Positions 1 to 64,000 of a stretch of DNA of 64,000 bases are shown here, piece after piece. Origin of the DNA: Solirubrobacter phytolaccae. Its GTDB lineage: Bacteria; Actinomycetota; Thermoleophilia; Solirubrobacterales; Solirubrobacteraceae. Position numbers and translations under genes: made by a program. The DNA lies in NCBI RefSeq assembly GCF_027587195.1, contig NZ_JAPDDP010000026.1:1-64000 (forward strand). The letters run 5' to 3'. Position 1 is the stretch's first letter; each line of letters begins with the position of its first letter. A model generated the notes under the pieces. The model searched no databases. It had not been told where the DNA came from and saw only the letters and a list, made by a program, of their open reading frames with translations.

Positions 1-59
1 ACCGGGCGGACGTTGAAGCCGATGACGATGGCCTCCGACGCTGCCGCCAGGTTGATGTC
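1..59 (-). pseudogene. infB: fragment of translation initiation factor IF-2 coding sequence
   Basis: Read on the minus strand, these bases encode DINLAAASEAIVIGFNVRP. This matches the conserved IF-2 block that in E. coli reads DATLAAASNAILVGFNVRA. IF-2 delivers initiator tRNA to the 30S subunit. The similarity stops abruptly on the upstream side near base 62: the expected preceding residues (GVGGITES type) are replaced by Gly-rich LLDGRRS. The gene would continue off the left edge. Either the window starts in a truncated infB copy or the sequence is joined incorrectly here. The motif match is strong; calling it a pseudogene is an inference from the broken upstream side. Confidence 0.55.
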
Positions 60-182
60 CGACCGGCGCCCGTCGAGGAGGCCCCCGCCCCCGCCGCTCC
101 GCCGGCCGAGGCGCCCGCCCCGGCTCCGGCCGAGGCCGTCGCGACCCCGGCCGCCGACCCGGCCGCGACGCCGGCCTGGTAA
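3..182 (+). CDS. Ala/Pro-rich C-terminal tail of an unidentified protein (partial)
   Basis: An open frame from the window edge ends at TAA 180-182. From about base 62 its residues are almost only A, P, E, V and T (VEEAPAPAAPPAEAPAPAPA and on to TPAW). This is the kind of low-complexity tail often appended to ribosomal and other basic proteins in high-GC actinobacteria. The first 19 codons are antisense to an IF-2 motif and so are probably not part of this protein. A terminator-like hairpin follows 25 bases after the stop, which supports a real gene end. The identity of the protein body cannot be determined. Confidence 0.4.
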   Translation, partial: RADVEADDDGLRRCRQVDVRPAPVEEAPAPAAPPAEAPAPAPAEAVATPAADPAATPAW

Positions 183-206
183 CCGAAGCGTCATAGAGAT
201 TCGCTC

Positions 207-231
207 CCGGGCGCCCCAAGTGGGCGCCCGG
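207..231 (+). terminator. GC-rich hairpin terminator
   Basis: Perfect 10-bp stem CCGGGCGCCC (207-216) and GGGCGCCCGG (222-231) with a 5-nt loop CAAGT, followed by GCGCGTTTAA. It sits 25 bases past the stop codon at 182. The T-tract is weak, so it may act as a rho-assisted or RNA-stabilising hairpin. Confidence 0.6.
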
Positions 232-294
232 CGCGTTTAACGGGCGCAGGCGCGCGTGGGCGGCGCGGACGCGGCACGGGCGTGCGCGGGCGCC

Positions 295-447
295 GTGGAG
301 TTCCGCGCGCGACGCGTCCCGCCACGCCGCCGCGCTCGGGGAGCACACCGTCGGGCGCCGCGTCAAGAAACTCGTGCCCGCCACGGTGGCGGAGTGCGCG
401 GGCCGTCGTCACGAGTTTCTTGACCCGACGCGGCCGGCGTGCTCTGA
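295..447 (+). repeat. hairpin-bearing element, copy A
   Basis: Copy A of an element present again in inverted orientation at 686-836. A 35-bp block (336-370) is an exact reverse complement of 759-793. Similarity continues outward with mismatches (GTGGAGTTCCGCGCG against GTGGAGCTCAGCGCG) and inward through GACCCGACGCGGCCGG. Inside it lies its own hairpin: GTCAAGAAACTCGTG (362-376) pairs with CACGAGTTTCTTGAC (410-424), and the perfect inner palindrome CCGCCACGGTGGCGG occupies 378-392. The nature of the element is unknown; a REP/MITE-like non-coding element is one reading. Confidence 0.8.
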
Positions 448-506
448 GCTGGTCAGGCCGGCTGGGGCCGGCGAGCCCCCGCGCGGGGCCAGAACGCGCC
501 CGCACT

Positions 507-551
507 CGAGCGTCGGGTTTCTCGGCCCAGCGCCGAGAAACCCGACGCTCG
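507..551. repeat. perfect 20-bp stem hairpin
   Basis: CGAGCGTCGGGTTTCTCGGC (507-526) pairs perfectly with its reverse complement at 532-551 across a 5-nt loop CCAGC. It lies in the spacer between the two inverted element copies. No T-tract follows on either strand, so a simple intrinsic terminator is not obvious. Confidence 0.85.
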
Positions 552-561
552 CGTGGACCAC

Positions 562-618
562 GCCACGCGAACCTCGAGAAAACGACCGCATAGGTACAAA
601 ACTCGCGGTTCGCGTGGC
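562..618. repeat. 12-bp inverted repeat around an AT-richer spacer
   Basis: GCCACGCGAACC (562-573) is the reverse complement of GGTTCGCGTGGC (607-618). The 33-nt interior is the only relatively AT-rich patch of the region (GAAAACGACCGCATAGGT and on). It could be a promoter or protein-binding core, but no clear -35/-10 pair is visible. Confidence 0.7.
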
Positions 619-685
619 ACGGCGAACCAAACGAGCGCACTAGGCCCGCGCCCGGGCGCACCCCGGCGCAGCCGCTCACCCGCAC

Positions 686-836
686 AAGAGCGCACCGGCC
701 GCGACGGGTCAAGAAATTCCTGGAGCGGCCTCGAGCCCCGAAGCCGCTCGGACATGAATTTCTTGACGCGGCGCCCGACGGTGTGCTCCCCGACGCCAAC
801 CCAGCCCACCCGCGCGCCACCCGCGCTGAGCTCCAC
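686..836 (-). repeat. hairpin-bearing element, copy B (inverted)
   Basis: Inverted copy of 295-447. Its internal hairpin has diverged in sequence but not in form. GTCAAGAAATT (708-718) pairs with AATTTCTTGAC (757-767), and GAGCGGC (723-729) pairs with GCCGCTC (743-749). The retained arms GTCAAGAAA and TTTCTTGAC, with different loop interiors from copy A, suggest that structure rather than sequence is conserved. Confidence 0.8.
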
Positions 837-839
837 GCG

Positions 840-2291
840 TCAATCGCCGTCCGCAACCGCCGGCGGCGGGTGCCGTGGCAGGAAGAGCGCCGGGATCAAA
901 GCCAGCGCCGTGAGCCCCACCGCCCACCACATCGTGTGCGCGAACGCGTCCGCGAGCGGTTCCGCCACGCGCGAGACGTCGGTCGCGCCCGTGAGCGCGC
1001 CCAACGAGCCACCGCCCTCGCCGCCGAGGTTCGTCGTGATCTGACGCTCCAGCACGACGGTCAGCACGGCGGTGCCGACGGAACCGCCGACCGTGCGGAT
1101 GATGTTGATCAGCGACGTCGCGCGGGGTACGGCGGCGCGCGAGAGCGTCTGGTAGGCCGCGGCCATCGCCGGCATCATCGTCATGCCGAGCCCCAGCCCG
1201 CGGACCCACAGGGCGAAGCCGAGCAGCCAGAAGCTCGTGTCCGCCGTCAGCTGGGTGTAGACGCCGGTGCCGACCAGGGCGACGAGGATCCCGAACGGCA
1301 CGACCCGGCCCGCGCCGACCTTGTCGGTGATGCGTCCCGCGATCGGCATCGCCATCGCCGCGCCGATGCCCTGCGGGGCCAGCAGCAGGCCGGCGTTCAG
1401 TGCGCTCTCCTCACGCACCACCTGGTAGTAGAGCGGCAGGATCAGCATCGCGCCGAACAGCGAGACGCCGAAGATGAACGTGGTGCCCGAGGCGGCGGCG
1501 AACGCGCGGTCCTTGAAGAGGGACAGGTCGATCAGCGTGCCGCGCCCGCGCAGCGACCACAGGGCGAAGGCGACGAGCAGCGCCGCGCCGCCGAGCAGGC
1601 CGAGCAGCACGTGCCAGTCCATCAGCGTCCCCTCCGTGCCCACCTCGGAGAGCCCGTAGATCAACAGCGCGAGCCCCGGCGAGAGCAGCAGCAGCCCGCG
1701 CACGTCGAGCGGCGAACGGCCGCGCACCTCGGTCCGCGGCAGGATCCGGAAGGCCAGCGCCAGCGCCACCGCGCCCACGGGCAGGTTGACGAAGAAGATC
1801 CAGCGCCAGGAGAAGTTGTCGACGATCAGACCGCCGATCACCGGTCCGAGGATCGGCCCGAGCAGCGTCGGCACGCCGATCACGCTCATCACCCGCCCCA
1901 TCCGCTGCGGGCCGGCCGCCTGCGCGAGGATCGCCTGGCCGATCGGCATGATCATGCCGCCGCCGAAGCCCTGGAGCACGCGGAAGAAGATCAGCGACTC
2001 CACGTTCCACGCGAGCCCGCACAGCCCGCTCCCGGCCAGGAACAGCGTCACGGAGAGCATCCACATGTTCCGCCCGCCGAAGCGCTCCATCGCCCAGCCG
2101 GTCAGCGGGATCACCGTCGCCAGCGCGAGCAGGTACCCCGTGGAGACCCACTGGATCGACGTCAGCGACGCGTCCAGGTCCCGCGCGAGCGTCTCGATCG
2201 CGACGTTGACGATCGTCGTGTCGAGAATTGACATGATCGTCCCCAGCACGACCACCGACGCAAGGCGCAGCAGTGCGCGGTCCAGACCCAT
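840..2291 (-). CDS. DHA2-type MFS multidrug efflux transporter
   Basis: A 483-residue integral membrane protein of the EmrB/QacA (DHA2) drug:proton antiporter family, which exports hydrophobic compounds using the proton gradient. The family signatures are in order: motif D LDTTIVNVAI (about residues 23-32), motif A GWAMERFGGR (65-74), motif B RVLQGFGGG (104-112) and the antiporter motif C GPILGPVIGG (145-154). Length and hydrophobicity pattern fit 14 transmembrane segments. The ATG at 2289-2291 places motif D in the first helix as expected. It is divergent from the epimerase gene, with only 20 bases between the two start codons. No partner membrane-fusion protein or TetR-type regulator lies beside it. 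Substrate unknown. Confidence 0.9.
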   Translation of the reverse strand: MGLDRALLRLASVVVLGTIMSILDTTIVNVAIETLARDLDASLTSIQWVSTGYLLALATVIPLTGWAMERFGGRNMWMLSVTLFLAGSGLCGLAWNVESLIFFRVLQGFGGGMIMPIGQAILAQAAGPQRMGRVMSVIGVPTLLGPILGPVIGGLIVDNFSWRWIFFVNLPVGAVALALAFRILPRTEVRGRSPLDVRGLLLLSPGLALLIYGLSEVGTEGTLMDWHVLLGLLGGAALLVAFALWSLRGRGTLIDLSLFKDRAFAAASGTTFIFGVSLFGAMLILPLYYQVVREESALNAGLLLAPQGIGAAMAMPIAGRITDKVGAGRVVPFGILVALVGTGVYTQLTADTSFWLLGFALWVRGLGLGMTMMPAMAAAYQTLSRAAVPRATSLINIIRTVGGSVGTAVLTVVLERQITTNLGGEGGGSLGALTGATDVSRVAEPLADAFAHTMWWAVGLTALALIPALFLPRHPPPAVADGD

Positions 2292-2311
2292 CCGGCAACC
2301 GTACCCAAGCT

Positions 2312-3139
2312 ATGCGAGTGACCATCACGGGCGCCAGCGGGCTGATTGGCTCGAAGCTCACGGCAGCGCTCCAGCAACGCGGCGACGAGGTCATCCCCGT
2401 CTCCCTGCGCAAGGACGGCCCGATCGAGCTCGGCGACGTCGTCGTCCACCTCGCGGGCGAGAACGTCGCCCAGCGCTGGAACGACGCGAGCCGCGAACGG
2501 ATCGAGCAGTCGCGGGTGCAGGGCACCCGCCGCGTCGCCGAAGCCATCAACGCCTCCAGCCACAAGCCGGCGCTGATCAGCTCCAGCGCCGTCGGCTACT
2601 ACGGCAAGCACGGTGACGAGCGCATCGACGAGGACAGCCCGCCCGGCGACGACTTCCTCGCCCAGGTGTGCGTCGCCTGGGAGACCGAGGCCAAGGCCGC
2701 GCAGACACGGGTCGTGCTGGTCCGCACGGGCGTCGTGCTCGACCAGAATGGCGGCGCGCTGAGCAAGATGCTGCTCCCGTTCAAGGCCGGCGTCGGCGGC
2801 CCCGTGGCCGGCGGCAAGCAGTACATGCCCTGGATCCACGTCGACGACGTCGTCGGGATCTACCTCAACGCGATCGACGACCCCACCTGGGAAGGCCCCG
2901 TCAACGCCACCGCGCCGGAGCCCGTGACGAACAAGGAGTTCAGCCGCGCACTCGGCCGTGCGCTGCACCGCCCTGCGGTCGCCCCCATCCCGGGCTTCGC
3001 AATCCAGGCTCTATATGGCGACATGGCCGAGATCGTGACCGAAGGCCAGCGCGCGATTCCGCGTCGTACGCTGGAGCTCGGGTACACGTATCGCTACACC
3101 GACCTCGACGAGGCGCTGAAGTCCGCGACATCCTCGTAG
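2312..3139 (+). CDS. TIGR01777-family NAD(P)-dependent epimerase (YfcH-like)
   Basis: A 275-residue extended-SDR protein of the YfcH/SDR39U1 type. The N-terminal Rossmann motif GASGLIG binds the dinucleotide. Family marks follow: LAGENVAQRWN, the SSSAVGYYG segment, PWIHVDDV, and the C-terminal DUF1731-like part ending near RRTLELGY. The cellular reaction of this family is not established. ATG 2312 is preferred over a start 39 bases upstream because the Rossmann strand MRVTITGASG then begins at residue 1. There is no clear Shine-Dalgarno sequence, so the mRNA may be leaderless, given the 20-base gap to the divergent efflux gene. Confidence 0.88.
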   Translation: MRVTITGASGLIGSKLTAALQQRGDEVIPVSLRKDGPIELGDVVVHLAGENVAQRWNDASRERIEQSRVQGTRRVAEAINASSHKPALISSSAVGYYGKHGDERIDEDSPPGDDFLAQVCVAWETEAKAAQTRVVLVRTGVVLDQNGGALSKMLLPFKAGVGGPVAGGKQYMPWIHVDDVVGIYLNAIDDPTWEGPVNATAPEPVTNKEFSRALGRALHRPAVAPIPGFAIQALYGDMAEIVTEGQRAIPRRTLELGYTYRYTDLDEALKSATSS

Positions 3140-3162
3140 CCGTCGAGGCATCATTGGAGAGA

Positions 3163-3459
3163 ATGGGTCTTCCCCCCGAACTGGACCGGCTCGGCACCGC
3201 GCTGACGCACGCGGCGACGCGTCATCGTGCGCGGCGGGAGCGGCAGCGCCGCCTCGCGGGCGGGATCGCCGCCGGGCTGCTGGTGTTCGCGGCGATGACG
3301 CCTGCCCAGCTCGAGCGCGCCGACCAGACGGACATCCTCGGCTTCGCGATCACGTCGAGCGCGCAGGCCGCGGAGGTCTGCGACCAGCCCCGCGGGCCAC
3401 GCTTCGACATAGACAAGACCTGCGAGGCGGGTCACCCCGCCCCGCAGGCCGTGCGCTAG
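3163..3459 (+). CDS. small single-pass membrane protein, unknown function
   Basis: Encodes 98 residues. An Arg-rich cytoplasmic N-terminus (residues 18-29) is followed by one hydrophobic segment (LAGGIAAGLLVFAAMT, about 30-45) and a polar C-terminal half with two cysteines (EVCDQP and KTCEAG) that could form a disulfide outside the membrane. A GGAGA ribosome site precedes the ATG by 3 bases. It starts 23 bases after the epimerase stop on the same strand, so the two are probably co-transcribed. I do not recognise the family. Confidence 0.6.
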   Translation: MGLPPELDRLGTALTHAATRHRARRERQRRLAGGIAAGLLVFAAMTPAQLERADQTDILGFAITSSAQAAEVCDQPRGPRFDIDKTCEAGHPAPQAVR

Positions 3460-3472
3460 AGACGCGAGGCCG

Positions 3473-3727
3473 CTACGCGGCCGCGCGGTTCTTCTGCCCC
3501 CGGCCGAACGGGCCGAGGGTCTTCCACTTGGACTCGGGCTTCGCCGGGATGACGAGCCAGATGATCGTGCCCAGGACCGTCAGGATGAGCCCGGTGGCCA
3601 GCCCAGGGCGGTCACCGTAGCCCTTGCGATCCGACAGGTACGACGCGCCGATGGTGGACAGCAGCCAGACGTACATCCAGAGCAGGTTCCAGGCGCCATC
3701 GGTGATGCCAGCGTAAAGCAGGGTCAT
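3473..3727 (-). CDS. 84-residue membrane protein at the end of the liv operon
   Basis: A small protein with two predicted membrane segments: an aromatic one near residues 12-30 (WNLLWMYVWLLSTIGASYL) and a second near 45-62 (GLILTVLGTIIWLVIP). A positively charged C-terminus, GRGQKNRAAA, follows. Its ATG overlaps the livF stop codon as ATGA, so it is the last, translationally coupled gene of the transporter operon. It is not a known component of branched-chain amino acid ABC transporters, and I do not recognise its family. A role in assembling or tuning the permease is only a guess from position. Confidence 0.7.
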   Translation of the reverse strand: MTLLYAGITDGAWNLLWMYVWLLSTIGASYLSDRKGYGDRPGLATGLILTVLGTIIWLVIPAKPESKWKTLGPFGRGQKNRAAA

Positions 3728-4434
3728 GTTCCGAGGTATGCCTTCTGCACGTCGGGGTTGGTGCGGAGCGTGTCGGACACGTCCGACATCACCACCTTGC
3801 CGGTCTCCAGCACGTACGCACGCTTGGAGACGTCGAGCGCGAAGTTCGCGTTCTGCTCGACCAGGAGGATCGTCATGCCCTCCTTGTTGATCTCCGCGAT
3901 GGTCTCGTAGATGCGCTCGGTGAGCACGGGCGAGATGCCCATCGACGGCTCATCGAGCAACAGCACCTTCGGGTTGGCCATCATCGCGCGCCCGATGGCG
4001 AGCATCTGCTGCTCACCGCCGGACATCGTGCCGGCCTTCTGCGACTGGCGCTCGTCCAGGCGCGGGAACAGCTCGAAGATCCGCTGCAGGTCCTTCTCCT
4101 GCTGAGCGGAGTCCCGGCGCAGATACGCGCCGAGCTCGAGGTTCTCGCGCACGGTCATCCGCTGGAAGCACTTGCGGCCTTCCGGCGACTGCGCGATGCC
4201 CAGGCCGACGATCTCCTGGGGCGGGAGATGCGTGATCTCCTCCCCATCGAGCACGATCGAACCCGTGCGGGCGGGGGTGAGGCCCGAGATGGACCGCAGC
4301 GTCGTCGACTTGCCGGCACCGTTGGAGCCGATCAGCGTGACGCACTCACCCTCTTCCACGGTCAACGAGATGCCCTTGAGCGCCTGGATGTTGCCGTAGT
4401 AGGTGTGGATGTCCTCGACCTTGAGGAAGCTCAT
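3724..4434 (-). CDS. livF: branched-chain amino acid ABC transporter ATPase LivF
   Basis: A 236-residue cytoplasmic ATPase, one of the two nucleotide-binding subunits that power LivHM. Walker A GSNGAGKST is at about 36-44, the ABC signature MSGGEQQ at about 137-143, and Walker B LLLDEP at about 158-163. The short length and the N-terminus LKVEDIHTYYGNIQALKG are typical of LivF rather than LivG. Its start overlaps the livG stop by 4 nt. Substrate could be leucine/isoleucine/valine or another HAAT-family ligand such as amides or urea; the sequence alone does not decide. Confidence 0.93.
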   Translation of the reverse strand: MSFLKVEDIHTYYGNIQALKGISLTVEEGECVTLIGSNGAGKSTTLRSISGLTPARTGSIVLDGEEITHLPPQEIVGLGIAQSPEGRKCFQRMTVRENLELGAYLRRDSAQQEKDLQRIFELFPRLDERQSQKAGTMSGGEQQMLAIGRAMMANPKVLLLDEPSMGISPVLTERIYETIAEINKEGMTILLVEQNANFALDVSKRAYVLETGKVVMSDVSDTLRTNPDVQKAYLGT

Positions 4435-5270
4435 GACTTCTTCCGCTCCCCCGTCTCGGCCGCGGCCTTGCCCAGGTAGGCCTCGATGACCTTCGGGTTC
4501 GCCCGCACCTCGGCGGGGAGCCCTTCGGCGATCTTCTCGCCGTGATCGAGCACCGTCAGACGCTCCGAGACGCCCATGACGACCTTCATGTCGTGCTCGA
4601 TGAGCAGGATCGTCATCCCCCGCTCGTCGCGCAGCTGGTGCATGAGGTCGGTCAGCGCCGCGGACTCCTGCGGGTTCATGCCGGCGGTCGGCTCGTCCAG
4701 CAGGAGGATCTTCGGGTCTGACGCCAGCGCGCGAGCGATCTCCACCCGGCGCTGATCGCCGTAGGAGAGGTTCGTCGCGAGCCAGTCGTGATGGCGCTCC
4801 TTGATGCCCACGTACGAGAGCTCGGTGTGCGCCTTCTCGCGCACCTCGCGCTCCTCGCGACGCGTGCCCGGGAGCCGGAGGATCGAGCCGACCAGCCCCG
4901 ACTTCATGCGGGAGTGCTCGCCGATCATCACGTTCTCAACCGCGCTCATGGTCGAGAACAGGCGGATGTTCTGGAACGTCCGCGCCATGCCGGCCTTCAT
5001 CACGATGTCCGGGCGGGCACCCGTGATGTTGCGCCCGTCGAACCCGATCGTGCCGAACGTCGGGCGGTAGAAGCCCGTGAGCATGTTGAAGAACGTCGTC
5101 TTGCCCGCGCCGTTGGGCCCGATGATCGAGACGATCGACTTCTCGGGCAGCGTGAACGAGACGTCGCTCACGGCGGTGAGACCGCCGAACTGCTTGGTGA
5201 TGTTGCTCGCGTCGAGGATCGCCGGGTTGGCGAGCGACGGCGCCGGTGTGGAGCTCTGCGTCGCGCTCAT
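4431..5270 (-). CDS. livG: branched-chain amino acid ABC transporter ATPase LivG
   Basis: A 279-residue second nucleotide-binding subunit. Walker A GPNGAGKTT lies at about 51-59, then the LivG-typical FNMLTGFYRPTFG segment, the signature LSYGDQR and Walker B LLLDEPTAGMNP. LivG proteins carry this extra TAGMNPxE stretch, which separates them from LivF. About 18 extra N-terminal Ser/Thr/Pro residues precede the first beta strand. ATG overlaps the livM stop as ATGA. Confidence 0.93.
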   Translation of the reverse strand: MSATQSSTPAPSLANPAILDASNITKQFGGLTAVSDVSFTLPEKSIVSIIGPNGAGKTTFFNMLTGFYRPTFGTIGFDGRNITGARPDIVMKAGMARTFQNIRLFSTMSAVENVMIGEHSRMKSGLVGSILRLPGTRREEREVREKAHTELSYVGIKERHHDWLATNLSYGDQRRVEIARALASDPKILLLDEPTAGMNPQESAALTDLMHQLRDERGMTILLIEHDMKVVMGVSERLTVLDHGEKIAEGLPAEVRANPKVIEAYLGKAAAETGERKKS

Positions 5271-6474
5271 GCTCGTGCCGTGTAGAGGTTGTCGTCCGTG
5301 GTCTCTGCGTGATCCGCGAGCTCCATCTTGTGACGGCGCTCGGGGAGCAGGCCCTGCGGACGCAGGATCATCATCAGCAACAGCAGGAAGCCGTAGACCG
5401 CGAACGTGATCTGCGTCATGTCGAAGTCCAGCCCCAGATCGCCCGGGACGCCGTTGATGACGTCGGGGATCAAGTAGTTGTTGATGATCGACAGCACGAT
5501 CGCGCCGATCACGACGCCCCAGATGCTGCCGAGGCCGCCGAGGATGACCATGGCCAGCACCAGGATCGAGAACGAGAACTGGAACTGGTCGGCGTTGACC
5601 GTGTTCAGCAGCGACGCCAGGAACGCGCCCGAGATGCCACCGAAGGCGGCGCCCGAGGCGTAGGCCATCAGCTTGGTCTTGACCGCCGGGACGCCCATCG
5701 CCACCGCGGCGATCTCGTCCTCACGCAGGGCGACCCACGCGCGGCCCATCCGCGAATCCCGCAGGCGGAAGTTCACGAACAGCACGACCACGACCAGGAA
5801 CAAGGCGAACCAGTACCAGGGTTTCTTGTCCAAGACCGTGAACGGGTCCAAGAAGGGCAAGTCGATCCGGTCCACCGGCGAGATGCCCTGACGGCCGGCC
5901 GTGATCGGCGTGCCGCCGAGGATGGTCGTCCCGTCGAGGTTGACCGCGAGGCGGCCGATGATCTCGCCGAACGCCAGCGTCACGATGGCGATGTAGTCGC
6001 CGCGCAGACGCAGGGTCGGCAGGCCGATGATCATGCCCGCGATCGTGGTCAACACGATCGCGATCACCAACACCAACAAGAAGTTGAAGTGGATGCCTGG
6101 CAAGTTCAACGCGTTGCCGCCGACGAGGAAGTGGATGCCCTTCTCGTCGTTGACGTAGGCGAAGTGGCCGGACGCGAACCAGCCGACGGCAAACGCGCCG
6201 AAGGCGAAGAACGCGACGTAGCCGAGGTCCAGCAGGCCGGCGAAGCCGACGATGATGTTCAGGCCGAGCGCCATCACCACGTAGGCGAGGGCGACCGCCA
6301 TCTGCTGCATCAGGTTCGCCTTGTCCCCGATGGCGGGGATGAAGGGAATCAGCGCAGCGATAAGGAGAACGACGCCGGGAATGACGCCCTTCTCGGCCCA
6401 GCCCGGAAGCTGGAAGCCGGACTTCTTGCCGGTGGGGTCGGGAGGCGTCTGCTCCACCTCGGATGCGGCCACGC

Positions 6475-6478
<4 letters not shown>
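5267..6478 (-). CDS. livM: branched-chain amino acid ABC transporter permease LivM
   Basis: A 403-residue membrane permease with about ten hydrophobic segments. The family loop LRGDYIAIVTLAFGEI contacts the ATPases, and GFAGLLDLGYVAFFAFGAF marks the first permease repeat. An in-frame extension would start at 6568, but ATG 6476-6478 overlaps the livH stop as ATGA and gives a normal length. An Asn/Gly-rich insert near VNDEKGIHFLVGGNALNLPG lies in a periplasm-facing loop. It forms the translocation path with LivH. Confidence 0.92.
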
Positions 6479-7530
<1,052 letters not shown>

Positions 7531-7572
7531 TAAGTCTCGTATGTGGTTGAGGTCCGACCGGAAATAGGCACC

Positions 7573-7603
7573 GGCCGGGAGCGGGTAAACCCCGCTCCCG
7601 GCC
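7573..7603 (-). terminator. strong hairpin between livK and livH
   Basis: A perfect 13-bp stem: GGCCGGGAGCGGG (7573-7585) pairs with CCCGCTCCCGGCC (7591-7603) around a 5-nt loop. A second, smaller hairpin CGCCTC-AAA-GAGGCG lies at 7611-7625. Both sit after the livK stop and before the livH start. They probably act as an attenuator or mRNA 3'-end stabiliser that lets the binding protein be made in excess over the permease. Confidence 0.65.
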
Positions 7604-7646
7604 GAGCATACGCCTCAAAGAGGCGGCAAGCCTATGGCCTGGGTGT

Positions 7647-8930
7647 CTAGCCCTGGGCCTGAGCCTTGATCGTCTGATCGAACTTCAGCTCGCCGTTCTC
7701 GACGCCGTAGGCGCCGTAATCGGTGAGCGTGGTGTCGCCGTTCTCGTCGATCGAGTAGGTGCCGAGCACGGAGGCGCGGTCCTTGGTCTCGAAGAGGGCC
7801 TTCTTGATGTCGGCCTTCTCGCCGGTGCCGGAGCGCTCGATGGCGTCGATGGCCAGCTTCATGGCCTCGTAGCCGTAGATCGCGTACGGATCCGGGTTGT
7901 CGACGCCGTACTTCTCCGTGAACTGCGTGAAGAACTCCTGGCCCTCCGGCGGGTACTGATCCGGGGACAGGGTGGCGACGGTGACCTTGACCTGCTTGTT
8001 CAGGGCAGCGGGGATGCCGCCGTCCTTCTCGGAGACGAAGCCGGTCTCGGCAACGCCGTCCGGGCCGTACAGGCCGGCGTCGGCGCCGAGGGCCGCGGCG
8101 AAGTCCTTGAACTGCTGGACCGCGTTGTTGGCCGTGATGCCCGAGTAGACGAAGCAGTCAGCGCCGGCAGCCTTGGCCTTCTGGGCCAGGGAGCGGTAGT
8201 TGGACGCGTTCTTGTCGATCGCGTCGTTGCTCGTCAGCTCGAGGCCCTGCTCCTTGGCGGACAGCTCGATGACGCGAGCCAGGCCGGCGCCGTAGACCTC
8301 CTTGTCGTTGGTCATGGCGACCTTGGTGCAGCCGTCCTGCTTCATCAGCGTGACGAGGGCCGCAGCCTGGATCGTGTCCTTCGGAACGATGCGCGTGTAG
8401 GTGCGATCGCCCGTCGGGTAGTACTTGTCCGGCTCGCCGGGCTCGGAGCCCGGGTCGTTCGTGGTCAGACCCACGTACGTGTTGGCCGGGGAGATCTGCG
8501 GAACGCCCGCCTCGGAGAGGATCGGGATCGAGACCTTCGAAGCGCCCGAGTTGAACGCGCCGAGGTAAACGGCGGTCGCCTCGTCCTGGGCGGCCTTGAG
8601 CGCGTTGGCCGACTCGGCCTCCGGCGTCCAAGAACCGGCCTGGGCCGTGGAGTCGTCGAGCGACTCGTACTTGATGGTGTGGTTGCCGGCCTTGCCGCCA
8701 GCCTGCTCGAGAGCGAGCTTGGCGCCGTTGACCAGGGCCTCCGTCTGAACACGCGACGCACCCTGGAGCGGGAGCGACGAGTAGATCGTCAGGTTCTTGC
8801 CCTCAGCGGCCGGCTCTTCCGTCCCGCCGCCACCGCCGGTGGTCGGCTCGTCTTCATCCCCACATGCCGCAACGCCCATCGCGAGCGCGGCGACAAGGCA
8901 GCCCGTGGCTGCCATGTACTTAGAACGCAA
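7647..8930 (-). CDS. livK: branched-chain amino acid ABC transporter substrate-binding lipoprotein
   Basis: A 427-residue periplasmic-binding-protein fold of the LivJ/LivK type (ANF receptor/Peripla_BP_6). The signal peptide ends in a lipobox VAAC with Cys23 as lipid anchor, followed by an acidic Gly-rich linker. The ligand-binding body then begins at LTIYSSLPLQGASR. The start is TTG at 8928-8930, supported by a strong AGGAGGGG site at 8937-8944, six bases upstream. It captures the ligand outside the membrane and delivers it to LivHM. The exact ligand (leucine-type amino acid or related) cannot be read from sequence. Confidence 0.92.
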   Translation of the reverse strand: MRSKYMAATGCLVAALAMGVAACGDEDEPTTGGGGGTEEPAAEGKNLTIYSSLPLQGASRVQTEALVNGAKLALEQAGGKAGNHTIKYESLDDSTAQAGSWTPEAESANALKAAQDEATAVYLGAFNSGASKVSIPILSEAGVPQISPANTYVGLTTNDPGSEPGEPDKYYPTGDRTYTRIVPKDTIQAAALVTLMKQDGCTKVAMTNDKEVYGAGLARVIELSAKEQGLELTSNDAIDKNASNYRSLAQKAKAAGADCFVYSGITANNAVQQFKDFAAALGADAGLYGPDGVAETGFVSEKDGGIPAALNKQVKVTVATLSPDQYPPEGQEFFTQFTEKYGVDNPDPYAIYGYEAMKLAIDAIERSGTGEKADIKKALFETKDRASVLGTYSIDENGDTTLTDYGAYGVENGELKFDQTIKAQAQG

Positions 8931-8936
8931 AAAGAA

Positions 8937-8944
8937 CCCCTCCT
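8937..8944 (-). promoter_or_regulatory. ribosome binding site fixing the livK TTG start
   Basis: On the minus strand AGGAGGGG lies 6 bases before TTG 8928-8930. The next in-frame ATG, five codons in (MAATG), has no such site and would cut away the basic residues of the signal peptide. Confidence 0.7.
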
Positions 8945-9065
8945 CATGAGGCTCGTATACGGGCGGCGATATTACGCAAGCCCCCTTCAGGCAGCAAGAG
9001 CGTAGACCGCTATCCAGCGGAACGGGCGAGTCCGCGGAGGGGCTTAGCGCGACCGCAACGCGCGC

Positions 9066-9230
9066 TTAATCGTTGCCGCGCGGCAGGTACTTGATGACGA
9101 TGACGGCGGTAGCCGCCAGGAGCGGGAACAGCATCGCGATGATGAACGCGTCGAACGACTTCATCAGGCTTGTGCCCCACAGGACGACCCAGACCACGAG
9201 TCCGGTGATCAACGCAAGGAAGATTCCCAT
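9066..9230 (-). CDS. 54-residue two-helix membrane protein after trpA
   Basis: Encodes 54 residues with two hydrophobic segments: LALITGLVVWVVLWG (about 5-19) and FIIAMLFPLLAATAVIVIKY (about 29-48). A short loop containing MKSFD separates them, and the C-terminus is charged (PRGND). ATG is 9228-9230 and TAA 9066-9068. It begins 12 bases after the trpA stop, so it is likely the last gene of the trp operon. Family not recognised; position alone does not make it a tryptophan gene. Confidence 0.6.
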   Translation of the reverse strand: MGIFLALITGLVVWVVLWGTSLMKSFDAFIIAMLFPLLAATAVIVIKYLPRGND

Positions 9231-9242
9231 GTCGCGCGAAGG

Positions 9243-10055
9243 CTAGCGGACCAGCGCGCCAGCGAGTTCAGCGACCACTGATCCGGCTGCTGGGGCGGGA
9301 TCCGCGCCCTGCTCGACCGCCTCGGCGACCGCTCGGACGAGGCGCGATCCGACGATCACGCCGTCCGCTCCGGCGTCCGCCGCGGCCCTCGCCTGAACAC
9401 CGTTCGAGATGCCGAACCCGAGCGCGACGGGCACCGTCGTGGAGGCCTTCACGCGGGCCAGAAGGTGCGACGGATCCGTGCTGGTGGAAGCCCGCTCACC
9501 GGTCGTCCCGGTCACCGAAACCGTGTAGACAAATCCACGCGCAGTCCGCCCGATCGCGTTTAGACGAGCGTCCGGAGTGGTGGGTGCGACGAGCGGCACG
9601 AGCGCGACGCCGTGCGCGTCGCAGGCGGCGAGGATCGGCTCGGACTCCTCGAGCGGGAGATCGGGCACGATCAGGCCGCTGATGCCGCGCTCGGCGAGCT
9701 CGGCCGCGAAGCGCTCGGGCCCGCGCGCGAGGATCGGGTTCACGTAGACCATCAACACCACGGGAAGCTGCTCGGCGATCCGCGTGCCGGCCTCCAGCAC
9801 GTTGTGCACGGTCGCGCCGCTCTCCAGCGCGGCGGTGGCCGCGGCGTGGATCACGGGGCCGTCCGCCAGCGGGTCGCTGAACGGCACGCCGAGCTCGACG
9901 AGGTCCGCGCCCGCATCGGCGTACGCGGTGGCGATGCGCACGGACGTCTCGATGTCGGGGAAGCCCGCCATCAGGTACGGCATGAGCGCCGCGCGCCCGC
10001 GCGCGGACTCGAACGCCGCCGTGATCCGGTCCACACCCGTTTCGGTGCGCGTCAT
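9243..10055 (-). CDS. trpA: tryptophan synthase alpha chain
   Basis: A 270-residue TIM barrel that cleaves indole-3-glycerol phosphate to indole and glyceraldehyde 3-phosphate and passes indole to TrpB. Visible family marks are [28 protein letters not shown] with the catalytic Glu and Asp region, [11 protein letters not shown] (second catalytic Asp), and the phosphate-binding GFGISNG and [15 protein letters not shown] 10053-10055 overlaps the trpB stop as ATGA. The same frame is open further upstream, but that is antisense noise inside trpB. Confidence 0.96.
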
Positions 10056-11236
10056 GCCAGGCCCAGCTTCGAGAGCGCTTCCGCGAGGTCCTTGTCGCCG
10101 CGGCCGGACAGGCAGATCAGGTCGATCGTGTCGCTCGTGGCCGTCTCGCGGCCCGCGCCGAGCACCCAGGCGACGGCGTGCGAGGACTCGAGCGCCGGGA
10201 TGATCCCCTCCAGCTCCGCGAGGCGTTTGAACGCCTCCAGTGCCTGCGTGTCGGTCACGCCCGTGTAGGTCGCGCGGCCCGTGTCGCGCAGCCACGCGTG
10301 CTCGGGGCCGGTGCCCGGGTAGTCCAGGCCGGCGCTGATCGAGTGCGCCTCGAGGATCTGGCCGTCCTCGTCCTGCATGATCGCGCTGTAGGACCCGTGC
10401 AGGACGCCGCCGCGGCCACCGACGGTCAACGGCGCGCCGTGGCGACCGGAGTCGATCCCGTCGCCCGCCGCCTCGGTCCCGATCAGCTGCACGGCCTCGT
10501 CGCCCACGAAGGGCACGAACGTGCCGATCGCGTTCGAGCCGCCGCCGACGCAGGCGATCACGCGGTCGGGCAGGCGGCCGGCCTTCTCGAGGATCTGCGC
10601 GCGGGCCTCGTCGCCGATGATCCGCTGCAGGTCGCGCACGAGCGCCGGGAACGGCGCCGGGCCGACGCAGGAGCCGATCACGTAGTGCGTGTCGCCGACG
10701 TTGGAGACCCAGTCGCGGATGGTGGCGGAGACCGCTTCCTTCAGGGTGCGAGAGCCCGCGTCCACCGGCGCGACCCGCGCGCCGAGCAGCTCCATGCGCT
10801 GGACGTTGGGCGCCTGGCGCCGCATGTCCTCGGTGCCCATGTAGACGATGCACTCCAGGCCGAGCAGCGCGCACGCCGTGGCCGTCGCGACGCCGTGCGA
10901 GCCCGCGCCGGTCTCGGCGATGATGCGGGTCTTGCCCATCCGCTTGGCGAGCAGCGTCTGGCCGAGCGCGTTGTTGATCTTGTGCGCGCCCGTGTGGTTG
11001 AGGTCCTCGCGCTTGAGGTAGACGGCGTGGCCGACCTCCTCGGACAGCCGCGTCGCCAGGTACAGGGGCGACGGCCGGCCCACGTAGTCGTTCAGGAGCG
11101 CGTCCAGCTCGGCGCGGTAGGTCGGGTCTTCGCGCGCGGCGACCCACGCCGCCTCGAGCTCAACGAGCGCCGGGACGAGCGTCTCCGGGACGTACTGCCC
11201 GCCGTACGGGCCGAACCGGTGCTCAACCGCCGACAT
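10052..11236 (-). CDS. trpB: tryptophan synthase beta chain
   Basis: A 394-residue PLP enzyme that joins indole and serine to make tryptophan. The Schiff-base lysine is Lys86 in HTGAHKINN, and the phosphate-binding loop is GGGSNAIG. N-terminal [12 protein letters not shown] is typical of the standard TrpB1 type that pairs with TrpA. The ATG lies inside the end of trpF (14-nt overlap). Confidence 0.97.
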
Positions 11237-11858
11237 TCACCACTCCAGCTGCTTCAAAGAGCGCTTCCAGCTTCTTCGCCGACTTCACACCGGGCGTGTA
11301 CTCCACGCCCGAGGAGACATCGATCCCCCACGGGTTGGCCTCGGCGATCGCGGCCGCGACGTTGTCCGGGTTCAGCCCGCCCGCGAGCAGGAACGGGATC
11401 TTGCTCTTGCGCCGCGCGACGAGCGACCAGTCCCACGTCTTGCCGGTGCCGCCGTACGTGCCGTCGGCCGTGCCGGTGTCCAGCAGGTGCAGGTCGGTGT
11501 GGTAGCGGTCCATCTCGCGCAGGTCGTACGCGTGGATGATCCGCCCCGCCTTGATCACCTTCGCGCCGGTGCGCTGGGACACGGCCGCGCAGAACGACGG
11601 GCCCTCGTCGCCGTGCAGCTGCACGTACGTGAGGCCGATCGCGTCGACCAGGGCGGCGATGTCGTCCAGCGGCTGGTTGACGAACACGCCGACCAGCTCG
11701 ACCTTGCGCCGCATGACGCGCGCGATGCCCGCCGCCACGCCCGGATCGACGTAGCGCTTGGACTCCGGCCACAGCAGGAACCCGAGCGCCCAGGCGCCGA
11801 GCTCCACCGCCTTCTCGGCGTCCTCGAGCCGGGTGATGCCACAGATCTTGATGTTCAC
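11223..11858 (-). CDS. trpF: phosphoribosylanthranilate isomerase
   Basis: A 211-residue TIM barrel performing the Amadori rearrangement of phosphoribosylanthranilate to CdRP. The catalytic pair Cys6 (KICGIT) and Asp127 (LLDT) is present, with the phosphate-binding GGLNPDNV and DVSSGVE segments. The start is GTG at 11856-11858, overlapping the trpC stop as GTGA. A separate TrpF means this organism does not need the bifunctional PriA seen in many other actinobacteria for this step. Confidence 0.95.
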
Positions 11859-12646
11859 GGGAGGGTGCCGAACCCGGTCAGCTCGCGCGCGGCGGCCTCG
11901 ATGTCCGGCGCGCGCATGAGCGTCTCGCCGATCAGCACCGCGTCGACGCCGACGCGCTCGAGGTCGTCCAGCTGGTCACGCGTGCGGAACCCGCTCTCGC
12001 TCACGACCGTCTTGCCCGCGGGGATGTCCGCCAGCAGCTCGAACGTGCGCTCGATGTTCACGCTGAAGTCCGACAGGTCGCGGTTGTTGATGCCGAGCAC
12101 GTCGGCCTCGACCTCCAGCGCCTTCTCGAGCTCGCGTTCGTCGTGGACCTCGACGAGGGCGTCCAGGTCCAGCTCGCGCGCCTCGTGCAACAGGTCCGCC
12201 AGGTCGGGCAGGTCGAGCGCGGCGACGATCAGCAGGATCGCGTCCGCCCCGGCCGCCGCGGCTTCGTAGAGCTGGTAGCGGTGGACGATGAAGTCCTTGC
12301 GCAGGATCGGCAGCGTCGCGGCGGTGCGCGCCTCGCGCAGGTCGTCGAGCGAGCCGCCGAAGTGGAACGGCTCCGTGAGGATGCTGAGCGCCGCGGCCCC
12401 GCCGCGCTCGTAGGCCTGCACGATCTCGGTGACCTCGGAGCCCTCGCGGATCGCGCCCGCGGACGGCGAGCGGCGCTTGTGCTCGGCGATCAGCGAGATG
12501 CCGGGGCGCGTCAAGGCCTCGCTGAACGGCCGCGCACCCTCCTCGCGGACCTCGATCAGCTTCTTGAGGTCCTTGATCGAGACCTCCTTCTTGCGGCGTT
12601 TGACCTCGTCGCGGGTGTCGTCGACGATGCGGTCGAGGACGCTCAT
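11855..12646 (-). CDS. trpC: indole-3-glycerol phosphate synthase
   Basis: A 263-residue TIM barrel closing the indole ring from CdRP. The segment AEHKRRSPSAG (about 54-64) holds Glu and catalytic Lys57. Further marks are VLRKDF-type LRKDFIVHRYQ, LGINNRDL and VSESGFRTRDQL. ATG 12644-12646 (MSVLDRIV) matches family starts. The same frame is open for 46 more codons into the gap after trpD, but that part has no family similarity. A 70-base gap separates it from trpD, the largest inside the trp block. Confidence 0.96.
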   Translation of the reverse strand: MSVLDRIVDDTRDEVKRRKKEVSIKDLKKLIEVREEGARPFSEALTRPGISLIAEHKRRSPSAGAIREGSEVTEIVQAYERGGAAALSILTEPFHFGGSLDDLREARTAATLPILRKDFIVHRYQLYEAAAAGADAILLIVAALDLPDLADLLHEARELDLDALVEVHDERELEKALEVEADVLGINNRDLSDFSVNIERTFELLADIPAGKTVVSESGFRTRDQLDDLERVGVDAVLIGETLMRAPDIEAAARELTGFGTLP

Positions 12647-12716
12647 GGACGAACCATCCGGGCAGCCGCTAGCGCGGCGCCATCGGGGGTCGTTTGAAGC
12701 ATCGCTACGCGGATGC

Positions 12717-13748
12717 TCATGCGGGCGCCAGCTCCTTGCTGAGATTCGCGAGGTTTTCGAGTGCTTGCGCGGCGCGACCGTCATCGATCGCGGCCTCGGC
12801 GGCGCGCACGCCGTCCTCGAGGGTGTTCACGGTTCCGGACACGTAGATCGCGGCGCCCGCGTTGAGCACGGCGACGTCGCGCGCCGGCCCGTGTTCGCCG
12901 GCGAAGATCCGGCGGGTGATCTCGGCGTTGACGGCGGGCAGGCCCGCGCCCAGCGCGGTCGGCTCGGCGCGTGTGATGCCGAAGTCCTCCGGGGCGACCT
13001 CGTAGGCCCGGACGTCTTCGCCGTCGACCTCGACGACGCGCGTTGTCGACGACGTGCTCATCTCGTCCAGACCGTCGTTGCTCGACACTACCAGCGCCTT
13101 GGCCGCGCCCAGCCGCGCGAGCGCGCCGGCGATCGGCTCCAGGAAGCTCGGGTCCGACACGCCGATGACCTGGCGCTTGGCGCCGGCCGGGTTGGTCAGC
13201 GGGCCGAGGAAGTTGAAGATGGTGCGGACGGCGAGCTCCTTGCGCACCGGGACCACGTAGCGCGTGGCGCCGTGGTGCGCGGGGGCGAACATGAAGCCGA
13301 AGCCGACCTCGTTGATGCAGCGCGCCACCGCTTCCGGCTTGAGATCGATCCGCACGCCGAGCGCCTCCAGTACGTCGGCGGAGCCCGAGAGGCCCGTGGC
13401 GGAGCGGTTGCCGTGCTTGGCGACGGCGCAGCCGTGGCCGGCGGCGATGAGGGCGGCGGTGGTCGACACGTTGAACGTGGGCCTACCCCCACCGGTGCCC
13501 GCCGTGTCGATGAGATCCTCGCGGCCCGCGTCGACCGGGGTGGCGAACGCCCGCATCGTCGTGGCCAGGCCGACCAGCTCGTCGATCGTCTCGCCCTTGG
13601 TGCGCAGCGCGATCAGGATGCCGCTCGTCTCCACCTCGGAGGCGTTGCCGGCCATGATCTCGGCCAGCACGGCCGCGGTCTGCTCGGACGTCAGGTCGTG
13701 CCGCGAGGCGAGGTTGTCCAGCGCCGCGGTGAGGATCGGGTTAGGCAA
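12717..13748 (-). CDS. trpD: anthranilate phosphoribosyltransferase
   Basis: A 343-residue enzyme transferring phosphoribose from PRPP to anthranilate. The PRPP-binding DTAGTGGG (about 83-90), NVSTTAA and KHGNRSATGLSGSADVLE segments are all intact. The start is TTG at 13746-13748, overlapping the end of trpG by 8 bases. No other start lies upstream of the conserved first helix (ILTAALDNLASRHDL), so TTG is well placed although its ribosome site is weak. Not fused to TrpG, unlike in enterobacteria. Confidence 0.95.
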   Translation of the reverse strand: MPNPILTAALDNLASRHDLTSEQTAAVLAEIMAGNASEVETSGILIALRTKGETIDELVGLATTMRAFATPVDAGREDLIDTAGTGGGRPTFNVSTTAALIAAGHGCAVAKHGNRSATGLSGSADVLEALGVRIDLKPEAVARCINEVGFGFMFAPAHHGATRYVVPVRKELAVRTIFNFLGPLTNPAGAKRQVIGVSDPSFLEPIAGALARLGAAKALVVSSNDGLDEMSTSSTTRVVEVDGEDVRAYEVAPEDFGITRAEPTALGAGLPAVNAEITRRIFAGEHGPARDVAVLNAGAAIYVSGTVNTLEDGVRAAEAAIDDGRAAQALENLANLSKELAPA

Positions 13749-14298
13749 GGAAGTTCTTGAGCAGTTGCTTGCCGTCCGGCGTGAGCACGGACTCGGGATG
13801 GAACTGCACGCCGATCGCGGGCAGCTCCTTGTGGCGCATGGCCATCAGCACGCCGCCGCCGTGGGCCGTGGCCTCCAGGCAGTCCGGCAGGTCCTCGTGG
13901 ACCACGAGCGAGTGGTAGCGCGCGACCGGCAGCGGGTTCGGCAGGCCCGCGAACACGCCCTGGCCGTCGTGCGTGATCTCGGTCGTCTTGCCGTGGACCG
14001 GCAGGTGGCGGATGACGCGGCCGCCGAACGCCTGCCCCATCGACTGGTGGCCGAGGCAGACGCCGAGCGTCTTCACGCCCGCCTCCGGGAAGCGGCGCAT
14101 GGCCTCGACGCTGATGCCGGCCTCGTTGGGCGTGCACGGGCCCGGGGAGACGACCACGCGGTCGTACCCCTTCTCCAGCAGCTCGTCGACCGTCGCGACG
14201 TCGTTGCGCACGACTTCCAGCTCCGCCCCCAGCTCGCCCAGGTACTGGACCAGGTTGTACGTGAAGGAGTCGTAGTTGTCGACCATCAGGACTCTCAT
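13741..14298 (-). CDS. trpG: anthranilate synthase glutamine amidotransferase component
   Basis: A 185-residue class I glutamine amidotransferase that feeds ammonia to TrpE (or to PabB for folate if shared). The triad is visible as Cys81 in GVCLGHQ and His167/Glu169 in QFHPES. The oxyanion stretch SPGPCTPNEAG is present. ATG 14296-14298 overlaps the trpE stop as ATGA; a GTG two codons upstream is the alternative. Confidence 0.95.
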   Translation of the reverse strand: MRVLMVDNYDSFTYNLVQYLGELGAELEVVRNDVATVDELLEKGYDRVVVSPGPCTPNEAGISVEAMRRFPEAGVKTLGVCLGHQSMGQAFGGRVIRHLPVHGKTTEITHDGQGVFAGLPNPLPVARYHSLVVHEDLPDCLEATAHGGGVLMAMRHKELPAIGVQFHPESVLTPDGKQLLKNFLA

Positions 14299-15752
14299 GG
14301 CCACGCCGCCTGCTGGGTGGCCAGCTCGATCGCCTTCACGACGCCGCGCGCCTTCGCGCGCGACTCCTCGTACTCGTAGTCCGGGCGCGCGTCGGCGACG
14401 GTGCCGCCGCCGGCCTGGATGTGCGCCATCCCGTCCTTGGTGACGACGGTGCGGATGCAGATGCAGGTGTCCAGCTCGCCGGCGTACGAGAGCCAGCCGA
14501 CCGCGCCGCCGTACGCGCCGCGCTTGACCGGCTCGAGCTCGTCGATGATCTCGATCGCGCGGATCTTCGGGGCGCCGGAGAGCGTGCCCGCGGGCAGGAC
14601 CGACCGCAGGGCGTCGATCGCGCGCACGTCCTCGCGCAGCGTCCCCGCGACCTGGGAGACGATGTGGATGACGTGCGAGTACGTCTCGACCTCCATCAGG
14701 CGCTCGACGTGGACGCTGCCGGGCGTGCAGACGCGGCCGAGGTCGTTGCGCCCGAGGTCCACGAGCATCACGTGCTCGGCGCGTTCCTTCTCGTCGGCCA
14801 GGAGCTCGGCGGCGATCGCGGCGTCGTCCTCGCCGCGCGGCCGCGTCCCAGCGATGGGACGGGTGCTCACATAGCGCCCGTTGACGGTCAACAGCGGCTC
14901 CGGTGACGCGCCGACGATCTGGAAGTCCTCGAAGTCGAGGAAGTACATGTACGGCGACGGGTTCACGGCGCGCAGGCCGCGGTAGATGCTGAACGGCTCG
15001 ACCGGGTTCTTCGCGCTCCAGCGCTGGGACGGGACCACCTGGTAGGCGTCGCCGGCGCGGATGTACTCGATGATCCGGGAGACGTTGCCCTCGAACGTCT
15101 CGCGGCTCATGTTGGACTCGAACTCGGGCTCCGGGCGCGCCGCGTGCGTCTCCAGCGGCGGCAGCGGGCCGGCCAGGCGGGTCCGAACCTGGCGGATCGC
15201 CTCCACCGCGCGGGCGTGCGCGGTGTCCACGTCGGTCTCCTCGTCCAGGTACGCGTTGGCGAGGATCGTGACCGTGTGGCGCAGATGGTCGAAGGCGACG
15301 ATCACGTCCGTGAGCATCAGCGCCATGTCCGGCAGGCCGAGCGCGTCCGGGTTCGGCTCGGGCAGGCGCTCGGCGGCGCGCACGCAGTCGAAGCCGAAGA
15401 AGCCGACGGCACCGCCCGCGAACGGCGGCAGGCCGGCGATCTCCGCCTGACGGACCTGCGAGACGGCCTCACCCGCGATCGAGTACGGGTCCCCGTCCTC
15501 CCCCAGGCTCCAGCGGATGACGTCCTTCGGGCGCCAGCCGATGAAGCTGTAGCGGCCGACCTGCTGGCCCTGCTCGGCGGACTCCAGCAGGAAGGCCGGG
15601 CCATCGCCGCGCAGCTTCAGGAACGCCGAGACGGGCGTCTCGCAGTCCTCGATGAAGCTGTGCGTGACCGGGATGAGGTTGTGGTCGCCCTCGAGCGCCC
15701 GCGCCTCTTCGAGCGTCGGGCTGACCTCCAGATGCTCAGCGACGGCGGTCAA
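14295..15752 (-). CDS. trpE: anthranilate synthase component I
   Basis: A 485-residue chorismate-utilising enzyme making anthranilate. The N-terminal feedback motif LLES-x10-S is intact (LLES at 55-58, Ser69), so the enzyme should be inhibited by tryptophan. C-terminal family blocks include PIAGTRPRG, DLGRNDLGRV, HVMLVDLG, AGTLSGAPKIRA and IQAGGGTVADA. The start is TTG at 15750-15752, fixed by AGGAGGT five bases upstream. It overlaps the hisIE stop by 17 bases and trpG by 4. Confidence 0.96.
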   Translation of the reverse strand: MTAVAEHLEVSPTLEEARALEGDHNLIPVTHSFIEDCETPVSAFLKLRGDGPAFLLESAEQGQQVGRYSFIGWRPKDVIRWSLGEDGDPYSIAGEAVSQVRQAEIAGLPPFAGGAVGFFGFDCVRAAERLPEPNPDALGLPDMALMLTDVIVAFDHLRHTVTILANAYLDEETDVDTAHARAVEAIRQVRTRLAGPLPPLETHAARPEPEFESNMSRETFEGNVSRIIEYIRAGDAYQVVPSQRWSAKNPVEPFSIYRGLRAVNPSPYMYFLDFEDFQIVGASPEPLLTVNGRYVSTRPIAGTRPRGEDDAAIAAELLADEKERAEHVMLVDLGRNDLGRVCTPGSVHVERLMEVETYSHVIHIVSQVAGTLREDVRAIDALRSVLPAGTLSGAPKIRAIEIIDELEPVKRGAYGGAVGWLSYAGELDTCICIRTVVTKDGMAHIQAGGGTVADARPDYEYEESRAKARGVVKAIELATQQAAWP

Positions 15753-16347
15753 GCAGCACCTCCTCGGCGTCCTTCAGCGTCAGGCCACGGCTGTGGAGCA
15801 GGACCGTGAGGTGGTAGAGCACGTCGGCGGCCTCGTTGGCCACGCGCTCATCGGTCTCCTCGCGCGCGGCGCGGGCGACCTCCTCGGCCTCCTCCTCGAC
15901 CTTCTCGCCGATGAACGGCGGGTCGGCGAGCAGCTGGTTCGTGTACGAGCCCTCGACCGGGTTGGCCTTGCGATCGCTCAAGGTCCGCTCCAGGCCGGGC
16001 AGCGCCTCGTACGGCAGCTGCGGCTCGACGTCGCCCTTGTGGAAGCACGTGCGCGCACCCGTGTGGCAGGCCGGGCCGGCGGGCTCGACGAGCGCGAGCA
16101 CGGCGTCGCTGTCGCAGTCGAAGCGCAGCGCCTTGACGGCCTGCGTGTTCCCCGACGTCGCACCCTTGTGCCAGAGCTCGTTGCGGCTGCGGCTGAAGAG
16201 GTGCAGCTCACCGGTCTCGCGGGAGAGGCGCAGCGCCTCCTCATTCATGTAGGCGAGGGTCAGAACCTCGCCGGAGCGCCAATCCTGGATGACGCACGGA
16301 ACGAGGCCGCGGTCATCGAAGCGCAATTCTGGACTGGGAGGCTCCAT
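15736..16347 (-). CDS. hisIE: bifunctional phosphoribosyl-AMP cyclohydrolase / phosphoribosyl-ATP pyrophosphatase
   Basis: A 203-residue fusion for histidine steps 2 and 3. HisI occupies about 1-110: WHKGATSGNTQ, Asp-rich DCDSD (77-81) for metal, and zinc cysteines C78, C94 and C101 (ACHTGARTC). HisE occupies about 115-203: the EKVEEEAEEV and NEAADVLYHL helices carry its metal-binding acidic residues. It is the gene directly before trpE, overlapping it. Histidine and tryptophan synthesis both draw on PRPP, which makes co-regulation plausible. The rest of the his operon is not in the window. Confidence 0.94.
   Translation of the reverse strand: MEPPSPELRFDDRGLVPCVIQDWRSGEVLTLAYMNEEALRLSRETGELHLFSRSRNELWHKGATSGNTQAVKALRFDCDSDAVLALVEPAGPACHTGARTCFHKGDVEPQLPYEALPGLERTLSDRKANPVEGSYTNQLLADPPFIGEKVEEEAEEVARAAREETDERVANEAADVLYHLTVLLHSRGLTLKDAEEVLLDRRR
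15758..15764 (-). promoter_or_regulatory. ribosome binding site deciding the trpE TTG start
   Basis: AGGAGGT on the minus strand, 5 bases before TTG 15750-15752, inside the last codons of hisIE. No ATG or GTG lies near the expected N-terminus, so this site decides the start. Confidence 0.75.
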
Positions 16348-16362
16348 TTCGGAGCGTGCAGT

Positions 16363-17130
16363 CTAGGTGGTCTGTTCGGCCCAGGGAGAGCGGCGGCCCT
16401 GCGGGGCCGGGCGACCGACGAGCGGGCGACGGTTCCAGTCACGCACCGAGCCCTTGTGCAGGCGGTGCACGGTCCACAGGAAGAAGATCGAGGCGGGCAC
16501 GCCGAGGTTGTCCAGCGCGATGCTCCAGGCGTCGGCCTGGGTCATCATCCCGGCGAGCAGGTGCGACCCGGCGCAGGTGAGGAACACGCCGCTCATCGCC
16601 AGGCCGGACAGCGACCAGCCGCCGAGCAGCGGGCGCCGCGCGATCTGGGTGCGCGCCGTGAAGATCCCCACGAGCGTGTAGGCGACGAACAGGAACACGT
16701 TGGGCACCAGCGCGCGGAGGTCGACGCCGTGCGCGGAGGCGTGGTGCAGGCCGTCCCAGAGCGTGGCGCCCGCGGCGGCGGCCATCAGCACCGGGAGCAC
16801 CTGCAGCCAGATCGGGGTGCGGACGATGAGCCGGTCGCCGCGGCCGCCGAACGCCGCCTCCAGGCGCAGGCCGACGAAGGTCACCGCCGGCACGACGCCG
16901 AGCGCGAGCGCGGCCACGTGCGGGCCGTGGGCGACCTCACCCGTGACGAGGTGGCGGTAGGCGTGCAGCAGGTGGTGCGGCCCGCAGGTGCTGGCCATCA
17001 CGAAGAACGCGGCGCCGAACTGGCTGAAGCCGCGCTCGCGCTGGTGGACCATCTCGCTGACCGTGACGATCGCGAGCCCGGTGTAGGCGAGCCCGGTCAG
17101 CAGGGCGAGCAGCCCGGCGACGAGGGTCAT
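16363..17130 (-). CDS. seven-transmembrane His-rich protein coupled to a GGDEF-EAL gene
   Basis: A 255-residue protein with seven predicted membrane helices and a short basic cytoplasmic tail (RRPLVGRPAPQGRRS). Histidines cluster at membrane borders: CGPHHLLHAYRH (helix 2), GLHHASAHG (after helix 4) and GSHLLAG (helix 6), possibly metal or heme ligands. Its ATG overlaps the stop of the GGDEF-EAL gene as ATGA, and hisIE follows after 15 bases. I do not recognise a named family; it is not an MHYT or 7TMR-DISM domain by motif. A sensor or regulator partner for the cytosolic c-di-GMP enzyme is an inference from coupling and topology. Confidence 0.72.
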   Translation of the reverse strand: MTLVAGLLALLTGLAYTGLAIVTVSEMVHQRERGFSQFGAAFFVMASTCGPHHLLHAYRHLVTGEVAHGPHVAALALGVVPAVTFVGLRLEAAFGGRGDRLIVRTPIWLQVLPVLMAAAAGATLWDGLHHASAHGVDLRALVPNVFLFVAYTLVGIFTARTQIARRPLLGGWSLSGLAMSGVFLTCAGSHLLAGMMTQADAWSIALDNLGVPASIFFLWTVHRLHKGSVRDWNRRPLVGRPAPQGRRSPWAEQTT

Positions 17131-18497
17131 CGCTCTTCCTTGGCGATGCCGATCTGGTGCATCATCTCGTCGACCAGGCCGCGCTCGCCGCGGTGGGTGC
17201 GTACGCGCGGGTGGGCGGAGGTGGCGATCGTCGTCAGCTCGTGCAGCCGCTCGGGCGGGACGGCCGGGGACCACAGGAAGCCCTGGGCGACCGAGCAGCC
17301 GAGCGCGATCAGCTGGTCGGCCTGCAGCGGCGTCTCGACGCCCTCGGCGACCACGTGCAGGCCGAGCGCGTGGGCGAGGCTGAGGATCGCGGCGACGACC
17401 GCGGAGTCCTCGGGCTCGGTGCCGAGCCCGTCGACGAACGAGCGGTCGACCTTGAGCACCTCGACCGGCAGGTGGCGCAGGCGCGCGAGGCTGGAGTGGC
17501 CGGTGCCGAAGTCGTCGATGCCGACGTAGACGCCCAGCGCCTTGCACTCGCGCAGCCGGTCGAGCGCGATGTCCTTGGCCGCCATCAGCGCCGACTCGGT
17601 GATCTCCAGGCACAGGTCGCTGGCGTCGATGCCGGCGTCGGCGATCGCGGTCTCCACGATCGCCGGGAAGTCGGGGTCCTCGAGCTGGCGGGTGGAGACG
17701 TTGACGGTGATCGTCAGCGGCCTGAGGCCTTCGCGGTGCAGCTGGGCGAGCGCCTGCGTGGCGCGGCGCAGGACGCGCGTGCCGAGCGGGCCGATCAGCC
17801 CGGTCTCCTCCGCGAGCGGGATGAACTCGGCGGGCGAGGCGTCGGCCCAGCGCACGAGCGCCTCCGCGCCCGCCAGGCGGCCGGTGGAGAGGTCGATCTG
17901 CGGCTGGAAGTGGACTTCGAGCTCGTTGCGCTCGAGCGCCGTGCGCAGCCGCTGCTCGAGGTCCAGGCGGCGCAGCAGGCGGGCGCGGGTCTCGTCGGAG
18001 AACACCTCGACGCGGTCCTTGCCGGCCTCCTTGGCCTGGTACATGGCCGTGTCGGCGTCGCGCATGAGCACGTCGGCGTTGTCCTCTTCGGGCCCCGCGA
18101 CGCGACAGCCGACGCTCACGCGGACATGGCGGCGCTGGCCGCCGACGTCGAACGGCGCCGACAGCGCGCCGCGGATGCGACCGGCGGTGATCGACGCGGC
18201 CGCGAGATCGGCGCCGGCGCACAGCACGGTGAACTCGTCGCCGCCGATGCGGGCGACGAGGTCGCCGTCGTGGACCGCGCCCTTCAGGCGCTGGGCGACC
18301 TGGATCAGCAGGCGGTCGCCGGCCTCGTGCCCGAAGCCGTCGTTGACGAGCTTGAAGTCGTCGAGGTCGAGGAAGAGCACGGCCATGCCCTGCTCGATCG
18401 CGATCGCCGACCGCAGCCCGGCGAGGAACGCCGGACGGTCGGGGAGCCCGGTCAGCGCATCGAATCCGGGGCGGCTATGGAAGACGAGGGTCGACAA
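17127..18497 (-). CDS. GGDEF-EAL cyclic-di-GMP turnover protein
   Basis: A 456-residue cytosolic protein with a diguanylate cyclase domain (about 10-170, GGDEF at 85-89) and a phosphodiesterase domain (about 178-430). The EAL domain keeps the metal and catalytic residues: AEALVRW, NVSTRQL, LEITES, DDFGTG, LKVDRSF and AEGVET. The product-inhibition I-site RxxD is degenerate (HDGD at 76-79), so feedback on the cyclase is probably lost. There is no PAS, GAF or membrane domain at the N-terminus; the protein starts directly at the cyclase. The start is TTG at 18495-18497 after a G-rich site. Which activity dominates cannot be told from sequence. Confidence 0.92.
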   Translation of the reverse strand: MSTLVFHSRPGFDALTGLPDRPAFLAGLRSAIAIEQGMAVLFLDLDDFKLVNDGFGHEAGDRLLIQVAQRLKGAVHDGDLVARIGGDEFTVLCAGADLAAASITAGRIRGALSAPFDVGGQRRHVRVSVGCRVAGPEEDNADVLMRDADTAMYQAKEAGKDRVEVFSDETRARLLRRLDLEQRLRTALERNELEVHFQPQIDLSTGRLAGAEALVRWADASPAEFIPLAEETGLIGPLGTRVLRRATQALAQLHREGLRPLTITVNVSTRQLEDPDFPAIVETAIADAGIDASDLCLEITESALMAAKDIALDRLRECKALGVYVGIDDFGTGHSSLARLRHLPVEVLKVDRSFVDGLGTEPEDSAVVAAILSLAHALGLHVVAEGVETPLQADQLIALGCSVAQGFLWSPAVPPERLHELTTIATSAHPRVRTHRGERGLVDEMMHQIGIAKEER

Positions 18498-19615
18498 GAC
18501 TCCCCCATGAGTCGACCGGCCGTCGGGGTCCGTTTAGCGTTTGCGAACTTTGGATCAGCGACCGTGAGATACCACCCGAATGAGGCGGTGCAGGGTCGCT
18601 TGCGGCCCATGAGCTTCAGGGCACGCGTGAGCACCTTCGGCGGCAGGCGCGGGATCACGCGCTGCAGCCCGAGGGCGAGCGCGAACACCGGCGCGTGCCG
18701 ACGGCTGAACGCGCTGTAGCGCTTCAGCGCGGCGCCGGCGGTCTGCTCGCCGGCGAGGGCCGCCCGGATTTCGCGGGCGGCCGCGATCCCGAAGTAGAAC
18801 GCCGGCCGGATGCCCTCCCCGCTCAGCGGCAGGCAGTGGCCGGCGCTGTCGCCGGCGAAGAAGATCCCGTCCTCGGTCGCGGGCCGGAGCTTGTGCGGGA
18901 ACCAGTTGCCCTGGTAGCGGACCGGCTCGCGGTCGAGTCGCTCGGCGATCTCGATCGTCGCGTCCTTGACGTGGTGGCGCGGCTCGTAGGACCCGACGCC
19001 GATCCGCTGCTCGCCGTCGGCCGGGACGCTCCACGCGTACCCGGAGCGGACGAGGCTGCGGTCGATCCAGACGTCCAGGTCGGTGGAGCCGCCGTGCGGG
19101 TGGACCTCCAGGCCGCGGCTCAGCGGCGCCTCCGGCGGCTGGTAGTGCTTCGCCAGCACGCGCCGCCAGCCGAGGGCGTCGACGATGTACGGCGCGGTCA
19201 GGTCACCGCGGTCGGTGATGACGCGGCGCCCTTCGCGCCGCTGCACCTTGGCGATCTCGAAGCGCGCGTCGGTCTGCTCGAACAGCGCCTGGCACAGCTC
19301 GCGGTAGTCGAAGCTCGACCAGCTCCACGGCAGCCGGAACCGCGCGCTGCCGTGCGGCGTGTGGAACGCCATGCACGGGATCTCCTGGCGGATCGCCCGC
19401 TCCACCCCCATCGCGTGCAGCCACGGCGTCGGCGCCGCACACGCGCTCGTGGCCCGCTCGCCGATCTCGTACCGATCGACGATCAGCACGTCCGCCCCGC
19501 TCCCCGCGAGTTCGCGCGCCACCGCCAACCCGGCGAAGCTCGCGCCGCAGATGAGCACGTCCGGGCGCACGTCGAGCGGCGTCCGATCGCCCCGCGCCAG
19601 CGTCGCCCGTTTCAT
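18452..19615 (-). CDS. FAD-dependent geranylgeranyl-reductase-family oxidoreductase
   Basis: A 387-residue flavoprotein. The N-terminal dinucleotide motif is GASFAG (24-29, with Ser where GxGxxG has Gly), followed by LIVDRYEIG. The second FAD contact FFAGDSAGHCLPLSGEG is typical of geranylgeranyl reductase and lycopene cyclase-like enzymes, which act on isoprenoid chains. The ATG overlaps the stop of the prenyl synthase gene as ATGA, which supports action on that enzyme's product. Its 3' end overlaps the GGDEF-EAL start region by 46 bases. Reduction of a C20-C40 isoprenoid is likely; the exact substrate is unknown. Confidence 0.82.
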   Translation of the reverse strand: MKRATLARGDRTPLDVRPDVLICGASFAGLAVARELAGSGADVLIVDRYEIGERATSACAAPTPWLHAMGVERAIRQEIPCMAFHTPHGSARFRLPWSWSSFDYRELCQALFEQTDARFEIAKVQRREGRRVITDRGDLTAPYIVDALGWRRVLAKHYQPPEAPLSRGLEVHPHGGSTDLDVWIDRSLVRSGYAWSVPADGEQRIGVGSYEPRHHVKDATIEIAERLDREPVRYQGNWFPHKLRPATEDGIFFAGDSAGHCLPLSGEGIRPAFYFGIAAAREIRAALAGEQTAGAALKRYSAFSRRHAPVFALALGLQRVIPRLPPKVLTRALKLMGRKRPCTASFGWYLTVADPKFANAKRTPTAGRLMGESCRPSSSIAAPDSMR

Positions 19616-20457
19616 AAAGCCCCAGGGCCTTTATCTTCGGTTGAGGCTGGCTTTAGGTTGGCGGCCTCGAGAAGGGCACCCGGGAGGTGCCAGGCGCGCA
19701 CGCCGGTCGGGCGCGGCGCGTCGAGCATCCGGCGGTAGAGGGCGATCGCGAGGCGCACGCCCGGGCGGACCGAGGCCGGCGCGGACGCGATCGCGGGGCC
19801 GGCGGCTGCGAACAGCGCGCGGGCGCGCTCGGACTCGTGGCGCAGCAGGGCTTGCAGGCGCGGGCTCGTGCCGGTCAGGTCGGCGTCGGTCACGCCGAAC
19901 GCCTCGCGGTCCTCGGCCGGGAGGTAGATGCGGTCCAGGGTCCGGTCCTCGCGCACGTCACGGATGAAGTTCGCGAGCTGGAAGGCCACGCCGAGCCGGC
20001 CGAGGTCGCCGTGATGGCGCGCCGGGACGCCGAGCACCGCGGCCATGATCCGGCCGACCGTGCCCGCGGAGCCGTCCATGTAGGTGGCCAGCTGGTCGTA
20101 GGTGTCGATCCGGATCGGCGGCTCGGAGTCCACGCGCATCGAGCGCATGTAGGTCTCGAGCTCCTCGAGCGGGAGGTCGTGACGCTCGGCCGCGTCGTGC
20201 AGGGCCAGCGCGACCGGATGCCGGGGCGCCGTGAGCTGCGCCTCCCACGCGTCCAGCGCCGCGCAGCGGGCCTGCGGCGTGTCCGGCCGGTGCGGCCCGT
20301 CGACGAGCTGATCGGCGGCGCGCACGTAGCCGTAGAGCGCATATGTCGCGGGACGCACGCGCGCCGGGAGGCGCCGGGTCGCCAGGTAGTACGTGGGATC
20401 GTGCCGCCGCAGCATCCGGCGGGCCGTCTCGTATCCCTCGGCTAGCGCCGGCTCCAT
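19612..20457 (-). CDS. squalene/phytoene synthase-family protein
   Basis: A 281-residue head-to-head prenyl synthase. Both Asp motifs that bind diphosphate through magnesium are present: DQLVD (49-53) and DVRED (167-171), in the helical contexts YGYVRAAD and ANFIRDVRED. ATG 20455-20457 is chosen because GGGAGG lies 9 bases upstream; the ATG three codons earlier touches that site directly. The large in-frame extension upstream runs antisense to the ArsA-like gene and is not real. Product could be phytoene (carotenoids) or squalene/presqualene (hopanoids). With only the reductase as neighbour I cannot decide. Confidence 0.85.
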   Translation of the reverse strand: MEPALAEGYETARRMLRRHDPTYYLATRRLPARVRPATYALYGYVRAADQLVDGPHRPDTPQARCAALDAWEAQLTAPRHPVALALHDAAERHDLPLEELETYMRSMRVDSEPPIRIDTYDQLATYMDGSAGTVGRIMAAVLGVPARHHGDLGRLGVAFQLANFIRDVREDRTLDRIYLPAEDREAFGVTDADLTGTSPRLQALLRHESERARALFAAAGPAIASAPASVRPGVRLAIALYRRMLDAPRPTGVRAWHLPGALLEAANLKPASTEDKGPGAL

Positions 20458-20488
20458 CCTCACCATCCTCCCTCTAGGGTTGCCTACG

Positions 20489-21418
20489 GTGGACGCACTG
20501 CTCCGAGATCGTTCCCTCTTGTACGTCACCGGCAAGGGTGGCGTCGGAAAGACGACCGTGGCGGCCGCCCTCGGCCTCGCGGCAGCGCGGACCGGGCGAC
20601 GCACCATCGTGTGCGAGGTCTCCGAGCAGGACCGGGTCTCGCGGGCGTTCGCGCGCGAGGGCGTGCGCCCCGAGCAGGAGGTCCAGCTCGCGGAGAACCT
20701 GTGGGCGATCACCGTCGATCCCCAGGCCGCGCTGGAGGAATGGCTGGCCAAGCAGGTCGGCGGCACGGCGCTGAAGGTGCTCGGGCACTCGCACGCGTTC
20801 CAGTACTTCGTCGCCGCCGCGCCGGGCGCGAAGGAGCTGATCACGATCGCGAAGGTGTGGGAGCTCGCGCAGCCCCAGCGCTGGAACCGCGGCAGCGACA
20901 CCTACGACCTCGTCGTCGTCGACGCGCCCGCGTCGGGCCACGGGATCGGGATGCTGACCACGCCACGCACGTTCGGCGAGATCGCCCGCGTGGGGCCGAT
21001 CCGCCGCCAGGCGTACAAGGTCTCCGAGATGCTCGCCGACCCGACCCGCACGGGCTACGTCGCGGTCGCGCTGCCCGAGGAGATGCCGGTGACCGAGACG
21101 ATCGAGCTCGAGGCGCGCCTGCGCACGGAGATCGGGCTGCCGTTCGACGCGATCGTGATGAACGCGATGTGGCCCGAGCGTTTCTCCTCGGCGGACGTGA
21201 CGAAGCTGCGCGCCGCCGCGAGCAACGGGTTCGACGAGGGGTCGCTGGGTGCCGTGCGCGCCGCACTGTCCGTGCACGAGCGCGTGAAGGCCCAGCGGGC
21301 GCACCTGCGGCGGCTGGAGGCCGCGACCCACGCGCCGATCACCGCCCTACCGTTCGTCTTCGAGTCCGAGCTCGGGCTCGCCGACTACGAGCACCTGGCG
21401 GACGAGCTCGCGCGGTGA
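20489..21418 (+). CDS. ArsA/GET3-like P-loop ATPase
   Basis: A 309-residue SIMIBI-class ATPase with the deviant Walker A GKGGVGKTT (about 15-23) and Walker B-like YDLVVVDAPASGH. It resembles the ArsA-type ATPases found in pairs in mycobacteria rather than arsenite pumps. The metal-binding cysteines of ArsA are not seen and there is no arsB nearby. The start is GTG 20489 with AGGG upstream; TTG 20480 is the alternative. Its stop overlaps the next gene's GTG as GTGA, linking it to two bPH2 membrane proteins. Likely role: ATP-driven handling of a membrane or hydrophobic client; unproven. Confidence 0.82.
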   Translation: MDALLRDRSLLYVTGKGGVGKTTVAAALGLAAARTGRRTIVCEVSEQDRVSRAFAREGVRPEQEVQLAENLWAITVDPQAALEEWLAKQVGGTALKVLGHSHAFQYFVAAAPGAKELITIAKVWELAQPQRWNRGSDTYDLVVVDAPASGHGIGMLTTPRTFGEIARVGPIRRQAYKVSEMLADPTRTGYVAVALPEEMPVTETIELEARLRTEIGLPFDAIVMNAMWPERFSSADVTKLRAAASNGFDEGSLGAVRAALSVHERVKAQRAHLRRLEAATHAPITALPFVFESELGLADYEHLADELAR

Positions 21419-21870
21419 TCGCCGCCCCGACCCGCACCCTGGCGCCGCAGGCCCGCCTCGTCTGGGGCGCGGCGCAGCTCGGCCTGTGGGGTGCGCTGGC
21501 GATCGGCGCCGCGATGCTCTCGCAGGTCGACGCGCTCGACTGGTGGCCGCTCGTCGCCGCGGTCGTCGGCCTCGTGGTGTGCGTGCCGCTCGTGCCGATC
21601 CTGCGCTGGCGGCGCTGGCGCTGGGACGTGCAGGAGCCGGGGATCGACATCCGCCACGGCCTGTTCAGCGTCCGCCAGACGCTCGTCCCGTGGGTGCGTG
21701 TGCAGCACGTCGAGACGCGCCGCGGCGTGCTCGAGCAGGCGATGAACCTCGCGACGGTGGTCGTGCACACGGCCGCCGGGTCGCACACGATCCCGCTGCT
21801 GGCGGAGAAGGACGCCGAGGAGCTCCGTGACCGGATCGCCGAGCTGGCCCGAACCGACCCCGACGCCTGA
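21415..21870 (+). CDS. bPH2 (YdbS-like) membrane protein
   Basis: A 151-residue protein with two N-terminal transmembrane helices (LWGALAIGAAMLSQ and WPLVAAVVGLVVCVPLVPIL). A bacterial pleckstrin-homology domain (bPH2, formerly DUF304) follows at about 68-140, recognisable from IDIRHGLFSVRQTLVPWVRVQHVETRRG. It starts with GTG overlapping the ATPase stop. YdbS-type proteins usually occur beside a longer YdbT-type partner, as here. Function in the envelope is not established. Confidence 0.85.
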   Translation: MIAAPTRTLAPQARLVWGAAQLGLWGALAIGAAMLSQVDALDWWPLVAAVVGLVVCVPLVPILRWRRWRWDVQEPGIDIRHGLFSVRQTLVPWVRVQHVETRRGVLEQAMNLATVVVHTAAGSHTIPLLAEKDAEELRDRIAELARTDPDA

Positions 21871-23320
21871 GCCGCCGCCGGCGACCGCGCCGGTCCGCCG
21901 GCTGCACCCCGCGGCGATCGCGGTCTACTCGGCGAGCGCGGCCGGGAACCTCGCGCTGCCGCTGGCCGTGGTCCTCGGCATGTCCGTGTTGGGTAACGGG
22001 CTCGACCTGATGGACCTGATGCGGACGCTCGGCTACGGCGTCGTCGGCCTCGTGGTCGCCGTGATCATCGGCTACGTCCGCTGGTCGACGACCCGGTACT
22101 GGATCTCGGCCGCCGGGATCTCCCACCACACCGGCCTGGTCTCGCAGAAGGACACCAACGTCCCGTTCGACCGCATCCAGGCGCTGGACGTCCAGCAGGG
22201 CGTGCTGCAGCGCTGGTTCGGCGTGCAGCGCGTGGACGTGCAGACCGGCGCGGGCGGCAAGGGCGGCGAGATCTCGCTGCCGGCGCTGCTCCCGGACGCG
22301 GTCGCCGAGCTGCGCGGCCTGAAGCCTTCAGCCGTCGCCGAGGAGGCCGACGGCGTCAGCCGGGCCCTGACGCGGCGCGAGCTCGTGGAGGCCGCGTTCA
22401 CGGCCGGCCAGCTCGGCATCGTCCTCCCCGTGCTCGCCGTGATCGGCCAGGCCGCCGGGCAGGTGGCCGAGGAGGAGGGCAGCCGCAACGCGGTGCAGCT
22501 GATCCCGGACACGGCCGGCGGGTGGGTGTTGATCGGCGTCGCGCTGCTGGTGCTCGCCTGGGTGCTGTCGACGCTCGGCGCGTTCATCGCGTTCGCGGGC
22601 TTCACCGTGACGCGCGGCGAGGACCGGCTCCGGATCCGTCGCGGGCTGCTGCAGCGCAGCGAGGCGACCGTGCCGCTGCACCGCGTGCGGGCCGTGCGCG
22701 TGGTCGAGGGCGTGTTCCGGCGTCCGTTCGGCCTGTGCGCGCTGAGCATCGAGGTCACGGGCTACGCCGAGGAGGCGAGCGCCGCGCGGACGCTGTTCCC
22801 CCTCGTGAGGGTCGGCGAGGTCCAGGAGTTCCTCGACGAGTTCCTGCCGGAGATGGCCGCCGTCGGCCATGGCGAGCGGCCGGAGGGCGCGGTGCCGGCC
22901 CGCGACCGCCGGACGCGCTCCGCGGGCGCCGTCGTCGCGCTCGACCGTCCCCCCGCACGCGCGGCGCGGCGCTACATCGCGCCGCCCGTGCTGGGCGCGC
23001 TCGTGCTCGTCGTCGCCGGGTGGTTCTTTGTCGGCCCGTGGGCGCTGCTCGCGCTGCTGTTCGCGCCGTACGGCTGGGCCCGCTGGCGCGCCGCGGGCTG
23101 GCGCTTCGAGGACGGCCGGCTGGCGGTGCGCACGCTGCGGATCGCCCGCACGACCGTCCTCGCCCCCGCGCGCTACCGCGAGTCGCACACGTGGGCGCAG
23201 AACGTCTTCCAGCGCCGTGCGCACCTGGCCGACCTCGAGGTGGCGTTCGGCAAGCGCACCACCGCGCGCATCCGCCACCTGGACGCGGCTACGGCACAGG
23301 CTGCCTGGCAGGCGCTTTGA
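21827..23320 (+). CDS. multi-bPH2 (YdbT-like) membrane protein
   Basis: A 497-residue protein with a Pro-rich N-terminus, paired transmembrane helices and three bPH2-type domains. They are at about 85-150 (ISHHTGLVSQKDTNVPFDRIQ), about 255-330 (RIRRGLLQRSEATVPLHRVR) and a more diverged one about 425-495 (RTLRIARTTVLAPARY). The start is GTG at 21827 with GAGGAG five bases upstream, giving a 44-base overlap with the preceding gene. It is expected to form a membrane complex with the 151-residue YdbS-like protein. The 3' end overlaps the convergent phosphoesterase gene by 32 bases. Confidence 0.85.
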   Translation: MTGSPSWPEPTPTPEPPPATAPVRRLHPAAIAVYSASAAGNLALPLAVVLGMSVLGNGLDLMDLMRTLGYGVVGLVVAVIIGYVRWSTTRYWISAAGISHHTGLVSQKDTNVPFDRIQALDVQQGVLQRWFGVQRVDVQTGAGGKGGEISLPALLPDAVAELRGLKPSAVAEEADGVSRALTRRELVEAAFTAGQLGIVLPVLAVIGQAAGQVAEEEGSRNAVQLIPDTAGGWVLIGVALLVLAWVLSTLGAFIAFAGFTVTRGEDRLRIRRGLLQRSEATVPLHRVRAVRVVEGVFRRPFGLCALSIEVTGYAEEASAARTLFPLVRVGEVQEFLDEFLPEMAAVGHGERPEGAVPARDRRTRSAGAVVALDRPPARAARRYIAPPVLGALVLVVAGWFFVGPWALLALLFAPYGWARWRAAGWRFEDGRLAVRTLRIARTTVLAPARYRESHTWAQNVFQRRAHLADLEVAFGKRTTARIRHLDAATAQAAWQAL

Positions 23321-25049
23321 CCGGCGCGCGGACCTCGCGGTAGTCGAACACGGTCGGCGCGGTGCCGGGCGTGACGAGGTCGGGCTTGCCGTCCTTGAGC
23401 TCCGGCCCGTAGCGCGCGACCTGCTCGACGCCGACCGCCCACATCGTCAGCCGGCCCTTCGGGTCGATCCGGAAGCGCAGGAAGTGCTTGTAGTCCGGGA
23501 TCCCCTGGCCCGCGAAGACCTCGTTGGCGTGCCACAGCGGCTGCTTGCGCTTGACGCCGGCGCGGTGCGTCCACCACAGGTACTGGACGAACACGAGCCG
23601 GCCGACGAACACGCCGACCACGAACACGACGGCGGTCGCGAGGTAGCCGCGCAGGAAGCCCCAGTCGAGCGGGATCAGCAGGACCGCGACCGACACGCCC
23701 CAAGCGAGGACGACGTGGGCGAGCGCGTGAACGACGCCGTACACGCCGGGCGCACCGGCCGAGCGCGCCCAGACGCGCAGGCCGAACGCCAGTGCGCCGA
23801 CGAGCAGGAGCAGCCAGATCGAGATCGCGTCCAGCAGGATCCCCGGCCCTTCGGCGACGGCGCCCTCGAAGCTCGGGAACTGGTCGCGCACGGCCGCGGC
23901 GGTCAGCAGCGCGAGCAGCGCGTAGATCGGCCCGAGCACCATCCATAGGCGCTTGGTCTTGCCCGGGTGGCGGTGCTCGAGGATGCCGCGCGCCAGCGCG
24001 CTCGAGGCCTCCGACTCCGGCCAGATCGTCGTGCGCTCGTACGGGATCGGACCGGTCGAGGAAGCGTCCACCGGCGTGTTCGCGCGCTTGGCCTTCGGCA
24101 GCTCCCGCGCCTCGGGCAGCCAGTGGGTCGGCGACAGGTACGCGCCGCCGCCGCCCGCGGTCACCTTCGCGCCGAGCGAGTCCGGCTCTCGGTCGACGGG
24201 CTCGTAGCGCGAGTAGTGGTGCAGGTCGCCGGTCAGCGTGAGCGCGAGCTTCGCCCGGTCCTCGCTGGCCTTGCAGATCACCTCTTCCTCGAACCACGCG
24301 AGGCTCTTCCACGACTGCGGCGGGTTCTGCGGGTCCTCGACGTGCACCCAGCTGGGCTTGGCCGTGGCGAGGATGACCTGGTCGCCGGGCGTGGTCTGGC
24401 GCGCAATCGCCTTGAAGTACTCGATCTGCGGGCCGTCGATGTAGGCGTCGAACTGGATGTCGATGCCCCACAGCCACCAGCCGCGCGGCAGCTTGAGCGC
24501 GAAGTACGACCGCGCCTGGCGGGACTGCCAGCCGCCGACGTGGCCGCGCTGGCAGAACACGCGGGTGAAGGCCGTCAGGCCGTCGTACCAGTCGTGGTTG
24601 CCGGGGATCGCGAACAGATGCGGTGGGCGCTCGGCGTCCGGCAGCGCGAGCCCGTACGGCAGCCGGAAGCGCTCCTCGTAGGCCTGCCAGTTGGCGGTCG
24701 GGTACACCTGGTCGCCGCCGAGGACGAGCAGGCGGCCGCGTTCGGTCTTGGCCGGCTCGGTGCCCTCGTGGCCGAGCGTCAGCGGCTGGGCGAGCAGCTC
24801 GGCGATCGCGTACGTCGCGTCGAAGCCGTCACCGACGTCGGACGCGTAGTCGAACCAGAAGTCGCCCTCGGTCGCGGACTGGTCGTAGCGGAACGGCTCG
24901 TCGGACAGGCCGGCCATCGTCTCGCGCTTGTCCGCGAAGTTCGCGAACAGGCCGGACAGGACGACCTCCTGCGCGGAGTGCAGCAGCACGCGCGGGGCGA
25001 GCCACTCGACCATGGGCTGGGGGCTGGGCTGAGAGGGCGGCTTGCTCAC
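23289..25049 (-). CDS. calcineurin-like metallophosphoesterase with C-terminal membrane domain
   Basis: A 586-residue protein. The N-terminal half has the dinuclear-metal phosphoesterase motifs: DVGDG (71-75, in place of DxH), GGDQVYP (111-117), GNHDWYDG (150-157) and GDLHHYSRY. The C-terminal half has four to five hydrophobic segments (for example IYALLALLTAAAV, SIWLLLLVGALAFGL, ATAVVFVVGVFVG), followed by a soluble tail of about 85 residues. The start is GTG. There is no signal peptide, so the catalytic domain should be cytosolic. Substrate unknown; the variant first motif sets it apart from standard UshA- or CpdA-like enzymes. Confidence 0.82.
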   Translation of the reverse strand: MSKPPSQPSPQPMVEWLAPRVLLHSAQEVVLSGLFANFADKRETMAGLSDEPFRYDQSATEGDFWFDYASDVGDGFDATYAIAELLAQPLTLGHEGTEPAKTERGRLLVLGGDQVYPTANWQAYEERFRLPYGLALPDAERPPHLFAIPGNHDWYDGLTAFTRVFCQRGHVGGWQSRQARSYFALKLPRGWWLWGIDIQFDAYIDGPQIEYFKAIARQTTPGDQVILATAKPSWVHVEDPQNPPQSWKSLAWFEEEVICKASEDRAKLALTLTGDLHHYSRYEPVDREPDSLGAKVTAGGGGAYLSPTHWLPEARELPKAKRANTPVDASSTGPIPYERTTIWPESEASSALARGILEHRHPGKTKRLWMVLGPIYALLALLTAAAVRDQFPSFEGAVAEGPGILLDAISIWLLLLVGALAFGLRVWARSAGAPGVYGVVHALAHVVLAWGVSVAVLLIPLDWGFLRGYLATAVVFVVGVFVGRLVFVQYLWWTHRAGVKRKQPLWHANEVFAGQGIPDYKHFLRFRIDPKGRLTMWAVGVEQVARYGPELKDGKPDLVTPGTAPTVFDYREVRAPVKAPARQPVP

Positions 25050-25081
25050 CGCCCGAGTCTCTTAGCCGTGGACGCCGCGCG

Positions 25082-25966
25082 TCAAGTGATGCCGAGGCGA
25101 TCCAGCAGCGCGTCGTCCGCGCGCCAGGAGCGGCGCACACGCACACTCAGGTCCAGATGGACGTGCTCGGCGAGCTCGCGCTCGATCTCCTTGCGCGCCG
25201 CGACGCCGATCGCCTTGATCATCTTGCCCTGGTGGCCGATCAGGATGCCCTTCTGGGACTCGGTCTCCACCCACATGATCGCCTGCACGGCGACGAGGTT
25301 CTCGCGCTCCTCGATCTCCTCGACCTGCACTTCCACGGCGTGCGGGACTTCCTGGCGGGTCCGCAGCAGGACCTGCTCACGCACGAGCTCGGCGAGCATC
25401 ACGCGCTCGGGCTGGTCGGAGTGATCCTCGGGCGGGAAGTAGAACGGGCCCTCGGGCAGCAGGCTCGCGAGGTGCTCGACGAGGGCCGGTACGCCTTTGC
25501 CGGTGCGGGCGGAGATCGGGAAGACCTCGGCCTCGGGCAGGCCGAGCTCCTCGGTGAGCATCAGCGACTTGACCGTCTTGGAGTGGTTCATCCGGTCGAC
25601 CTTGTTGACCGCGATCACGATCGGGACCTTCGCGTTGCCGAGCGCCTCCGCGATGAACCGGTCTCCCGCGCCGCCGATGCCCTGGTCGCCGTTGACGACG
25701 AACAGCGCGGCGTCGGCCTCGCTCAGCTCGGTCTCCACGCGCTTCTGCATGCGGCTCGTGAGCGCGTCGCGCGGACGCTGCACGCCCGGCAGGTCGGTCA
25801 GCACGAGCTGGAAGTCGGCGGTCGTGAGCACGCCGCGGATCGCGCGGCGCGTGGTCTGCGGCTTGTCCGAGACGATGGCCACCTTGTGGCCGACCATCGA
25901 GTTGACCAGCGTCGACTTGCCGACGTTCGGTCGCCCGGCCAGGGCGATGAACCCAGAACGCGTCAT
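25082..25966 (-). CDS. era: GTPase Era
   Basis: A 294-residue GTPase that binds 16S rRNA 3' ends and assists 30S maturation. G1 GRPNVGKST (11-19), G3 DLPGV and G4 NKVD lie in the G domain. The C-terminal KH domain carries GILIGHQGKMIKAIG. ATG 25964-25966 overlaps the ybeY stop as ATGA; a GTG three codons upstream is the alternative. The era-ybeY-phoH cluster order is conserved widely in bacteria. Confidence 0.96.
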   Translation of the reverse strand: MTRSGFIALAGRPNVGKSTLVNSMVGHKVAIVSDKPQTTRRAIRGVLTTADFQLVLTDLPGVQRPRDALTSRMQKRVETELSEADAALFVVNGDQGIGGAGDRFIAEALGNAKVPIVIAVNKVDRMNHSKTVKSLMLTEELGLPEAEVFPISARTGKGVPALVEHLASLLPEGPFYFPPEDHSDQPERVMLAELVREQVLLRTRQEVPHAVEVQVEEIEERENLVAVQAIMWVETESQKGILIGHQGKMIKAIGVAARKEIERELAEHVHLDLSVRVRRSWRADDALLDRLGIT

Positions 25967-26343
25967 CGCAGCCACCCCATGATCTCTGCCTGCAGGGCCA
26001 GCATCTCGCCCTCGTCCGTCTCGTGATCCATGCCCGTCAAGTGGAGCACACCGTGCACGACCGCCTCTGTGAGGTCCACCGTGTGCTCGGGGCAGATGAA
26101 CACGTCGCCGAGCTCGCGCTCGCCGAACGGGTCCTCGTCGTCCTCGTCGATCGGGAAGCTCAGGACATCCGTCGGGCCGACCTTGCCGCGCCAGGTGAGG
26201 TTGAGCTCGGCGATCCGCTCCGGGCTGACGAACGAGACGGCGACGTGACCGTCGTTGAAGCCTGCGGAGGCGGCCGCGTAGCCGACCGCCTCCTCCACGC
26301 GCTCCGCGGGGAGCGCGCTGCCGATCACGTCGACTTCGAGCAC
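25963..26343 (-). CDS. ybeY: endoribonuclease YbeY
   Basis: A 126-residue zinc-dependent RNase for 16S rRNA 3' processing and ribosome quality control. The metal signature HGVLHLTGMDH is intact. GTG start at 26341-26343, one base after the phoH stop. On the short side for the family; the N-terminus is compact but the core (TDVLSFP, GDVFICPE) is complete. Confidence 0.95.
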   Translation of the reverse strand: MLEVDVIGSALPAERVEEAVGYAAASAGFNDGHVAVSFVSPERIAELNLTWRGKVGPTDVLSFPIDEDDEDPFGERELGDVFICPEHTVDLTEAVVHGVLHLTGMDHETDEGEMLALQAEIMGWLR

Positions 26344-26344
26344 G

Positions 26345-27322
26345 CTACGCGGTTCTACGGGCCGGGCGGAGCCCGCTCGGCTGCTCCGTGGCGTGCTGGT
26401 CGTAGGCCTCGACGATGCGCTGGACGAGCTTGTGGCGAACCACGTCGTCGCCGCCGAAGCGCACGAACTCGATGCCCTCGACCGTCTTCAGGATGTCGTT
26501 GACCACGATCAGGCCCGATTTCTGGTCCCGCGGCAGATCCACCTGCGTGACGTCGCCGGTGACGACCATCCGCGAGCCGAACCCGAGGCGGGTCAGGAAC
26601 ATCTTCATCTGCTCGGGCGTCGTGTTCTGCGCCTCGTCGAGGATCACGAACGAGTCGTTGAGCGTCCGGCCGCGCATGAACGCGAGCGGCGCGACCTCGA
26701 TCACGCCCTTCTCCAGATGGGTGGCGACCTTCTCCGGGTCCATCATGTCGTTGAGCGCGTCGAACAGCGGGCGCAGGTACGGGTCCACCTTGGCCATCAG
26801 GTCGCCCGGGAGGAAGCCGAGCCGCTCGCCCGCCTCCACCGCCGGCCGCGTGAGGATGATCCGGTTGACCTCGCGGCGGCTCAGCGCCGCCGTGGCCATC
26901 GCCATCGCCAGGAACGTCTTGCCGGTGCCGGCCGGGCCGACGCCGAACGTCACCGTGGAGCGCTTGATCGCGTCCACGTAACGCTTCTGGTTGACGGACT
27001 TGGGCGCGACGCGCAGGTTGCGGTGGCGCCAGACCACGTCCTCGAGCACCTTGGAGGGCGACTCGTTGGACTCCAGGACGCGCGTGACCGCCTCGATCGT
27101 CGCCGGGCCGATGTCGTGCCCGCGCTCGACCATCGCCGACAGCTCGCGGATCACCGTCGCGCCGGCCTGCACCGCCTCGGCCTCACCGTCCAGCGTGACG
27201 ATGTTGCCGCGCAGGAACACCTCGCAGTCGAGCTGCTCCTCCAACGTTCGCAGGGCCGCATCGCGCGAGCCGGCGAGCTCCGCGGCGACCTCGTTCGATA
27301 CTTCCAACTGCCTACGTGCCAT
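26345..27322 (-). CDS. ybeZ: PhoH-like NTPase (YbeZ)
   Basis: A 325-residue cytosolic ATPase of the PhoH family; in other bacteria YbeZ works with YbeY. The N-terminal KH-like part (about 25-75) is followed by VNQKRYVDAI and Walker A GPAGTGKT (129-136). Walker B-like FVILDEAQNT and the sensor stretch VVTGDVTQVDLP complete the ATPase core. ATG directly follows the yqeY stop. The conserved order yqeY-phoH-ybeY-era suggests one transcript. Confidence 0.93.
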   Translation of the reverse strand: MARRQLEVSNEVAAELAGSRDAALRTLEEQLDCEVFLRGNIVTLDGEAEAVQAGATVIRELSAMVERGHDIGPATIEAVTRVLESNESPSKVLEDVVWRHRNLRVAPKSVNQKRYVDAIKRSTVTFGVGPAGTGKTFLAMAMATAALSRREVNRIILTRPAVEAGERLGFLPGDLMAKVDPYLRPLFDALNDMMDPEKVATHLEKGVIEVAPLAFMRGRTLNDSFVILDEAQNTTPEQMKMFLTRLGFGSRMVVTGDVTQVDLPRDQKSGLIVVNDILKTVEGIEFVRFGGDDVVRHKLVQRIVEAYDQHATEQPSGLRPARRTA

Positions 27323-27751
27323 CTAGGAAAGCGCTTCCTTCACCTTGGTCGAGACCCTCTTGCCGTCGACGCGGCCGCCGGCGGCCTCCATCACCTGCTT
27401 GATCACCCGGCCCATGTCGCGGGGGGACGAGGCGCCGGTCGACTCCACTGCCGTCTTGACCAGCGCTTCGAGCTCCGCGTCCGAGAGCTCCTGCGGGAGG
27501 TAGCCCTCGATGAGGGCGGCCTCCGATGCTTCCTGTGCGGCGAGCTCTTCACGGCCCGCCTCGCGGTAGGCCGTCTCGGCCTCGCGACGCCGCTTGCGCT
27601 CGCGCCGCAGGACCGCCAACTCGTCTGCCCCGCCGTCCTTCTCCGCCTTCTGCAGCTCGGAAAGGACGAGCCGGAGCGCCGCGACACGTTCACGCTCCCC
27701 CGCCTTCATGGCGGTGGTCACGTCGGCTCTGATGCGCTCAGCGATCTGCAA
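27323..27751 (-). CDS. yqeY: YqeY/GatB-like domain protein
   Basis: A 142-residue protein resembling the tail domain of GatB, the subunit of the tRNA amidotransferase. Family blocks are AMKAGERERVAALRLVLSEL near the start, IEGYLPQELSDAELE, and SPRDMGRVIKQVM with GRVDGKRVS at the end. The start is TTG 27749-27751, which puts the first helix at residue 3 as in relatives. The frame is open further upstream, but that stretch overlaps the divergent DUF192 gene. A role in tRNA-dependent amidation or tRNA binding is suggested by the family only. Confidence 0.88.
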   Translation of the reverse strand: MQIAERIRADVTTAMKAGERERVAALRLVLSELQKAEKDGGADELAVLRRERKRRREAETAYREAGREELAAQEASEAALIEGYLPQELSDAELEALVKTAVESTGASSPRDMGRVIKQVMEAAGGRVDGKRVSTKVKEALS

Positions 27752-27791
27752 TACATCCAGTGTACGTGCCCATCCGGCAGGATCCGCGTCC

Positions 27792-28148
27792 GTGAACGCA
27801 CGTCTCGACGCATTGCCAGGCCGCGACCTCCCCGGTGGGCTGCGGATCGTCGAGGCTCGAACCCGACGTTCGCGCGGGAAGGGGCTCGCGCGGATGGACA
27901 CGATGCCTTCACATCTCGGGCTGGAGCTGGCGCCGTGCCGGTCCGTGCACACCTTCGGCATGCGGTTCGCGCTGGACCTGATCTGGCTGGACGCGGAGGG
28001 TGCGGTGGTGCGGGTGGATGAGCGTGTGCCGCCGCGGCGCTTTCGAACCTGCTGGCGCGCGCGCTCCGTGATCGAGACGCTGGGTGGCGCCTCCGGGCCG
28101 TTCCTAGCCGAAGACGACCGCGGCGATCCCGAGCGCGACGAGCGCTGA
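27792..28148 (+). CDS. DUF192 family protein
   Basis: A 118-residue protein with the DUF192 core: CRSVHTFGMRFALDLIWLD, then VVRVDERVPPRRF and a late Cys/Ala-Ser stretch (CWRARSVIET). Members are small beta-rich proteins, often exported, of unknown function; this one has no signal peptide. The start is GTG. It is divergent from yqeY (40-base gap) and its end overlaps the convergent EamA gene by 45 bases. Confidence 0.8.
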   Translation: MNARLDALPGRDLPGGLRIVEARTRRSRGKGLARMDTMPSHLGLELAPCRSVHTFGMRFALDLIWLDAEGAVVRVDERVPPRRFRTCWRARSVIETLGGASGPFLAEDDRGDPERDER

Positions 28149-28895
28149 GCCCGCGAGCCGGCGCCGGCCGCCGCCCGCTCCGGCCAGCAGGACACTCGAC
28201 TCGCGCAGGGCGGCGACCGGCGCGGCGGGCGCGCGCTCGAGGGCGGCCAGGACGAGGATGTACGCGGCGGCCATGCCCGCGCCGGCGGGGAGCGAGCGCC
28301 GGTCGGTGGCGGCTCTGAGGCGCTGCGGGCCGATCACCAGCGCGTACGGGATCGCCGAGATGCCGAGGACGAGCACGAAGTACGGGATCGGCGCGGCGTG
28401 CTCGACGCCGTGGTCGTCGACGAGCGTGTAGCCCGCGATGCACGCGCCGACGGCCAGCGCGAGCCCGACCGACAGCGCGTCCGGCGTGTTGTCGCCGACG
28501 CCGCGGACGAGCAGCACACCGCCCGTCACGGCGAGGACGCCGACCACCGCGAACAGCGACAGGTCCTGGCCGAGCGCGACGATCGAGATGACGAGGACGA
28601 TGACCGGCGCCGCGCCGCGGGCCACGGGATAGGCGAACGAGTAGTCCGCGCGGCTGTAGACGGCGGCGAGCAGGGCAAAGTAGGCCAGCTCGAGCGCCGC
28701 GGAGCCGCCGATGTACGGCCACGCCTCGGCCTCGACGCGCCACGTGAGCGCGGCCGGGATCGCGAACACGGCGACGCCGGTGAGCATCGCGACCGCCGCG
28801 GTGGCGTGCGTGTCCTTCGCGCCGGCGACGAGCGCGTTCCAGCCGGCGTGCAGGAACGCGGACGCGAGGACGAGGACGAGCGCGCCCGCGCTCAG
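28104..28895 (-). CDS. EamA/DMT-family transporter, probable CTG start
   Basis: A 10-helix drug/metabolite transporter-like protein of about 263 residues. The first ATG in frame (28785-28787) lies after a conserved first helix that is plainly encoded upstream (LVLVLASAFLHAGWNALVAG). No ATG, GTG or TTG precedes it before the frame runs into the dehydratase gene. A CTG at 28893-28895, with GGGCGG about 6 bases upstream, is the only start that keeps helix 1. Two EamA repeats are visible, the first ending near RGAAPVIVLVISIVALGQ. Substrate unknown. Confidence 0.72.
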   Translation of the reverse strand: MSAGALVLVLASAFLHAGWNALVAGAKDTHATAAVAMLTGVAVFAIPAALTWRVEAEAWPYIGGSAALELAYFALLAAVYSRADYSFAYPVARGAAPVIVLVISIVALGQDLSLFAVVGVLAVTGGVLLVRGVGDNTPDALSVGLALAVGACIAGYTLVDDHGVEHAAPIPYFVLVLGISAIPYALVIGPQRLRAATDRRSLPAGAGMAAAYILVLAALERAPAAPVAALRESSVLLAGAGGGRRRLAGSALVALGIAAVVFG

Positions 28896-28950
28896 CGCGC
28901 ACCGCCCGCGGCGGCACGCGCGGCGAGGAGGCTCGGCCGCGCCGCGTGCT

Positions 28951-29904
28951 TCATCCCACCAGCTCGGCGAACCTCGCCGCGGTGACGTTGCCGCCCGAGA
29001 TCGTCACGCCCACGCGCAGGCCTTTCGCGTCGACCTTGCCGGCCAGGAGCGCGGCGAAGGCGCAGGCGCCACTCGGCTCCGCGACGATCTTCGTGCGCTC
29101 GAACAGCAGACGCATGGCGGTGACGATCTCCGCGTCGGAGACCGTGACGACCTCGTGGACGAGCTTCTGGATGACCGGGAACGTCAGCTCGCCGGGCATC
29201 GGGGTCTGCTGACCGTCGGCGATCGTGCGGGGCACGGGGATCTCGATCCGCTCGCCGGCCGCGAGGGAGCGGACGAAGTCGTCGCCGGCCTCGGGCTCGA
29301 CGCCGATGATCCGGGTGTCCGGCGAGAGCGCGGCGGTCGCCGTGGCGCAGCCCGACAGCAACCCGCCGCCGCCGAGGCAGACGAGCAGCACGTCCAGCGA
29401 GCCCGCGTCCTCGATCAGCTCGAGCGCGGTCGTGCCCTGCCCCGCCATCACGTGCTCGTTGTCGTAGGGATGGATGGGCGTGAGGCCGCGCTCCGCGACG
29501 AGCTCGTCCAGCAGCTCGTCCCGCTGCACGGCGTAGCGGTCGAAGCGGATGATCTCCGCCCCGTAGCCCTGCGTCGCCGCGAGCTTGCCCGCTGGCGCGT
29601 CCTCCGGCATAAGGATCACCGCGGGGATCTCGTGCAGCCGCGCGGCCAGCGACACGGCCTGCGCGTGGTTGCCGCTGGAGACCGTCGCCACGCCGCGGCG
29701 CCGGTCCGCGTCGCTCAGGGACGAGATCGCGTTGTAGGCGCCGCGGAACTTGAACGCGCCCACGCGCTGGAAGTTCTCGGCCTTCAGCAGGACGCGGCCC
29801 GCGCCGGTGGCCTCGTCCAGCGAGCGGCCGGTGATGACCGGGGTGCGGTGCGCGACCCCGTCGAGTCGCCGCGCCGCGGCCTGGACATCGTCAAGCGTGA
29901 TCAC
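28951..29904 (-). CDS. threonine/serine dehydratase (PLP, fold type II)
   Basis: A 317-residue ammonia-lyase that turns threonine (or serine) into the 2-oxo acid. The PLP lysine is Lys52 in AFKFRGA. The substrate loop SSGNHAQ and the phosphate-binding GGGGLLSG are present. It lacks the C-terminal ACT-like regulatory domains of biosynthetic IlvA, so it is more like the catabolic TdcB or a serine racemase-like enzyme. GTG 29902-29904 is preferred; a TTG eight codons upstream is the alternative. Supply of 2-oxobutyrate to isoleucine synthesis is possible. Confidence 0.87.
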   Translation of the reverse strand: MITLDDVQAAARRLDGVAHRTPVITGRSLDEATGAGRVLLKAENFQRVGAFKFRGAYNAISSLSDADRRRGVATVSSGNHAQAVSLAARLHEIPAVILMPEDAPAGKLAATQGYGAEIIRFDRYAVQRDELLDELVAERGLTPIHPYDNEHVMAGQGTTALELIEDAGSLDVLLVCLGGGGLLSGCATATAALSPDTRIIGVEPEAGDDFVRSLAAGERIEIPVPRTIADGQQTPMPGELTFPVIQKLVHEVVTVSDAEIVTAMRLLFERTKIVAEPSGACAFAALLAGKVDAKGLRVGVTISGGNVTAARFAELVG

Positions 29905-29947
29905 GATCGCGAGTCTACGCCGCGCCAAAACGCGACAGTTGTTGCGT

Positions 29948-29964
29948 GAAGGGGTCTGACCCCT
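29948..29964. terminator. AAGGGGT-CTG-ACCCCTT hairpin
   Basis: A 7-bp perfect stem with a 3-nt loop, followed on the plus strand by TAGGTTCGTTT. It lies 15 bases past the end of the prmA operon (minus strand) and before the dehydratase gene. It probably ends the long minus-strand operon. The core GGGGTCTGACCCC is a palindrome that recurs between genes in many bacteria. Confidence 0.45.
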
Positions 29965-29979
29965 TTAGGTTCGTTTAGG

Positions 29980-30774
29980 TCAGTACGGCGCGCGGAGAAG
30001 CTCGATCGCGGCCCAGCCGCCGCCCTCGCGGCGGTCCTTCTCGACCAGGCCGATGCGCGTGAAGGCGGTGAGGACCTCGTCGATCTCGTGCGTCTCGACG
30101 CCGGAGATGATCATCCGGTCGGGCACGGTCTCGAGGTTCGCGGCGAGCTGCAGGAGCAGCGGGCGGACGAGGTTCGCGAGCACGGTCGGGGCGGACGGGC
30201 CGCCCTGGCGGACGTCGGCGCGGGTGGCGTCGACCTGCACGCCGTTCCGCGCGGCCGATTCGCGCGTCTCGTCGACCGACTCGGGCTCGATGTCGCAGGC
30301 CAGCACCGGTGACCAGCCGAGCTTCGCCGCCGCGATCGCGAGGATGCCGCTGCCGCAGCCCCAGTCGGCCAGCGGGCCGGCGGGCTCCAGCTGCGTGAGG
30401 AGCTCCAGCGTCAGCCGCGTGGTCGCGTGCGACCCCGTGCCGAAGCCCTGGCCCGGCTCGATGACGACGTCCAGCGCGCCGTCGCGCGGCTCGTGCCACG
30501 GCGGGCGGACCCGCAGCGGGCCGACATCGATGGGGACGTGGAACGAGTGCCAGTCGATCTCGGGCACCTCGCTCGTGGAGACCTCGACGAGCGCCTCCCC
30601 CACCGCGGCCTGCACGTCGCCGATCGCCGGCAGCTCGCCCTCGGCGCCGTACAGCACGTACTCGACGGCGTCGCCAAGCTCGACCTCCTCCAGCCCGCCG
30701 GGCGCGAACGCCATCAGGTCGGTGAGCACGAGCTCCGCGTGCTCGCGCTGGACTTTCACGCTGAGGCGGATCAT
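29980..30774 (-). CDS. prmA: PrmA-like methyltransferase, canonical copy
   Basis: A 264-residue SAM-dependent methyltransferase of the ribosomal protein L11 methyltransferase type. The substrate-contact motif GFGTGSHATT, the SAM-binding DWGCGSGILAIAAAKLG and the ANLVRPLL motif match the family. An N-terminal domain of about 95 residues corresponds to the L11-binding part. ATG overlaps the stop of the upstream paralogue as ATGA. This copy keeps more family motifs than its neighbour and is the better candidate for the true L11 enzyme. Confidence 0.87.
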   Translation of the reverse strand: MIRLSVKVQREHAELVLTDLMAFAPGGLEEVELGDAVEYVLYGAEGELPAIGDVQAAVGEALVEVSTSEVPEIDWHSFHVPIDVGPLRVRPPWHEPRDGALDVVIEPGQGFGTGSHATTRLTLELLTQLEPAGPLADWGCGSGILAIAAAKLGWSPVLACDIEPESVDETRESAARNGVQVDATRADVRQGGPSAPTVLANLVRPLLLQLAANLETVPDRMIISGVETHEIDEVLTAFTRIGLVEKDRREGGGWAAIELLRAPY

Positions 30775-31514
30775 GGCCGGTCGAAGAGGACGGCGACCCA
30801 GCCGTCGCGTTCGCGGCGCTCGCGCTCGGTGAAGCCGTACGGCTCGAAGACGGTCGCGGGCACGTCGGCGTGATCGACGCTGATGCCGGACACGAGCAGC
30901 GTCACCGGCCCCGTGGGCGCCGGGATGTTGCTCGAGTTCGCCATCAGGTTCGCGGTCAGGTTGCCCACGACGGTCCGCGCCCAGGGCGGGTTGGCCGTGA
31001 CGTCGGCGACGTGCGCGTCGACGCCGTTCTTGCGCGCCGTCGCCACCGCGCCCGGGTCCAGCTCGATCGCCGTGACCGGATCGAACCCGAGGTGCATCGC
31101 GGCCACCGACAGCACGCCGCAGCCGCAACCCCAGTCAGCCAGCTCCGTCGGCGGCAGCTCCTGCAGCCACTGCAGGCACAGCTTGGTCGTCGGGTGCGAC
31201 GCGAGGCCGAACGTGTCCCCCGGGTCCACGACCAGCCCGGGACCGGGCAGCCACGGCGGGCGGATCGTGATCTTGCCGACGGTCACGGGCTCCAGATGCT
31301 CGTGCCAGGCGGTCTGCCAGCCGTCCGCGATCGGCGTCCGCGACTGCGAGACGAGCTCCGGGAACGACAGGTGCGGGAAGTTCTCGCCGTAGACGACGAG
31401 CTCGACGTGCTCGCCGTCCGCGACCTCCTCGAAGCCAGCGGCCAACAGCCCTTCCAGCCGCGCGTAGGCGACCTCCGCGTCCTCGGCCCGAACGCGGATT
31501 CCGAGGCGGATCAT
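30771..31514 (-). CDS. PrmA-like methyltransferase, diverged paralogue
   Basis: A 247-residue paralogue of the next gene, sharing the start MIRL-x-V-x-E-A and the overall layout. SAM site ADWGCGCGVLSVAAMHLG is intact. The family motif GTGSHATT reads GLASHPTT and the catalytic-loop motif reads NLTANLMAN, so substrate specificity may differ. ATG overlaps the dnaJ stop by 4 nt. It could methylate another ribosomal protein or act jointly with the other copy; not determinable here. Confidence 0.78.
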   Translation of the reverse strand: MIRLGIRVRAEDAEVAYARLEGLLAAGFEEVADGEHVELVVYGENFPHLSFPELVSQSRTPIADGWQTAWHEHLEPVTVGKITIRPPWLPGPGLVVDPGDTFGLASHPTTKLCLQWLQELPPTELADWGCGCGVLSVAAMHLGFDPVTAIELDPGAVATARKNGVDAHVADVTANPPWARTVVGNLTANLMANSSNIPAPTGPVTLLVSGISVDHADVPATVFEPYGFTERERRERDGWVAVLFDRP

Positions 31515-32650
31515 CCGGCCAGAGCTCGTTTGAGCTTGGCGATCATGCCTTCGCTCTCGTGCAGGTTGTCCTCGGTGATCGAGTCCGCGAGCTGCTCCAT
31601 CAGATCCTTCTGCTTCTTCGAGAGCCGCCGCGGGATCACGACGTTCACGACCACCTTCAGATCGCCGGTGCGCCCACGGCCGATCGGGGGCATGCCGCGC
31701 CCGTTCATGACGATCGTCTCGCCCGGCTGGGTGCCGGCGGGCACCTCGAGCGGGACGTCGCCGTCCAGCGTGGGAACCTGGATCGTCGTGCCGAGGGCCG
31801 CGTACGGCGCCGCCACGTCGACCACGGTGATCAGGTCCTCACGGTCACGCAGGAAGCGCTCGTCCTCCTTGACCCGGACGACCACGTACAGGTCTCCGGC
31901 GGGGCCACCACGCTCGCCCGCGTGGCCGCGGCCACTAATCCGCATCCGCTGCCCGTCGGCGATGCCGGCCGGCACGTCGACCTTCACGCGGCGCTCCTCG
32001 GCGACCATCCCGCGGCCCTCGCACGTGTGGCAGGGCTGCTCGGCGATCCGCCCGTCGCCGCTGCACTTGTCGCACAGCGCGGTGCGGACCATCTGCCCGA
32101 AGCGCGTGCGCTGCACGGCCTGGATCTGGCCCGCGCCGCGGCACTTGTCGCAGGTGACGATCGGCGTGCCCGGCTCCGCGCCGTTGCCGTGGCAGGTGCC
32201 GCACAACGCCGTGGCGTCGTACGTGACCTCGATCTCGGTCCCGCGCGCCGCGTCCTGCAACGAGATCTGGACCGCCAGCGCCACGTCCCCGCCCTGCACG
32301 GCGCCGCCGCGCATGCGGGTGCCGCCGGCGCCGCCGAAGGCCGCGTCGAACCCGCCCTGCCCGAAGAACGCGCTGAACAGGTCGCTGATCGACCCGAAGT
32401 CCTGGAAGTTCGGTGCCCCGCCGGAGCCCTTGAGGCCCTCATGGCCGTACGCGTCGTAGGTGCGTCGCCGCTCGGCGTCGCTCAGCACCTCGTACGCCTC
32501 GGCGGCCTCCTTGAACTTCTCCTCGGCCTGCGGGTCGTGGGCGTTGACGTCCGGGTGCAGCTCGCGCGCGAGCCGCCGGAACGACTTCTTGATCGTGGCC
32601 TCGTCCGCTTCCCGATCCACCCCGAGGACGTCGTAGTAATCCCGTGGCAC
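31511..32650 (-). CDS. dnaJ: chaperone DnaJ
   Basis: A 379-residue Hsp40 that hands clients to DnaK and stimulates its ATPase. The J domain carries HPD at 32-34. A short Gly/Phe-rich linker follows (FGQGGFDAAFGGAGG). Four zinc-finger repeats follow: CGTCHGNG, CDKCRGAG, CDKCSGDG and CHTCEGRG. The C-terminal substrate domains are complete. GTG start directly after the hrcA stop, giving the hrcA-dnaJ pair typical of organisms that carry a second, HrcA-linked dnaJ. Confidence 0.95.
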   Translation of the reverse strand: MPRDYYDVLGVDREADEATIKKSFRRLARELHPDVNAHDPQAEEKFKEAAEAYEVLSDAERRRTYDAYGHEGLKGSGGAPNFQDFGSISDLFSAFFGQGGFDAAFGGAGGTRMRGGAVQGGDVALAVQISLQDAARGTEIEVTYDATALCGTCHGNGAEPGTPIVTCDKCRGAGQIQAVQRTRFGQMVRTALCDKCSGDGRIAEQPCHTCEGRGMVAEERRVKVDVPAGIADGQRMRISGRGHAGERGGPAGDLYVVVRVKEDERFLRDREDLITVVDVAAPYAALGTTIQVPTLDGDVPLEVPAGTQPGETIVMNGRGMPPIGRGRTGDLKVVVNVVIPRRLSKKQKDLMEQLADSITEDNLHESEGMIAKLKRALAG

Positions 32651-33655
32651 CTAATACAACTCCTCGACAAAGCGTGAGAGCTCGTGCGCGGCTTCACGCA
32701 CCGAGCGGATCACGCGGGAATAGTCCATCCGCGTCGGCCCGATCACCGACACGGTTCCAAGATTGCGCTGCGGCAGCCCGTAGTTGGCGGCGACGAGCGA
32801 CATGCCCTGCAGGGCCGGCTGCGGGTTCTCGATCCCGATCCGCACGTACGCGCCGCGCGAGCCGAGCGCGGTCGACAGCACGCCGAGCATCGAGACGCGC
32901 CGCTCGAGCATCTCCATCAGCGCGTTGAGCTGGGAGACGTCCTGGAAGCGGTACTCGCTCACCAGGCGGTGCGCGCCGTCCACGTAGAGCGTGTCTTCGG
33001 CGGTGTCGACGAGCTCGACGAACGCCGGCGCGAGCTCGGTGACGAACGCGCGCTCCGTGGCCGGCAGCGTCGGGTCGTTGAGCTTGGAGCCGAGCATCCG
33101 CGCGCCCAGGCCCATGCCCACGAGCTGCTCGTTCAGGTACGAGCCGGCCCAGTCCGCCAGCCCCGCGTCCACCGGCCGGTCGAACGTGAAGACCTTCTTC
33201 GAGACGCCGCCCGTGGACGTGATCACGACCACCATCAGCACCTGCGGCTGCAGCAGCAGGACCTCGATGTGGCGGATCGTGGTCGTCGCGATCGGCGGCG
33301 CGGTCACCAGCGCCAGCAGGTTGGTGACCTGCGAGAGCGTGTCGGCGGTCATCCGCATCGCGTCGTCGACCTCACGCCGGACGAGCGACAGCCCGAGCCC
33401 TTCGCGCGGCGGCTCCGGCAGCAGGCGATCCACGTAGTAGCGGTAGCCCGCGTCCGTCGGCACCCGCCCCGCCGACGTGTGCGGGTGCGCGAGCAGCCCG
33501 CACTCCTCGAGCACGGCGAGCTCGTTGCGGATCGTCGACGAACCGGCGGTGATCTCCGGGTCGGCCGCGAGCGTCTTGGACCCCACGGGCTGCCCGGTCG
33601 CCTTGAAGCCGTCCACCACTTTGCTGAGGAGGAGGGCCTGACGGGGCGTAAGCAC
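32651..33655 (-). CDS. hrcA: heat-inducible transcription repressor HrcA
   Basis: A 334-residue repressor that binds CIRCE operators when folded with GroEL help. The N-terminal winged helix is seen as LTPRQALLLSKVVDGFKATGQPVGSKTLA and GSSTIRNELAVLEECGLL. Then come SAGRVPTDAGYRYYVD and the C-terminal IGIENP motif near IRIGPTRMDYSRVI. GTG 33653-33655 gives the family-typical start. No CIRCE-like TTAGCACTC-N9-GAGTGCTAA was found in the window, so its operator is elsewhere (for example at groE). Confidence 0.93.
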   Translation of the reverse strand: MLTPRQALLLSKVVDGFKATGQPVGSKTLAADPEITAGSSTIRNELAVLEECGLLAHPHTSAGRVPTDAGYRYYVDRLLPEPPREGLGLSLVRREVDDAMRMTADTLSQVTNLLALVTAPPIATTTIRHIEVLLLQPQVLMVVVITSTGGVSKKVFTFDRPVDAGLADWAGSYLNEQLVGMGLGARMLGSKLNDPTLPATERAFVTELAPAFVELVDTAEDTLYVDGAHRLVSEYRFQDVSQLNALMEMLERRVSMLGVLSTALGSRGAYVRIGIENPQPALQGMSLVAANYGLPQRNLGTVSVIGPTRMDYSRVIRSVREAAHELSRFVEELY

Positions 33656-33659
33656 GACT

Positions 33660-34031
33660 TCAGATTCTAAGAACTGCTCTGCCGCGGCGGACGAGCTTGC
33701 TGCCGTCCTGCACCGCTTCGCAGTCGAAGACGGCCTCGCCGTCCCCCTGCGACTTGAGCTTGCTGGTGATCGTGATGTCCTGCTCGGGCACGCCCATGCC
33801 GCGGAACTGGACACTCAGCGACTTGAGCGCGAGCGGGCCCCCGACGACGTCCGTCTGGGCGCGCGCGACCTGGGCCATCGTCCACAGGCCGTGGAGGATC
33901 TTCGACGGCAGGTCGACCGACCGGGCGAACTCGTCGTCCAGGTGGATCGGGTTGAAGTCGCCCGAGGCGCCCGCGTAGTGGTACGTCGTGTACCGGTCGG
34001 GCGTGACCGTCACCTCACGAAGTTCGTCCAT
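33660..34031 (-). CDS. MaoC/HadB-like (R)-hydroxyacyl dehydratase subunit
   Basis: A 123-residue hot-dog fold. The hydratase-2 motif YAGASGDFNPIHLDDEFA (about 19-36) holds the catalytic Asp and His, as in mycobacterial HadB. ATG overlaps the preceding HadA-like gene by 22 bases. The two halves together should form a heterodimer that dehydrates 3-hydroxyacyl-ACP in type II fatty-acid synthesis. Confidence 0.87.
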   Translation of the reverse strand: MDELREVTVTPDRYTTYHYAGASGDFNPIHLDDEFARSVDLPSKILHGLWTMAQVARAQTDVVGGPLALKSLSVQFRGMGVPEQDITITSKLKSQGDGEAVFDCEAVQDGSKLVRRGRAVLRI

Positions 34032-34414
34032 GTCCCCTCGCAGACGAGCTCTCCGCGCTGATTCGTCGAGCGCGAGCTGAACGTGTAGACCTTGATCTCA
34101 CCGCGTTTGGCCTCGTCGACGAACGACGCCTCCGTGGTGATCTCGTCGCCGGCGACGACCGGCAGGTGCCAGGTGAAGTCCTGCGCGCCGTGGACCAGGC
34201 GGGAGAAGTCGATCCCGATCTGGGGGTCCAGGACGGCGGGACCCATCGCGCGCCACTTGTAGACGGCAGCGAACATCGGCGGCGCCACGACGTCCTCGTA
34301 GCCGGCCTCGCGGGCGGCCGCGACGTCGTGGCAGAGCGGCGACTGCTCGCCGATCGACGCCGCGTACTCGCGGATCTTCTCCCGCCCCACCAGATACGTG
34401 TCGCTGTGGCTCAA
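34010..34414 (-). CDS. HadA-like dehydratase subunit (FAS1-DH type hot dog)
   Basis: A 134-residue hot-dog protein matching the non-catalytic HadA/HadC half: [17 protein letters not shown] at the start, then [18 protein letters not shown] and the late hot-dog strand [19 protein letters not shown]. It lacks the Asp/His hydratase motif found in its partner, as expected for the substrate-holding subunit. The start is TTG overlapping the lepA stop as TTGA. Presence of separate A and B halves is an Actinobacteria-type trait. Confidence 0.85.
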
Positions 34415-36219
34415 TTGTCGTCCGCCAGCTCGAGCACGGCCAGGAACGCCTCCTGCGGCACCTCGATGCGCCCGACCTGCTTCATGCGCTTCTTGCCTTC
34501 CTTCTGGCGCTCGAGCAGCTTGCGCTTACGCGAGATGTCACCGCCGTAGCACTTGGCCGTGACGTCCTTGCGGAAGGCCTTGACCGTCTCGCGGGCGATG
34601 ATCTTCGCGCCGACGGCGGCCTGGATCGGCACGTCGTACTGCTGGCGCGGGATCCGCTTGCGGAGCCGCTCGGTCATCTGCTTGCCCTGCTCGTAGGCCT
34701 TGTCGCGGTGGACGACCATGCTCAGCGCGTCCACGGCGTCGCCGCCGAGCAGCACGTCGAGCTTGACGAGGTTGGAGGGCCGCAAGCCGATCGGCTCGTA
34801 GTCCAGCGACGCGTAGCCCTTCGTGCGCGTCTTGAGCTGGTCGAAGAAGTCCAGGACGACCTCCGCGAGCGGCAGGTCGTACGTGAGCTGCACGCGGTCC
34901 GAGCTCAGGTAGTGCATGCCCGAGTGATTGCCGCGCCGGTCCTGGCACAGCTCCATGATCTGGCCGATGTACTCCTTCGGCGTCAGGATCGAGGCGCGGA
35001 TGTAGGGCTCGCGGACCTCGGCGATGCGCGCCGGGTCGGGCATGTCCGTCGGGTTGTGGACAGGGATCACGTTCCCGTCCGTGAGCGTGATCTCGAACTC
35101 CACCGACGGCATCGTCGCCATCAGCTCGAGGTCGTACTCGCGCTCCAGGCGCTCACGCACGATGTCCATGTGCAGGAGGCCGAGGAAGCCGCAGCGGAAG
35201 CCGAAGCCGAGCGCGTCGGAGGTCTCCGGCTCCCAGCTCAGCGCCGCGTCGTTCAACGTCAACTTCTCGAGCGCGTCGCGCAGCTCGGGGTAGTCGTCGT
35301 TGTTCATCGGGAACAGGCCGCAGAACACCATCGGCTTGACGTCCCGGTAGCCGGGGAGCGCCTCGCTGGCCTGGTTGTGCTTGATCGTCAGCGTCTCACC
35401 GACGGCGAGCTGCGTGACGTCCTTGATGCCGGTGATCAGGTAGCCGACCTCGCCGGGACCGAGCTGCTTGGCCGGCAGCTGGGCGGGCGTGAAGAACCCG
35501 ATGTCGTCGATCTCGGCCTGCGTGTTCGTCTGCAGGCCGAGGATCGTCTCGCCCTTCTTGAACGTGCCGTCGACCACGCGGATGTAGGCGATCACGCCGC
35601 GGTACTGGTCGTACTCGGAGTCGAAGATCAGCGCGCGCGGCGGCGCGTCCGGGTCTCCGGAGGGCGGCGGGACGCGCTGCACGATCTGCTCGAGCACGTC
35701 CAGGACGCCCTCGCCGGTCTTCGCGCTGATCCGGCGCACCTGCTCGGGGTCCTCACCGATCAGCTCCGCGATCTCCTCCCCCACCCGCTCGGGCTCGGCA
35801 CCCGGCAGGTCGACCTTGTTCATGGTCGGGATGAGCTCCAGGCCCGCGTCGATCGCCAGGTACGTGTTGGCGACGGTCTGCGCCTCCACGCCCTGGGAGG
35901 CGTCGACGACCAGCAGCGCGCCCTCGCACGCGGCCAGCGAACGCGACACCTCGTAGGTGAAGTCCACGTGGCCGGGCGTGTCGATCAGGTGGAACTGGTA
36001 GGTCTCACCGTCCTGCGCCGTGTAGAAGACGCGCACGGCCTGCGCCTTGATCGTGATGCCGCGCTCGCGCTCCAGATCCATGGAGTCGAGCAGCTGGGCA
36101 CGCATCGCCCGAGGGTCGACGGTCTGGGTGAGCTCGAGGATCCGATCCGCCAGCGTCGACTTGCCATGGTCGATGTGGGCGATGATCGAGAAGTTGCGGA
36201 TATGCGACTGGTCGGCCAA
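34411..36219 (-). CDS. lepA: elongation factor 4 (LepA)
   Basis: A 602-residue ribosome-associated GTPase involved in 30S biogenesis and translation under stress. G1 AHIDHGKST is at 14-22, G3 DTPGH follows, and G4 is NKVD. The LepA-specific C-terminal domain ends in [17 protein letters not shown]. The start is TTG 36217-36219 with AAGGGA four bases upstream; the frame is open for another 72 codons but that part lies inside murJ antisense-free coding and has no homology. It lies 13 bases after the murJ stop. Confidence 0.95.
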
Positions 36220-36223
36220 TTCG

Positions 36224-36229
36224 TCCCTT
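36224..36229 (-). promoter_or_regulatory. ribosome binding site fixing the lepA TTG start
   Basis: AAGGGA on the minus strand four bases before TTG 36217-36219, placed between the murJ stop and lepA. No ATG or GTG is available near the conserved N-terminus [15 protein letters not shown]. Confidence 0.6.
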
Positions 36230-36232
36230 AGG

Positions 36233-37828
36233 TTACGAGCGTTTGCGCAGTCGCCGTGCGAAAAGGTCGAGGATTTGCCGTGCCTCCGGAATTCGGAGCC
36301 CCAGCACGACCGCGGCGTAGGCCGCCGAGCCCGCCCCGAGAGCCACGAAAACGCTGACCGCCCGGGCGAGCAACGCGGTGCCGAGCAGCGCGTCCAGCCC
36401 GGCCCAGACGCCGTAGGCCACCGCGGCCAGCGCACCCGCGGCGACGAGCATCTTCGCGATCGCGACGAGCGTCTCCCGTGTCTCGAACCCGCCCAGCGCG
36501 CGCCGCAGCAGGAACGCCTCGGCGAGCACGAGCGCCGCGTTGGAGGCGATCGTGCCGAGCACGATGCCCGCGATCCCGAACGGCTTGGACAGCAGGTAGG
36601 AGCCGACCGCGTTGATGGCGAGTGAGCCGACGGCGAGCTTGGTCGGCGTCGTCGGCTGCTGCAGCGAGAAGAACCCGCGCGTGAGCATCAGGACGAAGCC
36701 GCTGAACGGGAGGCTGAACGCGAACCAGAACAGCGCGTCGGCGGTGAGCCGGGTCGATTCGGCGTCCCACTCCCCGCGCTGGAAGACGAGCTGGACGATC
36801 GGCTCGGCGAGCACCGCCATCGCCGCGCCCGCGGGGATCAGCAGCAGCGCGATCTGGCGCAGGCCGGTGCCGATCGTCGCGCGCAGGCCCGCGAAGTCGT
36901 TGCGGGCGGCGAGGCGGGCGAGCTGCGGGAACAGCACGGTCGCGACCGCGACGGAGAACATCCCCTGCGGGAGCATGTAGATGCGGAAGGCGGCGTCGAT
37001 CGCGCGCGGCACCTCGTCGGAGACGCCGGAGCCGATGACCGTGTTCAGCAGCAGGTTGATGTTGATCAGGCCGAGGCCGATCGACACCGGCAGCATCAGC
37101 ATCAGCACGCGCTTGACGCGCTCGTCACCGCGCCGCGGGAGCCGGATGTGGCCGATCGGGAAGCCCATCCGTCGCAGCGTCGGGAGCATCATCAGCAGCT
37201 GGACGAGCGTGCCGGCGACGACGCCGATCGCGTACGCGTAGAGCTTGTCGTCGCCGTCGAACAGCGGCGCCAGCCCGACCATCCCGGCGATGATCACGAC
37301 GTTCCAGACCAGCGGCGCGATCGCGGGGATCGTGAAGTGGTCGTGGACGTTGAGGATCCCCGTCACGAGCCCGGTCAACCCGAGCAGCACGACGATCGGG
37401 AACAGCACCTGGCTGAGCCCGATCGCCAGCGTGTCCAGCGCGGGCGTGAACTCGTCCCCCGTGAACAGCGGGATCAGCCACGGGGCGATCACGATGAACA
37501 CCAGCGAGATCAACGTCAACGCGACGAGCATCAGCCCCGCCAACGCGCCCGCGAGCTCGATCGCCTCCTTGCGCTTCTTCTGCTCGAGCAGCTCGGAGAA
37601 GACCGGCACGAACGCGCTGGAGAGCGCCGCGTCCGCCACCAGCGCGCGGATCAGGTTCGGGATCTGGAACGCGAGCGTGAACGCCGAGGCGGCGCCCGCC
37701 GTGCCGAAGTACGCGGCCGCGACGACCTCGCGGATGAGCCCGGCAACGCGCGAAAGACCCGTCGCAGCTGAGAAGATCAGCGTGTTGATCGCCGTGCGGC
37801 GGGCGTGTGAGGTGGGCTGAGATGCCAA
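36233..37828 (-). CDS. murJ: lipid II flippase MurJ (MviN family)
   Basis: A 531-residue polytopic membrane protein of the MOP superfamily with about 14 helices, which flips the peptidoglycan precursor lipid II. N-terminal [20 protein letters not shown] carries the family Thr/Ser-Arg pattern. [19 protein letters not shown] and [14 protein letters not shown] (helix 9-10 loop) are further MurJ marks. The start is TTG 37826-37828 with no strong ribosome site. It lacks the large cytosolic kinase-like extension of mycobacterial MviN. First gene of the murJ-lepA-had-hrcA-dnaJ-prmA run. Confidence 0.93.
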
Positions 37829-37839
37829 GACCGGCGCGC

Positions 37840-37845
37840 TATAGT
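37840..37845 (+). promoter_or_regulatory. possible -10 element for rpsT
   Basis: TATAGT stands out in GC-rich DNA 36 bases before the rpsT ATG. No convincing -35 (TTGACA-like) is visible 17 bases upstream, where murJ begins on the other strand. Confidence 0.35.
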
Positions 37846-37881
37846 ACGCGGCCGCTGCGGTCCTTCCGCGGCCTTTTCACC

Positions 37882-38151
37882 ATGGCCAACATCAAGTCAC
37901 AGATCAAGCGGAACAACCGCTCCGAGCGCGAACGCGTCGAGAACCGCCAATACACGTCTGCGATCAAGACGTACTTCCGGCGCCTCGAGACCGCCGTGAC
38001 CGAAGGTAACGATGACACCGCGGGTACCGAGCACCGCAAGCTCATCTCGCTGATCGACAAGGCCGTCAAGCGCGGCGCCCTGCACGCCAACACCGGCGCT
38101 CGCAAGAAGGCGCGTGCCGACCGGCTGCGCAACACCGTCACCGCCGCGTAA
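37882..38151 (+). CDS. rpsT: 30S ribosomal protein bS20
   Basis: An 89-residue basic helical-hairpin protein that binds 16S rRNA. Conserved start MANIKSQIKRNNRSERERVENR and the end GALHANTGARKKARADRL fit bS20. ATG 37882 is the family start; the frame is open upstream but has no homology. A textbook intrinsic terminator follows at 38181-38206, so it is monocistronic. Confidence 0.97.
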   Translation: MANIKSQIKRNNRSERERVENRQYTSAIKTYFRRLETAVTEGNDDTAGTEHRKLISLIDKAVKRGALHANTGARKKARADRLRNTVTAA

Positions 38152-38180
38152 CGCACCTTCGCGATCTTCCTCGCCGTTCA

Positions 38181-38206
38181 AGGCGCCGGCAAGCCGGCGC
38201 CTTTTT
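38181..38206 (+). terminator. intrinsic terminator after rpsT
   Basis: Stem AGGCGCCGG (38181-38189) and CCGGCGCCT (38194-38202) with loop CAAG, followed by TTTTTCGTTT. It lies 30 bases after the rpsT stop and only 7 bases before the next start codon. Confidence 0.9.
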
Positions 38207-38212
38207 CGTTTA

Positions 38213-38683
38213 ATGGGCTCGATGCCGCCCGTGCTCACGATCGTGGACGTCGGTCCGCGCCCGGCCGACGTGATCGCCGCGATCGACGTGGTCACGGACG
38301 TCGGCCCGCGCCGGGCCGCGGAGCTCGTCGAGTGGCTCCCTGCGTTCGTCGGTCGCGGGCTGCACGCCGCGCTGGCGGAGGTCCTGCGTGAGGAGCTCCA
38401 GCGTGCGGGAGCGATCGTCGAGCTGCGCGAGCCGCCGCCTCCGGCGCCCGTCGTGCCGTCCGCGGCGCCGACGGGCGAGTCCACGGTGAAGCTCGTCGAC
38501 GCGGGCGAGGACCGGCTCCGGGTGATCAAGCGCGTGTGCACGGCGACCGGCCTCACGCTGCGTGAGGCCAAGGAGCTCGTCGACGCGGCGCCGACCGTCG
38601 TCGCGTCCGGGTTGAGTACGGAGCGGGCGGCAGCGCTCCGGCACGAGCTCGAGTCGGCCGGGGCGCGGGTCGAAGCCGCCTAG
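38213..38683 (+). CDS. protein with two L7/L12 C-terminal-like domains
   Basis: Encodes 156 residues. The second half (about 95-156, LRVIKRVCTATGLTLREAKELVDAAP) has the bL12 C-terminal fold signature that contacts translation GTPases. The first half (about 5-70: DVGPRPADVIAAIDVVTDVGPRRAAELVEWLP) looks like a diverged copy of the same fold. A Pro-rich linker (EPPPPAPVVPSAAP) joins them. There is no L12 N-terminal dimerisation domain. ATG 38213 or 38222 is possible. It starts right after the rpsT terminator and is followed after 9 bases by a related gene. Function unknown. Confidence 0.75.
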   Translation: MGSMPPVLTIVDVGPRPADVIAAIDVVTDVGPRRAAELVEWLPAFVGRGLHAALAEVLREELQRAGAIVELREPPPPAPVVPSAAPTGESTVKLVDAGEDRLRVIKRVCTATGLTLREAKELVDAAPTVVASGLSTERAAALRHELESAGARVEAA

Positions 38684-38692
38684 GATCGAGCC

Positions 38693-39043
38693 ATGAGCTT
38701 CCTCCGCCGCCTGCTGGGGCGCGATCACGCCGACGACACCATCGGGGAGAACGGTCTGCCCTTGGCCCCGCGTGTCCCGCCACGGGTGGAGACGACACGG
38801 ACGGCGACCGCTCCGCCCGCCCCGACCACGCCGACCGCCGGCGGCGGATCCGTCTTCCTCGCCGAGGTCGGCCCGAAGAAGATCGCGGTGATCAAGGTGG
38901 TCCGCGAGGCCAGCGGGCTCGGGCTCAGGGAGGCCAAGGACCTCGTCGAGTCGGCGCCGACGCTGATCGTGTCGGGACTGAGCCCGGAAGCGGCGGCGGC
39001 GCTCCGGCGCGACCTCGAGTCGGCCGGAGCGCGGGTCGGTTAG
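38693..39043 (+). CDS. L7/L12 C-terminal-domain protein
   Basis: A 116-residue protein. A basic/hydrophobic N-terminal start ([12 protein letters not shown]) and a Pro/Thr linker lead to one complete L12-type C-terminal domain (about 53-116: [36 protein letters not shown]). The lysines of the bL12 factor-binding surface (KKIAVIK) are conserved. The N-terminus differs from ribosomal L12, so it is not expected to sit on the stalk through L10. It follows its paralogue by 9 bases. Role unknown. Confidence 0.75.
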
Positions 39044-39046
39044 CCC

Positions 39047-41002
39047 CTAGGCGGCGCGCTTCTTCTTCGCCGGCGCCGCGGCCACTTCCGTGGGCGGCAG
39101 CGGCTCGTCCTGGGCGGAGAGCGGCTGCAGGCCGGCGGCGAGCTTCTCGTCGGCGCGGATCACGTGCATCACGGCGTTGATCAGCGCGAGGTGCGTGAAC
39201 GCCTGCGGGAAGTTGCCGAGGTGGCGGCCGCTGCGCGGGTCGATCTCCTCCGCGTACAGGTGCAGCGGGGACGCGTAGCCGAGCAGCTTCTGGCACAGGT
39301 CGCGCGCCAGGTGGTGCTCGCCGATCTCGCTCAGGGCGCTCACGAGCCAGAACGAGCAGATCGTGAACGTGCCCTCCTCGCCCTGGAGGCCGTCGTCGGT
39401 CTCCTCGACCTTGTAGCGCAGCACGAGCCCGTCGATCGTCAGGTCGTTGGCGATCGCCATCACCGTCTTGCGCACGCGCTCGTCCGTCGGCGGCAGGAAG
39501 CGCACGAGCGGGATCAGCAGCGCGCTCGCGTCCAGCGCCTCGGTGTCGTAGTGCTGGGTGAAGACGCCGTCCTTGCAGCCATGCTCGAGGATGTCGGCCT
39601 TGATCTCGTCGGCCTTCGCGCGCCAGATCTCGGACTGCTCGTGGTTCTCGCGCAGCGTCGCGAGGCGGGCGCCACGGTCGCACGCGACCCAGCACATGAC
39701 CTTCGAGGACACGAAGTGCTTGTCCTCGCCGCGCACCTCCCAGATGCCGCGGTCGGGCTTCTGCCAGTTCTCGATCGCGGCCTCGACCAGGCTCTTGATC
39801 AGCGGCCAGCGGCGCTCGGGCAGGTGGTCGCGGGACTTGGCGTGCAGGAAGATCGAGTCCAGCATCGTGCCCCACACGTCGTGCTGGCGCTGGTTGTAGG
39901 CGCCGTTGCCGATGCGGACAGGGCGGGCGTTGTCGTAGCCGCTGAGGTGGTCGAGCGTCTCCTCGATCAGCTCACGCTCGCCCTGGATGCCGTACATGAC
40001 CTGCAGGTCGTCGGCCTGTGCCGCGTCCTGCATGAAGTAGAAGTAGTCGTTGGCCTCCCACTCGAAGCCGAGCGAGTGCAGGCCCCAGAGCATGAAGGTG
40101 CTGTCGCGGACCCAGCTGTAGCGGTAGTCCCAGTTGCGCTCGCCACCCGGGGTCTCGGGGAGGCTCGTGGTCGCGGCGGCGATCATCGCGCCCGTCGGCG
40201 AGTAGCTCAGGCCCTTCAGCGTGAGGGCGCTGCGCTGGAGGTACTGGCGCCACGGATGATCCGGGAACGTGCCGTGCGCGAGCCACTGGTGCCAGTAGTC
40301 GGCGGTGTTGACCAGGCGCTCGTAGGCCTCGTCGTACGTCTTCGGGCCGGGGTGCTCCGAGAACGCCAGCGAGACGAACGCGGTCTCCCCCGCCTTCAGG
40401 GTGCTGACCGCTCGCACGCGCGAGCCCTCGAAGCCGACGCGCAGGTCGGTCGTCAGGTGCAGCTTGGTGCCCCAGCCCTCGGCGGTCGCGACCGCCTCGT
40501 GGTAGCCCTCACCCGCGTACTCCCACTGCGCGTAGCGGCGGCCGTAGTCGAAGATCGGGTCGCACTCCATCTGGACCTCGACCGAGCCGTTCACGCAACG
40601 CATCGTGCGCAGGAGCACGTGGTCGGCGTCGTAGTCCGTGGGGGCGCGCCGGTGCGTCGTGGAGCGCTCCTCCTTGTCGTGCCACGGGCCGATCAGCAGC
40701 ACGTCGCGGACGATCAGCCAGCCGCGGTCGGTGCCCCAGGTGGTCTCCAGGATCATCGTGCCCGGCAGGTAGCGCCGGGCGGCGGGGACCATCGTGTCCG
40801 CCGGGCCGAGCCGGAACGTGCCGGCGTCGCGGTCCAGGACCGCGCCGAACACGCTCGGACCGTCATGGCGGGGCAGGCACAGCCACTCGATCGCGCCGGA
40901 CGGCGCCACCAGGGCGTTCGTCTCGCAGTCCGAGAGGAAGCCGTAGTCCGCGATCGGCGGGAAGGGGGAAGAGAGCGGAGGGTTCGCGTTGTCCAGCGAC
41001 AT
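39047..41002 (-). CDS. GH15 glucoamylase/trehalase-like glycosidase
   Basis: A 651-residue cytosolic protein (no signal peptide). The N-terminal beta-sandwich starts ADYGFLSDCETNALVAPSG, typical of bacterial GH15 proteins. The (alpha/alpha)6 barrel carries NWDYRYSWVRD (sugar-binding), GIWEVRG with the likely acid Glu, and EEGTFTICSFWLV with the likely base Glu. Members hydrolyse alpha-glucosides, including trehalose in actinobacteria; trehalose or glycogen-derived glucans are plausible substrates. A Lys-rich tail AKKKRAA ends the protein. The stop is 3 bases from the convergent L12-like gene. Confidence 0.88.
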   Translation of the reverse strand: MSLDNANPPLSSPFPPIADYGFLSDCETNALVAPSGAIEWLCLPRHDGPSVFGAVLDRDAGTFRLGPADTMVPAARRYLPGTMILETTWGTDRGWLIVRDVLLIGPWHDKEERSTTHRRAPTDYDADHVLLRTMRCVNGSVEVQMECDPIFDYGRRYAQWEYAGEGYHEAVATAEGWGTKLHLTTDLRVGFEGSRVRAVSTLKAGETAFVSLAFSEHPGPKTYDEAYERLVNTADYWHQWLAHGTFPDHPWRQYLQRSALTLKGLSYSPTGAMIAAATTSLPETPGGERNWDYRYSWVRDSTFMLWGLHSLGFEWEANDYFYFMQDAAQADDLQVMYGIQGERELIEETLDHLSGYDNARPVRIGNGAYNQRQHDVWGTMLDSIFLHAKSRDHLPERRWPLIKSLVEAAIENWQKPDRGIWEVRGEDKHFVSSKVMCWVACDRGARLATLRENHEQSEIWRAKADEIKADILEHGCKDGVFTQHYDTEALDASALLIPLVRFLPPTDERVRKTVMAIANDLTIDGLVLRYKVEETDDGLQGEEGTFTICSFWLVSALSEIGEHHLARDLCQKLLGYASPLHLYAEEIDPRSGRHLGNFPQAFTHLALINAVMHVIRADEKLAAGLQPLSAQDEPLPPTEVAAAPAKKKRAA

Positions 41003-41027
41003 TGCCGCTGGATGCTAGGGAGTTCGC

Positions 41028-42005
41028 TCAGGCGGCGGCAGCGAGGACGGCGCGGATGGCGACCGTGTCCTCATTGAGCCCGCCGCCCAGGTGCCCGCGC
41101 GTCGCGGCCTCGAGGTCGGCCATCGCCGCAAGCGCTTGGCGCAGCGACTCGAGATCCCGCGCCCCGACGTCCTTGATGAACTTGTCGGCGGCGCGCGGCG
41201 GCATCCGCAGCGTGCGCTTGACCTGCGCGGGCGCCTGCCCCGCGTGCAACGCTTCTGCCACGGTGACCGCGTCGCGCAGCCGGCGGACCATGTTGTAGAT
41301 GAGGCCCGTGACCCGCTCACCCTGCTGGCGCAGCTCGAGCAGCAGCTCCAGCGACGCCTGCTTGTCGCCCGCGACGAGCGCGTCGGCGAGGCTCCAGACC
41401 TTCTTCTCGGAGGACGTCGCACAGGAGTCGATGACCTCCTCCGGCCCGATGTAGGCCCCCGGCCCGTGCTCGAGCGCGAGCTTCTCCAGCTCGCGCATCA
41501 GCCGCTGCTGGCGCTCCCCGACCTGCGCGACGAGCGCTTTGGCGCCCTCCCGGTCCAGGTCGATCTTCAGGCCCTTGGCCTGTGCCTCCAGCCACTTCGG
41601 CAGATCCCAGGCCTTGACGTTGTTCTCGGCCGCGATCTGCCCTTCGACCTTCTTGACGGCGTCGTGCAGCTTGTCCGGCGCCTTGTAGCGGCCCTCTTCG
41701 CGGGCGAAGAACGCGACCGTCAGCGTCTCGGGATCGGCCGACTTGAGCGCGGTGGCGACACCGGTGACCTCGGCGTCCTTCCAGCGCTCGACGCCGTCGG
41801 CGATCACGAACCGCCGGCCCATCGCGAACGTCATCGTCGAGATCGCGATCTCCAGCGCCGCGGGCGTGCACTGGTCGCCCTCGTAGACCTCGACACCGGC
41901 CGTGCCCGCCGACTCCTCGGCCATCGCGCGTAGACGGGCGCGCCGCTCGGCGATCCGACCGTGGTCGTCGCCGTGGATGAGGTACGCGGCGCGGAAAGCA
42001 GGCAC
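41028..42005 (-). CDS. holA: DNA polymerase III subunit delta
   Basis: A 325-residue clamp-loader subunit that opens the beta sliding clamp. The N-terminal AAA+-like fold starts AYLIHGDDHGRIAERRARL. The helical segments EVIDSCATSSEKKVWSLADAL and LIYNMVRRLRDAVTVAEAL match the family middle and C-terminal parts. GTG 42003-42005 is preferred; the frame is open 25 codons further but has no homology there. Divergent from the beta-propeller gene with 96 bases between starts. Confidence 0.88.
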   Translation of the reverse strand: MPAFRAAYLIHGDDHGRIAERRARLRAMAEESAGTAGVEVYEGDQCTPAALEIAISTMTFAMGRRFVIADGVERWKDAEVTGVATALKSADPETLTVAFFAREEGRYKAPDKLHDAVKKVEGQIAAENNVKAWDLPKWLEAQAKGLKIDLDREGAKALVAQVGERQQRLMRELEKLALEHGPGAYIGPEEVIDSCATSSEKKVWSLADALVAGDKQASLELLLELRQQGERVTGLIYNMVRRLRDAVTVAEALHAGQAPAQVKRTLRMPPRAADKFIKDVGARDLESLRQALAAMADLEAATRGHLGGGLNEDTVAIRAVLAAAA

Positions 42006-42091
42006 GCGGAGCGAGTCTATCCCCGTAACTGGACGGCAACCTCCCGGTTTTGGCGCATTGGAACTCTCATGGCGTTCCAATCCACAGGATC

Positions 42092-42097
42092 AGGAGG
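42092..42097 (+). promoter_or_regulatory. ribosome binding site deciding the propeller-protein start
   Basis: AGGAGG four bases before GTG 42102. An upstream in-frame ATG at 42069 has no such site and would spoil the signal peptide. Confidence 0.65.
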
Positions 42098-42101
42098 ATC
42101 T

Positions 42102-44819
42102 GTGCCTTTGCTCAGCAGGATGGTCGCCGCAGCGGCGACCGGTGCCGTGCTCACACTGGTTGGATCGGGGTCCGCGCTCGCGGCCCCGACGGCGTTCGTG
42201 ACCGACGGCAACGCGTCCGTGTTCCCGGTCGACGTCGCCACGGGCGTGCCCGGCGAGCGGATCGCGCTCACCACCGGTGAGACCCAGCTCGTCGTCGCCT
42301 CGCCGGACGGCAAGACCATCTACACCCTGGGGGCCAGCCCCGGGCTCCTGTCGGTGATCGACGCGGCCACGCGCACGGTCAAGTCGACGATCACGATCGG
42401 CACGGTCCCGGCCGGCCTCGCGATCACACCGGACGGCACGAAGCTCTACGTGACGCGCCAGTTCTCGCGCCAGCTCATCCCCGTCGACGCCGCGACCGGC
42501 GCGACCGGCCCGGCGATCACGACCGGGAACGGCCCGCGCGGGATCGCGATCACGCCCGACGGCACGAAGGTCGTCGTGACGAACTACAGCGGCAGCCAGG
42601 TGCAGATCGTGTCGGTCGCGACGGGCGCTGTGCTGTCGACGATCCCGGTCCCCGGCAACCCGCAGTCCGTCGTCATCACCCCGGACGGCAAGACCGCGTG
42701 GGCGTTCGCCGAGACCAACAAGCAGCTCGTCCCGATCGATCTCGCCACCGCGACGGCCGGGACGCCGATCGTGGTCGGGGGCACGACGCCGCGCACGATC
42801 GCGCTCGCGCCGGACGGCACGTCGATCTACGTGTCGGACTGGGCGAGCGGTGATCTCACGCCGTTCGACCTCGCCACCGGCGCGCCGCGGACACCGATCG
42901 TCAGCCTGGGCGCGACGAGCGTCGCGTTCACACCCGACGGCAAGACCGGCTACGCCCCCGGCGGCATGAGCGGCAAGGTCTTCCGCTTCGACGTCGCCAC
43001 GGGCGCGCTGGGCACGCCGATCGAGCTCGGCAACTCCCCCGCGTACGTCGCGTTCTCGAACGTCACGCCCACTGAGCAGGGCCCGCCCGCGCCGACCTAC
43101 ACGCTCTCGCACGAGTACCTGTCGGGCACCGTGGGCGATCCGACGAACGACCGCGTCACGATCACCGTCGCGCAGAAGACGGCGGCCGGCGGCGATGTCG
43201 ATGCTTCGGCGTTGCGCGTGGAAGCGGTGCTGTCGTCGAACCCGGCGGTCGCGGCATTGAGCGGCGTGACCGTGAGTGGGATGGGCGCGACCCGGTCGGT
43301 GTCGATCACGCCCGCGGGCGGCGTCGGCTACGCGGACATCGCGCTGCGGGTGAGCGGCCTCGGAACCGAGACGACGACCGCGATCGTCAACTACGCCGCC
43401 TCGGGCGCCGCGCCGACCGCGACGAGCCGCTCGCTGATCGGCAGCGCGGACGCGTCGGCCGCGATCGACGCCGGCGACGGCTACATGCTCGTCGCCGACG
43501 ACGAGAGCAACATCATCAAGCTCTTCAAGCGCGACTCCTCGGAGCGGCGCGTGAAGGACTGGGACTTCCAGACGCGCGTGCAGGCGCCGCGCGAGGTCGA
43601 CATCGAGGCCGCGACGCGCGTCGGCGACACGATCTACTGGAGCGGGTCGCTCGGCAACAACAAGGAGGGCAAGCTGCGGCCGGAGCGGGCGTTCGTGTTC
43701 ACGACGGTGGTGAGCGGATCGGGCGCGAGCACCGAGCTGACGTTCGGGAACCGCTACGCCGGGCTGCGCGACGACCTGATCGAATGGGACCAGGCGCACG
43801 GGAATCGCTTCGGGTTCGCGGCCGGCGCGGCCGAGGGCAAGATCCCCAAGATCCTCAACGGCTTCAACGTCGAGGGGCTGGAGTTCGCGCCGGGGTCGAC
43901 CTCGGTGGCGTACGTCGGGTTCCGGGCGCCGCTGGTGCCCGCCGTTCCGGGTGGCAAGGCGCTGGTCGTGCCAGTGCTCAACTTCGACCAGGTCGCCTCG
44001 GCGAGCGCGAAGGCGACGTTCGGCGAGCCGATCCTGTGGGACCTCGGCGGGCTCAGCATCCGCGACATCCGCAAGAACGCGCTCGACCAGTACCTCGTGC
44101 TGGCCGGCTCCTACGACGCCGGCGGGCGCTACGAGCTGTGGACCTGGGACGGTGTGTCGTCGCACGCGCCGCGCAAGTCGCCGACGCCGCTGCCCGCCCT
44201 GGACACCACGGGCGAGGACCCGGGTGCGTGGGAGGCGATCGTCGACGTGCCCGCGCCGCTGCGGACCGGTGCGCCGGTGCAGCTGCTGATGGACCAGGGC
44301 GCGGCGGACCTCTACCACGACGGCCAGGAGGCGAAGTCGCTCAACCCGGAGTGGAGCAAGGGCCGGTCCGACTGGTTCTCGCTCGAGCTGCCGACCGACA
44401 TCACGGTGGGCCTCTCGGGCACGGTGCCGCTGACGCTCGGGCTGTCGCTGGGCTCGGGCTCGGCTTCGTTCGGCACGTTCCTGCCGGGCGTCGGCCGGGA
44501 TTACGTGGCGCCGCTGGACGCGACGGTCACGGCGACGGCGGAGGCGAGCGCGTTGACGGTGTATGACCCGAGCAGCGTCGTGCCGGGCCGGCTGGTGAAC
44601 GGGACACGGGCGCTGGCGACGCCGGTGGCGGCGCGAGCCGGGACGGGTGCGTTCGCGCCGGTCGGGAGCGCCGCGGTGACGCTGGGCGCCTGGACCGAGC
44701 CGGTCAGCAACGAGCCCGTCGCGCTCGAGTTCCGGCAGTCGATCGGGGCGCGTGAGGGCCTGAGCGCGGGCGAGTACGGCAAGACGCTCGTGTTCCTGCT
44801 CGCACAAACGACGCCGTAG
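42102..44819 (+). CDS. secreted YVTN beta-propeller / DUF3616-like protein
   Basis: A 905-residue exported protein. A signal peptide is cleaved after about residue 27 (SALA then APT). Residues about 30-325 hold six YVTN-type propeller repeats, each with a core like AITPDGTKLYV. A beta-rich linker (about 330-460) leads to a region about 465-760 resembling DUF3616 (YMLVADDESNIIKLFKRD, NGFNVEGLEFAPG). The last ~135 residues (about 770-905) form a domain also found at the end of the convergent nuclease. No catalytic motif is seen in the propeller. Probably a surface or extracellular binding protein. Confidence 0.8.
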   Translation: MPLLSRMVAAAATGAVLTLVGSGSALAAPTAFVTDGNASVFPVDVATGVPGERIALTTGETQLVVASPDGKTIYTLGASPGLLSVIDAATRTVKSTITIGTVPAGLAITPDGTKLYVTRQFSRQLIPVDAATGATGPAITTGNGPRGIAITPDGTKVVVTNYSGSQVQIVSVATGAVLSTIPVPGNPQSVVITPDGKTAWAFAETNKQLVPIDLATATAGTPIVVGGTTPRTIALAPDGTSIYVSDWASGDLTPFDLATGAPRTPIVSLGATSVAFTPDGKTGYAPGGMSGKVFRFDVATGALGTPIELGNSPAYVAFSNVTPTEQGPPAPTYTLSHEYLSGTVGDPTNDRVTITVAQKTAAGGDVDASALRVEAVLSSNPAVAALSGVTVSGMGATRSVSITPAGGVGYADIALRVSGLGTETTTAIVNYAASGAAPTATSRSLIGSADASAAIDAGDGYMLVADDESNIIKLFKRDSSERRVKDWDFQTRVQAPREVDIEAATRVGDTIYWSGSLGNNKEGKLRPERAFVFTTVVSGSGASTELTFGNRYAGLRDDLIEWDQAHGNRFGFAAGAAEGKIPKILNGFNVEGLEFAPGSTSVAYVGFRAPLVPAVPGGKALVVPVLNFDQVASASAKATFGEPILWDLGGLSIRDIRKNALDQYLVLAGSYDAGGRYELWTWDGVSSHAPRKSPTPLPALDTTGEDPGAWEAIVDVPAPLRTGAPVQLLMDQGAADLYHDGQEAKSLNPEWSKGRSDWFSLELPTDITVGLSGTVPLTLGLSLGSGSASFGTFLPGVGRDYVAPLDATVTATAEASALTVYDPSSVVPGRLVNGTRALATPVAARAGTGAFAPVGSAAVTLGAWTEPVSNEPVALEFRQSIGAREGLSAGEYGKTLVFLLAQTTP

Positions 44820-44824
44820 AACGA

Positions 44825-44855
44825 CCGAGGGGGCGCCGCAGTGGCGCCCCCTCGG
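44825..44855. terminator. bidirectional terminator between two secreted-protein genes
   Basis: A perfect 13-bp stem: CCGAGGGGGCGCC (44825-44837) pairs with GGCGCCCCCTCGG (44843-44855), loop GCAGT. It sits between convergent stops at 44819 and 44883, so it can serve both strands, though T-tracts are short. Confidence 0.75.
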
Positions 44856-44882
44856 GTTACGTTCGGCGCGCTCGGCGCGCGG

Positions 44883-47633
44883 TTACGGCGTGGTGGTGCT
44901 CAGGGTGAACGTGAGCGTCTTGGAGTAGCTGCCGGTGCGCAGGCCGTCCTCGGCTGCGATCGACTGCTTGAAGCCGACCGTGACCTTGCGGACGCTGATC
45001 GGCTCGGTCCAGGACGCCAGCGCCAGCGGGCTGCTGTCGGTCTTCAGCGGCGCGTACGTGCCGCCGTTGGCGTTGACCTGCACGGGCGTGCGGAGCGCGT
45101 GCACGCCGTTGACCAGGCGGCCGGTGGCCGTGGTGGAGGCGTCGTTGACGCTCAGCGTCGCATCCGCGCCGGTCGAGGTGACCGTCGCGTCCAGCGTCGT
45201 CGTGTAGTCGCGAGCCACACCCGGCAGGAACGTGCCGAACGAGGCGTCGCCGATCGTCAGCGCCAGCGTCGCGGGGACGCTGCCGGTGAGGTTGCTCGGC
45301 TGCGAGACGCTCGCGCCCTTGGCGAGCTCGAACGTCACGACCGGCGGGTCATGGTCGGAGATGCCGCTGCCGTCGCCCTCGGGGCGCTCGTAGTAGTCGT
45401 TGTCGAAGTGCACGTAGCGGAAGTCCGTCACGCGCGACTCGAGGCCGGAGGAGACGAAGATGTGGTCCAGCGTCTGCAGGTGGCCGTTGAACTTGTACGA
45501 GTAGGCCTGGCCCACCGGCGCCTTGGTCCACAGGTTCGCGAGGGCGTTGCCGCCCGCGAGCGTGCTGAGCGCGGTGGAGAACTCGAAGTCGTTCAGGTCA
45601 CCGGCGACGAGGACGTTCTTGCCCTCCTGCTGCATCTGCTTGGCGGCCGTGTTGACCCAGGCCGCCTCGTCGATCCGGCACTGGTTCTGGTGCGACTGCG
45701 ACGCCCAGTGGTTGCTGAGGGCGGTGAAGGTGATGTCGCCCTTCTTGAGCTCGAGCGCGTACGGGGCGCGGTCGAACAGCTTGCCCGGGTAGAGGTCGCA
45801 GACGCCCGCGTTGGCCCACGGGCCGGGGACGTCGGCGCCGATCACGCGGCCGTTGGTGGCCGTCGTGCCGTTCTTGACGAGGAAGCCGGGCGCGATGCCG
45901 CGGCCGTCGTTGTTCGGGGCGATATAGCCCGTGTAGTTGCCGAGCTTCGCGGCCAGGCCGGTGAGCGCGTTCTTGCCGTTGAGGACCGCGACTTCCTGGA
46001 CGGCGATGACGTCCGGCTCCTTGAGGAAGTTCTTGATCGCCAGGGCGATCGTGCGGATGCGCTCCTCGTACTCGGCGTCGGTGATGGTGTGGCCGTCGTT
46101 GCTCTCGCCCACCGGGAACAGGTTCTCGACGTTGAAGGAGGCGACGCGCAGCGTGTTGTCCTCCGGCGTCGGGACGGCCGGCGGGTACGCGGCGTTGATC
46201 GGGCCGCGCTCGATCGTCGGGGCGGTCGCGCCCGTGAGCTGAGGCACGATCTTGAAGAAGCTGTAGCTGTAGCTCAGCGGGCCCGTGACGCTCTTGACGA
46301 CGTCGAAGAGGTCCAGGTCGACCTGCGTGAGGCTGCGCCACGGCAGGCGCGGGTCGGCGGGGTTGCCGGCGCCACCGTCGGGCGAGATGCCGAGCTCGGC
46401 GGGCGCGTCCGACCACGGGGTGGTCTCGGCGGCCGCGTCGTTCTTGCGGAACAGGCGCGTGGCGTCCGTTCCGGGCTCGACGAAGACGTCACGGAACTTG
46501 GTCGTGCCGCCGCCGGTGGCGATGCCGACCGGAAGCGTCACGCGCATGCCCTGCAGCGCGCGGTAGTACGGGCGGTTGATCGGGTCCTGGTTCTCGGCCT
46601 TGGTCTGGTCGAGGACGACCGCCTCCGGGAGCGGCTTCTTGTCCGTGGAGACGGAGACGGCGACCGTGTTCAGGTCGACTTCCTGGGCGTTCGGGTTCGT
46701 CGTGGAGCCGACGCCGTCCGGCACGATCTCGACCTGGCCGAACTTCGCGTTCGCGCGACCCTCGATGACGACCTCACGGCCGATGACGTCCGCCGGGTTG
46801 GTCGCGCTGCGGCGGATGCCCGCCACGAAGATGGCGCTCGAGGTGGTGGCCGTCGCCGAACGGGTCTCCTCCTGGATCCAGATGCCCGAGTCGCCCTTGT
46901 AGATGGCGTCGTAGGAGGAGCCGTAGAGGTTGTCGATGCCGGTCACGATGCCCTTGATGCGGACGCGCGTGCCGTTGCACGCCGACGAGGCGCCGAGCGT
47001 TTGGATGCTCGTGATGCTGGTGACCGCCGGGGCGGTCTGGCAGCCCTCGCCGGGCTCGACCGGACCACCGGTGCAGGCGCTGCCGCACTTGGTGGGGGTC
47101 GGCGTCGTCGGACCGGTGAAGTCGGCCGCGTTGTCGTCGGTGTCCTGCGTGCCGCCGTTCTTGCGGATGAACCCGCCGGGGCCGGTCGACGGCTGGGCGA
47201 GGCCCGCGCCTTCGCGGTAGGCCTGCGGGGCGGCGGTCGAGCCGAAGGCGTCGACGGTCGCCGACCCGTTGCGCAGGGCGATGCCGCCCGTGGCCGTGAT
47301 ACCCGTGCCGTACTGCACGTCGGACTGCGCCGTGAACGTGCCGGCCGAGTTGGCGAACACGAACGTCCCGTTCGCCGGCAGCGAAGCGCCGGCGGGCACG
47401 GTCGCCCGCACGCTGTTGGTGCCGGCGCTGTTGGCACCGACGATCGTCCAGCCGCCGATCGCGACGGCGGCGCCGGAGACGTTGCGGAGCTCGATGACTT
47501 CGTCGTTGCCGCCGCCGGGGCCGCCGAACGCCACCTGCGAGATCACGACCGGGCCGGCCGCATGCGCTGCGGGTGCCGCGAGCGCAAGCGCGGCGATCGC
47601 CGTCGTCGCGACGGTCAGAAGACGGGGTTTCAC
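44883..47633 (-). CDS. secreted ExeM/NucH-like endonuclease with lamin-tail domain
   Basis: A 916-residue exported protein. The GTG start gives a signal peptide cleaved after about residue 25 (AAHA then AGP). A lamin-tail domain follows (about 26-130: VVISQVAFGGPGGGNDEVIEL, GGWTIVG). Next are a Cys-containing linker and an OB/ExeM-like region (about 200-520). The endonuclease/exonuclease/phosphatase domain (about 540-775) carries LRVASFNVENLF, VIAVQEV, GDLND and SDHDPP, i.e. the Asn, Glu, Asp and His of the active site. The last ~135 residues match the C-terminal domain of the convergent propeller protein. Likely degrades extracellular DNA for nutrient or biofilm purposes. Confidence 0.88.
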   Translation of the reverse strand: MKPRLLTVATTAIAALALAAPAAHAAGPVVISQVAFGGPGGGNDEVIELRNVSGAAVAIGGWTIVGANSAGTNSVRATVPAGASLPANGTFVFANSAGTFTAQSDVQYGTGITATGGIALRNGSATVDAFGSTAAPQAYREGAGLAQPSTGPGGFIRKNGGTQDTDDNAADFTGPTTPTPTKCGSACTGGPVEPGEGCQTAPAVTSITSIQTLGASSACNGTRVRIKGIVTGIDNLYGSSYDAIYKGDSGIWIQEETRSATATTSSAIFVAGIRRSATNPADVIGREVVIEGRANAKFGQVEIVPDGVGSTTNPNAQEVDLNTVAVSVSTDKKPLPEAVVLDQTKAENQDPINRPYYRALQGMRVTLPVGIATGGGTTKFRDVFVEPGTDATRLFRKNDAAAETTPWSDAPAELGISPDGGAGNPADPRLPWRSLTQVDLDLFDVVKSVTGPLSYSYSFFKIVPQLTGATAPTIERGPINAAYPPAVPTPEDNTLRVASFNVENLFPVGESNDGHTITDAEYEERIRTIALAIKNFLKEPDVIAVQEVAVLNGKNALTGLAAKLGNYTGYIAPNNDGRGIAPGFLVKNGTTATNGRVIGADVPGPWANAGVCDLYPGKLFDRAPYALELKKGDITFTALSNHWASQSHQNQCRIDEAAWVNTAAKQMQQEGKNVLVAGDLNDFEFSTALSTLAGGNALANLWTKAPVGQAYSYKFNGHLQTLDHIFVSSGLESRVTDFRYVHFDNDYYERPEGDGSGISDHDPPVVTFELAKGASVSQPSNLTGSVPATLALTIGDASFGTFLPGVARDYTTTLDATVTSTGADATLSVNDASTTATGRLVNGVHALRTPVQVNANGGTYAPLKTDSSPLALASWTEPISVRKVTVGFKQSIAAEDGLRTGSYSKTLTFTLSTTTP

Positions 47634-47773
47634 GATGGAGGAGTCCTTTCCGCGGGGGAATCCGAAAGACGGCGTCAACTTACAGGTGCGTCGCGCTGAG
47701 AGGTGACGGTTTGGTGACCAACCCCGGTGGTTGCCCGGTATGAGCGGGTGTGGCGTGTGTCCGGCTGCGGACA

Positions 47774-50308
47774 TCAGCGTTGGATCGCCAGGCGTCCGTC
47801 GTCGGCGTGGAGGCGCACCGTGCCGTCGGTGTCCGTGCGGACGACGGTGGGCACGGCCGCGGCCAGCGCGCGCGTGGTGGACGGGTCCGGATGGCCGTAC
47901 GTGTTCTCCTTACCCACCTCGATCGCGGCGACCTTGGGCTGCAGTTGCTGGAGGAGGGCGGGCAGGCCCGGGTCGGCGCTGCCGTGGTGGGGCACCTTGA
48001 GCACGTCGACCGGAGCGAGCGCGAGCCGGCTGAGCACGGGCGACTCGGCGTCCGCGGTCAGGAACACCGACACGTCCTCGGCCTCCAGGCGCATCACGAG
48101 CGCGTTGTCGTTCGGGTCGCCGCTCGCCGTCCAGCCCGCGGGGCGCCGTGGCGGCCACAGCACGTGGAAGCGGAGGTGGTTGAGCGTGATCGTCTCCCCC
48201 GCCGCCGGCGCGTGGACCTTGTGACGGGTGAGCGTGCGCTGCACGGCCGAGCTCCAGCCCGCGCCGCCGTCGACGATCAGCCGGGGTCGGTACTTGGCGA
48301 TCACGGCCGGGGCGGCGCCCTCGTGGTCGGTCTCCGCGTGGGTGAGCATCAGCGCGTCCAGCCGGTCGACGCCCGCCTCGCGCAGGCGGGTGAGGATCGG
48401 CCCGTCCGGCTTGCCCGTGTCGATGAGGACGGTGACGCCGTCGTGCTCGATCAGCGTCGCGTCGCCCTGGCCGATGTCCAGGAACGTGACCCGCAGGACA
48501 CCGGGCGCGGGCGGCGCCGTCGTGGTGCGGCTCAGCACGACGACTGCGGCGACGACGGCGAGCGCGAGCGCCGCGGCGGCGGGCGTGACGCGGCGGCGCC
48601 TGCGCGGGGTTCGGCTCCAGCGTTTGAGCGCCAGGGCGGTCAGCAGCACGAGCCCGAGCCAGCCGGCCAGGACGAGCTGCGGGCTCGCGTGGATCTCGAC
48701 CACCGACAGCGGCGTGGCCGCCGTGATCCGCGCGACGTGCTGGACGTAGACGAGCAGCGGCGCGGTGAGGAACGTGAACGGGACGGCGAGCGGTGCCGCC
48801 AGTTGCGCCGCCGCGCACGCCAGCACGCCGAGCCACATCACGGGCGCGATCGCCGGCGCCGCGAGCAGGTTCGCGGGCAGCGCGGCCAGCGAGACCTCCT
48901 CGAAGTGCATCGCCATCAGCGGCGCCGTCCCGATCGTCGCCGCGAGCGTGAGCGCCGCCGCCTCGGCGACAGGGTCGGGCAGCCGGCGTTTGAGCGGTTC
49001 GGCGAGCGGCGCGAACCCGGCCAGCAGCGCCGCGACCGCCGCGAACGACAGCTGCCAGCCCGGCTCCTGCACCGAGCGTGGGTTGAGCACCAGCGTCACC
49101 GCCGCCGCGAGCAGCAGCGCGTACCAGCGCTGCGCGGGCCGCCCCGCGAGCGCCGCGACCAGGCCCGTGATGCCCATCACGCCCGCCCGCTGGATCGATG
49201 GCCCGGCGCCCGTGAGCGGCACGTACAGCGCGATCGCGAGCGCGGCGACGACCAGCCGCGCGCGCAGCGGAAGCCCCAGCAGGCTCGCCACCGCGAGCAC
49301 GAGGATCGCGAGCAGCATCACGTTCTGGCCGCTCACCGCCAGGATGTGCGCGAGCCCCGAGCGCTGGAAGTCGTCCTTGACCTCGCCCGTGAGCTGCTCG
49401 TCCGCGCCGATCACCATCCCGCGCAGCAGCGCCGCCTCGGGCGCGGCGAGCCGCTGCGCGAGCCCGGCCTCGGCCCGCCGCCGCACGCCGTCGAGCACGC
49501 CGGCCACGCCTCCCCGCCGCGTGCCGGTGGCGTCGACGCGCGACGCGTCGATAGCCGCGTGCGCGTTGCGCAGCCGCTGATAGGCGTCCGCGAACCCGAG
49601 CGGCGCGACCCGCCCGGACACGGCGACGATGTCCCCGACGGCGACCGAGGGCCCCGCCCCGTGTTTCGCCTCGCCGCCCGTCGCCTCGTCCGCCGTGACC
49701 CCGCCGCCCGCAGCGGCCCCAACCCCGGCCGCCGCCTCACCACCTGCCGCCACGCCCGCCGTAGCCCCGCCGCCCAACGTCGCGCCCGCCGTGGCCCCGC
49801 CGCCCGTCGTCCCGGGCGCCGGCGCGGCCGTACTTCCACCCTCGCGGGCGGCGCGGGGCGGCCCTGGCCAGGCGCGCGAGCGCAGCACGGCCTGCTCACC
49901 CGCGCCTGGGCCGTCGAGGAGACGGACGCGCGCGACCGCCGGGCCGTGGGCACGCTCGCGGACCGGCTCGAGGACGACAACGCGCGTCGTGACCGAGCGG
50001 CCGTGCATGTCGGCGAGCACGCCGGCGTCCAGCGCCGTGAGCCGCGCGTCCGCGAGCGTCGCGCCGAGCAGCACCGCCGCGGCGGCGATCGGCGCCGGCC
50101 AGGTCGCCCCGGCCAGCGTGGCCGCGGCGAGCGCCGTGGCCACGACCGCCGCGGGGTGCGCACGGCTCAGCAACAGCCCGGCGACCAGCGCGGCGAGCAC
50201 GACGTGCCGTGGGTGCGCTCGCACCGTCGCGAGGGCGAGCCGCGCCCGCGCGGAGGCGCCTCCCGGAGCTTGCTGCGCCGGCACCGGAACCATGTGCGGC
50301 CGCGACAT
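47774..50308 (-). CDS. comEC: competence channel protein ComEC/Rec2
   Basis: An 844-residue membrane protein forming the DNA uptake channel. N-terminal helices lead to an OB domain (about 85-250), the competence domain (about 270-545: GLAHILAVSGQNVMLL, YVPLTGAGPSIQRAGVM) and a C-terminal metallo-beta-lactamase domain (about 605-844: FLDIGQGDATLI, THAETDHEG, PHHGSADPG). Residues about 150-220 are a Gly/Ala/Thr low-complexity insertion inside the OB domain (GGGATAG repeated), unusual for the family. It follows comEA by 10 bases. Confidence 0.92.
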   Translation of the reverse strand: MSRPHMVPVPAQQAPGGASARARLALATVRAHPRHVVLAALVAGLLLSRAHPAAVVATALAAATLAGATWPAPIAAAAVLLGATLADARLTALDAGVLADMHGRSVTTRVVVLEPVRERAHGPAVARVRLLDGPGAGEQAVLRSRAWPGPPRAAREGGSTAAPAPGTTGGGATAGATLGGGATAGVAAGGEAAAGVGAAAGGGVTADEATGGEAKHGAGPSVAVGDIVAVSGRVAPLGFADAYQRLRNAHAAIDASRVDATGTRRGGVAGVLDGVRRRAEAGLAQRLAAPEAALLRGMVIGADEQLTGEVKDDFQRSGLAHILAVSGQNVMLLAILVLAVASLLGLPLRARLVVAALAIALYVPLTGAGPSIQRAGVMGITGLVAALAGRPAQRWYALLLAAAVTLVLNPRSVQEPGWQLSFAAVAALLAGFAPLAEPLKRRLPDPVAEAAALTLAATIGTAPLMAMHFEEVSLAALPANLLAAPAIAPVMWLGVLACAAAQLAAPLAVPFTFLTAPLLVYVQHVARITAATPLSVVEIHASPQLVLAGWLGLVLLTALALKRWSRTPRRRRRVTPAAAALALAVVAAVVVLSRTTTAPPAPGVLRVTFLDIGQGDATLIEHDGVTVLIDTGKPDGPILTRLREAGVDRLDALMLTHAETDHEGAAPAVIAKYRPRLIVDGGAGWSSAVQRTLTRHKVHAPAAGETITLNHLRFHVLWPPRRPAGWTASGDPNDNALVMRLEAEDVSVFLTADAESPVLSRLALAPVDVLKVPHHGSADPGLPALLQQLQPKVAAIEVGKENTYGHPDPSTTRALAAAVPTVVRTDTDGTVRLHADDGRLAIQR

Positions 50309-50318
50309 CGCTCGCGCT

Positions 50319-50936
50319 CTAGACCGTCACGCGTTCGCGGAGCGTCGCGAGGCGCTTCTCGCCGATGCCGGAGACCTGGTCGAGCTCGTCGACCGTTTTG
50401 AAGCCGCCGTGCTGCTCGCGGTACTCGATGATCTTCTGGGCCGTGGCCGGGCCGACGCCGTCGAGCGTGTCCAGCTGCTCGAGCGTCGCCGTGTTCAGGT
50501 TGATCGGGCCTTCGGGCGCCGCTGCCGCGCCGCCTGGCGTGGTCGGGGCCGTGGCGGTCGCGACCTTGCCGCGGGTCGGCACGAGGATCTGGCGGCCGTC
50601 CTCGAGCTTGGCGGCGCGGTTGAGCTGGGTCACGTCGGCACGGCGGGTCGCGCCGCCGGCGCGCTCCAGGGCGTCCTCGACGCGGTCCTGGGTCGTGAGC
50701 GAATAGACGCCGGGGCGCTTGACGGCGCCGGAGACGTCGACGACCACCTTCGTCCCACGTGCGGCCGCGCCCGGCTCGGCGGTGGGTTCCTGCGCCGCCG
50801 CGATCGTGGCGACGGCAGGTGGCGGCGCGGCGTCGGCGGTCGGTCGCGAACGGGCGAGGTACCAGGCGGCGAGCAGGGCCAGGACCACGCCCGCGGCGGC
50901 CCAGGCGGCCATCCGGCGGGGGTCTCGTTCGGGCAT
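50319..50936 (-). CDS. comEA: DNA-binding competence protein ComEA
   Basis: A 205-residue membrane-anchored protein that binds incoming double-stranded DNA outside the membrane. One N-terminal helix (about 9-27) is followed by an Ala/Pro linker, an SLBB domain (about 63-118: VVVDVSGAVKRPGVYSL) and a tandem helix-hairpin-helix DNA-binding domain (about 143-205: INLNTATLEQLDTLDGVG, IIEYREQHGGF, VSGIGEKRL). Together with ComEC this indicates natural-transformation machinery; pilus genes are not in the window. Confidence 0.93.
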   Translation of the reverse strand: MPERDPRRMAAWAAAGVVLALLAAWYLARSRPTADAAPPPAVATIAAAQEPTAEPGAAARGTKVVVDVSGAVKRPGVYSLTTQDRVEDALERAGGATRRADVTQLNRAAKLEDGRQILVPTRGKVATATAPTTPGGAAAAPEGPINLNTATLEQLDTLDGVGPATAQKIIEYREQHGGFKTVDELDQVSGIGEKRLATLRERVTV

Positions 50937-51023
50937 GGCCGGAACCTATGGGCGCGTGCTGAACGGATCAGCACGCGCTTTGCAACTTAAGACGCGCGGA
51001 AGTGTGAAAAAAGGCGCGCGGCC

Positions 51024-53483
51024 CTAGCGGACCACGAAGTTCACGAGCTTGGATGGCACGACGATGACCTTCACGACCTGCTTGCCGTCGATATGAGCCA
51101 GGACGTTCGGACGCGAGCGTGCCAGCGCCTCGAGCTCTTCCTTCGAAGCCGTGGTCGAGGCCTCGACGCGGTCGCGCAGCTTGCCGTTGACCTGCACGAC
51201 GACCTGGACGACGTCGCGCTCGAGCAGCGACAGGTCGGCGTCCGGCCAGGGGGTCTCCCAGACGCGGTCGCCCGTGAGCTTCTCGAAGACGTCGGCGGCC
51301 GTGTGCGGGGCGAACGGGAAGATCAGCGACGCGGCGGTGGCCGTCGCGAAGTGCAGCGTCCCCGACGAAACCGCCTCACGGCGGCGGTAGGCCTCGTTGA
51401 CCAGCTCCATCACGGCGGAGATGGCCGTGTTGAAGGCGAAGCGGCCGGCCATGTCGTTGGTGACCTTGTCGATCGCCCAGTGGGCCTTGCGCATCAGCTC
51501 GAGGTCGTCGCCCTCGGGCGCCTCCAGCGGGCCGAGCAGCGGCTGGGGCGCGCCCAAGCCGTCGGCCACGTCCATGCCCAGGCGCCAGAGACGGGCGAGG
51601 AAGCGGTGCACGCCCTCGACGCCCTCGTCGTTCCAGTCCGCGTCCTGGTCGGGCGGACCGATGAAGAGGATGTACGAGCGGGCGGTGTCCGCGCCGTAGC
51701 GTTCGACGTACGGCGCCGGGCTGATCATGTTGCCCTTGGACTTGGACATCTTCGCGCCGTCGCGCGTGATCATGCCCTGGGTGAACAGAGCCTTGAAGGG
51801 CTCCTGGGCGCTCAGCAGGTCCAGGTCGGCCAGCGCCTTCACGAAGAAGCGCGCGTACATCAGGTGCAGGATCGCGTGCTCGACGCCGCCGACGTACTGA
51901 TCGACGGGCGTCCAGCTGTCCAGGACCTTCTTGTCCCACGCGGCGTCGTCGTTATTGGCGTCGGTGTAGCGCAGGTAGTACCAGGACGAGTCGACGAACG
52001 TGTCCATCGTGTCCGTCTCGCGCCGCGCGGGACCGCCGCAGATCGGGCACTCCGTGTTGACCCAGTCCTCGGCCGCGGCCAGCGGGGACTTGCCCTGCGG
52101 CGCGTAGTCCTCGATGTCCGGCAGCTCGACCGGCAGCTGGTCCTCGGGCACCGGGACCATGCCGTGCTCGTCGCAGTAGACGATCGGGATCGGGCAGCCC
52201 CAGTAGCGCTGGCGCGAGAGCAGCCAGTCGCGCAGGCGGTAGTTGATCGAACGGTGGCCCTTGCCCTCGCGGTCCAGCCAGTCGACGATCTTCTCGAGCG
52301 CGTCGCGGTTGCCCAGGCCGTCGAACTCCGGCGCGGAGTTGATCAGCGGCCCGTTCCCGGAGTACGGGAGCTCGGCGTCCTCGCCGCCGTCGACGACCTG
52401 GCGGATCTCCAGGCCGAACTCGGTCGCGAAGTCGAAGTCGCGCTCGTCGTGGCCGGGCACGGCCATGATCGCGCCGGTGCCGTACTCCATCAGCACGTAG
52501 TCGGCGACGTACATCGGGATCTTCTCGCCGTTGACCGGGTTCACGACGCTGCGGCCCAGCGGCACACCGGTCTTCTTGCGGTCCGTGTCCGCGCGCTCTT
52601 CCTTGCTCTCCGTCAGGACCTTGTTGACGTACTCGCGTACGGCGGACTCGTGCTCGGTCCCGGCCGCCAGCTTCAGCACGTCGGGGTGCTCGGGCGCCAT
52701 CACGAAGAAGGTCGCGCCGAACAGCGTGTCCGGGCGGGTGGTGAAGACGGAGTACTCGCGGCCGGTCTCGGCCTCGGAGAAGGTGACCTCCGCGCCCTCG
52801 GAGCGGCCGATCCAGTTGCGCTGCATCGTGACCACGTTCTGCGGCCAGTCGATCGTGTCCAGATCGTCGAGCAGGCGGTCGGCGTAGTCGGTGATGCGGA
52901 AGAACCACTGCTCGAGCTGGCGCAGCTCGACGGCCGTGCCGCAGCGCTCGCAGTGCCCGTCGATGACCTGCTCGTTGGCCAGCACCGTGGCGTCCTTGGG
53001 ACACCAGTTGACCGCGGCCTCCTTGCGGTAGGCCAGCCCGCGCTCGAACAGCTGCAGGAAGATCCACTGCGTCCAGCGGTAGTAGCGCGGCTCGTGCGTG
53101 CCGAACTCGCGCGACCAGTCGATCGAGATGCCCCAGGAGCGGAACTGGCGCTGGAAGGAGGCGATCGACTCCTCGGTGGCGACGCGCGGATGCTTGCCGG
53201 TCTTGATCGCGTTGTTCTCCGCGGGCAGCCCGAACGCGTCGTAGCCCATCGGGTGCAGCACCTTCATGCCGTTGCGGCGGCGGAAGTGCGCGACCGCGTC
53301 ACCGACGCTGTAGTTCTTCAGGTGCCCCATGTGGGGCTCGCCCGAGGGATACGGCAGCATCTCGAGCACGTACGAGCGCGGGGCCCCGTCAGGTTCGTTG
53401 GAGACTTCCCAGGTGCGCTCCCGCTCCCAGATCTGCTGCCAACGGCGCTCGATCTCGTGCGGCTCGTAACGGTGCTCGGCCAT
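51024..53483 (-). CDS. leuS: leucyl-tRNA synthetase
   Basis: An 819-residue class I synthetase charging tRNA-Leu. The HIGH-type site is PHMGHLKNY (about 50-58). The KMSKS site is AKMSKSKGNM. The CP1 editing domain is seen with TRPDTLFGATF and the FVDSSWYYLRY stretch. Zinc-type cysteines occur in GHCERCG and ECPICGG. The ATG at 53481-53483 fits relatives. It is monocistronic: tRNA-Ala lies upstream on the other strand and comEA downstream after an 87-base gap. Confidence 0.97.
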   Translation of the reverse strand: MAEHRYEPHEIERRWQQIWERERTWEVSNEPDGAPRSYVLEMLPYPSGEPHMGHLKNYSVGDAVAHFRRRNGMKVLHPMGYDAFGLPAENNAIKTGKHPRVATEESIASFQRQFRSWGISIDWSREFGTHEPRYYRWTQWIFLQLFERGLAYRKEAAVNWCPKDATVLANEQVIDGHCERCGTAVELRQLEQWFFRITDYADRLLDDLDTIDWPQNVVTMQRNWIGRSEGAEVTFSEAETGREYSVFTTRPDTLFGATFFVMAPEHPDVLKLAAGTEHESAVREYVNKVLTESKEERADTDRKKTGVPLGRSVVNPVNGEKIPMYVADYVLMEYGTGAIMAVPGHDERDFDFATEFGLEIRQVVDGGEDAELPYSGNGPLINSAPEFDGLGNRDALEKIVDWLDREGKGHRSINYRLRDWLLSRQRYWGCPIPIVYCDEHGMVPVPEDQLPVELPDIEDYAPQGKSPLAAAEDWVNTECPICGGPARRETDTMDTFVDSSWYYLRYTDANNDDAAWDKKVLDSWTPVDQYVGGVEHAILHLMYARFFVKALADLDLLSAQEPFKALFTQGMITRDGAKMSKSKGNMISPAPYVERYGADTARSYILFIGPPDQDADWNDEGVEGVHRFLARLWRLGMDVADGLGAPQPLLGPLEAPEGDDLELMRKAHWAIDKVTNDMAGRFAFNTAISAVMELVNEAYRRREAVSSGTLHFATATAASLIFPFAPHTAADVFEKLTGDRVWETPWPDADLSLLERDVVQVVVQVNGKLRDRVEASTTASKEELEALARSRPNVLAHIDGKQVVKVIVVPSKLVNFVVR

Positions 53484-53559
53484 GAGGCGCGGAGGTTAGC
53501 GTCCGGACGAACCACATCCGCGGCGCGAGGTCGCTAAAGTATCTCCCGGCAAGTTGCTC

Positions 53560-53632
53560 GGGGCTATAGCTCAGCTGGGAGAGCGCGTGACTGGCAGTCA
53601 CGAGGTCGTCGGTTCGATCCCGTCTAGCTCCA
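53560..53632 (+). tRNA. tRNA-Ala (anticodon GGC)
   Basis: A cloverleaf fits 53560-53632. The acceptor stem GGGGCTA pairs with TAGCTCC (with one G-U), and the D arm is GCTC/GAGC. The anticodon stem CGTGA/TCACG encloses loop CTGGCAG, so the anticodon is GGC, reading GCC. The T loop is TTCGATC. The T stem GTCGG/CCGTC has a U-U mismatch at the second pair. The discriminator base is A and CCA is not encoded (CTA follows). An acceptor G3-U70 pair, the AlaRS identity element, is present. Confidence 0.93.
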
Positions 53633-53640
53633 CTAAATGA

Positions 53641-53667
53641 AAAGGCCGCCCAACGGGCGGCCTTTTC
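53641..53667. terminator. intrinsic terminator between tRNA-Ala and rsfS
   Basis: AAAAGGCCGCCC (53641-53652) pairs with GGGCGGCCTTTT (53656-53667) around a 3-nt loop. A and T runs flank both sides, so it can stop the tRNA transcript on plus and the nadD-rsfS transcript on minus. Confidence 0.9.
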
Positions 53668-53692
53668 TCGTTCTTGCGGAAGATTCGAACCG

Positions 53693-54064
53693 CTACTCGA
53701 TCTCGCGCTTCGGGGCTTCGCCCCAGAGCTGCTCGAGGCGGTAGTACTCGCGCGCCTCGGCGGTGAAGATGTGGACGATCACGTCCAGGTAGTCCATGAG
53801 GATCCAGCGGGACTCGCTGACGCCCTCGACGCGCCGCGGGAGCAGCCCGTGCTCCTTCTTCATGTTCTCGTGGATGCGGTCGTGGATCGCCTTGACCTGG
53901 CGATCGGAGCCGCCGGTGGCGACCACGAAGTAGTCGGTGTAGCCGAGCACGCCCCGCAGGTCGAGCTCGACGATCTCCTGAGCTTTGACGTCTGACGCGT
54001 AGCCGCCGATCAGGTCGGCCAGCTGGGCCGGCTCGATCGGCGCGGAGGCGCGGGGAGCGGTCAT
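53693..54064 (-). CDS. rsfS: ribosomal silencing factor RsfS
   Basis: A 123-residue protein that binds L14 and blocks subunit joining when nutrients are scarce. The core is intact: AQEIVELDLRG, GYTDYFVVATGGSDRQVKAI, and WILMDYLDVIVHIFTAEAREYYRLEQLW. ATG overlaps the nadD stop as ATGA. Last gene of the proA-nadD-rsfS run. Confidence 0.96.
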   Translation of the reverse strand: MTAPRASAPIEPAQLADLIGGYASDVKAQEIVELDLRGVLGYTDYFVVATGGSDRQVKAIHDRIHENMKKEHGLLPRRVEGVSESRWILMDYLDVIVHIFTAEAREYYRLEQLWGEAPKREIE

Positions 54065-54654
54065 GCGTACAACCCTTCGGCGGCGATGAACTCGGCCACA
54101 GCGTCGGGCACGAGGTAACGGATCGGACGGCCCTGCGCCATGCGTGCGCGGATGGCCGAGGAGGAGATGTCGAGACGAGGCATGTCGAAGAAGCGGATCT
54201 GTTCAGCGCCGGCGAGCCCGGCGAGGTGCTCCACGATGTCCGTGCGGCGGATGCCTTCACGTTCGGCGACGCCCAGCGTCGCCAGGGCGAGGACCGACTC
54301 CGGCTCGTGCCACGTGGGCAGCGAGTGGGCCATGTCACCACCCATGATGAACGTCAGCTCGTCCTCCGGACTGGACTCATGCAGCCGTCTGAGGGTATCG
54401 ACCGTGTAGGACCGACCCGGGACGTCCGCGTCCACGCGTGAGACCCAGAAGCGCGAGTCCCCCGCCACGGCGCGGCGCGTGAGCTCCACGCGCACCTCCA
54501 CCCCGGGGTCGCCGACGATCTCCTTGTGCGGCGGCTGGTTGACCGGGATGAACGCCACCTCGTCGAGCCCGAGCTGGTCGCAGGCCTCCGCCGCGCAGAC
54601 GAGATGACCGATGTGCGGCGGGTTGAACGTGCCGCCGAGCAGGCCGAGCTTCAA
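54061..54654 (-). CDS. nadD: nicotinate-nucleotide adenylyltransferase
   Basis: A 197-residue Rossmann-like enzyme adenylating nicotinate mononucleotide for NAD synthesis. The nucleotidyltransferase motifs are GGTFNPPHIGHL at the start and ISSSAIRARMAQG near the end. TTG 54652-54654 is chosen because it overlaps the proA stop as TTGA and places the first strand (KLGLLGGTF) correctly; the longer upstream frame lies inside proA. Confidence 0.94.
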   Translation of the reverse strand: MKLGLLGGTFNPPHIGHLVCAAEACDQLGLDEVAFIPVNQPPHKEIVGDPGVEVRVELTRRAVAGDSRFWVSRVDADVPGRSYTVDTLRRLHESSPEDELTFIMGGDMAHSLPTWHEPESVLALATLGVAEREGIRRTDIVEHLAGLAGAEQIRFFDMPRLDISSSAIRARMAQGRPIRYLVPDAVAEFIAAEGLYA

Positions 54655-55910
54655 GCGCGAACGTGCCCGTCGCCCTCGACCAGGTAGCGCGTCGAGCACA
54701 GCTCGCGCAGCCCGATGGGCCCGCGGGCGTGGAGCTTCTGGGTCGAGTTGCCGATCTCCGCGCCCATCCCGAACTCGCCGCCGTCCGTGAAGCGCGTGGA
54801 GGCGTTGACGTAGATGCAGGCGCTGTCGATGCCGAGCTGGAACGCGCGGGCCGCGGAGCGGTCGTTGGTGACGATCGCCTCCGAATGCCCGGAGCCGTAC
54901 TGGTTGACGTGGTCGATCGCCTCGTCCACCGAGTCCACGACGCGCACCGCGAGGATGAGCGCGAGGAACTCCTCGCCCCAGTCGGACTCGGACGCGGCGG
55001 CGACGCTCGGGTCGATCGCGCGCACCCGCTCGTCCCCGCGCAGCTCGACGCCCTCGGCCCGCAGCGCGGCGATCGCGCCCGGCAGGAAGTCGGCGGCCAC
55101 GGAGGAGTGCACGAGCAGCGTCTCGGCCGAGTTGCACGTGCCGGGACGCTGGACCTTGGCGTTGACGATGATCCGCTCCGCCGCGGCCAGGTCGGCCGAG
55201 GCGTCCACGTACACGTGGCAGTTGCCCGCCGCGGCGTAGATGACCGGCACCTTGGCGACCGCGCTGATCGCCTTCTTCAGGCCCTCGCCGCCGCGCGGGA
55301 TGATCAGGTCGACGATCCCCTCGAGCTGCGCGAGCTCGGTGAGCGCGGCCCGGTCGCCGCCGACGAGGCCGATCGAGCCCTCGGGCAGCGCGCTGGCCGC
55401 CTCGGTCGCGATCCGGGCGAGCACCTCGTTGGAATGGGTGGCGCTCGACGAGCCCCGCAGCAGCACCGCGTTGCCCGACTTCAAGGCCAGGGCGGCCGCG
55501 TCGATGGTCACGTTCGGCCGCGCCTCGTAGACCACGGCGACAACGCCGAGCGGGACTCGAACCTTGCGGACCTCGAGCCCGTTCGGCAGCCGCCCGCCGT
55601 CGACGACCTCGCCGACCGGGTCCGGCAGCGCCGCGATCGCGCGGGTGCCGGCGGCGATCGCGCGCACGCGCTCGTCCGTCAGCGCCAGGCGGTCCATCAG
55701 CGCTTCCGAGAGCCCGTTCTCGCGCCCGGCCTCCAGGTCGCGCGCGTTGGCCTCGATGATCTCCGGGATCCGCGCCTCGAGGGCGTCCGCGATCGCGTGC
55801 AGCGCCGCGTCCTTGGTCGCCGACGGGACCGCTGCCAACCGCCGGGCAGCCGCCTTGGCGGCAAGGGCGAGATCGGTGACGGAGGTCGAGGGAACGGTCG
55901 CGGCGGCCAT
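54651..55910 (-). CDS. proA: gamma-glutamyl phosphate reductase
   Basis: A 419-residue aldehyde-dehydrogenase-like enzyme making glutamate semialdehyde for proline. The catalytic Cys is in RPGTCNSAETLLV. NADP-contact and family blocks include VPLGVVAVVYEARPN, GNAVLLRGSSSA and PRGGEGL. ATG 55908-55910 fits the family. Its usual partner proB lies 3.2 kb away on the same strand, with two plus-strand genes in between. The start region is divergent from the guanine deaminase gene. Confidence 0.96.
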   Translation of the reverse strand: MAAATVPSTSVTDLALAAKAAARRLAAVPSATKDAALHAIADALEARIPEIIEANARDLEAGRENGLSEALMDRLALTDERVRAIAAGTRAIAALPDPVGEVVDGGRLPNGLEVRKVRVPLGVVAVVYEARPNVTIDAAALALKSGNAVLLRGSSSATHSNEVLARIATEAASALPEGSIGLVGGDRAALTELAQLEGIVDLIIPRGGEGLKKAISAVAKVPVIYAAAGNCHVYVDASADLAAAERIIVNAKVQRPGTCNSAETLLVHSSVAADFLPGAIAALRAEGVELRGDERVRAIDPSVAAASESDWGEEFLALILAVRVVDSVDEAIDHVNQYGSGHSEAIVTNDRSAARAFQLGIDSACIYVNASTRFTDGGEFGMGAEIGNSTQKLHARGPIGLRELCSTRYLVEGDGHVRA

Positions 55911-55985
55911 GAGCCTAGTGTAAGGGCCGCGTGCGCTCGGCACGAGGAGGCGCGCGGTCGCCGTGGTTGGCCGTAGGCTGCGCGG

Positions 55986-57284
55986 GTGGCCGGCACGACG
56001 ATCATCCGCGCGCGCGTCGCGCACACGCCGCGTGATCCGTTCGCGGCCGACGACGCGCTGGAGACGTTCGACGACGGCGCGGTCGCCTTCGCGGACGGGA
56101 CGATCGTCGCCACCGGGCCGGCGACCGACGTGCTCGCCGCGCATCCCGAGGCGACGGTGCACGACCGGCGCGACTGCGTGCTGATCCCGGGCATGGTCGA
56201 CACGCACGTGCACTTCCCGCAGATCCCCGTGATCGGCGCGATGGGGCTCGAGCTGCTCGAGTGGCTCGCGCAGCGCACGTTGCCGGAGGAGGCCAGGATG
56301 GCCGACCTCGACCACGCGCAGCGCGCCGCCACGCGCTTCACGCGGCTCCTCGCGCTCAACGGCACGACGTCGGCACTGGTCTTCGGCAGCCACTTCCCGC
56401 AGGCGCAGCACGCGCTCTTCGAGGCCGCCGACGCGTCCGGGCTTCGGATCGCGTCGGGCCTGGTCGTCTCCGACCGCAACCTGCGCCCCGAGCTCGAGGT
56501 CACGCCGGAGGAGGCCTACGCGCGCAGCACCGAGCTGCGCGCCCGCTGGCACGGCCACGGGCGGCTCCGCTACGTCATCACGCCGCGCTTCAGCGTCTCC
56601 GCCACGGAGGCGATGCTCGACGCCTGCCGGGCGCTGCTCGACGACGAGCCGACCGCCCTGTTCACGAGCCACGTGAACGAGAGCCCGGGCGAGATCGCGT
56701 TCGTGAAGGAGCTGTTCCCGAAGGCCCGCGACTACATCGGCACCTACGAGGACGCGGGGCTGCTGCGGCCGTGCTCGGTGCTCGCCCACAACGTGCACGT
56801 GTCCGACGAGGGTCTCCATCGCCTCGCGCGCGCCAAGACCGCCGTCGCGCACTGCCCGTCCTCCAACGCCTTCCTGGCCAGCGGCATCTTCCCCATGGCC
56901 CGCCACGTCGAGCACGGGGTGCGGTTCGGGATGGGCACGGACGTCGGCGCCGGGACGGGCCTCTCGATGCTCAAGGAGGCGCTCGTGGCGTACCACGTGC
57001 AGATGGTCCGCTCGGAGGGACACATGCTCGGGCCCGCGCACCTGCTCTACCTCGCGACCGCCGCGGGCGCGAAGGCGATCGGGCTCGAGGCGGTCGCCGG
57101 AGACCTCACGCCGGGCAAGGCGGCGGACCTCGTGCTGCTCAAGCCGCCGCCCGGCGGCACGCTCGAGGCCGTGCTCGAGGAGGCGCCGGACTGGAGCGCC
57201 GCGCTCGGCGCGATCTTCACGCTCGCCCGCGAGGAGTGCGTGGTCGAGACCCGTGTGGCGGGCGACATCGTGTTTCGTCGTTAA
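55986..57284 (+). CDS. guaD: guanine deaminase
   Basis: A 432-residue amidohydrolase converting guanine to xanthine. Metal and substrate motifs are PGMVDTHVHFPQ (His74, His76), ALNGTTSALVFGSHF, FTSHVNES, VLAHNVHV, HCPSSNAFLASGIF and GTDVGAGTGLSML. The last two are guanine-deaminase-specific within the family. GTG start at 55986. No other purine catabolism gene is nearby. Confidence 0.9.
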   Translation: MAGTTIIRARVAHTPRDPFAADDALETFDDGAVAFADGTIVATGPATDVLAAHPEATVHDRRDCVLIPGMVDTHVHFPQIPVIGAMGLELLEWLAQRTLPEEARMADLDHAQRAATRFTRLLALNGTTSALVFGSHFPQAQHALFEAADASGLRIASGLVVSDRNLRPELEVTPEEAYARSTELRARWHGHGRLRYVITPRFSVSATEAMLDACRALLDDEPTALFTSHVNESPGEIAFVKELFPKARDYIGTYEDAGLLRPCSVLAHNVHVSDEGLHRLARAKTAVAHCPSSNAFLASGIFPMARHVEHGVRFGMGTDVGAGTGLSMLKEALVAYHVQMVRSEGHMLGPAHLLYLATAAGAKAIGLEAVAGDLTPGKAADLVLLKPPPGGTLEAVLEEAPDWSAALGAIFTLAREECVVETRVAGDIVFRR

Positions 57285-57333
57285 ACGGACCGCCGCGTTC
57301 TATTAGGCGCGTTCGCGGTCGACGACCAAGAGC

Positions 57334-59145
57334 ATGACCACGAACCTCCGCACCGGCCTCACGGCCGCGGCGGTGGCGCTGCTGACTGCCGTCCCCGCCT
57401 CCGCCGCCCATGCCGCTCCTCTGCAAACGCCGGTCCAGATCGACAACATGGGTGGCTACCTCCCGTCGGTCGCCGTCAACGCCGGCTCCGCCATCGTGGG
57501 CCTGCCGACGAACGACGCCGTGAAAGTGGCGACGAGCGCCGGCGCCGGCCAGTGGAACCCGACGATCGCGCTCTCCTCGCCCACGGCGAAGTCCGACGGC
57601 GTCGCCGTCACCGTCGACGAGGACGGCACCCAGACCGCGGTCTGGGGCGAGTACTTCATGATCTCGGCCGGCATGGGCATGCCGAACCCGGGCCCGACGA
57701 GCATCTACGCCGCCACCCGCACGGCGGTCGGCGCGTGGAGCACGCCCGAGAAGCTCTCCCCCGCCGGCGCCGCCGTCCTCGGCCAAGTGTCGGCCGTCGT
57801 CGGCACGGACGGCCGCGTCACGGCCACGTGGTTGGAGGACTCCGGCGACGTCTACTTCACGACGCGCCCGCTCGGCGGCGCCTGGAGCCCGCGCACGAAG
57901 GTCACGGGTGCGGAGGCCGGCGCGGCGATCGACCTCGCCGCGGCCAAGGACGGCACCGTCACTGCCGTGTGGCGCGACACGACCAGCAGCGACGCCCTGG
58001 TCTCGACGCTGCGGGACGGGGCCTGGACCGCCCCGGTGGACGTCTCCGGCGCCGCGGTCTCCGATCCCGCGCTCGACATGACCCCCGCCGGCGACGCCAC
58101 CGTGGTCTGGAAGGGCAGCGGCGGCATCTTCACCACCCGGCGCGCGGCGGGGAGCACCACCTGGACCGCACCCGAGCAGATCTCCGGCAACAACGGCAAC
58201 TACGGCCACTACGCGCCCGGGCTCGTCGTCGAGCGCAGCGGCCGCGCGACCGCCGCCTGGAGCGAGTACGGCAGCGGCGGCTACCACGTGTACACGTCCG
58301 AGCGTGCCGCGGACGGCACCTGGAGCGCGAACCGGGACCTCGGCCCGGGCGACTCGTCCAAGCCGACCCTGGCCGCCACGCCGGACGGCGAGGTCCACGT
58401 CGCCTGGTACGGCCTGCCGACGCGGATCGTCTCGCGGGCGGCCGACGGCACCTGGGGCTCGCTCAGCACGATCTCGGCGTTCGTGAACTCCGACCCGGTG
58501 ATCGCGGCGGACGAGGACGGCGACGTGGTCATCGCCGGCGCGCCGAACGGCTCGCCGGTCCAGGTCGCCGGGTTCGACAACGCCGGCCCCGGGCTCACCG
58601 CGCTGTCCGTCCCGGCCTCGGCCCAGGTGGGCGCGGCTGTCACGTTCAGCGTGTCGCCGATCGACCTGTGGTCGGGCCTCGGCACCACGACCTGGAGCTT
58701 CGGCGACGGCACGACGGGCACGGGCACAACCGTCACGCACACGTTCGCCACCACCGGCACGAAGAAGATCACGGTCACGGCGACCGACACCTTCGGTCGC
58801 GCCCGCACCCGCACGCGGGCCCTCAGCGTCACGCAGGCCGTGGCCCCGACCCCCGAGCCGCCGGCCCCCGGCACCGACCCCACCCCGCCGGCCAAGACGC
58901 CCGGCACCTGCACCCCGCGCGCGCTGACCACCGTCAAGTGGAAGCTGACGAAGGGCACGAAGGTCCGCCGCGCGACGATCACCGTCAGCGGCGACAAGAA
59001 GGCCCGCAAGCTCAAGCGCACGGCCCGTTCCTTCAAGCTCGACCTGCGCAAGGCCAAGGGCAAGGTGGTCACCGTGACCATCCGCACCCGCACGACCAAG
59101 GGCAAGCTGGTCACGAAGACGCAGCGCTACACGCTCTGCTCCTAA
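57334..59145 (+). CDS. secreted PKD-domain protein
   Basis: A 603-residue exported protein. Signal peptide to about residue 27 (AAHA then APLQ). About 30-415 is a beta-rich region with recurring W/G/D repeats such as DGTVTAVWRDT and DGEVHVAWYG, consistent with a propeller. A PKD domain lies at about 425-500 (GAAVTFSVSP, TTWSFGDGTTGTG, HTFATTGTKKITVTATD). Then come a Pro-rich linker and a Lys/Arg/Thr-rich C-terminal module of about 80 residues ending in YTLCS, which may bind the cell surface. Function unknown; the stop overlaps proB by 4 bases. Confidence 0.78.
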   Translation: MTTNLRTGLTAAAVALLTAVPASAAHAAPLQTPVQIDNMGGYLPSVAVNAGSAIVGLPTNDAVKVATSAGAGQWNPTIALSSPTAKSDGVAVTVDEDGTQTAVWGEYFMISAGMGMPNPGPTSIYAATRTAVGAWSTPEKLSPAGAAVLGQVSAVVGTDGRVTATWLEDSGDVYFTTRPLGGAWSPRTKVTGAEAGAAIDLAAAKDGTVTAVWRDTTSSDALVSTLRDGAWTAPVDVSGAAVSDPALDMTPAGDATVVWKGSGGIFTTRRAAGSTTWTAPEQISGNNGNYGHYAPGLVVERSGRATAAWSEYGSGGYHVYTSERAADGTWSANRDLGPGDSSKPTLAATPDGEVHVAWYGLPTRIVSRAADGTWGSLSTISAFVNSDPVIAADEDGDVVIAGAPNGSPVQVAGFDNAGPGLTALSVPASAQVGAAVTFSVSPIDLWSGLGTTTWSFGDGTTGTGTTVTHTFATTGTKKITVTATDTFGRARTRTRALSVTQAVAPTPEPPAPGTDPTPPAKTPGTCTPRALTTVKWKLTKGTKVRRATITVSGDKKARKLKRTARSFKLDLRKAKGKVVTVTIRTRTTKGKLVTKTQRYTLCS

Positions 59146-60233
59146 GTCAGGACGAAGTAGTCGCGATGCACGGCTTCCTCGGTCGCCCGGGGAAGCACCT
59201 CGCGCACGGCGCCTGACTTGAGGCCCATGACCCGCCGCAGCTCGGCGGAGGAGTAGTTCGAGATCCCCTTGCCGACGGCGCTCCCGTCGGCGAGGACCTC
59301 GATCGCGTCGCCCGCCTCGAAGGCGCCCTCGACGCCGACGATGCCGACCGGCAGCAGCGACGTGCCGCCGTCGCGCAGCGCCCGTGCAGCGCCCGCGTCG
59401 ACCACGACCGTGCCCTGGGAGGGCTTGGCGTAGCGCAGCCAGAGCTTGAAGGACGGCTGGCGCACCGGGTGCGGCGCGAAGTGCGTGCCCGCGGGCTCCC
59501 CCGCCCAGGCGCGCGCGAGCACGCCCGGCTCGAACCCGCTCCCGATCACGGTCGGGATGCCGGCCGCGGTGGCCATCTCCGCGGCCGCGACCTTCGAGCG
59601 CATCCCGCCCGAGCCCAGTGCCGAGGTCTCCGACGAGATGCTCAAAGCGGCCAGCTCGGCCGGATCGTCCACGCTCTCGACCAACCGCGCCGACGGGTCG
59701 GAGCGCGGATCGGCGGTGAACAGCCCCGCCGTCGAGGTCAGCAGGAGCAGCAACGACGCGTCGACCAGCACGGCGACCTGCGCGGCGAGGAAGTCGTTGT
59801 CGCCGAAGGAGATCTCGTCCGTGGTGGTCGTGTCGTTCTCGTTGATGACCGGGACGATCCGCCAGTCGACGAGCGTCCGCAGCGTGCGGCGCGCGTTCAG
59901 GTAGTGCGTCCGCGCGCTCATGTCGAAGAACGTCAACAGCACCTGCGCCGACTGGATGCCGCGCTCGCGCAGGTACTCGTCGTAGGTGCGGTAGAGCCGG
60001 CCCTGGCCGACCGCGGACGCCGCCTGGAGCTCCTCGACCGCCTTCGGCCGCCCGCCCAGCCCGAGCAGGTGGATGCCGCGCGCGATCGCACCAGAAGTCA
60101 CCACGACCACGTCGGTCCCGGCCGCGTGCAGCGCCGCGATCTCCTCGCAGATCCTCGCGACGACGGACAGCCGCAGCGCGCCGCTGTCCTCGGCGACGAT
60201 CGACGAGCCGAGCTTGACGACCGCGACCGGCAT
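59142..60233 (-). CDS. proB: glutamate 5-kinase
   Basis: A 363-residue enzyme for the first proline step. The amino-acid-kinase domain (about 1-260) contains VVKLGSSIV, VTSGAIARG, NENDTTTTDEISFGDND and GSGGMRSKVAAAEMA. A C-terminal PUA domain (about 275-360) starts QGTVVVDAGAARAL. ATG 60231-60233 overlaps the obg stop by one base (TGATG). The N-terminal feedback site for proline appears intact. Confidence 0.95.
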   Translation of the reverse strand: MPVAVVKLGSSIVAEDSGALRLSVVARICEEIAALHAAGTDVVVVTSGAIARGIHLLGLGGRPKAVEELQAASAVGQGRLYRTYDEYLRERGIQSAQVLLTFFDMSARTHYLNARRTLRTLVDWRIVPVINENDTTTTDEISFGDNDFLAAQVAVLVDASLLLLLTSTAGLFTADPRSDPSARLVESVDDPAELAALSISSETSALGSGGMRSKVAAAEMATAAGIPTVIGSGFEPGVLARAWAGEPAGTHFAPHPVRQPSFKLWLRYAKPSQGTVVVDAGAARALRDGGTSLLPVGIVGVEGAFEAGDAIEVLADGSAVGKGISNYSSAELRRVMGLKSGAVREVLPRATEEAVHRDYFVLT

Positions 60234-61519
60234 CAGCCGTGGGGGTCGAGCGTGAACACGGTGCCGCCGATCTCGACGTCGTCGCCGGGCTCGAACCCGG
60301 CGCGCTCGAGCGCGGTGATCACACCCATCCGCCGCAGCCGGTTCTCGACCAGCGCCTGCGCCTCCTCGTTCTCGAGGTCCCAGCGCAGGAACAGGCGCTC
60401 GACGGCCTCGCCCGTGACGATCCACTCGCGGGCCGGGCCGCGCGTGATGTCGAACGACGGACGGCCCTTGACGGGACGGAAGACCGCGAACTCGGCCACC
60501 TCGTCCTCGCCCGAGCCCTCGGCCTCCGGGGGCGCGACGGGCACGCGTTCCAGCAGCTCGCCGCGCAGCTCACTCAGGCCGATCGACGTCGCGCTGGACG
60601 TCACGAGCACCGGGAAGGCGACGCGCTCGCGCCACTCCACGGCGGCCTGCGCGGCCACCTCCGGCGTCACGAGGTCGGCCTTGCTCAACGCCAGCAGGCG
60701 CGGGAGCGAGGCCAGGCGCGGGTCGTGCTCGGCGAGCTCGCGCTCGATCACCTCGAAGTTCTGCACCGGGTCCGAGCCGTCCAGCGGCGCGAGATCGAGC
60801 ACGTGCACGAGCAGCCGCGTGCGCTCCACGTGCGCGAGGAAGTCGTGACCCAGGCCGGCGCCCTCGGACGCGCCCTCGATGAGGCCCGGGATGTCGGCGA
60901 GCACGAGCTGACGATCGTCGGCCTCGATCGTGCCCAGCACCGGGACCAGCGTCGTGAACGGGTACGCGGCGACTTTTGGCTGCGCCCGGGTCATCGTCGA
61001 CAGCAGCGAGGACTTGCCGGCGTTCGGGAGCCCGACGAGGCCGACGTCGGCGAGCAGCTTGAGCCGCAGCTCGACGAGGCCCTCCTCCCCCGGCAGACCG
61101 CGCTCGGCGAGCCGCGGCGCCTGGCGCGTCGCGGTCGCGAAGGTCTTGTTGCCGCGCCCGCCCGGGCCGCCCTTGGCGAGCGTGATCTCCTGGCCGGGCC
61201 GGACGAGGTCGTACTCGCGCCCGTCCCAGCGCTCGACGGTGGTGCCGGGCGGCACGGGAACGACGAGCCGCTCGCCGTCGGCGCCGTGCATGAGCTTGCC
61301 CATGCCGTGCCCGCCGCGATCGGCCTTGTAGCGCCCGCGGCGCCGGAAGGACTGCAGGTCGCGCAGCGAGTCGTCGCAGCGCAGGACGACGTCGCCGCCG
61401 CGCCCGCCGTCGCCGCCGTCGGGCCCGCCCTTGGGCACGCGGGACTCGCGCCGGAACGACATCGAGCCGTCGCCGCCGCGCCCAGCTTCCACTTCGATAC
61501 GTGCGCGATCAGCGAGCAT
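60233..61519 (-). CDS. obg: GTPase Obg (CgtA)
   Basis: A 428-residue ribosome-assembly GTPase. The Gly-rich Obg fold (about 1-157) includes FRRESRVPKGGPDGGDGG and AKGGPGGRGN. The G domain has GLPNAGKSS, DIPGLIEGASEGAGLGH and SKADL. The OCT domain at the C-terminus (about 345-428) is present. It forms obg-proB, as in many bacteria, but the usual upstream rplU-rpmA pair is replaced here by a divergent SDR gene. Confidence 0.96.
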   Translation of the reverse strand: MLADRARIEVEAGRGGDGSMSFRRESRVPKGGPDGGDGGRGGDVVLRCDDSLRDLQSFRRRGRYKADRGGHGMGKLMHGADGERLVVPVPPGTTVERWDGREYDLVRPGQEITLAKGGPGGRGNKTFATATRQAPRLAERGLPGEEGLVELRLKLLADVGLVGLPNAGKSSLLSTMTRAQPKVAAYPFTTLVPVLGTIEADDRQLVLADIPGLIEGASEGAGLGHDFLAHVERTRLLVHVLDLAPLDGSDPVQNFEVIERELAEHDPRLASLPRLLALSKADLVTPEVAAQAAVEWRERVAFPVLVTSSATSIGLSELRGELLERVPVAPPEAEGSGEDEVAEFAVFRPVKGRPSFDITRGPAREWIVTGEAVERLFLRWDLENEEAQALVENRLRRMGVITALERAGFEPGDDVEIGGTVFTLDPHG

Positions 61520-61542
61520 TGGTCCGGGTAACGATAGGAACC

Positions 61543-62217
61543 ATGGACGATCGCGTGTTCCTGATCGCCGGCGCTTCGAGCGGAATCGGCGCCGCCACCG
61601 CCCGCCAAGCGGCCGAGGCGGGCTACCGCGTCGTGCTCGCCGCGCGCTCCGTCGACAAGCTCGAGACGCTCGCGGACAAGACCGGCGGGCTCGTCGTGCA
61701 GACCGACGTCGGCGAGTACGCCGAGGTCGAGGCCCTCGCCAAACGCACCCTCGACCAGTTCGGCCGGATCGACGTCGTGTTCGCCAACGCGGGCGTCGGC
61801 CACCCGCGCGGCTTCGAGGCCGGTGACCCCGCAGACGCCAAGCAGATGGTGATCACGAACGTGTTCGGCATCTACGCGACGATCCGCGCGACGGCCGCCG
61901 CGCTGCGAGCGTCGAAGGGCCACCTCGTGATCACCAGCAGCATCGCCGGCCGCCGCGCGCTGAAGGGCTCGCTCTACAGCGCCACGAAGTTCGCCGTCAC
62001 CGGCATGGCCGAGGCCGCGCGCCAGGACTTCAACGGCACCGGCGTGCGTACGACGCTCATCTCACCCGGCATGGTCGAGACGCCGGGCTTCAGCCACGAG
62101 CTCGACAACGTGCTGACCGCCGACGACATCGCCCGCGCGGTGATGTTCGCCGTCGCGCAGCCGCCGCACGTGGACCTCAACGAGATCCTCGTGCGGCCGA
62201 CTGCACAGGAGAGCTAG
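61543..62217 (+). CDS. short-chain dehydrogenase/reductase
   Basis: A 224-residue classical SDR. The cofactor motif is GASSGIG (10-16), the structural NAG is in FANAGVG, and the catalytic Ser-Tyr-Lys is in ITSSIAG and YSATK. Acidic residues after the second strand are absent (LAARSVDK has Arg), which favours NADP(H). ATG 61543 with AGGAA upstream. Substrate unknown. Confidence 0.9.
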   Translation: MDDRVFLIAGASSGIGAATARQAAEAGYRVVLAARSVDKLETLADKTGGLVVQTDVGEYAEVEALAKRTLDQFGRIDVVFANAGVGHPRGFEAGDPADAKQMVITNVFGIYATIRATAAALRASKGHLVITSSIAGRRALKGSLYSATKFAVTGMAEAARQDFNGTGVRTTLISPGMVETPGFSHELDNVLTADDIARAVMFAVAQPPHVDLNEILVRPTAQES

Positions 62218-62288
62218 CGAGTTCGCCCGGCGCTCGCGCCCTGGGGGCGCTGGGCGAACTCGCCGAAGCATCGCCCTCTGGGCGATGC
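62217..62288. terminator. double hairpin between convergent SDR and lpd genes
   Basis: A 12-bp stem GCGAGTTCGCCC (62217-62228) with GGGCGAACTCGC (62252-62263) encloses a second GCGCCC/GGGCGC stem. Next to it is GCATCGCCC (62268-62276) with GGGCGATGC (62280-62288), loop TCT. Together they fill the 73-base gap and can end both transcripts. Confidence 0.7.
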
Positions 62289-62290
62289 GA

Positions 62291-64000
62291 CTAGTCCTTC
62301 TTGGGGCGCTTGCGCTTGGGCATGATGTCCGTGATCGTGCCCTCCGCCGCCTCGGCGGAGAAGCCGACGGTCTCGGACAGCGTCGGGTGCGGGTGGATCG
62401 TCAGGCCGATGTCCTCGGCGTCCAGGCCCGCTTCGATCGCGAGGACGGTCTCCGCGAGCAGCTCGCCCGCGTTGACGCCGACGATGCCCGCGCCGAGGAC
62501 CCGATGCGTCTCGGGCTCGACGATCAGCTTCGTGAGGCCGTCGGAGCGGCCGATGCTCAAAGCACGGCCCGACGCCGCCCACGGGAAGGCGCCGACCTCG
62601 TACTCGATCCCCTCGGCCTTGGCCTGGGTCTCGGTGAGCCCCGTCCAGGCGACCTCCGGGTCCGTGTAGGCCACGGACGGGATCGAGCGGACGTCCCAGG
62701 AGACGTCGTGGCCCGCGATCACCTCGGCCGCGAGCACGCCCTCGTGGGTGGCCTTGTGGGCGAGCATCGGCTCGCCGCGGACGTCGCCGATCGAGAAGAT
62801 GTGCGGGACGTTCGTACGCATCTGCAGGTCGGACTCGATGAAGCCGCGGTCGCTGACGGCCACGCCCGCCGCCTCGGCGCCGATGACCTTGCCGTTGGGA
62901 CGGCGGCCGACGGCCACGAGGATCTTGTCGAACGTCTCGACGTTCTCGCCGAACTTGACTTTCAGGCCGTCCGGGGTCGCCTCGACCGACTCCACGCCGG
63001 TCTTGAGGTGGATCGCCTCGTAGCGGCCCTTGATGCGCTTCTCGAGCACCCGCACGAGGTCCTTGTCCGCGCCCGGGATGAGCTGGTCGAGCAGCTCGAC
63101 GACCGTGACCTTCGAGCCCAGCGCGTCGTAGACCGTCGCCATCTCGAGGCCGATGATGCCGCCGCCGATCACCAGCAGCCGCTCCGGGATGTCCTGCACC
63201 TCGAGGGCACCGGTGGAGTCGATGATGCGGTCGTCCTCGGGCAGGAACGGCAGCGTCGCCGCCTCCGAGCCGGAGGCGATGATGCAGTGCTCGAAGCCGA
63301 CGACGGTGTCGCCGACCTTGATCGAGTTCGGCGAGGTGAACTCGCCCGTGCCGCGCACGACCGTCACCTTGCGCTGCTTGGCGAGGCTCTCGAGGCCGCC
63401 GGTGAGGCGCCCGACGACGTCCTCCTTCCATCCGCGTACGTGGTCGATGTCGATCGTCGGCTTGCCGAACGAGACGCCCATCTCGGACATCTCCTCGGCC
63501 TCGGACAGCACCTTCGCGACGTGCAGGAGCGCCTTGGACGGGATGCAGCCGACGTTCAGGCACACGCCGCCGAGCCGCTCGCCGCGGTCGATCATGGCCA
63601 CGCTCAGGCCGAGATCGGCGGCGCGGAACGCGGCCGTGTAGCCACCCGGACCGGCGCCGAGCACGACGACCTGGACCTTGACGTCCGCGTCTTCCGGGAT
63701 GCCGGAGGACGTGGGCGCGGCGGCCGGAGCCGGAGCCGACTCGGCGGCCGGAGCGGGCGCCTCCTCGGCCTTCTCCTCGACGGTGCCGCCCTCGGGCTTG
63801 GCCTCCTCCGGCGCGGCGGCCTCGGCGGCCTCCAGCGTCAGGATCGTCGAGCCCTCGGCGACCTTGTCGCCCACGGCCACGGTGATGTCCGTGACCTTGC
63901 CCGCGGCCGGCGACGGCACTTCCATCGTCGCCTTGTCGGACTCGAGGACGACCAGCGGGGTCTCCTCCTCGACCTCGTCACCGACGGCGACGAGGATCTC
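62291..64000 (-). CDS. lpdA: dihydrolipoamide dehydrogenase with N-terminal lipoyl domain (partial)
   Basis: Runs off the right edge; 569 codons are present. The visible start is a lipoyl domain with the modifiable lysine in LESDKATMEVP. An acidic Ala/Pro/Glu linker (about residues 62-105 of the fragment) follows. The flavoprotein then has VVVLGAGPGGYTAA (FAD), the redox disulfide GGVCLNVGCIPSK, NAD motif VIGGGIIGLEMA, GDVRGEPMLAHKA, and catalytic HPHPTLSE. This is the E3 subunit of pyruvate or other 2-oxo acid dehydrogenase complexes. A self-carried lipoyl domain occurs in some bacterial E3 proteins. The tail is Lys-rich (PKRKRPKKD). Confidence 0.94.
   Translation of the reverse strand, partial: EILVAVGDEVEEETPLVVLESDKATMEVPSPAAGKVTDITVAVGDKVAEGSTILTLEAAEAAAPEEAKPEGGTVEEKAEEAPAPAAESAPAPAAAPTSSGIPEDADVKVQVVVLGAGPGGYTAAFRAADLGLSVAMIDRGERLGGVCLNVGCIPSKALLHVAKVLSEAEEMSEMGVSFGKPTIDIDHVRGWKEDVVGRLTGGLESLAKQRKVTVVRGTGEFTSPNSIKVGDTVVGFEHCIIASGSEAATLPFLPEDDRIIDSTGALEVQDIPERLLVIGGGIIGLEMATVYDALGSKVTVVELLDQLIPGADKDLVRVLEKRIKGRYEAIHLKTGVESVEATPDGLKVKFGENVETFDKILVAVGRRPNGKVIGAEAAGVAVSDRGFIESDLQMRTNVPHIFSIGDVRGEPMLAHKATHEGVLAAEVIAGHDVSWDVRSIPSVAYTDPEVAWTGLTETQAKAEGIEYEVGAFPWAASGRALSIGRSDGLTKLIVEPETHRVLGAGIVGVNAGELLAETVLAIEAGLDAEDIGLTIHPHPTLSETVGFSAEAAEGTITDIMPKRKRPKKD

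What the first reader, a model, noticed from the sequence alone, without database searches (positions are those of the whole stretch)
44410..45291. Convergent secreted proteins share an undescribed ~135-residue C-terminal domain
The propeller protein and the nuclease end in the same domain: both contain FGTFLPGV-RDY, LDATVT, GRLVNG, WTEP-S, QSI and a final TTP. Since the genes converge, the domain copies form a diverged inverted repeat around the terminator. This could be a new cell-surface sorting or anchoring domain used by several secreted proteins.
Basis: seen in the sequence. Interest (0 to 1): 0.6.

Follow-up and report, generated by a model that had tools for sequence, protein, structure and literature searches.

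The report
C-terminal docking domain on 146 exoproteins
A soil actinobacterium (genus Solirubrobacter) puts the same small, previously undescribed protein domain at the very end of about 146 different secreted proteins, mostly enzymes, and the evidence points to it being a docking tag that a dedicated surface partner protein can hold, a divergent and hugely expanded counterpart of the WxL cell-wall attachment system of Firmicutes.

Summary
The convergent proteins end in homologous 133-141-residue domains (52% identity over 126 aa, E=1e-30, SW z=44.5), matched by no Pfam, NCBIfam or PHROGs model. It is far larger than two proteins: 146 proteins in this genome (genus Solirubrobacter) carry exactly one copy. 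In all 146, and in 107 more complete copies from other Solirubrobacter, the domain ends exactly at the stop codon and the last residue is proline (L-S-T-T-x-P). About 97% have a signal-peptide-like N-terminus, and the cargo is mostly hydrolases. Seven of seven Solirubrobacter genomes hold 69 to 150+ copies; other family members hold 0-3. AlphaFold gives a confident beta-sandwich (pLDDT 94.6), closest to archaic chaperone-usher pilins (Z 9.3). In relatives and in Solirubrobacter, a small stand-alone copy sits in a secreted gene cluster with a very basic two-Ig protein. That partner co-occurs with the domain (11/12 versus 0/387 class genomes) and is a divergent WxL-Interacting Protein (hhalign 97%, E=1e-10). 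The domain is not detectably WxL by sequence. Best reading: a C-terminal surface-docking tag working like the WxL/WxLIP system. Binding and localisation are inferred, not shown. New variant of a known kind.

The parts
42069..44819 (+). Gene A: secreted protein with a YVTN/lactonase-like beta-propeller and a weak DUF3616 region, carrying the C-terminal domain. The ORF is open from 41961; the signal peptide suggests a start near 42069
   Evidence: ORF; Pfam/NCBIfam; signal-peptide heuristic
44409..44816 (+). C-terminal domain copy in gene A; ends at the last codon (...LLAQTTP-stop)
   Evidence: 54% to copy B, E=6.5e-36
44826..44854 (.). Intergenic perfect hairpin (12-bp GC stem, 5-nt loop) between the convergent genes, probably a shared transcription terminator without a T-tract
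   Evidence: sequence; fold -48.4 kcal/mol for 44817-44885, z=-4.4
44886..45308 (-). C-terminal domain copy in gene B; ends ...TLTFTLSTTTP-stop. Modelled at pLDDT 94.6
44883..47774 (-). Gene B: secreted nuclease (Lamin Tail Domain + ExeM/NucH-like endonuclease/exonuclease/phosphatase) carrying the domain; the true start may be internal (about 47633)
44886..44903 (-). Last six codons of gene B, L-S-T-T-T-P: the terminal motif with its invariant final proline
   Evidence: 146/146 own copies end in P; 107/107 complete copies in other Solirubrobacter

Best explanation
The domain is a C-terminal docking tag for surface display. Secreted enzymes cross the membrane by their N-terminal signal peptide. 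Their C-terminal beta-sandwich, whose chain must end in ...L-S-T-T-x-P with a free terminus, then binds a dedicated two-Ig-domain secreted partner (3-4 genes per Solirubrobacter genome). The partner is a divergent WxL-Interacting Protein (DUF916-DUF3324 type); it is very basic and could sit on anionic wall polymers. A small stand-alone copy of the domain in the same gene cluster plays the part of the 'small WxL' protein, and the ~146 large cargo proteins play the part of 'large WxL' proteins. Shown: the family, its invariant terminal position, its secretion-type hosts, its predicted fold, its genus-wide expansion, and the partner's linkage, co-occurrence and WxLIP homology. Inferred: that domain and partner bind each other, that binding uses strand donation and/or the free C-terminus as in chaperone-pilin pairs, and that the outcome is retention at the cell wall.
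For: 146 proteins with exactly one copy each and 0 residues after the domain in 146/146; final P in 146/146 and in 107/107 complete copies of other Solirubrobacter; final P also in the diverged family members with a non-TM partner. Signal-peptide-like N-terminus in 141/146 versus 4/37 control ORFs. Cargo is diverse: Pfam hits include M14, S15, M1 and S8 peptidases, GH78 rhamnosidase, GDPD, amidase, metallophosphoesterase, CBMs and PKD. DNA similarity stops at the stop codon (68% in the last 120 nt versus 30% after it) and the last codon varies CCG/CCC/CCA/CCT, so selection is on protein. Model pLDDT 94.6. Core cluster CHGP-like protein / partner / small stand-alone domain protein / partner in Solirubrobacter and related clusters in other genera. 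Co-occurrence: partner at E<1e-20 in 11 of 12 domain-bearing and 0 of 387 other class genomes (Fisher p=1e-20, not corrected for phylogeny). Partner is homologous to WxLIP: hhalign 96.9%, E=1.3e-10 over 202 columns, reversed control 0.1%; the partner profile finds L307, which is PF06030 at 36.6 bits (cut-off 27.3) beside PF13731 WxL proteins, and also hits the WxLIPs of WxL loci L304 and L300. The WxL system has the same layout: small WxL, large C-terminal WxL, WxLIP (PMC10599100, PMC9772566).
Against: No binding, cell fractionation or localisation data. Sequence comparison does not link the domain itself to WxL (hhalign 0.7-5%, short stretches only), and the paired W-x-L motifs are absent. 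Solirubrobacter partners have no C-terminal membrane helix, so how they would be held at the surface is unknown. Only 3-4 partners for ~146 cargos implies promiscuous binding. The partner could be a folding chaperone rather than an anchor. Co-occurrence is confounded by common descent.
Confidence: 0.6

Rival explanations
1. Fibre assembly: the domain is a pilin-like subunit domain, the two-Ig partner is a chaperone, and enzymes are strung into donor-strand-exchange fibres (like TasA/TapA or chaperone-usher pili) rather than docked one by one on the wall.
For: Closest folds are archaic pilins (Csu 7zl4_A Z 9.3, 2.7 A over 118; 6fm5 Z 9.0) and a TasA-like protein (9ikj Z 8.1). In archaic systems the chaperone anchors the subunit's C-terminal carboxylate (PMC4654587), which would explain why the domain must end the chain. 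A stand-alone subunit exists in the core cluster.
Against: In fibres each subunit needs a free N-terminal donor strand; here the N-terminus of the domain is fused to a cargo (up to ~2900 residues) in nearly all proteins. One copy per protein, never tandem. Foldseek E only 1.9e-3 and middling Z is common. An usher was not searched for.
Confidence: 0.15
2. Cleaved sorting signal: the domain is a removable export/attachment signal processed by a dedicated transpeptidase or peptidase (like type IX secretion CTDs, PEP-CTERM/exosortase or LPXTG/sortase).
For: Large, lineage-specific set of unrelated secreted proteins with a shared C-terminal domain, as in those systems; one sortase gene exists in the genome.
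Against: No LPXTG-like motif, membrane helix or basic tail at the end; no NCBIfam model matched the domain at E<=1. A single sortase does not track 146 cargos. No protease or transpeptidase recurs in the domain clusters apart from an M48/M56-type gene beside a BlaI-like repressor.
Confidence: 0.13
3. Substrate-binding module: the domain is a carbohydrate- or wall-binding module that acts alone, without a protein partner.
For: Beta-sandwich attached to hydrolases; several cargos carry CBMs.
Against: Cargo substrates range over proteins, DNA, phosphodiesters and sugars; the domain is always terminal, always single and always ends with the same residue, which binding modules do not require; it co-occurs with the WxLIP-like partner.
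Confidence: 0.1

Closest known systems
WxL domain / WxL-Interacting Protein (DUF916-DUF3324) surface system of Firmicutes (PF13731, PF06030, PF11797)
   Same: C-terminal ~115-140 aa domain on large secreted proteins; a small protein made of signal peptide plus domain only; a two-Ig partner in the same cluster; the partner is homologous to WxLIP; several partners are strongly basic.
   Different: The domain itself has no detectable WxL sequence similarity or W-x-L pair; it ends in a conserved terminal Pro; Solirubrobacter partners lack the C-terminal membrane helix; cargo is mainly soil exoenzymes; ~146 copies in one genome, versus 724 WxL proteins in the whole published survey (PMC10599100).
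Archaic chaperone-usher pilins (CsuA/B, SCPU PF05229) with their two-domain chaperones
   Same: Most similar solved fold (Z 9.0-9.3); a two-Ig partner; chain end at the last strand.
   Different: No sequence match; the lineage is outside the Gram-negative groups where ushers work; domain fused C-terminally to enzymes.
Type IX secretion C-terminal domain (Bacteroidota)
   Same: One C-terminal Ig-like domain shared by many unrelated secreted proteins, lineage-specific expansion.
   Different: No NCBIfam hit; different lineage; terminal motif and partner differ.
TasA / TasA-like proteins
   Same: Beta-sandwich with structural similarity (9ikj Z 8.1, 22% id over the alignment).
   Different: TasA-like proteins are stand-alone fibre subunits; no sequence hit in PDB with the domain profile.

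Membership tests
WxL domain (PF13731) | Match to the family profile | tested here: not met
   No hit in hmmscan of the two window proteins or distant relatives; PF13731 over the whole genome finds none of the 146, only one other sub-threshold protein; hhalign 0.7-5%
WxL domain (PF13731) | Two W-x-L motifs | tested here: not met
   The 146-member consensus has one W/Y-t-x-P position and no W-x-L pair; distant stand-alone members have one W-T-L
WxL domain (PF13731) | Always the C-terminal domain; small and large versions with a WxLIP in one cluster | tested here: met
   WxL layout from PMC9772566 and PMC10599100
WxL domain (PF13731) | Binds peptidoglycan and WxLIP | not testable with these tools
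   Needs binding assays
WxLIP (partner protein) | Homology to DUF916 + DUF3324 over both Ig domains | tested here: met
   hhalign 96.9%, E=1.3e-10, 202 columns; reversed control 0.1%; profile link through L307, which is PF06030 above cut-off
WxLIP (partner protein) | Direct Pfam match above cut-off in Solirubrobacter | tested here: not met
   Only sub-threshold WxLIP_HBD hits, E 0.12-0.14, 12.6-12.7 bits versus cut-off 28.9
WxLIP (partner protein) | C-terminal transmembrane helix | tested here: not met
   Absent in all Solirubrobacter partners; present in the longer versions L237 and L238 and by sequence in L306
Chaperone-usher pilin (SCPU PF05229 and relatives) | Pilin fold | tested here: met
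   Top structural matches, Z 9.3 at 2.7 A over 118 residues; predicted model, fold similarity only
Chaperone-usher pilin (SCPU PF05229 and relatives) | Sequence profile match | tested here: not met
   PF05229 finds none of the copies in the genome; no PDB sequence hit
Chaperone-usher pilin (SCPU PF05229 and relatives) | Outer-membrane usher in the genome | not tested
Sortase (LPXTG) substrate | LPXTG-like motif, membrane helix and basic tail at the C-terminus | tested here: not met
   All copies end LSTTxP-like with no helix or basic tail; one sortase gene in the genome
T9SS CTD / PEP-CTERM and other NCBIfam sorting domains | Match to the sorting-domain model | tested here: not met
   No NCBIfam hit in the C-terminal region at E<=1

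The most novel reading that the evidence does not exclude
A separate, C-terminus-gated surface-display system of actinobacteria: a pilin-fold tag, unrelated by sequence to WxL, whose free ...TTxP end is captured by WxLIP/PapD-like two-Ig partners, expanded to ~150 different exoenzymes per genome. It would be an evolutionary bridge between Gram-positive WxL/WxLIP pairs and Gram-negative chaperone-pilin pairs. Consistent with this, tails ending in P go with partners lacking a membrane helix, and tails without it go with membrane-anchored partners (few lineages, not independent).
Probability: 0.35. Interest if true: 0.8.

Novelty: new variant of a known kind. Interest (0 to 1): 0.66.

Why it matters
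If true, it reveals how a genus of soil actinobacteria decorates its surface with exoenzymes, names a function for ~150 'hypothetical' C-termini per genome (about 2% of genes if the genome has ~7,000 genes, which is an estimate), and predicts the location of any such enzyme from its last residues. It extends the WxL/WxLIP principle beyond the WxL domain, offers a testable link between WxLIP and pilus chaperones, and gives a possible short C-terminal display tag.

Tried and rejected
A family alignment of 48 rows was too diverse for the search for related loci; a narrower one worked. Viral contigs: no relatives. The WxL hypothesis for the domain itself was tried by Pfam and by profile-profile comparison with three WxL sets and rejected at sequence level. 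No WxL structure was found in PDB by sequence, so folds could not be compared. Partner structure from a single sequence had pLDDT 51; its fold search returned generic two-Ig proteins and is not used. The inverted repeat as a functional DNA element was rejected: similarity ends at the stop codon and only one tail-to-tail pair within 500 bp exists. Mobile DNA cassette rejected for the same reason. No paper on such a domain in Solirubrobacter was found in the held library; subscription literature is not covered.

Full report
OBSERVATION. Gene A is a secreted beta-propeller protein. Gene B is a secreted Lamin-Tail-Domain/ExeM-NucH nuclease. Neither Pfam nor NCBIfam matches the shared C-terminal part even at E=1, nor does PHROGs. 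The DNA-level inverted repeat (66% over 344 nt) follows from two convergent copies of the same coding sequence around a strong hairpin (44826-44854).

SCALE. Searching the genome in which the window lies gave about 150 matches, nearly all running to the last residue of the query. I fetched the surrounding regions and iterated a profile HMM. It converged on 146 proteins with exactly one copy each, and in every one the domain ends at the stop codon. The last residue is proline in 146 of 146; the usual ending is L-S-T-T-x-P. Mean pairwise identity is 58%, length mostly 114-144 aa, with invariant G-x-Y before the last strand. One of the 146 is a 62-residue remnant (L086).

SECRETED, MIXED CARGO. 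A simple signal-peptide test is positive for 141 of 146 and for 4 of 37 control ORFs of the window. Cargo regions hit many Pfam families: M14, S15, M1, M6, S8 and M36 peptidases, alpha-L-rhamnosidase, ThuA, GSDH, GDPD, amidases, metallophosphoesterases, carbohydrate-binding modules and PKD domains. DNA similarity between copies is about 68% in the last 120 nt of the ORF and falls to background (30%) from the first bases after the stop; the final Pro codon varies and all three stop codons occur. Selection therefore acts on the protein and on where it ends.

TAXONOMY. Named loci are all Solirubrobacter. Of 399 genomes of the class only 12 have any, and in the sampled phylum none outside the family. 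Complete copies in other Solirubrobacter end in P in 107 of 107. Relatives in other genera have 1-3 copies, again at the C-terminus. More distant stand-alone secreted versions lack the TTxP tail but are clearly related (hhalign 98-99%).

FOLD. AlphaFold2 on an 89-row alignment gives pLDDT 94.6 and an all-beta domain. The closest solved folds are archaic chaperone-usher pilins (Csu, Z 9.3, 2.7 A over 118 residues) and, next, a TasA-like protein (Z 8.1). Foldseek E-values are only about 2e-3 and Z values near 8-9 are modest, so this is a shared fold, not proof of function. The profile finds no PDB sequence.

PARTNER. In relatives with few copies the domain gene lies in a secreted cluster with a ~250-residue two-Ig protein and a ~450-residue protein. 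In Solirubrobacter the same core cluster exists: CHGP-like protein, partner, a small protein made only of signal peptide plus domain, and a second partner; a BlaI-type repressor (PF03965, 73.5 bits) and an M48/M56-like gene follow. Two further partner genes lie elsewhere. The partner profile matches at E<1e-20 in 11 of the 12 domain-bearing class genomes and in none of the 387 others; the twelfth, G220, has a diverged homologue by blastp. This is not corrected for phylogeny. Partners are very basic (net charge +19 to +39) and, in Solirubrobacter, lack a membrane helix; the longer versions in L237 and L238 have a C-terminal helix and basic tail, and L306 shows the same by sequence.

IDENTITY OF THE PARTNER. 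The partner profile led to L307, whose protein is PF06030 (WxLIP_PGBD) above cut-off and sits among PF13731 WxL proteins; in the other direction, WxLIPs found beside WxL genes (L300, L304) are hit by the partner profile. hhalign of 23 partners against three WxLIPs gives 96.9%, E=1.3e-10 over 202 columns across both Ig domains, against 0.1% for a reversed control. I conclude that the partner is a divergent WxLIP. The domain itself cannot be linked to WxL by sequence.

MECHANISM. In Firmicutes a small WxL protein, a large protein with a C-terminal WxL domain and a WxLIP form one cluster; AlphaFold predicts that a WxLIP strand inserts into WxL, and the WxL domain is thought to hold the large protein on the wall (PMC10599100, PMC9772566). 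The layout here is the same with a different docking domain. The free, invariant C-terminus recalls archaic pilus systems, where the chaperone grips the subunit's terminal carboxylate (PMC4654587). I therefore propose that each enzyme is exported by its signal peptide and then held by a partner that recognises the folded domain and its chain end. Shown: family, position, predicted fold, expansion, linkage, co-occurrence, partner homology. Inferred: the interaction, the role of the chain end, wall retention.

NOVELTY. The domain is undescribed in the libraries searched, and no paper on it was found in the held library. The principle is that of a known system, so I rate it a new variant of a known kind. 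The size of the expansion and the possible bridge to pilus chaperones are the surprising parts.

Noticed in passing
L286:7713-13896 (G000 contig C80): The core domain/partner cluster is followed in several Solirubrobacter genomes by a BlaI-type repressor (PF03965) and an M48/M56-like membrane protease-type gene, suggesting regulation by envelope or cell-wall stress.
   Followed up: partly
L286:7713-9113, A5 family: A family of secreted ~450-aa proteins with a W-[AG]-C-H-G-P-x-G motif and Ig-like segments sits next to the partner; 4-14 matches per Solirubrobacter genome, function unknown.
   Followed up: partly
L265 (G000 contig C136:96135-96485, minus strand): Stand-alone secreted protein with a sub-threshold WxL match (21.1 bits, E=9.4e-4), so a true WxL-like protein may coexist with the new domain in the same genome.
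   Followed up: no
L086 (G000 contig C111:5324-5389): Remnant of a domain copy (only the last ~20 residues in a 62-aa frame), a decayed member of the family.
   Followed up: no
L307, L308 (same class): Clusters of three or more WxL-type genes, with a WxLIP-type protein in L307, in class genomes that lack the new domain: true WxL systems exist in the same class.
   Followed up: partly
window 47774-50308 (-): A ComEC/Rec2-like competence protein (by reading, not searched) lies directly upstream of the nuclease gene B, which could hint at DNA uptake or scavenging.
   Followed up: no
G000 contig C113:30719-41718: Four domain-bearing genes in a row within about 11 kb, suggesting local duplication as one route of the expansion.
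   Followed up: no
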